DNA from: a virus
Length of the DNA stretch: 34,676 nt
Direction: 5' to 3' (one strand)
IMG/VR virus record: IMGVR_UViG_3300030060_003698
Coordinates: 1 to 34,676 of that record
Positions 1-34,676 of the stretch are shown one piece after another. A program made the position numbers and the translations under genes. The number at the start of each line of letters is the position of its first letter. Positions within the stretch are counted from its first letter, which is position 1. The notes beneath the pieces were generated by a model. That model ran no database searches, was not told where the DNA came from, and was given only the letters and a program-made list of their open reading frames with translations.

Positions 1-547
1 TACAGTTGCCAGAGGAAGATCACTTCTTGGAGAAAGAGGCGAAGAGCTAGACACAATCGTAGTTCACCCATCTGTTGCTTACTACCTATATCAGGTTGGT
101 ATGTTAACTTTCTCTACTTCTGCACTATCTACTGGAACTGGTATCCAGTGGGGTGGCGGTGGTGTTGGCATTACTGATAGATCAGTGGGCCAATTTGCTG
201 GTATGAACGTAGTTGTTGATTCTTCAGTTAACTCTGTAGTTCCTGGTTCAAGTGGACATATTAAGGAGTTCTACTGCTACTTAATCAAGTCTGGAACAAT
301 CCTTGAGGGTGTTCAGCAAGACTTAGCTATTGAAGCAGAAAGAAACGTACTTTCTAAGCAGGATGTTATCTCAGTTGATTATCACAGTACTTATCACATC
401 ATGGGTACTAAGTGGAATGATGCTGGTGACAACCCAACAAACTCTGACTTAGGAGCACAAGCTAAGTGGGCATTAACATACGATGCTGACTTAATTCCTA
501 TTGTTCAGTTAACAGTTAACACACCACTTGATAATACAACTCTTTAA
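1..547 (+). CDS. Major capsid protein, C-terminal part (truncated by window edge)
   Basis: The reading frame is open from base 2 to the stop at 545-547, giving about 181 residues with no natural start, so the N-terminus is missing. The segment EELDTIVVHPSVAYYLYQVG and the following stretch rich in Gly/Thr/Ser look like the late part of an HK97-type major capsid protein. Context agrees: a scaffold-like gene ends at the right edge (34620) and head-tail connector genes follow directly here. The protein would form the icosahedral shell. An internal ATG at 101 is in frame but is unlikely to be a start because coding sequence continues upstream of it. The family assignment rests mainly on position; the fold was not tested. 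Confidence 0.75.
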   Translation, partial: TVARGRSLLGERGEELDTIVVHPSVAYYLYQVGMLTFSTSALSTGTGIQWGGGGVGITDRSVGQFAGMNVVVDSSVNSVVPGSSGHIKEFYCYLIKSGTILEGVQQDLAIEAERNVLSKQDVISVDYHSTYHIMGTKWNDAGDNPTNSDLGAQAKWALTYDADLIPIVQLTVNTPLDNTTL

Positions 548-572
548 TAGATAACATTAAATTGTGGTCATC

Positions 573-603
573 AAACCTCACTAATTATTGGTGGGGTTTT
601 TTC
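573..603 (+). terminator. Rho-independent terminator after the capsid gene
   Basis: AAACCTCAC (573-581) pairs with GTGGGGTTT (591-599) with one G-U pair and a 9-nt loop. It is followed by a run of T. It lies about 25 bases after the capsid stop, a usual place to insulate the very strongly expressed capsid gene. Confidence 0.8.
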
Positions 604-639
604 TTTACGCTACAATAAAACTAAATTACTTTATCAATT

Positions 640-1170
640 GTGGCAGCAACTATAAATGCAACTATAAAAGATGCTAACGCTAATAGCTATGTCACATTGA
701 CAGAAGCTAATGATTATTTTGATACTTCCCCAGATTCTTCGACTTGGACAAATAAAACAGATGATCAGAAGAAGAGGGCATTAATATCAGCAACTAGATG
801 GATCGATACTTTAGTATTTTATGGAGACAGATGTGATGATGGACAAGCATTGAAATTTCCTAGAACAAATTATCAAGTAGATGGAGTTGAGTTAGCCTGT
901 ACTGCAATACCAAACAATATTAAATATGCACAATATGAACTAGCTAGAGCTTTAGCAAATGATACTGATGCTATTACTGGTACTACTGGAAAAGATGGTA
1001 ACTTTGAAGAAGTTAAGTTAGGAGATATTCAAGTTAAGTACAATACTGCAAGTCAGGGTACTGGATCTATAAATAATATTCTTGATGTTTACCCATGGCT
1101 ACAAAGTTATCTTGGAGCCTATATGCTTGGTGGAGCAGGTAGTTTTCAACTTAGGGTGGTAAGAGGATAA
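640..1170 (+). CDS. Head-tail connector (gp6/DnaT-like fold family)
   Basis: 176 aa with a GTG start. The segment SYVTLTEANDYFDT near residue 16, followed by WTNKTDDQKKRALISATRWID, is typical of a phage family annotated either as 'DnaT-like ssDNA-binding protein' or as head-tail connector/adaptor. It sits between the capsid and the head-closure gene, where an adaptor that docks under the portal is expected. No good Shine-Dalgarno is seen. TACAAT at 611-616, downstream of the terminator, could be a -10 box for the genes that follow, but no clear -35 is present. It overlaps the next gene by 1 base (taATGg). Confidence 0.75.
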   Translation: MAATINATIKDANANSYVTLTEANDYFDTSPDSSTWTNKTDDQKKRALISATRWIDTLVFYGDRCDDGQALKFPRTNYQVDGVELACTAIPNNIKYAQYELARALANDTDAITGTTGKDGNFEEVKLGDIQVKYNTASQGTGSINNILDVYPWLQSYLGAYMLGGAGSFQLRVVRG

Positions 1171-1553
1171 TGGCAGGTCAACTAGATTCATTATTGGCAA
1201 GCGTAGCAAAACAGGTTGTAGCTGATCTTGGAAGTTCTCTTGACACAACTATTACTTATACAAAGAAAGCTTCAGGGGTTTACAACACTAGCACTGGTGC
1301 TTATACAACAACAGACACTAGCTATAGCATTAAGGTTCCTATTGAGTTTGTAAAGTCAGAGGAAGATGAAGGTAAAGAGATGAGAAATGCAAAACTATAC
1401 ATAACTCCTGATTTAATAGGAGATAATCAGGTTGATTTTGATGACGAAATTACATTAAGTTATGCAGGATCTAATGTAACTGCAAAAATTTACGATATTG
1501 ATACAAGAAAGGGTGGGCAAGTTTATCTTTATACAGTGTTGGTACGATTCTAA
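1170..1553 (+). CDS. Head closure / head-tail joining protein
   Basis: 127 aa. Small, mostly beta protein with a pattern seen in head-closure (stopper) proteins: an N-terminal helix, then KVPIEFVKSEEDEGKEMR, then ITPDLIGDNQVDFDDEITL and a C-terminal YLYTVLVRF strand. It lies between the connector and a gp10-like protein and overlaps both by one base, so the genes are probably translationally coupled. The role (sealing the connector and providing the tail docking surface) is inferred from order and size more than from a recognised motif. Confidence 0.65.
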   Translation: MAGQLDSLLASVAKQVVADLGSSLDTTITYTKKASGVYNTSTGAYTTTDTSYSIKVPIEFVKSEEDEGKEMRNAKLYITPDLIGDNQVDFDDEITLSYAGSNVTAKIYDIDTRKGGQVYLYTVLVRF

Positions 1554-2083
1554 TGGCTAAAAGCAAAAAATTATTAAAAAGTGATCCTGTAGCTGATCTT
1601 GAAGCTCAAATAAATGCAGATTTTAATACAGTAATAAGAAAAGCACACGCTAGTCTTTCTACTAAAACATATAGTCCAGTTTATACAGGTTTTTTTGCTT
1701 CAAGTTGGAAGGTTGCAAATAGTCCTATACAAGCAACACAAAAAGTAGAAAACTTTAAACCTTGGGCTGACATAGCAAAAGAAGGTAAGAAAAAAAGACC
1801 AACTCCAAAAGTAAAAAAAGGTGGCCGTTTTCCAGTAAAAAGAACTTTTAACATAAATAAAAGTGTTTACATTGGTAATAGAGCTAAATATGCTAAATAT
1901 GCTTTAGAGGGGGGTAAGATTCAATATTTTGTTCAAGGTCGTTTAGCTAAAATAATACGAGATAATATGAAGGAGAAAAAAGGTAAGCTATTCTTATTAG
2001 GTGCACCAAATGTTGACGGTAAAGGAACAACAGGAGGTTTTGGTAACTTAGCTCCTGGTATCGGTTATTCTGACGTACTTTAA
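1553..2083 (+). CDS. HK97 gp10-like neck/tail completion protein
   Basis: 176 aa, strongly basic. The motif YSPVYTGFFASSWKV (about residues 42-56) followed later by YIGNRAKYAKYALEGG matches the HK97 gp10 pattern: a Tyr/Pro/Asp-type 'TG.l..SW.v' strand and then 'n...YA..lE.G'. The C-terminus carries a Gly-rich tail ending in GIGYSDVL. These proteins sit at the head-tail interface of long-tailed phages. Start is the ATG overlapping the previous stop by one base. Confidence 0.75.
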   Translation: MAKSKKLLKSDPVADLEAQINADFNTVIRKAHASLSTKTYSPVYTGFFASSWKVANSPIQATQKVENFKPWADIAKEGKKKRPTPKVKKGGRFPVKRTFNINKSVYIGNRAKYAKYALEGGKIQYFVQGRLAKIIRDNMKEKKGKLFLLGAPNVDGKGTTGGFGNLAPGIGYSDVL

Positions 2084-2085
2084 TT

Positions 2086-2514
2086 ATGACTTTAGTAAAA
2101 ACAAGAGCAGCATTTGAAAAAGCAGTTACAGATGCAGTTGTAGCTGCTGATAATACTGTTTCTGTAGTTTATGACAATGTTAGTTTTGTTACTCCTGGTA
2201 AAGCCGAAAAATATGTAACCATGACTGTAAATTTTGGACAATCTACAGTATTAATTCAAGGGGCTTCAGTAGATTATTATTCAGGAGTAGTCCAATGTAA
2301 TGTTTACGTTCCAAAAAATGCAGGGACTTCAGTTTTATCTGCTATATGTGAATCTGTTATTACAGGTCTGAAGTCTGTTAATGCTTCTAATTATACAGAT
2401 ACATTTAGTGTTTCACCTAGGACTTTGGATATTAATGGTCCTAATGTTTTAGAAATTGAAGATAGAAGTCATTTTGTTGGTGTAATATCTTGCCAATTTT
2501 CTACTAATGCCTAG
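2086..2514 (+). CDS. Tail terminator (gpU-like, DUF4128-like)
   Basis: 142 aa, starting 2 bases after the previous stop. Helix TRAAFEKAVTDAVVAAD, then strands with YVTMTVNFGQS and YYSGVVQCNVYVPKN, a helix around SAICESVITGL and a C-terminal HFVGVISCQFST strand. This alpha/beta layout and length fit small tail-terminator proteins that cap the tail tube and join it to the head. Gene order (gp10-like, tail terminator, chaperone, tape measure) supports it; in most phages the major tail protein follows here, but in this genome it is elsewhere (31292). Confidence 0.65.
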   Translation: MTLVKTRAAFEKAVTDAVVAADNTVSVVYDNVSFVTPGKAEKYVTMTVNFGQSTVLIQGASVDYYSGVVQCNVYVPKNAGTSVLSAICESVITGLKSVNASNYTDTFSVSPRTLDINGPNVLEIEDRSHFVGVISCQFSTNA

Positions 2515-2540
2515 TATAATAGAATAGCATTGTATTATTG

Positions 2541-2894
2541 ATGACTAGAGCAATTGAACTTTTGAAGAGTAGTTTTGGTGTAAGTCAACTATATCAACAT
2601 GATGTTAAAAAAGACGATAAACTTATTTTTAGTGTTTATTGGCATCCACTTACTATTGCTGAAAGAGAATTAATAACAAAAAAATCAAATAGTGATGATC
2701 CTAATGATTTTGCATTATCTTTAATGATTACAAAAGCATTAGATAAAAATGGAGATAGGCTTTTTCAAGATGGTGATAAAGCATCTCTAAGAAGAGAAGT
2801 TGAAGCAAATATTTTACAAGAGATACAATTAGCAATGATAGAAGCTGGTCAGACAAAGGGGGTAGAAGAGGCTAAAGCCGAATTAAAAAGCTGA
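2541..2894 (+). CDS. Tail assembly chaperone, short (gpG-like) form
   Basis: 117 aa from ATG 2541; an in-frame TTG at 2538 is less likely. The protein starts MTRAIELLKSSFGV and continues with YWHPLTIAERELITKKSN, a pattern of tail assembly chaperones located just before the tape measure. It ends with EAKAELKS at TGA 2892-2894. The downstream frame has no suitable start codon and is best explained by frameshifting (see the long form). The short form would be made in excess and bind the tape measure during tail assembly. Confidence 0.75.
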   Translation: MTRAIELLKSSFGVSQLYQHDVKKDDKLIFSVYWHPLTIAERELITKKSNSDDPNDFALSLMITKALDKNGDRLFQDGDKASLRREVEANILQEIQLAMIEAGQTKGVEEAKAELKS

Positions 2895-3081
2895 TAATCA
2901 ATGGAAATTTATTTTTTCATTAGCTAAAGAGTTAGGAAAAACTGTTGCTGAATTAACAGCAACTTTAACTGTTGAAGAGATGATTGGTTGGGCTGCTTTT
3001 TCAGAGCTTGAACATGAAGAATTTAAAAAAGAACAAGAGAAAATGCAAAGAGGTAGTGCTTTAAAGAGTAGAAAAAGGTAA
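2541..3081 (+). CDS. Tail assembly chaperone, frameshifted long (gpGT-like) form
   Basis: After LK at 2883-2888 the +1 frame continues without a stop as ADNQWKFIFSLAKELGKTVA and then ELTATLTVEEMIGWAAFSEL, ending at TAA 3079-3081. The W-F-lAkELg-TVaEL-...-eW.aF pattern is the well-known T-domain of lambda-like chaperones. The +1 frame is blocked by TAA at 2884-2886, so the shift must occur within 2886-2892. The fusion would be about 180 aa (117 minus the last residue, plus about 64). A separate start for the second part is unlikely: the only early ATG (2901) is in the wrong frame. Confidence 0.75.
2885..2894 (+). promoter_or_regulatory. Programmed frameshift site (+1, or -2)
   Basis: Sequence around the end of the short chaperone reads tta aaa agc tga. 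A tRNA-Lys on AAA 2886-2888 can move one base forward onto AAA 2887-2889 with full pairing, after which GCT GAT AAT CAA TGG continue the T-domain. A canonical -1 slip would enter the third frame, which does not carry the T-domain. A -2 slip is formally possible but would need re-pairing on TAA. The stop codon two codons after the Lys codon may favour pausing. Confidence 0.65.
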
Positions 3082-3111
3082 GATAGAGAAAATGTTTTAA
3101 TTTTTATAAGA

Positions 3112-5271
3112 GTGGCTGATTATAGCGTTGACATTAAACTTGCTGTTGCTGGAGCCAAACAATTAAAAGCTGCTCGTGCAGAAACTACCGCTTTAAGCAA
3201 AGAAATAAATACTCTTAATAAATTAGCTAATAAACAAAGTAAAACATTACCAAATTCTTTCAATACTTTAAATAAAGTTTTAGGTCAGGCAAAAGGCAAC
3301 TTAAATAAAGTCGCATTAGGTACAGAAAGATACTTTCGAGCTATAGGTGATGTTATAGATAAAGAAAAAAGAGTAAATCAAGCAATAAGGAGACAGGCAA
3401 CTGATTTGAAAGTAGTACAAAGATTAAAAACTAAAGGTTTAGAAATAAATACTAAAAATATACAACTGGTACGAAAAGAATTAGCAGATGAAATAAAATT
3501 AGCTCGTGCCAAGGAAAGAACTGCAAAGGCGAATAGAGCAAAAGGCAAGTCAGCAATGATGGCGAGGGGTATGGGTGGCAATTTACAAAACGCTATAGGT
3601 AGTGGAATTATTGGTGGTGGTTTTCCTTTACTTTTTGGACAAGGGCCAACGGCAGCTTTAGGAGGTGGTATTGGTGGATTAGCTGGTGGATTAATCGGAG
3701 GTCAAATGGGATTTGCACTTTCCATAGCTGGTACTACTATTGGAGGGGCTTTAGATGATTTAGCCAATGCTTTAGCAAAGCCTACAGAGAATATAGAAAA
3801 CCTTGTAGATAAATTTGGATTAGCAGGAACAGAGACAGGAGATTTAGCTTTAGAGCTGGAAGAGCTTGGTTTAAAATCGGCTGCTGCTGCTTTATTGCTT
3901 GAGAAAGGGAGAAAAGAGTTTGGATTATCTTCAGAAGAAATAGAAGAAAATACAAAAAAAATGACTGACTTTAAAAATGAAATTAATAAATTTGGAACAG
4001 CATTAACTTTATTAATGTCTAAAACTTTAGGCCCATTAATTACAGAAATAAATAATCTTATTGAAGGTAAAAAACCAAAGGGAATTTCGAGAGGGGTCAC
4101 AGGTGCGATAGATTTTTTTACTGCTAATATGTTTGATCTTGATAAAAGAGGTGGAATACTGGATGAAGGTATTGGAAAAAAAGCAGCTAACACAATATTA
4201 TTTGGACCAGGAGGTGATCCAACTAAGCCTAAACGTTTAATGGGTAATATTTCTGCTGCTGAAGGTGAAGCAGTAATTGGAGGAGTAAAATTAAATCCTA
4301 ATTTTGGAAAGAAATCTGATATTAAAATAGATACAAGATCTGATACAGAAAAACAACTAGAACTTTTAAAAGAGCAAGCAAAGTTCGAACAAAATATAGC
4401 TCCAATACAACAACGTTTAGAAATAGAGAAAAATAGATTTAAATTAAATTCTGCTGAAATAAATGTATTAAAAGAAGAAAACAAATTAACCAGTTTAAGA
4501 ACGAAGCTTGGAATACAAGAACAACAATTAGTGTTATTTCCAAACGATCTTAAGTTGAAGGATAAAATAGAAATATTGAAAACTGAAGTAAGTTTACAAA
4601 GGCAAATTCTTGAAAATGCACAGATACTAGCAGATCCTATACAAGCTCAAACGATCCAGTTAGATCAACAAATGAGAGTACTGATGGATCGAGGTTCTCA
4701 AATAGTTGCTTTATCACAAACTATTTCACAATCATTTGAAAGATCCTTTATGGGTATTATTAACGGAACTATGAGTGTGAACGATGCGTTTAGAAATATG
4801 TTGGGTAGCATAGCAAATCATTTTGCTCAGACTGCTGCAAAAATGATGGCTAATCAATTACAACGAGGCTTATTAGGATTTTTAGGTAATACAGTACTTG
4901 GTGCATTTGGAGGAGGAGGAGGAGGAAGTGCTCCTTTTATTACAGACACATTTTTAGGTGGCGGTGGAAGCAAGTTTTTAGATTTTGCTCCTGCCTTAAA
5001 ATTTGCAAACGGAGGGCGACCCCCTGTTGGTAAAGCTTCGATTGTAGGCGAAAGAGGCCCAGAACTTTTTGTTCCTAATACGGCAGGAACAATAGTTCCA
5101 AATCATGCTATGGGTGGCACAACTAATATAATAATAAATGTAGACGCATCTAGTTCTTCTTCTGATGGGGAACAAGGTCAAGCTAATGATATAGGAAATG
5201 CTTTCGCTGCTGCTATTCAAACTGAACTAATCAATCAAAAACGTCCTGGAGGGTTATTATCTAACGCATAA
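3112..5271 (+). CDS. Tail tape measure protein
   Basis: 719 aa with a GTG start. N-terminal half: Lys-rich helices with coiled-coil character (residues about 15-150). Middle: a long Gly-rich hydrophobic stretch (about 154-215, with GGGIGGLAGGLIGGQMGFAL) of the kind thought to insert into membranes. A second coiled-coil region spans about 400-510, followed by SQTISQSFERSFMGIINGTM, the usual conserved C-terminal block, and a GERGPELFVPN motif near 650 that is common in tape measures. It sets tail length; at roughly 1.5 angstrom per residue this suggests a tail near 100 nm (estimate). It follows the chaperone and precedes gpM, as in lambda. No lysozyme or peptidase domain is seen in it. Confidence 0.93.
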   Translation: MADYSVDIKLAVAGAKQLKAARAETTALSKEINTLNKLANKQSKTLPNSFNTLNKVLGQAKGNLNKVALGTERYFRAIGDVIDKEKRVNQAIRRQATDLKVVQRLKTKGLEINTKNIQLVRKELADEIKLARAKERTAKANRAKGKSAMMARGMGGNLQNAIGSGIIGGGFPLLFGQGPTAALGGGIGGLAGGLIGGQMGFALSIAGTTIGGALDDLANALAKPTENIENLVDKFGLAGTETGDLALELEELGLKSAAAALLLEKGRKEFGLSSEEIEENTKKMTDFKNEINKFGTALTLLMSKTLGPLITEINNLIEGKKPKGISRGVTGAIDFFTANMFDLDKRGGILDEGIGKKAANTILFGPGGDPTKPKRLMGNISAAEGEAVIGGVKLNPNFGKKSDIKIDTRSDTEKQLELLKEQAKFEQNIAPIQQRLEIEKNRFKLNSAEINVLKEENKLTSLRTKLGIQEQQLVLFPNDLKLKDKIEILKTEVSLQRQILENAQILADPIQAQTIQLDQQMRVLMDRGSQIVALSQTISQSFERSFMGIINGTMSVNDAFRNMLGSIANHFAQTAAKMMANQLQRGLLGFLGNTVLGAFGGGGGGSAPFITDTFLGGGGSKFLDFAPALKFANGGRPPVGKASIVGERGPELFVPNTAGTIVPNHAMGGTTNIIINVDASSSSSDGEQGQANDIGNAFAAAIQTELINQKRPGGLLSNA

Positions 5272-5273
5272 TT

Positions 5274-5624
5274 ATGGCAACTTTTCCTTCTATAACTCCA
5301 AGCTACGGAACACAAAAAAGAAGTATGCCTAATGTAATGGTAAATAAGTTTCAAGATGGATTTGAGCAACGTCAGATTATAGGTTTAGCAGCAAATCAAA
5401 ATGGTAAAGTTTATAGTCTTAAATTCAATAATATTTCAGAAACAGATGCAGATACTATTGAAACTTTTTTAGATGCTAGAGCAATAGATCAAGCTTCATT
5501 TACGTTTACACCCCCAGGGGAATCTGCATCGTCTAAATATGTCTGTGATAATTGGAATAAAACTATGAATTATCTAAATAGAGCTACAATATCAGCCACA
5601 TTTAGGGAGGTATTTGAACCCTAA
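5274..5624 (+). CDS. Minor tail protein M-like
   Basis: 116 aa. The pattern 'FPSITPSYGTQKRSMPNV', then FQDGFEQRQIIGLAANQNGK, then FLDARAIDQASFTFTPPGE and a final TISATFREVFEP is typical of the lambda gpM (minor tail, DUF-type 'phage-related protein') family. In lambda it takes part in the tail-tip complex with gpL, gpK, gpI and gpJ, and the same order follows here. It starts 2 bases after the tape-measure stop and overlaps gpL by one base. Confidence 0.85.
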   Translation: MATFPSITPSYGTQKRSMPNVMVNKFQDGFEQRQIIGLAANQNGKVYSLKFNNISETDADTIETFLDARAIDQASFTFTPPGESASSKYVCDNWNKTMNYLNRATISATFREVFEP

Positions 5625-6196
5625 TGGCTATACCAACAGATGAACTACAAAAAGTAAATCCTAGTGCCAAAATAGAACTTTTTGAAATACATTTAGTAGC
5701 TGCTTTGCATGGTAGTACTGATGTCAGTCGATTTCATAATGGAGTAAATATGAACAGTAATACTGATGTTGTATTTCAAGGAGCTACTTATACAAGAATA
5801 CCAATCGAAGCAAATGGTTTTGAATATACTGCGACAAATAAAACAATACCAAGGCCAACTTTAAGAATCAGTAATTTATTTTCACAGGTAACAGTATTGA
5901 TGATACAAGCAAACTTAACAACACCAAAAAATGATCTTAATGGAGCTAAATTTATTAGAAAAGTTACAATGATGAAATTTTTAGATAATTCAAATTTTTC
6001 AGGAGGCACTAATCCTTATGGAACGCCAGCTAATAATACTTATGATGACCAAACATTTTTTATTGACAGAAAAACTATAGAAAGTCCTGAATTTGTTGAA
6101 TTTGAATTAGCAAGTGCGTTAGATTTAACGAATAGAAGAGCACCTAAACGAATTATTACTCGTAAAGATTTTCCTTCCGTTGGTACGTTCAGATGA
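5624..6196 (+). CDS. Minor tail protein L-like, without the Cys-rich end
   Basis: 190 aa. It opens with TDELQKVNPSAKIELFEIHL and contains FIDRKTIESPEFVEFELASALDL and RRAPKRIITRKDFP, which are the standard gpL signatures. In lambda, gpL has a C-terminal domain with four cysteines that binds an iron-sulphur cluster. Here the protein ends soon after the KRIITRKDFPSVGTFR strand and contains no cysteine at all, so that domain is missing. It overlaps the next gene by 4 bases (ATGA). It would form part of the tail tip between gpM and the gpK/gpI protein. Confidence 0.85.
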   Translation: MAIPTDELQKVNPSAKIELFEIHLVAALHGSTDVSRFHNGVNMNSNTDVVFQGATYTRIPIEANGFEYTATNKTIPRPTLRISNLFSQVTVLMIQANLTTPKNDLNGAKFIRKVTMMKFLDNSNFSGGTNPYGTPANNTYDDQTFFIDRKTIESPEFVEFELASALDLTNRRAPKRIITRKDFPSVGTFR

Positions 6197-7170
6197 ACAC
6201 TTGGCAAGAACAAGCATTACACCATGCTAAAACTGAATTTCCTCAAGAATCTTGTGGATTGGTTATTGAAGTAGATGATATAAAACAATACTATCCATGT
6301 AACAACTTGTCTGCTGAAGGTGTGAATAGTTTTATCATAGATCCTGAAGATTGGGTTAAAGCGGAAGATATTGGTTCTATCTTACATATTTGTCATTCGC
6401 ATCCTAATGGTGATTTAACACCATCAGAAGAAGATATTAAAAGCTGTGATTATTTTGGTTTATCTTGGTTCATTTTTGACCCTACAAAGGACAAAGTGCA
6501 AGAATTAAAACCTAAAACAGAAAAACCTTTATTATCAAAAAATAAATTTATAGATAGAGAAAGAACGGAACAGGAAAAAGGCTTACGGAAGATTAAAGTT
6601 TATGGCAGATTAGCAGAATTAGTAGGCTGGCACGTTAATTATGCAGATGTTAAAAACATAAAAGAAGTTACAAAATATCTAGTATGTAATTATCCTAATG
6701 TTGAAGAATTTATAAATAAAGATTTAAATTTAATCAAAATAAATAATAAACCTATAGAAAATCAAGAAGATTTTAGTATGAATAGTGATGGTGACATAAC
6801 AATTATTCCGATTGTTTCTGGTGCATTCTGGTTTATTCCAGCAATCTTAATCGGTGGAGGAACTGTTTTGGCAGGTACAACCTTAGCTTTGAATGTTGCT
6901 TGGGTAGCTACTTTAGCTTCGTCATTAGTAACTGTTGGTGTAAGTATGGCAGTACAGGGAGTTACAAATATGTTATTTCCGCAACAGCAACCTAACTTTG
7001 GAGATAGTTCGGGTGTTAGCGATATGGATGCTAGAGAAAACTATTCTTTCAACGGAATACAAAATGTTTCAAGATCTGGAGTCGCAATTCCATTAATATA
7101 TGGGGAAGTCTTTACTGGATCTATAGTTGTAAGTTCTGGTACAGATACCGCCCCAGTGTTTAAGGACTAA
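6193..7170 (+). CDS. Fused tail-tip protein: JAMM peptidase (gpK N-term) + ubiquitin-like gpI
   Basis: 325 aa. Residues 1-110 are a JAB/JAMM metalloprotease domain: Glu19, then HSHPNGDLTPSEED at 68-81, a complete HxHx7SxxD zinc motif. In lambda gpK this is followed by an NlpC/P60 hydrolase; none is visible here. Instead, residues about 132-210 (KIKVYGRLAELVGW ... KPIENQEDFSMNSDGDITIIPI) look like the ubiquitin-like fold of gpI, followed by Gly/Ala-rich hydrophobic helices at about 210-262 and a C-terminus (GVAIPLIYGEV) typical of gpI. A JAMM protease and its possible ubiquitin-like substrate are thus one polypeptide. It overlaps gpL by 4 bases and precedes gpJ. Confidence 0.85.
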   Translation: MNTWQEQALHHAKTEFPQESCGLVIEVDDIKQYYPCNNLSAEGVNSFIIDPEDWVKAEDIGSILHICHSHPNGDLTPSEEDIKSCDYFGLSWFIFDPTKDKVQELKPKTEKPLLSKNKFIDRERTEQEKGLRKIKVYGRLAELVGWHVNYADVKNIKEVTKYLVCNYPNVEEFINKDLNLIKINNKPIENQEDFSMNSDGDITIIPIVSGAFWFIPAILIGGGTVLAGTTLALNVAWVATLASSLVTVGVSMAVQGVTNMLFPQQQPNFGDSSGVSDMDARENYSFNGIQNVSRSGVAIPLIYGEVFTGSIVVSSGTDTAPVFKD

Positions 7171-7172
7171 TT

Positions 7173-10100
7173 ATGACCTTACCATCAAATGTTGCTGCTG
7201 ATGCAAGTATAAATTACAACAAAAGTGTTAGCGAACCTGGTCAAACAAATATAAGAATAGTTGATTCTGAATTAAAAGATGGTGAAGTAGGCTCTAGACA
7301 ATTTATTACTTTAGTTGATGTTATTTCAGAGGGAGAAATAGCAGGTTTTCCATCTGCTCTAGATGCTGGATTCACCCCTGGAACTCATGCTTATAATGTT
7401 GCATCATTAAAAGACATATTTTTAAATAATACACAAATTTTAAAAGGATCAGCACCAAGTACAAACCCTGAAGATTCTGATTTTAATTTTGGTAGTTCTC
7501 AAGCAAATAGACCTTACAAAATATCTCGCATAGGTACAGCAAATCAAACTAAAATACAAGGTTTGACTGAAACAGAAAGAGATAGGCAAATATCGGCAAA
7601 TGTTACTTTTACAACTCCACAAACAGTAACAATTACAGATACATCTACTGAAGGAATCAGAGTAACAATAGGTTTTCCTGGATTACAAAAATTTGAAGAT
7701 GATGGCAATATATCTGGAGTTAATGTTAAATATAAAATACAAGTTGCGGATCAAGCTTCAAATGTTTTAAAAATAATAGTACCTGCTAGTTCAATAGATT
7801 CTAGTACTCACGATCCAGAAAAAACAGTATCAGGTGGTGAAGTTGATGGTAAAAGCACCTCAGCATATTTTAAAGATCATATAATAATTTTACCTGAAAC
7901 TTTACAGACTTCTGATTTCCCTTTAACTGTTACTGTTTCAAGACTTTCAGCAGATAGTACAGATACTAAAGTTATTGATACTTTTGAGTTAACTTCTATT
8001 ACTGAATTAGTTTTTGATCCAAATAATTTTCCAAATACTGCCGTAAATGCTATACGTTTTGACGCTGAAGTATTCAGATCTATACCAACACGCACATATA
8101 GAGTTAGAGGGCGTAAAATTGCTATACCTCATAATGCAACGGTAAGAACAAATGGCTCTTTGTCGTTCTCTGGAACTTTCAATGGCACGTTAAAAACGGA
8201 CGGTAGCGGTAATATTCAAAAAGAATATTGTAGCGATCCAGCTTGGGTTTTATATGACTTACTGACTGAATCTAGAGCAGGATTTGGAGATTTTGTCGAT
8301 GGAACGCAGATAGATAAATACGCTTTTTATAATGCTTCAGTTTATAATTCAGAACTAATAAGTGATGGACTAGGGGGAACATCGCCTAGATTTGGATGTA
8401 ATATTGTTATTCAAAATGAGACTGAAGCTTATACTTTATTGAATAAAATAGCTTCAATAATGAGAGCTACTTTATATCTTGATAATGGTTCTATATCATT
8501 AAGTCAAGATAGACCGACTGCAAGCACATATTTTTTCTCCTATGCAAATATTTTAGAAGGTGGTTTTGTTTATACAGGGGCTAGTCAAAGAACAAAAGAT
8601 ACAATTATAAATGTTAAATATTTTGATAATAATACCCGTCAATATGACTATGAAACAGTAGAAGATACAGCAGCAAATCAAAGTAAATACGGTGTCGTAG
8701 TAAGAACTATTGAAGCAATTGGATGTAGTGACAGAGCACAAGCTCGAAGAATGGGTTTATGGCATCTTTACACTCAAAATAATGAGACTGAAACAGTTGC
8801 ATTTGCAACTACAGCAGATGCAGCAACATTGATAAGACCAGGGGCAATAATTTCTATAAGCGATCCAACGAGAAATTCAGTTAGAAGATCAGGTCGTATT
8901 AATACTGCTACAACAACTGTTGTAACTGTAGATAACACAACAGACTTGCCAACTGAAAAAGCTACTGGAGATAAGCTATCAGTAATCTTATCCGATGGAT
9001 CGTTAGAAGTAGGTGTAATTTCTGATATAACTGGATCTGCGATTACAGTTAATAGCGTTACAAGAGCAGATGGAACCACTAACACTTCTTTCACTTCTGC
9101 ACCGCCTAATAACAGCATTTGGTTATTTGAAAGAGCAACAACAGCGATAGAAGATTATAGAGTCCTATCAGTTAAAGAGGAAAATAATAGATACACAATT
9201 ACAGCTATAGTTCATAATTCTACTAAATATGAATTTATAGAAGATGGAAAGGCTTTAACTATACCAGTTATTACAAATTTAATAGAGTTAAAAGATCCAC
9301 CAATTAACCTAAGTGCGGAAGAAAGAATCATTGTCTTAGGAAATAGAGCAGTAAGTAAAGTAATTTTATCTTGGCAACCTAGGGCTGGTGTTACACAGTA
9401 TTCTGTAAAATACACATTTAACGATGGAAATATAGTTACAAGAATAGTTACAAGCCCTGATTTTGAAATATTTGATAGTGAATTGGGTACGTACAAATTT
9501 GATGTTTATAGCTACAACTCTGTTGGTGAGCCAAGTACTGAACCATCTACCTTAACATTTCTTGCTCAAGGTAAAACGGCAGTCCCACTTGATCCTCAAA
9601 ACTTAACTACTGAACCCGTTTCAGAAAATTTTATAAGATTAAGATTTGATCCATCTACTGATGTTGACGTAACTCATGGAGGCAATGTAGTTGTAAGACA
9701 TACTTCCGATACAACAACCAATGCTACTTTTCAAAACTCTACTGAAATAATTCCAAGATTGCCAGGTAACGTAAGTGAAACACTCGTTCCAGCTTTAACT
9801 GGAACTTACAGTATAAAATTTCTTGATGACACTGGTAATCTCTCAACTAATGCTGCAAAAATTATTGTAACTAAACCAAATCCACAGCCACATCAAATAA
9901 TACAGACAAAAAGAGAGGATCCTGCATTTACAGGAAAAAAAGTACGAACAGCTTTTAGTGACGAATTTAATGGATTAGTTTTAGATGGAACAGAATTTTT
10001 TGATAATGTTACGAGTGTAGGTTCAAGTCCTACAGAAGGTCTTACAAACTTTGACTTACTTTATGGTACGACACCATTACAATTCCGTGGGGGTGCTGCA

Positions 10101-11207
10101 CATCTTGGATTTTATACTTTTACAGATGATTTAGATTTGGAATCTGTATTTAACTTATCTCTAGAAAGACATTTTAAAACAGCAGCACTAAACATATCTA
10201 ACATTTGGGATTCAAGATTAACACTTGTAAATGATATGCCAGATTGGGATGGTACGTTAGCAGAAGATGTAAACGCAAAATTACTCGTAGCCACAACTCA
10301 AGGTGTACCTTCAACTACTTTAAATGCTTCTTATGCTCAATCACAAGATAAAATTACAATTACTAAAACAGGGCACGGAGCCAATGTAAATGATCAAATA
10401 TTGTGTGATTTTTCACAGGGAAATGCAGTTAATGGTTTATTAAAAGTTACATCTGTTACTAACGACAATATAGTAGTTGTTGAAGCTGTGAGAGTAATAG
10501 CCCAATATACAATTTTAGACGCATCAACAGGAGCAATAAGATTTTTTACACAAGGAAATCATGGAGGTTTATCTGTGGGCGATACAGTTAGATTAGTCAC
10601 TTTAACAGGTCAATTAGTATCTGGAGAGTATGTAGTAGGCAGTACTTTACCGTTAAATACTGTCGAAATTACAACATCGAGTAATAATGTTGTTACAGGA
10701 GGTGCTCTTGAATTTGTAAGGATAAAGGATTCTTCAGGTAATAATGTAACAACAAGCGGTAATTGTACTATTTCGGCTCCCTTTAGTCCTTTCAATACTT
10801 TTGCTAATGGAGAATATTCTGCAAGAGGTTTTAGATTTAGGGCAGAGTTAACTACTAATGATTCAGACCAAAATATTGAAATAGACGAATTAGGTTACAC
10901 TGCGAGTATTAAAAGAAGAACTGAAACTGTCAATACAGTTATAGCAAGTCAATGTGGCACTACAAGTTCAGCTAAAACAGTTACCTTTGGTAATCCTTTT
11001 TTCACAGGAACTTCTGTAATAAACTCTTCGACTACAGCATTTCTTCCAACAATAGGTATTACTCTTGAAGGTGCGGTATCAGGTGACTATTTTAAAATTA
11101 CTTCTATAACAGGTACGCAGTTTGTAATAGAAACGAGAGACTCAAGTAATGCTTTTAAAGATTTAAGTTTTAAATACACTGCTATTGGATTTGGTAAAGG
11201 CGTGTAA
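7173..11207 (+). CDS. Tail tip / host specificity protein J-like
   Basis: 1344 aa, the largest protein here. The N-terminal half carries gpJ hallmarks: QFITLVDVISEGEIAGFP (about 44-61), DIFLNNTQIL, YRVRGRKIAIPHNA (about 308), DPAWVLYDLLTESRAGFG (about 353) and later SDRAQARRMGLWHLYTQNNE. Residues about 700-800 (VILSWQPRAGVTQYSVKY ... YKFDVYSYNSVGEPS) resemble a fibronectin type III domain. The C-terminal third is Thr/Ser-rich and beta-like and is the likely receptor-facing part. It starts 2 bases after the gpK/gpI stop. It would build the central tip and contact the host surface. Confidence 0.9.
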   Translation: MTLPSNVAADASINYNKSVSEPGQTNIRIVDSELKDGEVGSRQFITLVDVISEGEIAGFPSALDAGFTPGTHAYNVASLKDIFLNNTQILKGSAPSTNPEDSDFNFGSSQANRPYKISRIGTANQTKIQGLTETERDRQISANVTFTTPQTVTITDTSTEGIRVTIGFPGLQKFEDDGNISGVNVKYKIQVADQASNVLKIIVPASSIDSSTHDPEKTVSGGEVDGKSTSAYFKDHIIILPETLQTSDFPLTVTVSRLSADSTDTKVIDTFELTSITELVFDPNNFPNTAVNAIRFDAEVFRSIPTRTYRVRGRKIAIPHNATVRTNGSLSFSGTFNGTLKTDGSGNIQKEYCSDPAWVLYDLLTESRAGFGDFVDGTQIDKYAFYNASVYNSELISDGLGGTSPRFGCNIVIQNETEAYTLLNKIASIMRATLYLDNGSISLSQDRPTASTYFFSYANILEGGFVYTGASQRTKDTIINVKYFDNNTRQYDYETVEDTAANQSKYGVVVRTIEAIGCSDRAQARRMGLWHLYTQNNETETVAFATTADAATLIRPGAIISISDPTRNSVRRSGRINTATTTVVTVDNTTDLPTEKATGDKLSVILSDGSLEVGVISDITGSAITVNSVTRADGTTNTSFTSAPPNNSIWLFERATTAIEDYRVLSVKEENNRYTITAIVHNSTKYEFIEDGKALTIPVITNLIELKDPPINLSAEERIIVLGNRAVSKVILSWQPRAGVTQYSVKYTFNDGNIVTRIVTSPDFEIFDSELGTYKFDVYSYNSVGEPSTEPSTLTFLAQGKTAVPLDPQNLTTEPVSENFIRLRFDPSTDVDVTHGGNVVVRHTSDTTTNATFQNSTEIIPRLPGNVSETLVPALTGTYSIKFLDDTGNLSTNAAKIIVTKPNPQPHQIIQTKREDPAFTGKKVRTAFSDEFNGLVLDGTEFFDNVTSVGSSPTEGLTNFDLLYGTTPLQFRGGAAHLGFYTFTDDLDLESVFNLSLERHFKTAALNISNIWDSRLTLVNDMPDWDGTLAEDVNAKLLVATTQGVPSTTLNASYAQSQDKITITKTGHGANVNDQILCDFSQGNAVNGLLKVTSVTNDNIVVVEAVRVIAQYTILDASTGAIRFFTQGNHGGLSVGDTVRLVTLTGQLVSGEYVVGSTLPLNTVEITTSSNNVVTGGALEFVRIKDSSGNNVTTSGNCTISAPFSPFNTFANGEYSARGFRFRAELTTNDSDQNIEIDELGYTASIKRRTETVNTVIASQCGTTSSAKTVTFGNPFFTGTSVINSSTTAFLPTIGITLEGAVSGDYFKITSITGTQFVIETRDSSNAFKDLSFKYTAIGFGKGV

Positions 11208-11263
11208 ATGTGCTTTATTTTCTTTTATAAGCTATTCTATAACTATTGAAATACTTCTAAACC

Positions 11264-12628
11264 ATGAGCCAAAATGATTTTGTAATTGATAATGGTACAG
11301 GATTTGCTGTAAGAGAAGATATTGAAGATGCGTTTCAAGCATTAGCAGGTTTTAATAGTGGCTCAAGTGAGCCTAGTACTAAATATACATATATGTTTTG
11401 GGCTGATACGGGAAGTAGTCCTTCTGTTATGAAAATATGGTCTGGATCGGCATGGATAGAGCTATTTCAACTTGATGGTACGATAACGCTAGAAGATGGT
11501 ACTAATTCCGCACCAGGTTTGGCCTTTAGATCAGACCTAAATACTGGTTTAGCTAGATTAGGTGCAGATAAAATGTCATTAATAACTGGAGGTAGTAATA
11601 GATTAGTTATTGATGCAAATGGTTTGATTGGCATGGGTGTTGACGATCCAACAACCTTTAGTGCGGATGCCGATAATTTAGTTGTAGCTGGTAGTGCTGC
11701 TGCTGGTATCACAATAAAATCTTCAACATCAACAACTGGAAATCTTTTTTTTGCAGATGGAACCTCAGGTAATGAAAGATTTAGAGGGTATGTATTATAC
11801 GAACACAATAATGATAAATTAGTTTTTGGATCGCAAGGTACAGCAATCATATCTGCACAATATAATCCAAGTGACCTAGATCAAGTAAGGGTCGGGATAG
11901 GGCATACAGCACCAGACCAGCCTCTTCATGTAAAAACAGAAGGGGAAATAATGATAAAAGGTGAATCAACAGACAACGCTAATGCTTATGTTCAATTAGT
12001 TAATACAAATTCAGATGGAGCTTTTATAGGTTCTGAATTTTTAACAAGTGAAAGTGCAGGGATGAAGGATAATTTGAGTTTTTACGTTGATAATACCTCT
12101 GCTCAAGCAACTAGATTCATGCGGTTAAATTCCACTCATTTAGAAATGTTAAATGGTGCAAACATAAAACTCCCTGCCCTTTCTGGTATTGACTTTAGTG
12201 CTGATGGTAATACCAGTGGAGCGACTAGTGAACTATTTGATGATTATGAGCAAGGAACTTTTACGCCTGCAATGAATCAAGGTATTAATGTTAGCTCTTA
12301 TAGTCAACAACATGGGTTTTATGTAAAAGTAGGTAATCTTGTACAAGTATCATTTAGAATCAGGCTAAGTGGAAGCGGAAGTAGCAATCATATAAGATTT
12401 CAAGGATTACCAATCAATTCAGCTAATTTAACTGGTTATAGTTCAGGTGGAATTGTAACCTACACAAGTGTTCCTGGTGTAAGTGGTAGTGGAACAATAT
12501 CAGTTTGGATGGGTGGTAACAGTAGCCTTTGTGAACTATATAAAAATGGTAATACATCGGTTGTTACTGGTTCTGGTGGATTTACTGACAAAGAATTTTA
12601 TGTAGTTATTACTTATAAATCTGATTAG
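11264..12628 (+). CDS. Tail fibre protein
   Basis: 454 aa. The N-terminus NGTGFAVREDIEDAFQALAG ... SSEPSTKYTYMFWADTGS is the pattern of a short attachment domain frequent in marine phage fibres. The middle has repeated 'DG(T)xS(A)PGLAF ... NTGLxRxGxDxMSLxTGG ... IDxxGxIGMGxDDP' segments, and the C-terminus has LFDDYEQGTFTPAMNQG followed by YVKVGNLVQVSFRI, both common in phage fibre and tip proteins. It is separated from gpJ by 56 AT-rich bases, which may hold its own promoter, though none is convincing. Likely role: side or tip fibre for receptor binding. Confidence 0.8.
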   Translation: MSQNDFVIDNGTGFAVREDIEDAFQALAGFNSGSSEPSTKYTYMFWADTGSSPSVMKIWSGSAWIELFQLDGTITLEDGTNSAPGLAFRSDLNTGLARLGADKMSLITGGSNRLVIDANGLIGMGVDDPTTFSADADNLVVAGSAAAGITIKSSTSTTGNLFFADGTSGNERFRGYVLYEHNNDKLVFGSQGTAIISAQYNPSDLDQVRVGIGHTAPDQPLHVKTEGEIMIKGESTDNANAYVQLVNTNSDGAFIGSEFLTSESAGMKDNLSFYVDNTSAQATRFMRLNSTHLEMLNGANIKLPALSGIDFSADGNTSGATSELFDDYEQGTFTPAMNQGINVSSYSQQHGFYVKVGNLVQVSFRIRLSGSGSSNHIRFQGLPINSANLTGYSSGGIVTYTSVPGVSGSGTISVWMGGNSSLCELYKNGNTSVVTGSGGFTDKEFYVVITYKSD

Positions 12629-12684
12629 ACCGAGCTACGTCTTTAAACTAAGCCTAAACCTGTTTTAATCGGAGATTAATCCTA

Positions 12685-13005
12685 ATGGCACTTACAGAGT
12701 CAATTGAATACGACAAAATAGAGGTCACAGGCACATATAAAGCGGTGCAAGTTCGCAAAGCAACAGTCATCAGAAAAGATGATGTTGAAATTACAAGGTC
12801 ATTTCATAGATATGTACTTCAAGCTGGATCTTTAGATGATTCTGACAATTTTGTGGATAATCCATTAGATAAAGAATATGATGGAGTAACTGCAATACCA
12901 GATGAAGTAAAAAATATATGTAATGCAGTTTGGACTACTGATGTAAAAAATGCATACAAAGCATTTTTAATTGCTGATAAAGCAAACCGACCTGTTGGAG
13001 TTTAA
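12685..13005 (+). CDS. Small conserved tail-region protein, unknown function
   Basis: 106 aa. The opening MALTESIEYDKIEVTGTYK followed by VQVRKATVIRKDDVEITRSF resembles, from memory, small proteins encoded next to tail fibres in many marine phages. No catalytic motif, signal peptide or membrane segment. A good purine-rich site (ggag) lies about 10 bases upstream of the ATG. It is followed 3 bases later by a small coiled-coil gene. A structural or fibre-associated role is suggested only by position. Confidence 0.7.
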   Translation: MALTESIEYDKIEVTGTYKAVQVRKATVIRKDDVEITRSFHRYVLQAGSLDDSDNFVDNPLDKEYDGVTAIPDEVKNICNAVWTTDVKNAYKAFLIADKANRPVGV

Positions 13006-13008
13006 ATT

Positions 13009-13206
13009 ATGTCAAAAAATCAAAAACGAATCGACCAACTGAATAAAGAAAAGTTAGAAGCTGTTGAAGAACATAATAAAATTATAGATAAAATTGAAGA
13101 ATTAAATCTTGCAAAACAAGCATTTAAAATGAAAGCTTTTTCATGCGAAGAAAGAGTAAAAGAACTTCAACAGCAAAGTTTAGAACAGGCTGTTGATATT
13201 AATTAA
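13009..13206 (+). CDS. Small coiled-coil protein
   Basis: 65 aa, almost entirely helical and charged (RIDQLNKEKLEAVEEHNKII, then KVEELN-type heptads), so probably a coiled coil. It has two Cys-free heptad blocks and one cysteine near the middle. The gene begins 3 bases after the preceding stop, so it is co-expressed with the fibre-region genes. No specific function can be assigned. Confidence 0.65.
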   Translation: MSKNQKRIDQLNKEKLEAVEEHNKIIDKIEELNLAKQAFKMKAFSCEERVKELQQQSLEQAVDIN

Positions 13207-13330
13207 CTTTTTCTATTTGTCTAGTCATCATCCCACCTATAAGGTATAAAGGCCCAAGGGTGGGAATTATTATCAACATTGATATAATAAGCCCATGACT
13301 AATTGCCCTGATTATTGCCTGTTGAATCAT
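13199..13330 (-). CDS. Possible 43-aa membrane peptide on the opposite strand
   Basis: The minus frame from ATG at 13330 to TAA at 13199 encodes MIQQAIIRAISHGL, then a hydrophobic core with IIISMLIII-type and LGPLYLIGGMM segments, then the charged end TRQIEKVN. It fills the otherwise empty gap between two plus-strand genes. Its ATG shares the palindrome CATG with the ATG of the gene at 13329. It looks like one or two membrane helices with charged flanks and could be a holin-like peptide. Against it: there is no Shine-Dalgarno, and an inverted repeat (TCCCACC 13231-13237 / GGTGGGA 13259-13265) lies inside, so the region could instead be an RNA structure. Confidence 0.4.
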   Translation of the reverse strand: MIQQAIIRAISHGLIISMLIIIPTLGPLYLIGGMMTRQIEKVN

Positions 13331-13559
13331 GTTTCAAAAAATAGCTAATGTTTTAAGTATTATCTCATTTATAATGGTAGCTTCCATGAGTGGTGGAGCG
13401 TATTTTGGTTACAAGTATGTAACTTCAGAACAGTTTAAATCAAGAGTTATGAATGAGATTCTTGGAAATGTTCAAGGAATGATGCCAAAAATATTAGAAA
13501 AAGAATTACCTGATGTTACAGGAGAATCATTACCAATACCAAAAGGATTAGGAATTTGA
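13329..13559 (+). CDS. Small membrane protein with one N-terminal helix
   Basis: 76 aa. One clear transmembrane segment (residues about 8-29, VLSIISFIMVASMSGGAYFG) is followed by a soluble tail (SEQFKSRVMNEILGNVQGMM, then Pro-rich LPIPKGLGI). It resembles, from memory, small proteins of cyanophage tail/accessory regions; no function is known to me. Candidates are a lysis accessory protein or a virion membrane-contact protein. It is followed by a zinc protein whose TTG start overlaps its stop. Confidence 0.65.
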   Translation: MFQKIANVLSIISFIMVASMSGGAYFGYKYVTSEQFKSRVMNEILGNVQGMMPKILEKELPDVTGESLPIPKGLGI

Positions 13560-13723
13560 ACTGTTGGCATTGCAAAACTGAACTTATCTGGGGTGGAGAT
13601 CATAGCTTAGATGAAGAAGATTATCCATTAAGATCTGGAGAGTACAGCATGATAACTAATTTATCCTGTCCTAAATGTAATTCTTTTGTAGAAGTTTACC
13701 TTCCTAGAAATGCCTACGATTGA
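13556..13723 (+). CDS. 55-aa zinc-finger protein, TTG start
   Basis: TTG at 13556-13558 overlaps the previous stop (TTGA), with ggattagga just upstream as a ribosome site. The product reads NCWHCKTELIWGGDH, then NLSCPKCNSFVEVYLP, so two CxxC pairs about 35 residues apart form a four-Cys zinc site. The frame ends at TGA 13721-13723 and overlaps the next gene by 14 bases. It is easily missed because of its size and start codon, but the Cys pairs and tight fit between two genes make it real. Similar short zinc proteins occur in cyanophages (from memory). Role unknown; nucleic-acid or protein binding is likely. Confidence 0.75.
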   Translation: MNCWHCKTELIWGGDHSLDEEDYPLRSGEYSMITNLSCPKCNSFVEVYLPRNAYD

Positions 13724-14345
13724 AATACCTGATATAAGTATTCCTGAGATATACATTCCAGACGTTCCAGAAAATTATACTCCTCATTATTTAACTATTA
13801 CAAAGCCACCAGATATTGATGTTCCTGGCTGTACTTATCAACATCGTGATATAAAAAATACTGGTAATCGTAATTTATTGTTGGAAGATCCAAATGGTGT
13901 ATTTACAACGTGTGATTTTCCGTTCCCTAGTTTTATTCCTCTTGACTATACACCTGAGAATCTTGTCATTACAGAAGAAGCACCTGTCAATAATGAGCCA
14001 TCGCCCTTACCAGAAACAGAGCAGCCAGATATTCCTCCACTACCTGATCCTCCCCCACCAGATTTTTCACCCTGCCCTGGTAAAAATGACCAAAGAGTAG
14101 GAGATTTTCGTAACGATAAAAAGCTAGAACGTGTTATCGGGCATGAAAGAGGGCAAGATGGGAGTGAGTGCATAACTCTTTATGAAACAGTTGAGTGGAA
14201 AGAACAATACATTCCATCTGCTCCACAGTTTGTTGGGGTTTTTAGCCTTGCTCTGGTTGGTGCTTCTGCTCCATTGGTGCTTCAGCTTGTACGTCCAATA
14301 GTTAAGCAAGCTGTTACCAAATTAACTAAAAAGAAGGTAAAATAA
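13710..14345 (+). CDS. Proline-rich protein with C-terminal membrane helix
   Basis: 211 aa. The first 150 residues are rich in Pro, Ile and Asp (IPDISIPEIYIPDVPENYTP) and include a run of prolines around 117-125. Residues about 177-200 (FVGVFSLALVGASAPLVLQL) form one hydrophobic segment, followed by a Lys-rich end (KQAVTKLTKKKVK) that would stay in the cytoplasm. The architecture suggests a tail-anchored protein spanning the periplasm with an extended Pro-rich rod, somewhat like a spanin, although spanins normally have an N-terminal anchor. A virion role is also possible. It is the last plus-strand gene before the minus-strand island. Confidence 0.6.
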   Translation: MPTIEIPDISIPEIYIPDVPENYTPHYLTITKPPDIDVPGCTYQHRDIKNTGNRNLLLEDPNGVFTTCDFPFPSFIPLDYTPENLVITEEAPVNNEPSPLPETEQPDIPPLPDPPPPDFSPCPGKNDQRVGDFRNDKKLERVIGHERGQDGSECITLYETVEWKEQYIPSAPQFVGVFSLALVGASAPLVLQLVRPIVKQAVTKLTKKKVK

Positions 14346-14351
14346 TAATCC

Positions 14352-14383
14352 GTAGATGAGTTTTATACCCGTGACTTATCTAC
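14352..14383. terminator. Hairpin between convergent genes
   Basis: GTAGATGAG (14352-14360) pairs with CTTATCTAC (14375-14383) with one G-U pair and a 14-nt loop. It lies between the plus-strand stop at 14345 and the minus-strand stop at 14380. It lacks a long T run on either side, so it is a weak terminator candidate. Confidence 0.4.
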
Positions 14384-15126
14384 TGTAATTTGTGAGTATG
14401 TGGGATAACTTGATTTGGTGGAATATTAACAACAATATCTTCACAAGTAATAGCACTAGGAGTATTAGGTTTGAAGGTAACTCCATCTTTTGCCATCTTT
14501 GCACACATTTCCAAACGATATAAACTGATTTCCATTTTAGTTTTCTTTATCAGTAGCCTCTGAGCTTCAATATTTACTTGGGTCGCTTCATGGCAAAGTG
14601 CTGGTGACTTCCCTAGCGGAATATTAAATTGAGCAGATATTCCATAATTTAAATTAAAATTATCTTTTTCAAATCTTGGTATTTCAGAGTAGTACTTTAT
14701 CTCTCCAGTATCTTCGTCATAGATGGGTGTCCTAGTAATGTATTTTTTGGGCCGTGCGAAAGACCAACTATCTGTTACATAAGGTGTAATTGTAAGGCTA
14801 GGAGAAGCACATACAATACCCTGACTCATTCTATAAGATGGCATAGCTGATGGAGTTATCATCGTTGCATTATTATTTACAACACCTTGAGCATTAGAAC
14901 TAGGACTTGCAACTGTTGTATTCGCCAAAACCCTTGCAGGGCAAAGGATTATAGCTATTGTCCAAAGGTAGTTGTAGTTTCTGTAGTTGTGCTTGTATTT
15001 ATTTGGCGAGTTATAGTTGTGGTCGTATCGAGTCCTGGAGTGATTAAAGTTTCTTGAAGAGAAAATGCTGCTCCATCGTTTACGATTCCCCAACGTGGTA
15101 TAGCTTCTAAGTTTGGTGAAGTCCAA
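14380..15126 (-). CDS. Exported protein of unknown function (true start uncertain)
   Basis: The open frame gives 248 aa from an ATG at 15126, but its first 56 residues (Tyr/Asn/Arg-rich) look like the out-of-frame shadow of the overlapping gene at 14955-15386. The convincing protein starts near residue 57: AIILCPARVLANTTV looks like the end of a signal peptide with an Ala-x-Ala-like cleavage site, followed by TRTPIYDEDTGEIKYYSEIP and FNLNYGISAQFNIPLG. In that region the only possible starts are non-standard; ATA at 14958 overlaps the upstream TAG as ATAG. The real protein is therefore about 192 aa, or is made by an unusual start or by readthrough coupling. The C-terminal half has helices and paired cysteines. 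Last gene of a four-gene minus-strand island of exported or membrane proteins. Confidence 0.6.
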   Translation of the reverse strand: MDFTKLRSYTTLGNRKRWSSIFSSRNFNHSRTRYDHNYNSPNKYKHNYRNYNYLWTIAIILCPARVLANTTVASPSSNAQGVVNNNATMITPSAMPSYRMSQGIVCASPSLTITPYVTDSWSFARPKKYITRTPIYDEDTGEIKYYSEIPRFEKDNFNLNYGISAQFNIPLGKSPALCHEATQVNIEAQRLLIKKTKMEISLYRLEMCAKMAKDGVTFKPNTPSAITCEDIVVNIPPNQVIPHTHKLQ

Positions 15127-15386
15127 CTAAAATTTACTCCCCCAACTGTTTGTTCATTCGTAGTCGTAGGAGTAGGGTTGATATATCCTGTTTCAGATTT
15201 GATATTATGTCCTGATGCTGAGTATGAGTATCCTGTCCGATATTGATGGCTCGTGATTGTTTCATTAATTATTGATTCAGATGTACTTGATGTTGTAGAA
15301 CTTCCTGTACGAAACTGCGGAACTACAGGAACAGCAAGTGTTCTTATAGGTAATGTTAATAAAACTAGCAGCCAAAGTCTAGTCAA
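14955..15386 (-). CDS. Exported Thr/Ser-rich protein
   Basis: 143 aa. N-terminus MTRLWLLVLLTLPIRTLAVP is a good signal peptide with cleavage after an Ala. The mature part is rich in Thr and Ser, with QFRTGSSTTSSTSESI early on and TTTTITRQINTSTTTETTTT near the end. A middle motif, GGVNFSWTSPNLEAIPRWGI, suggests beta structure. It overlaps the upstream gene by 8 bases and the downstream frame extensively. Low-complexity exported proteins made by a phage could modify the host surface, block superinfection or be virion parts; nothing here decides between these. Confidence 0.65.
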   Translation of the reverse strand: MTRLWLLVLLTLPIRTLAVPVVPQFRTGSSTTSSTSESIINETITSHQYRTGYSYSASGHNIKSETGYINPTPTTTNEQTVGGVNFSWTSPNLEAIPRWGIVNDGAAFSLQETLITPGLDTTTTITRQINTSTTTETTTTFGQ

Positions 15387-15894
15387 TCGTAATAGTGACT
15401 TTAGTAGATCCTATGCAAGACGTACCCGATCCACCTGCGGTACAGGTATGAACTCCTGATGATAATGACGTAAGAGCTAGATTCCCCGCAGTTCCTCCAG
15501 AAGCTACAGTTGTTGTTCCACCTAATACTGGTAATGCTGCAATACCACTAGAAGGGGTGACAGTAGATGGTGTGGCGTCACCCATTATTACCGATTCAGT
15601 TTTTGAGAAGGCCGAGCCACTTGAGGTTACTGTAGTATCTGTCTGAATCATAGCTGGTACTCCATTACTAAGGCTGCCAACATTGATTCCACCAATCTTT
15701 CCTGATGTTGTGGTGTCTCCTACAGTTACAGATGGGGTTATATTGTTCCCGCTTAACGAGTAGGTTGTACCAACTTTTTGGGTAGTTACGAAGGGCATAT
15801 CTACAGTTATCTGAGCAGATGTTACAAATTCTTGTTTAATATCTGCAAGTACAGGACTAGATGCCAGTAATAATAATGGAAGTAGCTTTTTCAT
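15379..15894 (-). CDS. Exported Ser/Thr/Gly-rich protein
   Basis: 171 aa. MKKLLPLLLLASSPVLADIK is a textbook signal peptide. The mature part is mostly small residues with beta-strand periodicity (YSLSGNNITPSVTVGDTTTS) and ends with a possible disulphide pair in HTCTAGGSGTSCIG. From memory this resembles a family found in cyanophage genomes near structural genes; its function is not known to me. It overlaps the membrane-protein gene upstream by 4 bases, so the island is one operon. Confidence 0.7.
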   Translation of the reverse strand: MKKLLPLLLLASSPVLADIKQEFVTSAQITVDMPFVTTQKVGTTYSLSGNNITPSVTVGDTTTSGKIGGINVGSLSNGVPAMIQTDTTVTSSGSAFSKTESVIMGDATPSTVTPSSGIAALPVLGGTTTVASGGTAGNLALTSLSSGVHTCTAGGSGTSCIGSTKVTITID

Positions 15895-16250
15895 TTTTTA
15901 GGTTTTGGGTCGATTACTTCAGCACCTTCTATTTTAATAGGTGTTACTACCCTTATAGTCTGAACCATACCATCTCCCATTGCAACTTTATCGTCTTTCT
16001 TACTACTTTTCTTTGATCCTTCAAGACCAAAAGTTGCTAATGCACCTGTAAGCAAACTTGCAGGGAAAGTTATATCCTTGGGTTCTGAACTGTATCCTGG
16101 AATTGATATGTAGTTGAGAGTTACTATAAATCCACTCCAAACAACAACACCTAATCTGACAAACAAGCTTATGATTGCAAGTTGTTCTTCTTTGTCATCT
16201 AAACCTTCTTTGAGTTTTTGAAAAGCATTTTTCTTTTTTTCTTCAGCCAT
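15891..16250 (-). CDS. Membrane protein, first gene of the minus-strand island
   Basis: 119 aa. A charged cytoplasmic N-terminus (AEEKKKNAFQKLKEGLDDKE) is followed by a hydrophobic segment at about 24-46 (LAIISLFVRLGVVVWSGFIV) and a second weaker one at about 62-76 (FPASLLTGALATFGL). The end is Lys-rich. The two-helix layout with a charged tail is compatible with a holin-like protein, but no holin family is recognised. It is divergent from the small gene at 16296, with 45 AT-rich bases between them that should hold promoters for both directions. Confidence 0.65.
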   Translation of the reverse strand: MAEEKKKNAFQKLKEGLDDKEEQLAIISLFVRLGVVVWSGFIVTLNYISIPGYSSEPKDITFPASLLTGALATFGLEGSKKSSKKDDKVAMGDGMVQTIRVVTPIKIEGAEVIDPKPKK

Positions 16251-16295
16251 AACAAAAAATTTTAGTCATACTAAACATAACTATAGCTTAAATTT

Positions 16296-16457
16296 ATGCC
16301 TGAGATATATGCAGCCTTAATAGGAGCAGCAGCTACGGCCTTTGTCATGGTTCTATCCAACATAAGTAGTAGAAGAGACAGAGATATTGTTGAACTGTTT
16401 AGCCGAATAAATAGATTAGAAAGAGCCGTAAGTCGCATGGAAGGTCAAAAGGACTAA
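16296..16457 (+). CDS. 53-aa membrane-anchored coiled-coil protein
   Basis: MPEIYAALIGAAATAFVMVL is a single N-terminal membrane helix, followed by SRRDRDIVELFSRINRLERA, a short amphipathic coiled coil. ATG 16296, TAA 16455-16457. This layout (anchor plus charged helix) is seen in small phage lysis-related proteins and in cyanophage genomes (from memory). It is divergent from the membrane protein at 15891. Lysis accessory function is a guess. Confidence 0.65.
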   Translation: MPEIYAALIGAAATAFVMVLSNISSRRDRDIVELFSRINRLERAVSRMEGQKD

Positions 16458-16494
16458 TCTTTGGTATGTTTGGGTAAGAACATATATCTTTTTT

Positions 16495-16656
16495 ATGTAT
16501 AAAATTTTAAAACCAATCTTAATGACCTTTTTAACGACAACTGCTGTTAAAAGGTTAGTTATAGATTTATTGAAATCAATTGCAAAGCAAACTACAAATA
16601 CTTTGGATGATAAAGCGGTTGAAATTTTAGAACAACAACTTTTTCCTACAACATGA
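16495..16656 (+). CDS. 53-aa small protein, unknown
   Basis: ATG 16495 to TGA 16654-16656 encodes MYKILKPILMTFLTTTAVKR, then LVIDLLKSIAKQTTNTLDDK and an acidic end. The stop overlaps the next gene's start as ATGA, a strong sign of real coupled translation. An amphipathic N-terminal helix might associate with membranes. No family recognised. Confidence 0.6.
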   Translation: MYKILKPILMTFLTTTAVKRLVIDLLKSIAKQTTNTLDDKAVEILEQQLFPTT

Positions 16657-16934
16657 AAATAACTAAATTTCTCAACATTGATATAGAACCAGCACCTCCA
16701 GAATTGCAACTAGAAATTGAAATGCAATGTAGAGATATTATGAAAGCTAATGATATAGATAATGTAAAAAGGTATTGCACACATATGGTTAGGAAAAAGT
16801 TTGATCAGGATATATTTATGGCTTCATTATTGAATAGACTTATTGAATTAGAAGCTAGTCGTGTTGTAACAGAGATGAGAAAAGAAAAGCAAAAATCAAC
16901 TAATCCGATAAAGAAGTTTTTTCGTATTCCTTGA
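16653..16934 (+). CDS. Small hypothetical protein
   Basis: 93 aa. It begins MKITKFLNIDIEPAPPELQL and then is mainly helical, with two cysteines and HMVRKKFDQDIFMASLLNRL in the middle and a Lys-rich end. It overlaps the previous gene by 4 bases and, at its 3' end, the convergent minus-strand gene by 35 bases, so the late and early transcripts are antisense to each other there. Position at the end of the late plus-strand unit and resemblance to cyanophage small proteins (from memory) are all that can be said. Confidence 0.65.
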   Translation: MKITKFLNIDIEPAPPELQLEIEMQCRDIMKANDIDNVKRYCTHMVRKKFDQDIFMASLLNRLIELEASRVVTEMRKEKQKSTNPIKKFFRIP

Positions 16935-17193
16935 TTTCTTCATCAGTAAAATCTTTAACTAATAATTTATCAATCTTATCTAATTCATAATTAAACTTTA
17001 ATATTGCAGTTCTTATATGTTCTGTAACCCAACGACCCTCTTGATATACTACCTGAGCTTTACCATTCTCTTTTATAAAAACATAATGATCTTGTCCTTT
17101 CATTTGTATTTCTAGAAAATTCTTTTCTAGATTTTTACGTCTTATCTCCTTAAGTTTCCGTAACTTAAGAACAGACTTTCTAACTGATTTCAT
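16900..17193 (-). CDS. Basic hypothetical protein, last gene of the early unit
   Basis: 97 aa. N-terminal half is very basic and helical (MKSVRKSVLKLRKLKEIRRK), then QDHYVFIKENGKAQVVYQEG, a beta hairpin-like part, and an acidic end. The 3' end overlaps the convergent plus-strand gene by 35 bases. A perfect hairpin precedes its start (17205-17230). Possibly nucleic-acid binding because of the basic helix; no family recognised. Confidence 0.6.
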   Translation of the reverse strand: MKSVRKSVLKLRKLKEIRRKNLEKNFLEIQMKGQDHYVFIKENGKAQVVYQEGRWVTEHIRTAILKFNYELDKIDKLLVKDFTDEEIKEYEKTSLSD

Positions 17194-17204
17194 TGTTTAA
17201 ATAT

Positions 17205-17230
17205 AAGGCATAGTTTAAAATATATGCCTT
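17205..17230 (-). promoter_or_regulatory. Intergenic hairpin before the 17193 start
   Basis: AAGGCATA (17205-17212) and TATGCCTT (17223-17230) form an 8-bp perfect stem. It lies just after the minus-strand stop at 17242 and about 12 bases before the next start, with TTTAAAC next to the ATG. This is the same hairpin-then-AT-leader-then-start layout as in 26.4-28.3 kb. Confidence 0.55.
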
Positions 17231-17241
17231 TTGTAAATAAT

Positions 17242-17562
17242 TTAAAACAGACCTTGTGAGTTAGTAACACCCTCTATTTTTTGTGGATTAATTTGACCAA
17301 AAAATCCGTTGCCGTCATCTGATTCCAACGCTTTAGCGTTGATGTATATACCTTCAGTTTTAACTGTCCCTTTTTCTTTCCCAAGATAAACTGACCCTCC
17401 AGCAGTTTTTGTATTTACTAAATTTTGAAAGTGATCCATGAGATGTGTAACTGATTCTGTTGGAATAAACAAACTTAGTTGAGGACCATATCTACCATCA
17501 TTGACAGTAAATTTAACAGGTAATGGGAGTGCTGGATTAAATTCTTGTTGTTGATTAGCCAT
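17242..17562 (-). CDS. Hypothetical early protein
   Basis: 106 aa from ATG 17562; upstream in-frame codons to 17610 are less likely because they run through the end of the previous gene, while 17562 gives a modest 8-base overlap. The sequence ANQQQEFNPALPLPVKFTVN ... GPQLSLFIPTESVTHLMDHF resembles a small family seen beside recombination genes in cyanophages (from memory). Later GSVYLGKEKGTVKTEGIYIN suggests beta structure. It may bind ssDNA given its neighbours (annealing protein upstream), but no motif proves this. Confidence 0.6.
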   Translation of the reverse strand: MANQQQEFNPALPLPVKFTVNDGRYGPQLSLFIPTESVTHLMDHFQNLVNTKTAGGSVYLGKEKGTVKTEGIYINAKALESDDGNGFFGQINPQKIEGVTNSQGLF

Positions 17563-17767
17563 TGAAATAATTTTGTAAAACGTTTTTAATAAATTGATTG
17601 GGAGGAACATTATTGTCCTTGCAATAAGTTCTTATTTGTTTTGCAAGAAGATCATCAGTTCTGATTGAAAAGATGTTTCTGTTGTAATCTTTATGGCGAT
17701 CTAGCTTGCGTTCTTGAAGTTGATTTAGAACTTGTTTCCCTGCAAATTCTGCTTCGTCTGTTGTCAT
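17555..17767 (-). CDS. Small RHH-like protein
   Basis: 70 aa. A charged N-terminus is followed by NIFSIRTDDLLAKQIRTYCK and NVPPNQFIKNVLQNYF, the strand-helix-helix pattern of ribbon-helix-helix (CopG/Arc-like) DNA-binding proteins. It overlaps the annealing-protein gene by 4 bases (ATGA) and the downstream gene by 8. It could be a small regulator of this operon or a component associated with the annealing protein. Confidence 0.55.
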   Translation of the reverse strand: MTTDEAEFAGKQVLNQLQERKLDRHKDYNRNIFSIRTDDLLAKQIRTYCKDNNVPPNQFIKNVLQNYFNG

Positions 17768-18492
17768 AGAGTTGAATCAATTTCATTTATTAGAAGTGTA
17801 AGGGCTTTTCCTTGTTCAGCCGTTCTTATGTCATCGGGACCAATTCCTTCTGCTGTAATATCAAACATTTTTTTAAATTTATCTATTACAAAGTCTTTTT
17901 TATCAGGATATTGTTTTGATAAATTCATCATCTTAGTTACAACAGCATCTTTGGCATATTTGGATATAGGTTTACCATAGTTCTTATCTTCGATGGATTC
18001 AACAGGCTCTCCTTTATCATTAGGTTTGCTAGGAGTTCTTTTTATACGATCTTCCTTTTCTGGTAAAGCTTCTTCTTTCTTTGCATCTTCAATTTCAATC
18101 TGTGCCCATAACTCATAAGCTAGACCAAAGGTAAAACAAGCACAGGCACAAAGACATCTACGATGTGAATTTTGAAAGTTAACAGCAGAAATCGTTTTTA
18201 AAGGTCTGTTTGCGTTATCTGTAATAGCAAAAGGAAAAAGAGTAGTTTTGACACTTGTATCAATATGTTCAAAATATCCCATAAGAAATCCAGATCCATC
18301 GGGAGCTTGAAAAATATAAGATGATATACCTTCTTCAGAAGTGGATTTATCTAAACAGAACTGCCAACCTGGAGCGTGTTCTCTCAGTATCTGTGCAGTT
18401 TTAGCCCAAGCGACATAATCAAACTTCATCTTTTTATAGATGTCAGTGGTTTTGATTACCCCAGCTAAATTAGGCAGAGTTGTTGTGGTCAT
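17764..18492 (-). CDS. Sak3-like (DUF1071-type) single-strand annealing protein
   Basis: 242 aa. Residues about 22-135 show the family layout: KFDYVAWAKTAQILREHAPG, then SGFLMGYFEHIDTS and TLFPFAITDNANRPLK, and then HRRCLCACACFTFGLAYELW, the usual 'R.L.K..A.FGLGL.lw' helix. This corresponds to DUF1071/Sak3-type recombinases that anneal single strands in phage recombination and replication. The C-terminal part is charged and helical. Genes for a RusA-like resolvase (next upstream) and a PD-(D/E)XK nuclease (21331) are nearby and make a coherent recombination set. TTAATTAG lies just before the ATG, and a 14-bp near-palindrome at 18504-18517 may regulate it. Confidence 0.75.
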   Translation of the reverse strand: MTTTTLPNLAGVIKTTDIYKKMKFDYVAWAKTAQILREHAPGWQFCLDKSTSEEGISSYIFQAPDGSGFLMGYFEHIDTSVKTTLFPFAITDNANRPLKTISAVNFQNSHRRCLCACACFTFGLAYELWAQIEIEDAKKEEALPEKEDRIKRTPSKPNDKGEPVESIEDKNYGKPISKYAKDAVVTKMMNLSKQYPDKKDFVIDKFKKMFDITAEGIGPDDIRTAEQGKALTLLINEIDSTL

Positions 18493-18503
18493 GTTTAATT
18501 AGT

Positions 18504-18517
18504 ATTAGTAAACTAAT
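18504..18517. repeat. 14-bp near-palindrome, copy 1 (possible operator)
   Basis: ATTAGTAAACTAAT: two 6-base arms around AA. The same 14 bases recur exactly at 25519-25532, again right before early genes, and a related form (TTTGGTAAACTAAA) lies at 33689-33702. Here it is 11 bases upstream of the annealing-protein start. RHH proteins encoded in this phage are plausible binders. Confidence 0.5.
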
Positions 18518-18523
18518 AGTATA

Positions 18524-18976
18524 CTAATCGTTAATAGAGGATATTGCAATATATGCTCCTGGTAATTCATCTTTATTTATATATCTCTTCTTTGTATTAA
18601 GTTCAACGACAAGAGAATCATCTTCTAATACACTTCCACCAGCACTAACAGACAATCCATCTAAAGTTGATCTAGACAGCTTATCGATGTCTCCATTACC
18701 TCTACTGATACAATATTTGGGTGCTGAAGGTTTCAATACATCTGCATTTTTCCCTGTTCCATAATGTGACTTAGGTCTAGGAAAAACAAACTCTATATCT
18801 GCCTTAACAGGTAAGTTTAATGCACCTGATGAATAACAATTTAATGCAGCTTCTTTTACATCAGTTCTCCAAGGTTTAACCTTCTTAGATGCTTCAATCA
18901 TTGCACCCCAACGTGTAAGAGTTTTAGATCCTTGAGGAGCAGGGATTCCAACAACCCTAATTGTTATTTCATTCAT
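18524..18976 (-). CDS. rusA: RusA-like Holliday junction resolvase
   Basis: 150 aa from ATG 18976, which overlaps the preceding stop as ATGA; an in-frame upstream start at 19012 would overlap much more. Family features: GIPAPQGSKTLTRWG (10-24), KKVKPWRTDVKEAA (31-44), VFPRPKSHYG (64-73), then NGDIDKLSRSTLDGL (94-108) and LEDDSLVVELNTKKRY (117-132), which hold the conserved catalytic Asp residues and the 'DD..V' motif. RusA cuts four-way junctions as a dimer and would act on recombination or branched replication products before packaging. Neighbours: annealing protein downstream, the AcrVA2-like chimera upstream. Confidence 0.9.
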   Translation of the reverse strand: MNEITIRVVGIPAPQGSKTLTRWGAMIEASKKVKPWRTDVKEAALNCYSSGALNLPVKADIEFVFPRPKSHYGTGKNADVLKPSAPKYCISRGNGDIDKLSRSTLDGLSVSAGGSVLEDDSLVVELNTKKRYINKDELPGAYIAISSIND

Positions 18977-20595
18977 GCTGCGTTTCCTAACACAAAAACT
19001 GGTTGATACCATCGCATTTTACGCTCCTTACGTTTAGCTCCTTTCAATACTGTATGCCAATGACCTCTTCGCCAATGTGGTCTTAACTTTCTTTTACTTC
19101 CACTAACAACCAAGAAGTCTTCATCTTGCTTTGGTTTTAGTTTGACAACCCTAGTTGTAAAATCTTTCCCCACCCAACAAATAGCTCTTGGTTTGATATC
19201 ACTTTGTACTTTATATTTTTTCTGTAAAGGTACAATTTTTGATGGGATATATTCTTCGGTAATAATATCTGGCTGTTGATTCATTAGTAAAAGCAAATTT
19301 ACAACTGTTTTAAAATGATCTTGTATTATATGATCTTCAACTTCTGTAAATTGCATTATTTTAAATATTTTTAGATTTTTCCAATTAAATGCGTAGTAAT
19401 AAATTTTATTTGGTTCTATGACAAAATTTACATATACATCAAATTTGTATTTTGGATTAATCAACATATCTTTTGCATCATTTATACCCCATTTATGACA
19501 TTCAATAAATGAATATTTGATCTCATTTATTTTGTTTGAATGCAATAAAAAAAAACTTGGGTTAACTATATTTGGACTTTCTGTAAGTTCAAGATTATCA
19601 ATATTAGTATTAATTAATGAATTACATAAATCATCCTTTAAATAATAAGCAGGAGAATCATAGATGTATTGTTTACTCCTGTGTTTACAGTTGATATGCT
19701 CTCTTGCCAAATCCTGCCAGGAATAAAAATTCTGAGGTGATTTGTATTTATATAAGAATTGCCCTCTAGTGATTTTTGGCTTTGATTCAATTACAACTTC
19801 TTTGACTTTACTTTCTTCTTTTTTACGTCTTTCTGCAAAAGCAGAACTAATATCTGCTCTTCTTTGTTTATTATTAAACTTTGGTAATTTACTTGGATCA
19901 TTAACAGTAACCCATCTATCACCGATTTTCATATGAAGAGTACCAGTATTTGGATGAATCCATAAGTCTCCTTCCTTTGCATCACCTCTGCGTTCAACTA
20001 TCTTTCTTTCATTAGTTTCTTCTTCTGAGGCTATGCTACTCAATGTGTTATCAGATGTATTAAAAAATAACTGTCCTTCTTTTTCATCTTTTGAGTCTTT
20101 TTCAGTATCACTACTTAGAGTTCCTCCACGTTGTTTATATTCTTTCAATATCCAATTATTTTTTGCAACTATGGGATACTTTCTATGAAATCTTTTGGTT
20201 GCTTCATCTCTAATAGTTTTATATAGTTGAAAATCATGAAATCTTGTCCTTAATCTTCTTTCTTTTACTTGTTCATCAACATTATCCTCAACAAATAAAC
20301 CACCTCTTTTTTTATATTCTTTTCTAATCCATGCATTCGCATGAGCAGATGGATAAATTTGAAATTTTTCTTTAGCCAAATTTCTTATTCTGCGTAAAAG
20401 TTTTTTATTTGCACACCTACCTTTAAAAGTTTTTGCATCAAGTTCTAATCTTCTTCTCTCTTCAGTGCTCATTTTATAATTTAAATTATATTTATTTTTT
20501 TCTTTAGTTTTTGCTGCATAATAATTATCTAATCTTTTTTTATATTCTTCTTTAGGTAATAAATTTCCATGTTCAAATTTAGCTGGTTTAGACAT
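18973..20595 (-). CDS. Chimeric protein: two YPSAxANAW modules + AcrVA2-like C-terminal half
   Basis: 540 aa. Residues about 66-100 and 125-160 are two copies of a basic module, best seen as YPSAHANAWIRKEYKKRGG (81-99) and YPIVAKNNWILKEYKQRGG (140-158). The same module is a stand-alone gene at 30586. Residues 209-230 (GDLWIHPNTGTLHMKIGDRW and on) look like a short segment common in phage fibre/structural proteins. The C-terminal half (about 285-540) resembles AcrVA2 of Moraxella as I remember it: a strand block KFDVYVNFVIEP, a helix ending LLLLMNQQPDII (434-445), and especially RPHWRRGHWH (505-514) plus MRWYQPVFVLGN near the end. AcrVA2 blocks Cas12a production. Whether this homolog has that activity is unknown, since the family is broad. 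TTAATTAA lies before the start; the stop overlaps rusA. Confidence 0.7.
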   Translation of the reverse strand: MSKPAKFEHGNLLPKEEYKKRLDNYYAAKTKEKNKYNLNYKMSTEERRRLELDAKTFKGRCANKKLLRRIRNLAKEKFQIYPSAHANAWIRKEYKKRGGLFVEDNVDEQVKERRLRTRFHDFQLYKTIRDEATKRFHRKYPIVAKNNWILKEYKQRGGTLSSDTEKDSKDEKEGQLFFNTSDNTLSSIASEEETNERKIVERRGDAKEGDLWIHPNTGTLHMKIGDRWVTVNDPSKLPKFNNKQRRADISSAFAERRKKEESKVKEVVIESKPKITRGQFLYKYKSPQNFYSWQDLAREHINCKHRSKQYIYDSPAYYLKDDLCNSLINTNIDNLELTESPNIVNPSFFLLHSNKINEIKYSFIECHKWGINDAKDMLINPKYKFDVYVNFVIEPNKIYYYAFNWKNLKIFKIMQFTEVEDHIIQDHFKTVVNLLLLMNQQPDIITEEYIPSKIVPLQKKYKVQSDIKPRAICWVGKDFTTRVVKLKPKQDEDFLVVSGSKRKLRPHWRRGHWHTVLKGAKRKERKMRWYQPVFVLGNAA

Positions 20596-20597
20596 CT

Positions 20598-20605
20598 TTA
20601 ATTAA
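20598..20605 (-). promoter_or_regulatory. TTAATTAA leader before the 540-aa gene
   Basis: Exact TTAATTAA two bases upstream of the ATG at 20595. Same leader as at 21990, 25480, 26572, 27242, 27971 and 28164. No Shine-Dalgarno is present, so the element may mark the ribosome site or the transcript start. Confidence 0.5.
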
Positions 20606-20645
20606 ATAATGGATATATTTATATATAACTATATATCTTATTATA

Positions 20646-20816
20646 TTATTTTTCAAGTGTTCTTATTCTTTGTTTGATATTCCAATCTCTTACTATATAT
20701 TCTTTAAGAGTCAGTTTTTTTTGATACCACAACCATTCATTATCTGCCTGTTCTTTCCATAGTTTTTTTACTAAATACTTTTTTCTTTCTTCTAGTTCTT
20801 TATAAAAACATTTCAT
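20646..20816 (-). CDS. 56-aa basic helical protein
   Basis: ATG 20816 overlaps the upstream stop as ATGA; TAA at 20646-20648. Product begins MKCFYKELEERKKYLVKKLW and continues with WLWYQKKLTLKEYIVRDWNI. It is charged, Trp-rich and helical. The tight overlap argues that it is real. Function unknown. Confidence 0.65.
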   Translation of the reverse strand: MKCFYKELEERKKYLVKKLWKEQADNEWLWYQKKLTLKEYIVRDWNIKQRIRTLEK

Positions 20817-21019
20817 AAATTAACACCCCATTTTCTTCTTAGCTTAGAGTTTAATTGTTTTCTTTTCTGTCTTTTCAAACTTAAATAAGTGTCATTCAGT
20901 TCATCAATCAAGTGACTAAAGTCTCCTTGCGATGACATTTCTAATGACCTTTCAAAGTTAACAATTGAAGCTTTTATTAGCTCTAGATCTCTACCTGAGA
21001 CATCAAGTATATATCTCAT
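20813..21019 (-). CDS. Small hypothetical protein
   Basis: 68 aa. Helical (LELIKASIVNFERSLEM, then HLIDELNDTYLSLKRQKRKQ) with a basic tail ending WGVNL. It follows the previous gene with no gap and overlaps the 56-aa gene by 4 bases. No domain recognised; the basic tail may contact DNA. Confidence 0.6.
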   Translation of the reverse strand: MRYILDVSGRDLELIKASIVNFERSLEMSSQGDFSHLIDELNDTYLSLKRQKRKQLNSKLRRKWGVNL

Positions 21020-21331
21020 TCAAAGCACCTTTGATAGTTGTGCTTTTTGCCATTCATTAAGAACATTTATCATTTTTTGTATTAGTTCATCTGGAACTGC
21101 CCGATCAGTTACAACTTTATCTTGTAATTCCAGTAAATGAAAACTTATACAAGCGATCTCGTCTTGTGAGAAATATTTTACGTTATCTATATTTTCTGGA
21201 TCATAATCCGTCCTACCATAATTACCAGCACTTATTTGTTTGTCTAATTCTGCTTCATCCCAATCTGAAATTAAAAGTAGTAACTCTCTAATTCGATTTC
21301 GTGCAGCTTTTTTTCTTTCTTCATATTTCAT
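21020..21331 (-). CDS. Small hypothetical protein
   Basis: 103 aa, all-helical pattern: basic start (MKYEERKKAARNRIRELLLL), acidic middle (SDWDEAELDKQI ... YDPENIDNVKYFS), then two helices. Its start overlaps the nuclease stop by one base, so it is translated with the nuclease. Function unknown. Confidence 0.6.
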   Translation of the reverse strand: MKYEERKKAARNRIRELLLLISDWDEAELDKQISAGNYGRTDYDPENIDNVKYFSQDEIACISFHLLELQDKVVTDRAVPDELIQKMINVLNEWQKAQLSKVL

Positions 21332-21987
21332 TAAAACAACTCCTGTTTAGCTTCAAACTTTTCCCATGCCTCCTGCCAAGCATCCTTACATCTCTGCACA
21401 GGTTGATCTTCATTTAACATACATTTCCCCTTATATGCCCAGATAGTATTACAGATATCTGGCTCTATATCACAATTTAGTTTCAACATTTCGATGTAGC
21501 AACCTAATTGTTTATCTGTTCTGTAAGGTTCTCTCCAACCTGTACGCTTTTTAAAATCATATGTTGTATTGCCTTTAGTTTTAAGATCAATCAATCTAAT
21601 CTTCTTAGCTTTAGTGTCATACCCAATAAGATCAAGTTGACCTCCTACATCTTTAACAGGGTTAGACATCATATATTCAACACCCATAGGTTCAAAATGT
21701 GTGAATAGTTCTAGTTCAAACAATGGGATAGCCCATTCTTCATAATCACCCATATCGATATCATCACTACCTAACATTTTCTGTTCTAAGCAGTAATGAA
21801 CAGTTTCTCCTCTTGGTTGCCAGATATGTCTTGTATGTTCAATGTTTTCTTTTGCTTTATCATCTAGTTCATTACAAACCTGAGTAGTTGAATACTTCAA
21901 CCATTTATTTGATTTTTCACAATAGTATTTGTGTTCACGTTCACTTCTGAAGACAGCAAGTTTAGGAAGTTTTTGAATAGTTTTCAT
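21331..21987 (-). CDS. PD-(D/E)XK nuclease (RecB/Cas4-like exonuclease)
   Basis: 218 aa. Motif layout of the RecB-type nuclease superfamily: VHYCLEQK with His64 (motif I), Glu104 in GVEYM, VGGQLDLIGYD with Asp119, RLIDLKTKG with Asp134 and Lys136, and a QLGCYIEML (Q160...Y164) motif near the end. Phage proteins of this type degrade one DNA strand to feed annealing proteins, and a Sak3-like protein is encoded in the same unit. It could also process host DNA. TTAATTAA just upstream (21990-21997) overlaps the stop of the previous gene. Confidence 0.8.
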   Translation of the reverse strand: MKTIQKLPKLAVFRSEREHKYYCEKSNKWLKYSTTQVCNELDDKAKENIEHTRHIWQPRGETVHYCLEQKMLGSDDIDMGDYEEWAIPLFELELFTHFEPMGVEYMMSNPVKDVGGQLDLIGYDTKAKKIRLIDLKTKGNTTYDFKKRTGWREPYRTDKQLGCYIEMLKLNCDIEPDICNTIWAYKGKCMLNEDQPVQRCKDAWQEAWEKFEAKQELF

Positions 21988-21989
21988 GT

Positions 21990-21997
21990 TTAATTAA
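21990..21997 (-). promoter_or_regulatory. TTAATTAA leader before the nuclease gene
   Basis: Exact TTAATTAA two bases upstream of the ATG at 21987. It includes the TAA stop of the preceding gene (21994-21996), so stop and leader are combined. Confidence 0.45.
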
Positions 21998-22254
21998 AAA
22001 TAAGTTGGGTAATCTTTGGGGTTGGTTAGTTCTACTTTCTCTTCTGGTGGAGGTGGGATAGGTTCTTTAATCCTAGCAAGGTTTTTATACTCGACACCTT
22101 GATAACCTTGAGGGAAAGCAGGGTTCCCTTTGCAGTTATTAACCACTTCTACCCAACCTGGGGGAGGTGTATCTAAATCTTCAAGAGTAAACTTACCTCT
22201 TTTGATTGCATCTTTAAGAGTTTTGATAACAGATATGTCAAATAGTTTTTCCAT
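21994..22254 (-). CDS. Small hypothetical protein with Pro-rich segments
   Basis: 86 aa. FDISVIKTLKDAIKRGKFTL is one helix, followed by DTPPPGWVEVVNNCKGNPAF and a Pro/Glu-rich tail (PIPPPPEEKVELTNPKDYP). One-base overlap with the gene upstream (taATG). No domain recognised; the flexible Pro-rich end suggests an adaptor. Confidence 0.55.
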   Translation of the reverse strand: MEKLFDISVIKTLKDAIKRGKFTLEDLDTPPPGWVEVVNNCKGNPAFPQGYQGVEYKNLARIKEPIPPPPEEKVELTNPKDYPTYF

Positions 22255-22505
22255 TATGTTTTTTCCTCCAAGTTATATTGTTTTAATTGATCTCCATATT
22301 TATCAATAACTAATAATCTTACAGTTTCAGGTATCGTTACATATTCTGGTATTGGATCAAATATATTTTCAATTGTTGAGATTGCACCATATGCTTTACC
22401 ATCATCTTTTACCCAAGTTACGTTAACCAAAGGTTTTTCTGGATGAATACCACTTCCTTTGTTAAAAAAGAAACCAGCTTCCATTAGCTCTATTAATACT
22501 TCCAT
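22254..22505 (-). CDS. Small hypothetical protein
   Basis: 83 aa from ATG 22505, which shares its A with the preceding stop (TAATG). An in-frame ATG at 22595 lies deep inside the upstream gene and is rejected. Begins MEVLIELMEAGFFFNKGSGI and later has YVTIPETVRLLVIDKYGDQL. Mixed alpha/beta; no function recognised. Confidence 0.6.
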   Translation of the reverse strand: MEVLIELMEAGFFFNKGSGIHPEKPLVNVTWVKDDGKAYGAISTIENIFDPIPEYVTIPETVRLLVIDKYGDQLKQYNLEEKT

Positions 22506-22723
22506 TATTGAATCTCCAATGCTAATAATCTTTGGACGATATCTAAATTTATTTCTTTTTGTGCTTGCATTAATTTGCTGATATCTTGTTGGCATTTGTT
22601 AATTGCATCAATACTTTCAACAGCTTTTAAATGCATGATTTTATTATTATCATGAGCTATGCAAAGTTCTTTGTAACCTTTTTCAAGATCAAGTATTTTG
22701 TTTTTTAATTCTTGTAAATCCAT
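22505..22723 (-). CDS. Small coiled-coil protein
   Basis: 72 aa, helical throughout: MDLQELKNKILDLEKGYKEL and later CQQDISKLMQAQKEINLDIV. Heptad spacing of Leu/Ile suggests a coiled coil. TAATG overlaps on both sides couple it to its neighbours. Role unknown. Confidence 0.6.
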   Translation of the reverse strand: MDLQELKNKILDLEKGYKELCIAHDNNKIMHLKAVESIDAINKCQQDISKLMQAQKEINLDIVQRLLALEIQ

Positions 22724-23226
22724 TATTGAAAACCTCCTTTTGCTGTAAATACTCTTGATGCAGGGTGATTATTTTTTGGTTCTTCTGGTTTGTAACCCTT
22801 CTTAAGTGGAAATATATCCTTCCAGCCATTGCTAATTGCCTTCTCAAGAGCTTCTTTCCTATCCTGTGATGGAAATGACCTAAGTGTTTTAAAGATGCGG
22901 TTAGCGACCTTTGTAGAGCAAACTCCACCTTTTTGTTTTCTTATAGGCCACCATTCAACAATAAGATCAGCATATTCTTTTAGATCATCAGGAATTAAAT
23001 CAGGTGTAATTGTATTAAATCCAAAAACATCCATAGGTGTAAATATGTTTGGTTTAGCTTTCTTCTGCTTCATTCTCATTTCTTTTCTGAGAATTGTTCG
23101 GATGTATTGAGATTTTTTTAATTCTTCGCCTTTATTCTTTTCCAAAAAGTCATTCAACTCAGGATCAAGATAAACAGCGACTTTAATCTTATCGGACATT
23201 GGATACTTAGTGTACATTTTAGACAC
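22723..23226 (-). CDS. RHH + replication-protein-like domain
   Basis: 167 aa with a GTG start at 23226; ATG codons at 23217 and 23199 are alternatives. Residues about 12-55 (KIKVAVYLDPELNDFLEKNK ... KSQYIRTILRKEM) fit a ribbon-helix-helix DNA-binding domain. The second half (ADLIVEWWPIRKQKGG, then KTLRSFPSQDRKEALEKAIS, then NGWKDIFPL) resembles the C-terminal part of phage replication-initiation proteins (DnaT/O-like 'W...y...G...A..w.....ll.ai.nGW..ifp'). It is the first gene of this leftward cluster, next to a very AT-rich, pyrimidine-rich stretch, which suits an origin-binding protein. An inverted repeat overlaps its start. Confidence 0.55.
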   Translation of the reverse strand: MSKMYTKYPMSDKIKVAVYLDPELNDFLEKNKGEELKKSQYIRTILRKEMRMKQKKAKPNIFTPMDVFGFNTITPDLIPDDLKEYADLIVEWWPIRKQKGGVCSTKVANRIFKTLRSFPSQDRKEALEKAISNGWKDIFPLKKGYKPEEPKNNHPASRVFTAKGGFQ

Positions 23227-23229
23227 TAA
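23207..23229. promoter_or_regulatory. Inverted repeat over the start of the RHH/replication gene
   Basis: TTAGTGT (23207-23213) and ACACTAA (23223-23229) are perfect 7-base arms with a 9-base spacer. The GTG start (23226-23224) lies inside one arm. This is the size and place expected for an autoregulatory RHH operator. If used, the real start would more likely be an inner ATG (23217 or 23199). Confidence 0.5.
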
Positions 23230-23269
23230 AGGTATATTTATTATTTGTCAAGCAGTAATTTTAAAAATC

Positions 23270-23420
23270 CTTCTCTATATCCTTAATAATATATATTTAA
23301 TATATATATATTATATATATAATATTTAATACACTTATAATATTTATATAATATTTATTTACTTAATATATATTTCTTTTTCTTTTGGTTCTTTTCTTTT
23401 TCTTTTTTTTGCCATTCATA
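23270..23420. other. Extremely AT-rich stretch with pyrimidine tract (candidate origin)
   Basis: 23280-23368 is almost purely A/T with many TATA and AATATT steps. It is followed by a pyrimidine-rich run at 23370-23411 with TTTTCTTTTG-type repeats. No reading frame of note lies here. Together with the neighbouring RHH/replication-like gene and its inverted repeat, this is the best place in the window for a replication origin or DNA-unwinding element. It could instead be only a promoter region. Confidence 0.4.
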
Positions 23421-23448
23421 GGATATATATTTATATATCATAATATGT

Positions 23449-23592
23449 TTAATTATATGAATCCTGGGGTATAATGATCTTAGTTGCTGCTCCTTTGATA
23501 GAAATGTTATTGATGACTCTAAATAACTTTATAATTTCATTCAAAGATGTATATGAGTTCCCATCGAGGATGTTTGAAGAGTCAAGGTTCAT
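23449..23592 (-). CDS. 47-aa hypothetical protein
   Basis: ATG 23592 to TAA 23449-23451. Product starts MNLDSSNILDGNSYTSLNEI and continues IKLFRVINNISIKGAATKII. The composition (balanced, few Lys/Ile runs despite the AT-rich DNA) looks protein-like and differs from the noise around it, so it is probably a real small gene in an otherwise empty 470-base gap. A plus-strand TATAAT (23470-23475) and a plus-strand terminator (23669-23700) bracket it, so it may have an antisense transcript. Confidence 0.5.
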   Translation of the reverse strand: MNLDSSNILDGNSYTSLNEIIKLFRVINNISIKGAATKIIIPQDSYN

Positions 23593-23625
23593 TTCATGAC
23601 CTAATTATTCATTCATAAGCAATTA

Positions 23626-23645
23626 GTCACTAGCACACGAGTGAC
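23626..23645 (+). other. Small hairpin in the intergenic region
   Basis: GTCACT (23626-23631) and AGTGAC (23640-23645) form a 6-bp perfect stem with an 8-nt loop, shortly before the terminator hairpin. Two hairpins in series without coding sequence suggest a small RNA or a leader. Confidence 0.4.
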
Positions 23646-23668
23646 GATTCATAATAGAATACCTCAGG

Positions 23669-23700
23669 CTATCAGGTTTTACTTGATAGTCTTTTTATTT
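23669..23700 (+). terminator. Rho-independent terminator, plus strand
   Basis: CTATCAGGT (23669-23677) pairs with ACTTGATAG (23681-23689) with one G-U pair, followed by TCTTTTTATTTT. No plus-strand gene lies just upstream, so it must end a short non-coding or antisense transcript; the TATAAT at 23470-23475 is a possible start. Confidence 0.6.
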
Positions 23701-23735
23701 TGTGTTATATATATTTATATCTAATTGTATATCTC

Positions 23736-23894
23736 ATGCCTCAAGGAAGACCTAAAACTGGTAATCATACCAAAATGATGATTAATTTTACTGAAGAAAT
23801 AGCTAATGAACTTAAAAAAAGAAGTGAAATAGGTGGTTTACCTATTTCATATCAAGTAAGAACAGCAGTTCAAGAATATTTAGCTAGAAATTAA
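23736..23894 (+). CDS. RHH (CopG/Arc-like) regulator on the plus strand
   Basis: 52 aa from ATG 23736; an in-frame TTG at 23700 would add a hydrophobic stretch untypical of the family. MPQGRPKTGNHTKMMINFTE is followed by EIANELKKRSEIGGLPISYQ and VRTAVQEYLARN: one strand and two helices, the complete ribbon-helix-helix fold with a basic N-terminal arm. It is one of two plus-strand genes within the leftward early region and is convergent with the zinc-ribbon gene (4-base overlap). Likely a small repressor or switch protein; candidate binder of the palindromes at 18504, 23207 and 25519. Confidence 0.75.
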   Translation: MPQGRPKTGNHTKMMINFTEEIANELKKRSEIGGLPISYQVRTAVQEYLARN

Positions 23895-24085
23895 GTTTTA
23901 GAATATTTACCTTTTTCTATTAACCAATCAAATTTATTTATATGTCTTTCACAGTTTTGACATCTTTTTACAGTCCAAGATAGATGTCCTGTAGTTGTTA
24001 TAAAATCACATTTAGGACATTTAATTGTAGCTCCAGAATATCTTTTACATCTGGAGTAACGTGTAATAGGTACGAATTCAGTCAT
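23891..24085 (-). CDS. Zinc-ribbon protein
   Basis: 64 aa. ATIKCPKCDFITTTGHLSW and VKRCQNCERHINKFDWLIEK give two CxxC pairs about 21 residues apart, a zinc ribbon. Similar short proteins occur in cyanophages (from memory). It overlaps its upstream neighbour by 4 bases (ATGA). Probably nucleic-acid binding, perhaps transcriptional, but no partner can be named. Confidence 0.7.
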   Translation of the reverse strand: MTEFVPITRYSRCKRYSGATIKCPKCDFITTTGHLSWTVKRCQNCERHINKFDWLIEKGKYSKT

Positions 24086-24417
24086 AATTTATCATGCCAT
24101 TTAGTACCAAAACTACTCATCATATCTTCATCACTAGGCTCATAATCCTCATATGGTGATGGATCTTCATATAGATCTTTATTAAGATCCCACCAATCAT
24201 CTATTAAACTTTTATCGTTTATCAAGCTATAACCTTCATCTGATTCTGAACATATATCAGCATAATATTCAATAAAATCATTTAAAAATTCTGATTTTAA
24301 ATTAAATTCTTGTGCTATTTCTTTAGCTTTATCTTCACAATGTTCATAAAATTGTTCAGATAAATAATTTTCATCATTTTGAGACATAACTTGATCTGGT
24401 AATGGGTTGTCAATCAT
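24082..24417 (-). CDS. Acidic hypothetical protein
   Basis: 111 aa, strongly acidic: SESDEGYSLINDKSLIDDWW and EDPSPYEDYEPSDEDMMSS. A clear Shine-Dalgarno (GGAGG, inside the preceding gene) serves its ATG at 24417; ATG at codon 11 is an alternative. Very acidic small early proteins often act as DNA mimics or bind host proteins, but nothing identifies a target here. Confidence 0.6.
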   Translation of the reverse strand: MIDNPLPDQVMSQNDENYLSEQFYEHCEDKAKEIAQEFNLKSEFLNDFIEYYADICSESDEGYSLINDKSLIDDWWDLNKDLYEDPSPYEDYEPSDEDMMSSFGTKWHDKL

Positions 24418-24583
24418 TTTTCAATTCCTCCAATAGTGCATCAACTTCTTCGGCACATTCTCCGCACCTCCAACCTTCATATTCATCTGTATAAACTGGA
24501 TATCTATTAAAACCTCTACCACTTCCAAGATGGCAAGATTTACCACAATCTACACAAATTCCAGAATCAAATAAATTTTTCAT
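24410..24583 (-). CDS. 57-aa four-cysteine zinc protein
   Basis: ATG 24583, TGA 24410-24412. It reads MKNLFDSGICVDCGKSCHLG at the start and EGWRCGECAEEVDALLEELK near the end: CVDC and CGEC pairs 27 residues apart. It overlaps the upstream gene as ATGA and the downstream gene by 8 bases. The short size explains why it is easily overlooked; the paired cysteines and overlaps make it a solid gene. Function unknown. Confidence 0.75.
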   Translation of the reverse strand: MKNLFDSGICVDCGKSCHLGSGRGFNRYPVYTDEYEGWRCGECAEEVDALLEELKND

Positions 24584-24810
24584 TGATCTCTATCCTCCCA
24601 GTTACAAGAAAAATCAGAATCTTCATAATTTTCTTCAGATATTTCATCTGTATCTGAATATTCCCAATCTCCTATATCATCAGTTGAAAAAATACCTCCA
24701 TCAAACTTTCTAAAATTTGAACGGATATCATCTTCATCTATATCATCAGGAGTTTTGATACATAGATAGTGACTTGTCATTGATGTCACTTTTAATTTAA
24801 AGAATTTCAT
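24580..24810 (-). CDS. Acidic hypothetical protein
   Basis: 76 aa from ATG 24810 (MKFFKLKVTSMTSHYLCIKT). An upstream in-frame ATG at 24873 would overlap the previous gene by 35 bases and is less likely. After a beta-like start the protein is rich in Asp/Glu (PDDIDEDDIRSNFRKFDGGI, then DWEYSDTDEISEENYEDSDF). The acidic tail again suggests an interaction with basic or DNA-binding partners. It overlaps the zinc protein by 4 bases. Confidence 0.6.
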   Translation of the reverse strand: MKFFKLKVTSMTSHYLCIKTPDDIDEDDIRSNFRKFDGGIFSTDDIGDWEYSDTDEISEENYEDSDFSCNWEDRDQ

Positions 24811-24838
24811 AGTTTTCGTTAGCGAATTTTCGTGTATG

Positions 24839-25210
24839 TTATTTTTTAATGAAGTATTTAAGTCTATCTTCATATTTTTCGATATTGTTTAAAATTTCAA
24901 TATCTTCGTTTTGCTCGTAATCATCACAATACTTATCGTATTGCTCCATATTACGATTAAACATTCTCTCTACAAGATCTTGTTTTATTTGATATTCAGA
25001 TACTATTTCTAACTTTTGCTCTTCATCCCATCGAACTATATCAGGTTCATTAATAACTTCATCATACCAACCATAAAAAGTTGATTTATGAACGTCATCA
25101 AATTCTCTCATACATCTTTTAACTACTTGATTCCTATTGAGTTTTTTAACTCTAATAAGTTCTTTCATTCTTTCTCTACAGGATTCTTTATTAGGGTTTT
25201 CTTTTACCAT
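24839..25210 (-). CDS. Putative HTH protein
   Basis: 123 aa from ATG 25210 (MVKENPNKESCRERMKELIR), 4 bases after the previous stop. The longer in-frame start at 25252 lies inside the upstream gene. KLNRNQVVKRCMREFDDVHK and STFYGWYDEVI look like a helix-turn-helix region, followed by a long charged helix (QIKQDLVERMFNRNMEQYDK). It may be a regulator or small DNA-binding protein; it is not similar enough to a terminase small subunit to call it that. Confidence 0.55.
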   Translation of the reverse strand: MVKENPNKESCRERMKELIRVKKLNRNQVVKRCMREFDDVHKSTFYGWYDEVINEPDIVRWDEEQKLEIVSEYQIKQDLVERMFNRNMEQYDKYCDDYEQNEDIEILNNIEKYEDRLKYFIKK

Positions 25211-25214
25211 TTTT

Positions 25215-25397
25215 TTATTTCCATAATTTTGAATGAGATATATACCAAACAATGTTTTGTAGTTTGGTTATATCTTTTTTATTTAGTTTTATATCTAAAT
25301 TTCCTATAGATTTTGGTAAATCATTATTCCATATAAGCAAATTAGTTGCTGCATCAAAGATTTTTGAGTAAATCTCTTGTTTATTTTTATTAGTCAC
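25215..25397 (-). CDS. Small hypothetical protein, GTG start
   Basis: 60 aa. The GTG at 25397 shares its first G with the stop of the 26-aa gene upstream (TAGTG), and AAGGAGG sits at the proper distance inside that gene. Product: MTNKNKQEIYSKIFDAATNL, then a helix and KKDITKLQNIVWYISHSKLW. No function recognised. Confidence 0.6.
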   Translation of the reverse strand: MTNKNKQEIYSKIFDAATNLLIWNNDLPKSIGNLDIKLNKKDITKLQNIVWYISHSKLWK

Positions 25398-25477
25398 TAT
25401 TTAACCTCCTTAAGCTTGTCATACCTCTTAGATAAAACATCAACTATCCATCTTTGTTTTTTGGTTTGTTCATTCAT
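25397..25477 (-). CDS. 26-aa leader-like peptide
   Basis: ATG 25477, TAG 25397-25399, product MNEQTKKQRWIVDVLSKRYD plus KLKEVK. It is preceded by TTAATTAA (25480-25487) and ends with an AAGGAGG that serves the next gene. It may be a true tiny protein or a leader whose translation controls the genes behind it. Confidence 0.5.
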   Translation of the reverse strand: MNEQTKKQRWIVDVLSKRYDKLKEVK

Positions 25478-25479
25478 GA

Positions 25480-25487
25480 TTAATTAA
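25480..25487 (-). promoter_or_regulatory. TTAATTAA leader before the 26-aa gene
   Basis: Exact TTAATTAA two bases upstream of the ATG at 25477. The intergenic space beyond it (25488-25551) also holds several TATAAT-like boxes on both strands and the 14-bp palindrome at 25519. Confidence 0.45.
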
Positions 25488-25518
25488 TTGTATAATTATA
25501 TATTTTAGTATATACTAT

Positions 25519-25532
25519 ATTAGTAAACTAAT
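25519..25532. repeat. 14-bp near-palindrome, copy 2 (possible operator)
   Basis: ATTAGTAAACTAAT, identical to 18504-18517. It lies in the divergent space between the minus-strand gene starting at 25477 and the plus-strand gene at 25552, next to TATACT (25511-25516). Such a place could control both directions. Confidence 0.5.
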
Positions 25533-25551
25533 CAAGCCTAATTCGCCTTTA

Positions 25552-25719
25552 ATGTCTTTTATTAAAAATTTTATTCATAATCATGACATTCATGACAATA
25601 ATCAGCTTCAAGCATTCATCAAGCATCAAAAGTTATCTCAAGTTGATGAGATAACCCCTAATAATAACGATATGCTTTATAAATTATTATTCTTATTACT
25701 TTTAAAATCTAAACAGTAA
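25552..25719 (+). CDS. Possible 55-aa plus-strand gene
   Basis: ATG 25552 to TAA 25717-25719, product MSFIKNFIHNHDIHDNNQLQ, then AFIKHQKLSQVDEITPNNND and a Leu-rich end. His/Asn-rich first half, hydrophobic end. It is divergent from the 25477 gene across a promoter-like space and convergent with the gp88-like gene (11-base overlap). The DNA would otherwise be a 230-base gap. Real gene status is moderately likely; no function. Confidence 0.45.
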   Translation: MSFIKNFIHNHDIHDNNQLQAFIKHQKLSQVDEITPNNNDMLYKLLFLLLLKSKQ

Positions 25720-26437
25720 CTAGTTTTTTATTTCTTTTTATTTCTCTTAATGCAATGGCACTAGGGGTGTTTTTCTCTTGTAACCCATGTAATAAAAGAG
25801 CAAAAGGACCATTTTCAAAACATAAACTATCATCTACGTCTATTTTTAACCCTAGTCTCTCAGCCTCTGCAACTGAAAATACCACCTTACTGTACCTAGT
25901 AAAATAACCTTCATTAATCAAATAATCATATCGACCGCCATAACTAGCAGTTAAATAAAAATTGTTAGGTAATAAAACTTTTAAAAAAAAGTCAAGTGAT
26001 TTACTATAACAATAAAATTTTATATCTTTATTATACTTAGCTACATTTAACCAAGATTCTAAATATAAAGGATGATAAAAATCACCGCTTTCATGTATCC
26101 TAAATTTATTAATATTCTTTTTATTAGCTAATAAACTATCGTTTATAAGGTTAGATAACCCGTCAACGTCCCTTTTAACTACATAACTATGAATTAAATT
26201 ATAGTTGTATCTACGACTATTAAACACGTTAGGATAGCGTAATTCTTCACTAGCGGCAAAGCAAGTAAATAAACTCTCATCACCCCTTTTTAACTCTCTT
26301 TTATTAGTCTTATCATTCATAATTGCAAAAGCTTTACAACTGTTAGCACCTGGGCATGTAATACCAGCTGGTAGAGATATTATTCCCGTAGTTTTTGGTA
26401 ATTTTTTATTACCTTTTGACATTTTTAAAATATTCAT
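25709..26437 (-). CDS. Gene product 88-like protein
   Basis: 242 aa; ATG at codon 6 is an alternative start. The pattern ISLPAGITCPGANSCKAFAI (Cys28, Cys34, plus Cys59), then RYPNVFNSRRYNYN, then KFRIHESGDFYHPLYLESWL (112-131) matches the phage 'gp88' family (DUF7227-like), known from mycobacteriophages and other phages: a Cys-rich 'CPG...C' start and the R.h.sGDfy' motif. The biochemical function of the family is not established as far as I know; the cysteines suggest a metal or Fe-S site. It overlaps the upstream 43-aa gene by one base (TAATG). Confidence 0.75.
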   Translation of the reverse strand: MNILKMSKGNKKLPKTTGIISLPAGITCPGANSCKAFAIMNDKTNKRELKRGDESLFTCFAASEELRYPNVFNSRRYNYNLIHSYVVKRDVDGLSNLINDSLLANKKNINKFRIHESGDFYHPLYLESWLNVAKYNKDIKFYCYSKSLDFFLKVLLPNNFYLTASYGGRYDYLINEGYFTRYSKVVFSVAEAERLGLKIDVDDSLCFENGPFALLLHGLQEKNTPSAIALREIKRNKKLVTV

Positions 26438-26568
26438 TAATCATCACCCCTTTTAATATTCTTTTTTAATTCATTAAATTTTTTACTTTGATCAGGTGTT
26501 AAACCTGCAAAGTAATTTAAAAGATTATCATCATAATCTTTAAAAAGTTTTTTAAGTCTTTTATTCAT
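26437..26568 (-). CDS. 43-aa basic peptide
   Basis: ATG 26568, TAA 26437-26439 (shares an A with the next ATG). MNKRLKKLFKDYDDNLLNYF then AGLTPDQSKKFNELKKNIKR: two charged helices. TTAATTAA (26572-26579) precedes the start. Coupled with the gp88-like gene and perhaps its small partner. Confidence 0.6.
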   Translation of the reverse strand: MNKRLKKLFKDYDDNLLNYFAGLTPDQSKKFNELKKNIKRGDD

Positions 26569-26571
26569 TTT

Positions 26572-26642
26572 TTAATTAATAAAATAAGTTTTTAATTGAA
26601 AGTAAAAAAATACTTTCATAAAAGGATGTTTTAAACATCCCT
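26572..26642 (-). terminator. Two hairpins plus TTAATTAA leader between minus-strand genes
   Basis: After the stop at 26654 come GGATGTT/AACATCC (26624-26630 / 26634-26640; on the minus strand followed by TTTT) and then GAAAGTA/TACTTTC (26598-26604 / 26611-26617). TTAATTAA at 26572-26579 precedes the ATG 26568. The first stem is a plausible terminator; the second could be a 5' hairpin of the next transcript. Confidence 0.6.
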
Positions 26643-26653
26643 TTAAGCTAGTA

Positions 26654-26785
26654 TTATCTTTTAAGTTTTTTAACTTGTTTATAACTATCCTCTAAAATTT
26701 GATTTAATTTTTTACCACTAATAAAGCAATATCCATTAATTAAATCTTTATCTATATATTTATAGATTTTATTATTATCTATCAT
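26654..26785 (-). CDS. 43-aa small protein
   Basis: ATG 26785, TAA 26654-26656: MIDNNKIYKYIDKDLINGYC, then FISGKKLNQILEDSYKQVKK. It starts 5 bases after the stop of the gene upstream. Helical, basic end. Function unknown, but the tight spacing and a clean terminator behind it favour a real gene. Confidence 0.55.
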   Translation of the reverse strand: MIDNNKIYKYIDKDLINGYCFISGKKLNQILEDSYKQVKKLKR

Positions 26786-26790
26786 TTTAT

Positions 26791-27237
26791 TTAATCCATA
26801 TGATCATATTCTTTAATCTTGCCATCCCATCCATCGATTAATCCATGGTGCTTCATATAGCAATATTCCTTACCTATATCGTTTTTAAAGTGATGATCAT
26901 CACCCCATGTATTTCGCTTTAATCTGAATTCTCCGCCATGAGTCTCAATAGGTATTACTTTTTTATCAATAACCCTAACTAGTGGGCATTCATAACCCTT
27001 TTGAAATCCCCATGCCTTACTATATTCAGTATTTAATCTCTGACTAGGTATTTCTTTAAACCATACATAGTGATCACTTAATCTGGTAACAACATAAAAA
27101 GAATTTCTTGTTGTATTCCATCCCCAGCGCATATGACATATACACCCTTCATAAAATTTAAAAGGTGTTTCTTCATTCATAGGAACTGTTTTAAGTTCGT
27201 TAATGAGTTTAGACTCATTAATAATTGCTTCATTCAT
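26791..27237 (-). CDS. Hypothetical early protein
   Basis: 148 aa. After an N-terminal helix the protein has a beta pattern (FKFYEGCICHMRWGWNTTRN, then FYVVTRLSDHYVWFKEIPSQ) and a His/Trp-rich end (KRNTWGDDHHFKNDIG, then YMKHHGLIDGWDGK). Cys33/Cys35 (CIC) and many histidines could bind metal. The fold resembles a small beta barrel; no family recognised. Preceded by TTAATTAATTAA and two hairpins. Confidence 0.6.
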   Translation of the reverse strand: MNEAIINESKLINELKTVPMNEETPFKFYEGCICHMRWGWNTTRNSFYVVTRLSDHYVWFKEIPSQRLNTEYSKAWGFQKGYECPLVRVIDKKVIPIETHGGEFRLKRNTWGDDHHFKNDIGKEYCYMKHHGLIDGWDGKIKEYDHMD

Positions 27238-27241
27238 TTTT

Positions 27242-27312
27242 TTAATTAATTAAAGTTTGAAAGTGAAACTATTTATAAAAAATAGTTTTTTAAAACTATC
27301 TATAATAGATAG
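27242..27312 (-). terminator. Two hairpins plus TTAATTAATTAA leader
   Basis: CTATCTA/TAGATAG (27296-27302 / 27306-27312; TTTT follows on the minus strand) and AAACTAT/ATAGTTT (27267-27273 / 27282-27288) lie between the stop at 27330 and the start at 27237. The overlapping TTAATTAA copies are at 27242-27249 and 27246-27253, four bases before the ATG. Confidence 0.55.
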
Positions 27313-27329
27313 CTTTAAGAAACTATTAA

Positions 27330-27734
27330 TTAAATATCAATAGTTGTTTTATAATCTTCTATTTTTTTTAAAACATTTATTCTTGCTAAGTTAGCATTAT
27401 GTTGACTTATCTTATAACCTCCATTGTTAAATTCTAATTTATCAAAATATATTAATACTTCATTCATAGTTTTAAATTGCTTAGTTTTATATATTTGATT
27501 ATCTTTTATACATGCATATCTAATATTGAATACTCTATCTTTCTCTAAATATATTCTTTCATGTTCACTTATCCTTTTACTTGTATAAATTTCACTAGTT
27601 ACAAAATAAGTTCCAGTATTTAATACTTTAAAAGGTTTTTCAATTCTACTCTTAAAACCTTCCATAACATCCTTATTAAAAAATAAAGGGAAATTTTTTT
27701 TAATTTTTCCTATAGTGTTAAATTTATTTTTCAT
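27330..27734 (-). CDS. Hypothetical early protein
   Basis: 134 aa, basic. Helical start (MKNKFNTIGKIKKNFPLFFN), then a beta-rich middle (FKVLNTGTYFVTSEIYTSKR, then RVFNIRYACIKDNQIYKTKQ) and a helical end. No motif recognised. The start is preceded by TTAAATTAA (27740-27748), a one-base variant of the leader, and by a strong terminator of the previous gene. Confidence 0.6.
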   Translation of the reverse strand: MKNKFNTIGKIKKNFPLFFNKDVMEGFKSRIEKPFKVLNTGTYFVTSEIYTSKRISEHERIYLEKDRVFNIRYACIKDNQIYKTKQFKTMNEVLIYFDKLEFNNGGYKISQHNANLARINVLKKIEDYKTTIDI

Positions 27735-27756
27735 TGTTTTTAAATTAATAAAGTGA

Positions 27757-27786
27757 ATAAAAAAAACTAACCCTTAAGAGTTAGTT
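27757..27786 (-). terminator. Strong Rho-independent terminator, minus strand
   Basis: On the minus strand AACTAAC and GTTAGTT (27786-27780 / 27771-27765) enclose a CTTAAG core, followed directly by eight T (27766-27759). The stem includes the TAA stop of the gene at 27774, so the transcript ends essentially at the stop codon. Confidence 0.85.
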
Positions 27787-27965
27787 GTTATTGGATGGTT
27801 AACTGTTTCTTTACTTAATAAATCATTCTCTTTAATAGTGAATAATTTATCAAATATTCTATCCATATTTTTTCTATAAATTTCAGTTCCATATTTGTAA
27901 TCTATAGAACTAAATACAACTTTTGTTAATTCGTTGTATTCTTTTGAATTTAAAAATTTGTTCAT
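27774..27965 (-). CDS. 63-aa hypothetical protein
   Basis: MNKFLNSKEYNELTKVVFSS, then IYRKNMDRIFDKLFTIKEND, and a short polar end. Helical and charged. Flanked by a strong terminator after it and by a hairpin plus TTAATTAA before it, so it looks like a single-gene unit. Function unknown. Confidence 0.6.
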   Translation of the reverse strand: MNKFLNSKEYNELTKVVFSSIDYKYGTEIYRKNMDRIFDKLFTIKENDLLSKETVNHPITTNS

Positions 27966-27970
27966 GAGTT

Positions 27971-28016
27971 TTAATTAAATAAAATTGTATAAGGATATAT
28001 TTAATTATATACCCTT
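27971..28016 (-). promoter_or_regulatory. Hairpin plus TTAATTAA leader
   Basis: AAGGATATAT (27991-28000) pairs with ATATACCCTT (28007-28016) with one mismatch and a 6-nt loop. TTAATTAA follows at 27971-27978, five bases before the ATG at 27965. Confidence 0.5.
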
Positions 28017-28029
28017 ATTTTGTTTTTGG

Positions 28030-28158
28030 CTAGATTTGGTTTATCAATGTTTGAATTTTATTTGTTCTATCTTCTAATCTTGTTTTAAGAGTATTAGTAA
28101 TAACTAAACCCTGCCAAGCAAGAATAAAAAAACAAATTAACATTAGTGATGTTCTCAT
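28030..28158 (-). CDS. 42-aa membrane peptide
   Basis: ATG 28158, TAG 28030-28032. MRTSLMLICFFILAWQGLVI is one membrane helix; the rest (NTLKTRLEDRTNKIQTLINQ) is a short charged helix. TTAATTAA (28164-28171) precedes the start. Small anchored early peptides often target host membrane processes or exclude other phages, but this is only a possibility. Confidence 0.55.
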   Translation of the reverse strand: MRTSLMLICFFILAWQGLVITNTLKTRLEDRTNKIQTLINQI

Positions 28159-28163
28159 GATTT

Positions 28164-28253
28164 TTAATTAATTTAGTGATGTTTAGTTTGAGTCGGCCTA
28201 GAAAGGCCTATTTTTTTTAAAAGGTGTTATAGCCCTAAGACTTATTAACACCT
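28164..28253 (-). terminator. Terminator hairpin plus TTAATTAA leader
   Basis: AGGTGTTA (28222-28229) pairs with TAACACCT (28246-28253); on the minus strand the stem is followed by TTTT and then an A run. A shorter repeat of GGCC-containing sequence lies at 28195-28209. TTAATTAA is at 28164-28171, five bases before ATG 28158. Confidence 0.6.
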
Positions 28254-28282
28254 CTTAGAATTGATTTAAAGAGTACTAGAGG

Positions 28283-28510
28283 TTAATCATTTAGAATGAT
28301 ATCTAAAAAGTTTTCAACCCTCCAACGGTTTAACTCTTCTATCATGTCCCATTGATCAGAAAATACTTTTGAATCTCTTAAAAGTCTTAAGTATTTATTT
28401 TTAAATCTTTTACTTTCAACTTCTTCAAAGCCTATTTTAAGATGTTTTAAAATTACTTTGTTAGCTTCAGTAGACTTACAGACAGTGTGTGTGTCAATTA
28501 CTGTATCCAT
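28283..28510 (-). CDS. 75-aa hypothetical, first gene after the main early promoter
   Basis: MDTVIDTHTVCKSTEANKVI, then SKRFKNKYLRLLRDSKVFSD and QWDMIEELNRWRVENFLDII. Helical, mixed charge. It lies about 55 bases behind a strong promoter (28572-28600) and is preceded by TTAATTAG, so it would be among the first and strongest products of infection. Such genes often encode host-takeover factors; no homolog is recognised. Confidence 0.6.
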   Translation of the reverse strand: MDTVIDTHTVCKSTEANKVILKHLKIGFEEVESKRFKNKYLRLLRDSKVFSDQWDMIEELNRWRVENFLDIILND

Positions 28511-28542
28511 GAGTTTAATTAGTATTCAGTTGTTTAGGTGCT

Positions 28543-28563
28543 AGATAAGTTTATTTCTTATCT
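28543..28563 (-). promoter_or_regulatory. 5'-end hairpin of the early transcript
   Basis: AGATAAG (28543-28549) and CTTATCT (28557-28563) form a perfect 7-bp stem with a 7-nt loop. With the start of transcription expected near 28565, this hairpin would be at the very 5' end of the RNA, where it may protect it from decay. Confidence 0.55.
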
Positions 28564-28571
28564 ATATTATT

Positions 28572-28600
28572 ATTATAGCATAAAATATAAAAGTATACAA
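28572..28600 (-). promoter_or_regulatory. Strong sigma70-type early promoter (leftward)
   Basis: On the minus strand: TTGTAT (28600-28595) as -35, a 17-base spacer, and TATAAT (28577-28572) as -10, with TGC directly before it making an extended -10. Host RNA polymerase should use it directly. Transcription would start near 28565 and run into the early genes. Confidence 0.8.
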
Positions 28601-28635
28601 CTATATAGATTAATATAGTAATAATGTTTACAAAC

Positions 28636-28668
28636 TGTAACAATAGGGGTGGTGTAGCAAATGTTACA
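28636..28668. promoter_or_regulatory. Inverted repeat upstream of the early promoter
   Basis: TGTAACA (28636-28642) and TGTTACA (28662-28668), 19 bases apart, about 36 bases upstream of the -35 box. Similar half-sites (TGTTTACA 28625-28632, TTTACA 28675-28680) flank it. Possible activator or repressor site for the early promoter. Confidence 0.45.
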
Positions 28669-28713
28669 CAAATATTTACATAGGCGGGGAACTTAAATAT
28701 ATTCTACAAATGT

Positions 28714-29163
28714 TTATTGCTTTGGTTCTATGCGAATTGCGAGTTCTGGAGCTTGGATGTTAACAGTTTCTACTGATTCACCAACTACTTTACCTAGGGA
28801 GTCTAATATTTGTGCTGCTGTTTGAAGTTGACCTTTTGATACAGCTTTGTTGAAAAGTCTCATACGCATAGCTTGTAAGCGTGGAATCATTTTATCTCTT
28901 TCTTTAAGCCAATCTTGATCATTCCATTCTTTAACTTTATTCCAATCAGCCCAACCTGTTGTTTCTGAAATACCTTCTCTATGAGAATGTTCTATTACTA
29001 GTTGTCTGGTAGTTTTACCTTCTAGCTGTTTTGAATATAAACGTTGGCAACGAGCTTCAATTACTGCTCTTGAGTTAGTACCTCCTGTATATTTTTGCAC
29101 TCTAGGTTTACGTTGAGGAGCAGGAAGGTCGTAATTTAGGTTGTTAATGAAAGATTCAGCCAC
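28714..29163 (-). CDS. terS: Terminase small subunit
   Basis: 149 aa with a GTG start. Pro/Arg-rich start, then TNSRAVIEARCQRLYSKQLE and TRQLVIEHSHREGISETTGW, an HTH-like region, and WNKVKEWNDQDWLKERDKMI followed by RMRLFNKAVSKGQLQTAAQI and LDSLGKVVGESVE, a pattern common to terminase small subunits of the DUF/HTH type. It would recognise the pac/cos site and recruit the large subunit. It is divergent from the large subunit, unlike the usual order. A palindrome AGACTTAGTCT (29164-29174) touches its start. Confidence 0.75.
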   Translation of the reverse strand: MAESFINNLNYDLPAPQRKPRVQKYTGGTNSRAVIEARCQRLYSKQLEGKTTRQLVIEHSHREGISETTGWADWNKVKEWNDQDWLKERDKMIPRLQAMRMRLFNKAVSKGQLQTAAQILDSLGKVVGESVETVNIQAPELAIRIEPKQ

Positions 29164-29174
29164 AGACTTAGTCT
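29164..29174. promoter_or_regulatory. Palindrome at the start of terS
   Basis: AGACTTAGTCT: 5-base arms around one T, directly before the terS start in the 94-base divergent space to terL. It could be a repressor site or part of the packaging-recognition region. Confidence 0.4.
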
Positions 29175-29257
29175 TTGAGGGGGTTAATATTCTGATGATA
29201 GCCTTAAAAGTATGAAATGCGAAAGAAAATGAGTAATATTATGAAAAAAAGGGTAAT

Positions 29258-30505
29258 ATGAGCTTGAATGAGATCAGTTTGAGGTATGCACAGGGGGAGG
29301 TGTTTAATAGTGAGAAGAGGTTTAGGGTGTTGGTTGCTGGAAGAAGGTTTGGAAAGAGTTATTTAAGTTGTATTGAACTGTTAAGAGGTGCTATCAATCG
29401 ACCTGGAGAGGTTTATTTCTATTGTGCTCCTACTTATCGTATGGCAAAGGATATTGCATGGAAGGAATTGAAGAGATTAACACCTAACACATGGATAAAA
29501 GCTAAAAATGAGACAGATTTAAGGATTGATCTGATAAATGGATCAAGTATTGAGTTAAAGGGAACTGAAAATGCAATGGCATTGAGAGGTAGAAGTTTAG
29601 CTGGTGTTGTATTGGATGAAGCTGCGTTTATGGAACGTGATGTATGGGCAGAGGTTATCAGACCTGCTTTGGCTGACAAACAGGGTTGGGCACTTTTCAT
29701 CTCAACACCTGATGGTACTGCCAGTTGGTTTTATGATATGTGGTGCTTTTGTGGTGAACAGGAGTGGGATGATTGGCAGAGGTGGAGTTTTACTACGATT
29801 GAAGGGGGTAATGTAAAAAAAGAGGAAGTTGAAGCTGCTAGATCACAATTAGATGGAAGAACTTTTAGACAGGAATTTGAAGCAAGTTTTGAGAACTTAA
29901 CAGGTCTTGTTGCTGTTAGTTTTAGTGATGAGAATATTGATAAGGAAATAGCTGATTTACATATGCTTCCTTTGTTAATTGGATTGGATTTTAACGTGGA
30001 CCCTATGGCAGGGATCTGTGCTGTAAAACACAATAATACACTATATGTCTTCGATGAGATTATGCTGACAGGTGGTGCTACCACTTGGGATTTTGCAGAG
30101 GAAGTTACTAGAAGATATGGGGTGGATCGAAGAATTATTGCCTGTCCTGACCCTACTGGTAGTGCAAGAAAAACAAGTGGGGTGGGAGTTACTGATCATA
30201 CGATTCTTAGAAGGTCTGGTTTTACTGTTATGAGTCCTAGATCACCTTGGAGAATCAGAGATAAAATTACTGCCGTTAATACTGCTTTATATGATGCTGA
30301 TGGAGAAAGAAGAACATTAATACATCCTAGATGTAAAGAATTGATAAAAGCACTTAGAACTCTGACTTATGCACCGAATACTGGACTGCCTAATAAGAAT
30401 TTAGGTGTAGACCATGCTTTTGACGCATTTGGTTATCTTTGTTTACAACAATTTAATTTGGCAAAACCAGAGACATTAGGTCAAACTGCGTTTAGAATAT
30501 ACTAA
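29258..30505 (+). CDS. terL: Terminase large subunit
   Basis: 415 aa, complete. ATPase: Walker A AGRRFGKS (27-34), Walker B VVLDE (117-121), coupling motif STP (149-151). Nuclease: GLDFNVDP with Asp244, ACPDPTGS with Asp298, and VDHAFDAFGY with Asp385/Asp389, together the RNase H-like acidic cluster. It pumps DNA into the procapsid and cuts it. First plus-strand late gene; no strong promoter is obvious in the divergent space upstream, so late transcription may start farther inside or need a factor. It is followed by a run of tiny basic genes rather than by the portal. Confidence 0.95.
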   Translation: MSLNEISLRYAQGEVFNSEKRFRVLVAGRRFGKSYLSCIELLRGAINRPGEVYFYCAPTYRMAKDIAWKELKRLTPNTWIKAKNETDLRIDLINGSSIELKGTENAMALRGRSLAGVVLDEAAFMERDVWAEVIRPALADKQGWALFISTPDGTASWFYDMWCFCGEQEWDDWQRWSFTTIEGGNVKKEEVEAARSQLDGRTFRQEFEASFENLTGLVAVSFSDENIDKEIADLHMLPLLIGLDFNVDPMAGICAVKHNNTLYVFDEIMLTGGATTWDFAEEVTRRYGVDRRIIACPDPTGSARKTSGVGVTDHTILRRSGFTVMSPRSPWRIRDKITAVNTALYDADGERRTLIHPRCKELIKALRTLTYAPNTGLPNKNLGVDHAFDAFGYLCLQQFNLAKPETLGQTAFRIY

Positions 30506-30524
30506 GAACTACCTAATTCTTACT

Positions 30525-30605
30525 ATGCCTTACCATACTGGAATGAAAAAAAAGAAAAAGAAGAAGAAGGGAGGTAAAAAGCGTAGTGAATGTTCCTGTA
30601 AATAA
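30525..30605 (+). CDS. 26-aa poly-lysine peptide
   Basis: ATG 30525, TAA 30603-30605. MPYHTGM is followed by eight lysines and GGKKRSECSCK. The Lys run uses both AAA and AAG, which argues for selected protein sequence rather than a homopolymer artefact. Similar 'MPYH...KKKK' peptides occur in marine phages (from memory). A DNA-neutralising or nucleoid-like role in packaging is possible. Its end overlaps the next gene by 20 bases. Confidence 0.55.
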   Translation: MPYHTGMKKKKKKKKGGKKRSECSCK

Positions 30606-30747
30606 AACTCTTTACGCTAGAGTAAAAGCCGAAGCCAAGCGTAAGTTCAAGGTATATCCTAGTGCTTATGCAAATGCGTGGCTTGTACGAGAGTACAAGA
30701 AACGTGGTGGCACTTACCGAGTGGAGAAGAAACGTGGCAAAAAGTAG
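30586..30747 (+). CDS. 53-aa basic YPSAxANAW-module protein
   Basis: GTG start, TAG 30745-30747. LYARVKAEAKRKFKVYPSAY, then ANAWLVREYKKRGGTYRVEK and a KKRGKK end. The core is the same module that appears twice in the 540-aa early protein at 18973. Strong positive charge and neighbours suggest nucleic-acid binding. It overlaps both neighbours (20 and 14 bases). Confidence 0.7.
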   Translation: MNVPVNKTLYARVKAEAKRKFKVYPSAYANAWLVREYKKRGGTYRVEKKRGKK

Positions 30748-31012
30748 CCCAAATCCAAGAGCAAAGGGTGGTTTAACTCGTTGGTTTGAAGAAAACTGGG
30801 TTGATGTAAAAACTGGTAAACCTTGTGGCCGTAAAAAAGGCGAAAAAAGAGGCTATCCAGCTTGCCGACCTAGTAAACGTGTATCAAGTAAGACACCTAA
30901 GACTGTTGGAGAAATGACAGCTAGTGAAAAAGCACGTTTTAAACGTGAAAAAACTAGCAGTAAGAAGATAACATATCAACATAGACGTAAAAAAACCAAA
31001 AAAAGGAGTTAG
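30734..31012 (+). CDS. 92-aa basic DUF5872-like protein
   Basis: GTG at 30734 gives AKSSPNPRAKGGLTRWFEEN; an in-frame start at 30662 would lie within the previous gene. The block LTRWFEENWVDVKTGKPCGR, then KRGYPACRPSKRVSSKTPKT is typical of small phage proteins annotated DUF5872 (RWF..WVDV...CGR...YP.CRP). The two Cys in CGR and ACRP may bind metal. The C-terminus is Lys/Arg-rich. A virion or DNA-binding role fits its place beside the packaging genes. Confidence 0.75.
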   Translation: MAKSSPNPRAKGGLTRWFEENWVDVKTGKPCGRKKGEKRGYPACRPSKRVSSKTPKTVGEMTASEKARFKREKTSSKKITYQHRRKKTKKRS

Positions 31013-31014
31013 AA

Positions 31015-31122
31015 ATGGCAAAATCAGCGGCAATGAGTAGATGTTTAGGGTATATTTCTAGTGTAAGGAAGGGCAAAAAGAAAAAGTCCTCCAAAAAATC
31101 AACAAAATCTAAGAAAAAATGA
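31015..31122 (+). CDS. 35-aa Lys/Ser-rich peptide
   Basis: ATG 31015 (aggagtt upstream), TGA 31120-31122 overlapping the next start as ATGA. MAKSAAMSRCLGYISSVRKG then KKKKSSKKSTKSKKK. The tail resembles a histone-like, DNA-neutralising end. The good ribosome site and the overlap support it. Confidence 0.6.
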   Translation: MAKSAAMSRCLGYISSVRKGKKKKSSKKSTKSKKK

Positions 31123-31259
31123 TTGAAATTACTGATGAGATGCTTGATGCTATTGAAGCAGTAAAAGGCAAACGTAATCCTGCACTCTGGGATAACAGAT
31201 GTCAACAATATTTGCTAAATAGCAAGAAAGGTACTGTAAAAAAGTCAACAACAAGTTAA
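31119..31259 (+). CDS. 46-aa small protein
   Basis: ATG 31119, TAA 31257-31259. MIEITDEMLDAIEAVKGKRN is an acidic helix, followed by PALWDNRCQQYLLNSKKGTV and a basic end. Coupled to the preceding gene by ATGA. Unlike its neighbours the N-terminus is acidic, so it might pair with a basic partner. Confidence 0.6.
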   Translation: MIEITDEMLDAIEAVKGKRNPALWDNRCQQYLLNSKKGTVKKSTTS

Positions 31260-31291
31260 ACTATTTATAAATACTCTTTTTTCTTTGGATC

Positions 31292-31708
31292 ATGGCATTT
31301 TTTCGTGGAGAGGAAGGTTCTGTTAACTTTAAGAACGCTTCTGGTACTACTGAGGCAGTAGTTTCAACTACAGGTTGGACTTTAGATACTACAAAAGATA
31401 CTTTAGATGTTACTGCTCATGGTGCTACATCTAGATCATTCGTTGGTGGACTTATTTCTGCATCTGGAACTGTTGATTTTTTATATACAGCAGCAAGTGG
31501 TAATGAAACTGCAAACTTATTAGCTGATGTTTTAACTACAGAAGATGCTGGCGATGCACAATTTGAATTATTTTTAGATACTTCTGGCACTAAAAAAGTA
31601 AGTTTTTCTGGAATTGTTACAGGAACAAGTTTATCTGCTACAACAGGCGATCTTGAAACTGTAAGTGTTAGCTTTATTTCTTCTGGTGCTATTACCAACG
31701 CTGCATAA
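31292..31708 (+). CDS. Major tail (tube) protein
   Basis: 138 aa. MAFFRGEEGSVNFKNASGTT, then TTGWTLDTTKDTLDVTAHGA and TSRSFVGGLISASGTVDFLY, ending in GDLETVSVSFISSGAI. The 'W.l....d..DvT.hG..sr.fv.GL.s..g' pattern is a common marine-siphophage major tail protein signature. It would form the tail tube around the tape measure. It lies between the terminase and portal genes, not beside the tail terminator and chaperone where siphophages usually keep it. It is followed without gap (TAATG) by another tiny basic gene. Confidence 0.8.
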   Translation: MAFFRGEEGSVNFKNASGTTEAVVSTTGWTLDTTKDTLDVTAHGATSRSFVGGLISASGTVDFLYTAASGNETANLLADVLTTEDAGDAQFELFLDTSGTKKVSFSGIVTGTSLSATTGDLETVSVSFISSGAITNAA

Positions 31709-31833
31709 TGCCTAAAGGTTCTTATTCAGTTAAGCAACGTAGATTAGCTGCGCTTGCTCCACCACGGGATAAAATTACAGCTGCGGATCTTAAAAAGTTA
31801 CGTTCTAAAACCCAAAAGAGAAAAAAGAAGTGA
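31708..31833 (+). CDS. 41-aa basic peptide
   Basis: ATG shares its A with the tail-protein stop; TGA 31831-31833. MPKGSYSVKQRRLAALAPPR, then DKITAADLKKLRSKTQKRKK. Two short helices with a basic end; the overlap with neighbours on both sides (TAATG, GTGA) supports it. Confidence 0.6.
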   Translation: MPKGSYSVKQRRLAALAPPRDKITAADLKKLRSKTQKRKKK

Positions 31834-31979
31834 AACTTACCACTCGCCAAAAAAATCTATTAGAAAAACATTCTGAACATCATAGCGATAAGCATATGGA
31901 GTTTATGAAAAGGCGAATGAGAGCAGGAGATACTTTTACCCAAGCCCATAAAAAGGCACAAGCGAAGGTAGGAAAATGA
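31830..31979 (+). CDS. 49-aa His/Lys-rich peptide, GTG start
   Basis: GTG 31830 overlaps the preceding stop (GTGA); TGA 31977-31979 overlaps the next ATG. MKLTTRQKNLLEKHSEHHSD, then KHMEFMKRRMRAGDTFTQAH. Helical, with a His cluster. Small proteins with 'HS.HHS.KHM..M...M..G.sF..AH..A' occur in many marine phages near the portal (from memory). Confidence 0.65.
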   Translation: MKLTTRQKNLLEKHSEHHSDKHMEFMKRRMRAGDTFTQAHKKAQAKVGK

Positions 31980-32245
31980 GAAAACGTAAAGGAGTAAGTT
32001 TAACATTGGGTCGAGGGGAGAAGTCTCGCAAAGGGGGACTGACTGCAAAAGGTAGAGCAAAATATAACCGTGCCACTGGTAGTAATTTAAAAGCACCCGT
32101 TACTAAAAAATCAGGTCTTACTGAATCGGAAAAGAAAAGAAGAAAGAGTTTTTGTGCAAGAATGTCGGGTATGCCAGGTCCATTAAAAGATAAAAAAGGA
32201 CGTCCTACTAGAAAGGCGTTAGCATTAAAACGTTGGAGGTGTTAA
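31976..32245 (+). CDS. 89-aa basic protein with conserved 'FCARM.GM' motif
   Basis: ATG 31976 overlaps the previous stop (ATGA). LTAKGRAKYNRATGSNLKAP is followed by KKRRKSFCARMSGMPGPLKD and KALALKRWRC. The 'R.K.FCARM.GM...d..G.pT.ka.aL..W.C' block is a widespread small phage protein family next to portal or terminase genes. Two end cysteines and high charge suggest nucleic-acid or metal binding; no tested function is known to me. It ends right before the portal start, with GGAGG inside its last codons. Confidence 0.75.
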   Translation: MRKRKGVSLTLGRGEKSRKGGLTAKGRAKYNRATGSNLKAPVTKKSGLTESEKKRRKSFCARMSGMPGPLKDKKGRPTRKALALKRWRC

Positions 32246-33688
32246 ATGACTTACGCAATTCCTGGTCAAATTAGAACAAAAATTATTACCTCTACCACCG
32301 TTGGAGGTACTGATAGCCCTTTTACTCGTACAAGAGCAGTCTTGGATATGATGAAAGGTTGGGAAATAATGAAGGCTGTCACAGAAGGTACAGAGTATCT
32401 AAGAGAGAACTCTGAAGCATTCTTACCATTAGAACCAAGAGAAGATTATACAGCTTACATGGCAAGAGTAAATCGTGCTGTATTTTCTCCTTTTACACAA
32501 AGATTAATCAGAGCAGCTACAGGTCTTGTATTAAGAAAACCAATATCACTTATAGGTGATCCTTATTGGACAGAAACTTTTAAAATGGATGTCGATGGTT
32601 GTGGATCAGATTTAGATGAATATGCAAGAAGAATACTTATGTGTTCGCTTACTTATGGTCAAAGTCATATTCTTGTAGATTATCCTTCGCCATCTGGTGC
32701 TGTCAGTCTTGCAGAAGAACGTCAGCAAAACCGTAGGCCATATTGGATTGAAGTTGACCCTAATAATTTATATGGTTGGAGATTAGATAGGGAATCAAAT
32801 TATGGGAACTTGATACAGGTGAGACTTGCAGAAAAAGCTGTATTGCCTGATGGAGATTTTGGAGAAAAAGTATTTGAACAGATAAGAGTAATCGAACCAG
32901 GTAACTATCGAGTGTTTCGTAAATTAGATCAGATTGATGAGATGTATGATGTGAATGATAATTCTTACGCTGGTGAATTTGATGCTCAGACTACAGGTGA
33001 TGAATATAAAGAAGTTGAATCTGGTGACTTTTCTCTTGGTGAAATACCTTTAGTTACTATTTATTCTGGAAAAACAGAAAATTTAGTAAGTAAACCACCT
33101 TTACTTGATATTGCATATTTAAATCTTGCACATTTTCAAAGACAAGCTGATTTAATTCATAGTTTACACGTTGCATCTCAACCAATGCTTGTAATGGAAG
33201 GATATGATGATCAGACTAAGGATGTTGCTATTTCTGTTAACTATGCAATGGCAACTCAACCAGGTAATAAAGTTTATTATGTAGAACCAGCTTCTAGTGC
33301 TTTTGACGCTCAATCATCAGAAATAAAAGAATTACAGATGCAGATGGCAACATTAGGAATTAGTACATTATCACAACAGAAGTTTGTAGCTGAATCTGCT
33401 GATGCAAGAAGATTAGATAGAGTTGATACTAATTCTATGCTCGCTATGGTTTCTATGGAATTAGAACAAAAACTTCAAAAATGTTTTAATTTATCTGCTA
33501 ATTATGTAGGTATTGAACCACCAGAAGTAAAGATTAGTAGAGACTTTGATATTGAAAGATTAATTGGACAGGATATTACAGCATTAACATCATTATTTGA
33601 TCAACAAATTATAGATAGAGAAGAATTTAGAGATATTTTAGTGCAGGGAGAAGTATTACCTTCAGCGAATGAGGTCAAATCTGAATAG
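32246..33688 (+). CDS. Portal protein (DUF4055-like)
   Basis: 480 aa with a strong ribosome site (GGAGG). N-terminus: ILDMMKGWEIMKAVTEGTEY-type helix, then FLPLEPREDYTAYMARVNRA and VFSPFTQRLIRAATGLVLRK, then MCSLTYGQSHILVDYPSPSG. These match portal proteins of the DUF4055 type found in marine phages. The C-terminus holds the usual helix and EEFRDILVQGEVLPS tail. It forms the ring at one vertex through which DNA enters. A scaffold-like gene and the capsid gene follow. Confidence 0.85.
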   Translation: MTYAIPGQIRTKIITSTTVGGTDSPFTRTRAVLDMMKGWEIMKAVTEGTEYLRENSEAFLPLEPREDYTAYMARVNRAVFSPFTQRLIRAATGLVLRKPISLIGDPYWTETFKMDVDGCGSDLDEYARRILMCSLTYGQSHILVDYPSPSGAVSLAEERQQNRRPYWIEVDPNNLYGWRLDRESNYGNLIQVRLAEKAVLPDGDFGEKVFEQIRVIEPGNYRVFRKLDQIDEMYDVNDNSYAGEFDAQTTGDEYKEVESGDFSLGEIPLVTIYSGKTENLVSKPPLLDIAYLNLAHFQRQADLIHSLHVASQPMLVMEGYDDQTKDVAISVNYAMATQPGNKVYYVEPASSAFDAQSSEIKELQMQMATLGISTLSQQKFVAESADARRLDRVDTNSMLAMVSMELEQKLQKCFNLSANYVGIEPPEVKISRDFDIERLIGQDITALTSLFDQQIIDREEFRDILVQGEVLPSANEVKSE

Positions 33689-33702
33689 TTTGGTAAACTA
33701 AA
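33689..33702. repeat. Related palindromic motif (third, degenerate copy)
   Basis: TTTGGTAAACTAAA shares the GTAAACTAA core of the two 14-bp copies at 18504 and 25519. It lies between the portal stop and the next gene. Confidence 0.3.
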
Positions 33703-33722
33703 GAGCAAGTATATAAATTACT

Positions 33723-33875
33723 ATGACGAAATCTTTAGATAAGGTTCTTCAATCTGATGGATCTTATAAATGGGAGATGGTTGAATTTCAGCCAGAAGAA
33801 GCTGAAACTAAAACCACAACAGAAACTAAAAAGAAAGTTTCAAAAAAGAAAACTACTAGCCCACTATCTGACTAA
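33723..33875 (+). CDS. 50-aa small protein between portal and scaffold
   Basis: ATG 33723, TAA 33873-33875. MTKSLDKVLQSDGSYKWEMV, then EFQPEEAETKTTTETKKKVS and KKKTTSPLSD. The end is Lys/Thr-rich and disordered. It lies 34 bases after the portal stop and 7 bases before the scaffold start. Structural accessory role possible. Confidence 0.6.
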   Translation: MTKSLDKVLQSDGSYKWEMVEFQPEEAETKTTTETKKKVSKKKTTSPLSD

Positions 33876-33882
33876 TTAATTC

Positions 33883-34620
33883 ATGGCAATCGAAGAAAAA
33901 GTAATTCAGCCTGAGTCTGTGACCAACGCTGAACAGCCCGTGGCTGAAACTGCTTCACAACCAACTCAACCACAAGCTCCTAATTTAGATTCTGTAAAAG
34001 CAGAATATGAAAATCAATTATCTGCATTGCGAAAACAAGTAGCAGATGGAGAGGAAAAATTTAAAGGTATTAAAACCAAACTTGATGATGTTTACAAGCA
34101 AAAAGATCAGCAACGTAAACAGGAGTTAGAAGATCAAGGTCAATGGAAAACTCTTTGGGAAGAGGCAAATAAAACTGCTCAAGAAAGAGAACAACAAATT
34201 TCAACTTTGTCACAACAATTAGAAGATATGAAAACTTCTAATGAGATGGCTTCTACAAAACAAACAGCTTTAGCTGCTATTAGTAATTTAGGTGCTATTA
34301 ATGCAGAGCAAACTCTGTCATTATTGCAAAGCAATTTACAAAGAAATGCTGATGGTAAAGTTGTTATTTTAAATGGTGGAGTTGAACAAGATTTAACTAC
34401 ATACTTAACAAGTCTTAAAAATCCTGGAAGTGGTTGGGAACATCATTTCAAGCCTAGTAGTGCTGCTGGAATGGGTGCAAAACCAACTCCTACATCAAAC
34501 GTGGGTGGAGGGCAGGCAAATCCTTGGAAAACGGGCAATATAACTCAACAAATGCTAATATCAGAACAGAACCCTCAACTTGCAGTAGTGCTCAAGCAGG
34601 AGGCTCAAAAAAGTAGTTAA
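33883..34620 (+). CDS. Scaffold-like capsid assembly protein
   Basis: 245 aa. A disordered Gln/Pro/Thr-rich start (residues 8-32) is followed by a long coiled coil (about 38-125: YENQLSALRKQVADGEEKFK, then DDVYKQKDQQRKQELEDQGQ and EREQQISTLSQQLEDMKTSN). A C-terminal part follows, with a Gly/Asn-rich linker and a helix (QMLISEQNPQLAVVLKQEAQ). Charged coiled coil, disordered ends and position just before the capsid gene are what one expects of a scaffold (DUF4355-like). It would guide the shell and then be lost. Confidence 0.75.
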   Translation: MAIEEKVIQPESVTNAEQPVAETASQPTQPQAPNLDSVKAEYENQLSALRKQVADGEEKFKGIKTKLDDVYKQKDQQRKQELEDQGQWKTLWEEANKTAQEREQQISTLSQQLEDMKTSNEMASTKQTALAAISNLGAINAEQTLSLLQSNLQRNADGKVVILNGGVEQDLTTYLTSLKNPGSGWEHHFKPSSAAGMGAKPTPTSNVGGGQANPWKTGNITQQMLISEQNPQLAVVLKQEAQKSS

Positions 34621-34638
34621 TCTCTGTGAGATTAATGC

Positions 34639-34655
34639 CTTAGTCCGTGACTAGG
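34639..34655 (+). promoter_or_regulatory. Hairpin in the leader of the capsid gene
   Basis: CTTAGTC (34639-34645) pairs with GACTAGG (34649-34655), allowing one G-U, with a 3-nt loop. It is not followed by T, so it is not a terminator. It sits in the 56 bases after the scaffold stop, just before where the capsid gene must start, and could stabilise or tune the capsid mRNA. Confidence 0.4.
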
Positions 34656-34676
34656 GGATCGCAAAAACTTAAAAAA

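Follow-up and report, generated by a model that had tools for sequence, protein, structure and literature searches.

A modular protein of the AcrVA2 superfamily from a marine siphovirus, encoded in a variable slot among the recombination genes

Introduction

AcrVA2 of Moraxella (PDB 7ci1 and 7ci2; PHROG profile phrog_6160) brings about the loss of cas12a mRNA in a manner that depends on translation. This is described as the first case on record in prokaryotes of translation-dependent mRNA degradation directed against CRISPR, and how recognition of the peptide leads to decay of the mRNA is reported to be still unexplained (PMC13131331). Our search of the literature found no experiment on any superfamily member outside the AcrVA2 subfamily and no paper on DUF5824, one of the modules attached to such members; for DUF5872, another of them, just a table entry was found.

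The window, that is, the whole stretch of DNA analyzed, corresponds to an entire virus record in IMG/VR (34,676 bases), in which a leftward gene encodes a 540-aa protein related to this superfamily. What is new in this locus is the position of the gene in a cargo slot that is bordered by a 56-aa ORF and a Holliday-junction resolvase, and the joining of a conserved C-terminal domain (C-domain) to exchangeable N-termini.

Organization of the gene and its product

The gene and the segments of its product are as follows:

18973..20595, minus strand: AcrVA2-superfamily modular gene, 540 aa (ORF translation; 25 relatives in IMG/VR)
20278..20427, minus strand: basic helical module 1, residues 57-106, corresponding to the N-terminal half of DUF5872 (Pfam, structure prediction, direct comparison)
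20110..20259, minus strand: basic helical module 2, residues 113-162, a second DUF5872-type copy (Pfam, structure prediction, direct comparison)
19882..20007, minus strand: short conserved beta segment, residues 197-238, RKIVERRGDAKEGDLW...GDRWVTVNDPSKLP (near-invariant in 26 sequences; strands predicted)
18976..19770, minus strand: AcrVA2-superfamily domain, residues 276-540 (profiles, fold search, tree)
18991..19080, minus strand: universal C-terminal block PHWRRGHWH...G...W..P..V, residues 506-535 (profile and sequence matches)

The ORF, read from 20595 to 18973, is intact over its 540 codons, and its start codon is backed by the relatives, which begin with M-x-K/R-P at the same position. 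The translation includes LLLLMNQQPDII, RPHWRRGHWH, and MRWYQPVFVLGN, so that all the strings quoted from the C-terminal part by the first-pass annotation are present. Searches of the protein against NCBIfam gave no match, PADLOC returned nothing for the protein itself, and a search of phage records with the middle GDLW segment brought up nothing significant elsewhere.

Relationship of the C-terminal domain to AcrVA2

The proposal that the C-terminal half is AcrVA2-like holds for the superfamily, on the evidence of phrog_6160, the profile comparisons, and the fold, and is not supported for the AcrVA2 subfamily, given the tree and the marginal similarity outside the C-terminal motif. In the PHROG profile search, phrog_6160 matches residues 411-538 (E=3.3e-12), the match covering only positions 194-319 of a ~320-residue profile that true members match nearly end to end; PHROG 6160 can be equated with the AcrVA2 family because the homologue of Moraxella phage Mcat5 scores 1.7e-106 against it, end to end. 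AcrVA2 is also the sole match in a PDB sequence search, where the similarity is weak (E=0.0039) and confined to residues 503-536. The window protein carries the C-terminal PHxRRGHWH...G...W..P..V block of the AcrVA2 subfamily, and most of its C-domain is matched in tblastn by cyanobacterial plasmids (Nostoc, Calothrix, Chondrocystis; E down to 2e-7). Proteins such as Nostoc WP_104902507.1 and Calothrix BAZ65009.1, which match most of residues 276-540 (E~2e-7, tblastn), have a cellular or plasmid location and, unlike the window protein, lack the N-terminal modules. A profile scan of the genome contigs, with closer alignment, placed the domain in 23 loci.

Profiles of AcrVA2-type, cyanobacterial, and marine-phage sequences were compared in two hhalign runs, one of which acted as a global alignment and the other as a local one, shuffled or reversed controls giving 0.2-1. 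Over the full domain, the window family aligns with the AcrVA2-type set at E=2e-13 in global mode. With the sequences truncated just before the PHxRRGHWH block, the window family still matched the two marine-phage sets locally at E=1.7e-52 (the set of stand-alone HWRRGHWH proteins, which includes extended members too) and 9.8e-18, and the cyanobacterial set at 2.7e-10 (global) or, with marine kin added, 4.4e-12 (local). Against AcrVA2, the same comparison gave E 0.035 locally and nothing in global mode, and the bridging cyanobacterial and viral sets reached AcrVA2 at 7e-6 to 1e-4 (global) and 0.005-0.01 (local). These motif-removed comparisons indicate that the domain is homologous over its full length to a broad superfamily, in which the nearest kin of the window domain are marine-phage and cyanobacterial-plasmid proteins. 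What links this superfamily to AcrVA2 is chiefly the C-terminal block, together with the fold. Without the short motif, the likeness to the marine and cyanobacterial kin is still strong, and the direct sequence similarity to AcrVA2 itself is marginal.

The structural comparison points in the same direction with reservations. A C-domain model from 35 diverse sequences, of modest quality (pTM 0.55, pLDDT 54), retrieved the AcrVA2 structures as the only significant PDB fold matches (7ci2_A, E=4.4e-6 over 303 columns; 7ci1_B, 1.9e-4; next 0.21), with a TM of ~0.37; because the TM is low and the alignment contained AcrVA2 relatives, this match is support rather than proof. In a full-length model from 26 close relatives the C-domain was poor, and a PDB search with it was empty. 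In the viral structure library, the C-domain model matched a protein of an uncultured Mediterranean phage (E=4e-12) and proteins of Erwinia phages; one match of this AcrVA2-like fold model, BFVD entry A0A223LH45 (Erwinia phage RisingSun), is annotated as 'putative mycothiosynthase', probably wrongly.

In a tree of 46 sequences, obtained by a quick search and with several long branches, the AcrVA2 group is split from the window clade and the cyanobacterial group with an SH-aLRT of 97. In summary, residues 276-540 are supported as a member of the AcrVA2 superfamily distantly related to AcrVA2, with which they have in common the C-terminal block and a domain co-linear by profile, AcrVA2 being also their best PDB fold match; the window protein differs from AcrVA2 in a ~275-residue N-terminal extension with swapped modules and in branching separately in the tree. 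The data do not support placing it in the AcrVA2 subfamily, since it falls outside that group in the tree and the similarity beyond the C-terminal motif is marginal, and it should not be classified as AcrVA2.

Exchange of the N-terminal modules

The extension with two basic modules described in the first-pass annotation was recovered by direct comparison, in which residues 57-106 and 113-162 are 39% identical over 49 aa (E=3e-10), and by a Pfam match to DUF5872 (E=1.7e-5), whose 25.8 bits lie slightly under the cut-off of 27.5; the relative L013 reaches 36 bits, over this curated cut-off. In the full-length prediction from 26 close relatives both modules are modeled as helix pairs (pLDDT ~70-86). 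The extension itself is supported; its two-copy form is not typical, being confined to the window, L003, and L004, and most relatives have a single copy, others another module or none. Both modules match the first half of DUF5872 (PF19197); in the full DUF5872 a second half, GLxRWFxExWVDVxTGKPCGR, comes next, which is absent from the window protein and is encoded in a separate ORF (30662-31012). The same module type also stands alone in this genome:

30547..30744, plus strand: stand-alone DUF5872 half-module beside the terminase, of the type present in the gene (Pfam)

The two halves of DUF5872 are thus two overlapping ORFs, 30547-30744 (+) and 30662-31012 (+), directly after the large terminase gene, and the Pfam profile counts as one protein what the window phage encodes in two ORFs.

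Among 21 full-length members of the window clade, similarity at the N-terminus shows no correlation with similarity in the C-domain (Spearman rho=0.04), whereas similarity in the middle segment follows that in the C-domain (rho=0.55). Individual pairs diverge in either direction, the window and L005 being 98% identical in the C-domain and 42% at the N-terminus, and L011 and L022 95% identical at the N-terminus and 76% in the C-domain. Between the window and seven relatives, dN/dS is about 0.05-0.13 in the C-domain and about 0.35-1 at the N-terminus, where the alignments are less sure.

The wider members with the HWRRGHWH block are either stand-alone or extended by DUF5824-type modules. Stand-alone proteins of marine phages (L220, L242, L212, L265), of ~300 aa, have the entire C-domain in common with the window protein and, unlike it, no N-terminal extension; the DUF5824-extended members (L211, L231, L237, L201) have the same C-domain and, like the window protein, an exchangeable N-terminus, in which the module is DUF5824 instead of DUF5872. 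A MPKPxxFxxGRR leader is common to L211, L231, and L237. The linker GKITEMTQTIGIEGSPTLTLPSGQTVSM occurs in similar form in L201 and in linkers of the window clade (e.g., L008, L010, L013), next to different N-terminal modules, which is another sign of segment shuffling. The protein is therefore modular, being composed of exchangeable small basic N-terminal modules, a short beta segment, and a conserved ~265-residue AcrVA2-superfamily domain.

The cargo slot

The surroundings of the gene comprise the following features:

20646..20816, minus strand: 56-aa ORF, upstream border of the cargo slot (locus comparison)
20613..20634, minus strand: AT-rich 22-bp quasi-palindrome, 17 bp ahead of the start codon (overlaps a sigma-70-like promoter match, 20656..20628)
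18524..18976, minus strand: RusA-type Holliday-junction resolvase, which closes the slot on its downstream side (RusA Pfam E=5.5e-11)
17764..18492, minus strand: Sak-type single-strand annealing protein of the same cluster

A PD-(D/E)XK nuclease is also near the gene, and in more distant marine phages the relatives are again found within an annealing/nuclease cluster. The placement of the gene in a leftward operon by the first-pass annotation agrees with its position in a leftward recombination and replication cluster with swapped accessory genes. In RusA-type loci with both borders (n=33), the slot holds the gene in 14, other genes in 12, and nothing in 7; in Hjc-type loci (n=30), it never holds the gene and is empty in 19, the others having an N6/N4 DNA methyltransferase (7) or other occupants (4), with some loci in both counts possibly near-duplicates. 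The remaining occupants comprise a helicase (ResIII/DEAD), a GIY-YIG-like protein (MUG113/T5orf172), an ORF of 163 aa, and two uncharacterized gene pairs, and in L014 and L071 cassettes are stacked in one slot. Where the slot is empty, the 56-aa ORF in most cases runs into the start of the resolvase with an ATGA overlap; the TGA of the 540-aa gene and the resolvase ATG form the same overlap. The gene thus constitutes a cassette that is inserted cleanly into a variable slot within the recombination cluster of this marine siphovirus. A second place, downstream of a homologue of g14380, is where it lies in five loci (L010, L016, L018, L019, L023).

Relatives with the gene in slot 1 have the quasi-palindrome, ATATAGTTATATATAAATATAT, conserved at the same place ahead of it, and a similar one precedes the helicase cassette of L062 in slot 1; at the second location, a promoter-like sequence, TTGACA-17-TAATAT, takes its place. 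The element was considered as an operator of the 540-aa gene and rejected on these grounds, namely, the different upstream sequence of the five second-place loci and the similar element at the helicase cassette, which make it look like a slot promoter. Promoter-like matches in the region are no commoner than in shuffles.

Other contents of these loci were also observed. A two-gene cassette (~202 + 309 aa) lies between the 56-aa ORF and the resolvase in L063, L067, and L112 (variants L048, L077, L114), preceded in the first three by the palindrome-like GTGTATATACAC. The slot cassette at L046:2576-4155 and L072:9303-10820 encodes a ~370-aa and a 130-aa protein without Pfam match, the latter with a weak PADLOC match to LmuB. 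In the window, 14380-15126 (-) and 14955-15386 (-) are out-of-frame overlapping ORFs, one of them opening with a signal-peptide-like segment; both are conserved in Prochlorococcus phage MED4-117, suggesting that they are true overlapping genes.

Possible functions

By analogy with AcrVA2, the 540-aa protein may tentatively be regarded as an early accessory effector directed at the host or at rivals, with a silencing C-domain and a directing N-terminal module. It would be produced early in infection, since the gene sits in the leftward cluster, and its host- or rival-directed role would be indicated by the accompanying alternative cargo. The constant C-domain would silence or restrain a product of the host or of a rival phage. 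As with AcrVA2 (PMC13131331), the most likely route would be contact with a nascent chain, with the corresponding mRNA, or with the ribosome during translation. The basic N-terminal module may direct or anchor the protein, possibly via nucleic-acid binding, a property of the DUF5872 modules that we infer from charge and predicted helices alone. The target is probably not Cas12a.

The main rival of this effector reading, somewhat unlikely in our estimation, is an accessory of phage DNA recombination or replication, whose basic modules would bind DNA and whose C-domain would work with the adjacent annealing protein and resolvase. The translational coupling to RusA, the proximity of the Sak annealing protein and the PD-(D/E)XK nuclease, the similar clusters around distant relatives in other marine phages, and the strong purifying selection on the C-domain all favor it, and the repeated nearness to recombination genes would fit a role in DNA metabolism. 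Nevertheless, the gene is dispensable, being missing at the slot in 19 of 33 RusA-type and 30 of 30 Hjc-type phages, and sits elsewhere in the five loci with the gene downstream of g14380, and those superfamily members that have been characterized affect the expression of Cas12a rather than DNA. A weapon against rival phages (superinfection exclusion), or a selfish cassette jumping between slots, seems rather unlikely; such a role would agree with the GIY-YIG-like nuclease, methyltransferase, and helicase genes among the alternative occupants, with the two genomic places of the gene, and with the stacking of cassettes, but the C-domain is strongly constrained and the protein itself has no nuclease or recombinase signature in Pfam, NCBIfam, and PADLOC searches. 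A packaging- or virion-linked protein, in which packaging-related DUF5872 or DUF5824 modules would recruit the C-domain, is very unlikely: a stand-alone DUF5872 half-module does lie beside the terminase in the window phage and in phage C72C1, but the gene belongs to the leftward recombination cluster, away from the structural genes, and many members are entirely without modules.

As for Cas12a, Prochlorococcus phages MED4-117, MED4-184, and P-HS2 are among the named phage records closest to the window, as is the single-virus genome AG-345-A17, which comes from an extracellular sort (plate AG-345; PMC6122165); a marine picocyanobacterium is therefore the probable host. Marine Prochlorococcus and Synechococcus have been reported to be without CRISPR (PMC10820777). 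None of the 21 cyanobacterial genomes carrying cellular relatives encodes a Cas12a over the cut-off, and the same search in a sample of the phylum found full-length Cas12a in 4 of 292 genomes, which are small and without photosystem II. Cas12a is thus an unlikely target, because none of the 21 genomes encodes it and the probable hosts are without CRISPR. That the protein is a true anti-Cas12a anti-CRISPR is extremely improbable, since the C-terminal block and the fold match to AcrVA2 are set against its position outside the AcrVA2 subfamily, the absence of Cas12a from the genomes with cellular relatives, and the CRISPR-less marine Prochlorococcus and Synechococcus.

Returning to the effector reading, a broader version of it, unlikely as it stands, would have polymorphic gene-silencing effectors in marine phages of CRISPR-less hosts, carried as plug-in slot cassettes, in which a constant AcrVA2-type domain would block or destroy products during translation and exchangeable modules (DUF5872, DUF5824, and others) would retarget it to host or rival products.

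Implications for the AcrVA2 superfamily

With this locus, a branch of the AcrVA2 superfamily that is modular and lies outside CRISPR comes to light. A conserved AcrVA2-related tail, with a front end that is exchanged between phages, in a gene-swapping slot, suggests that the AcrVA2-related family has a wider role than blocking Cas12a. The phage modules DUF5872 and DUF5824 gain a context in which they are interchangeable. The gene is part of a large superfamily branch in phages of Cas12a-less hosts that offers natural modular variants, so that both the general function of the superfamily and the setting of the target by the N-terminus become directly testable.
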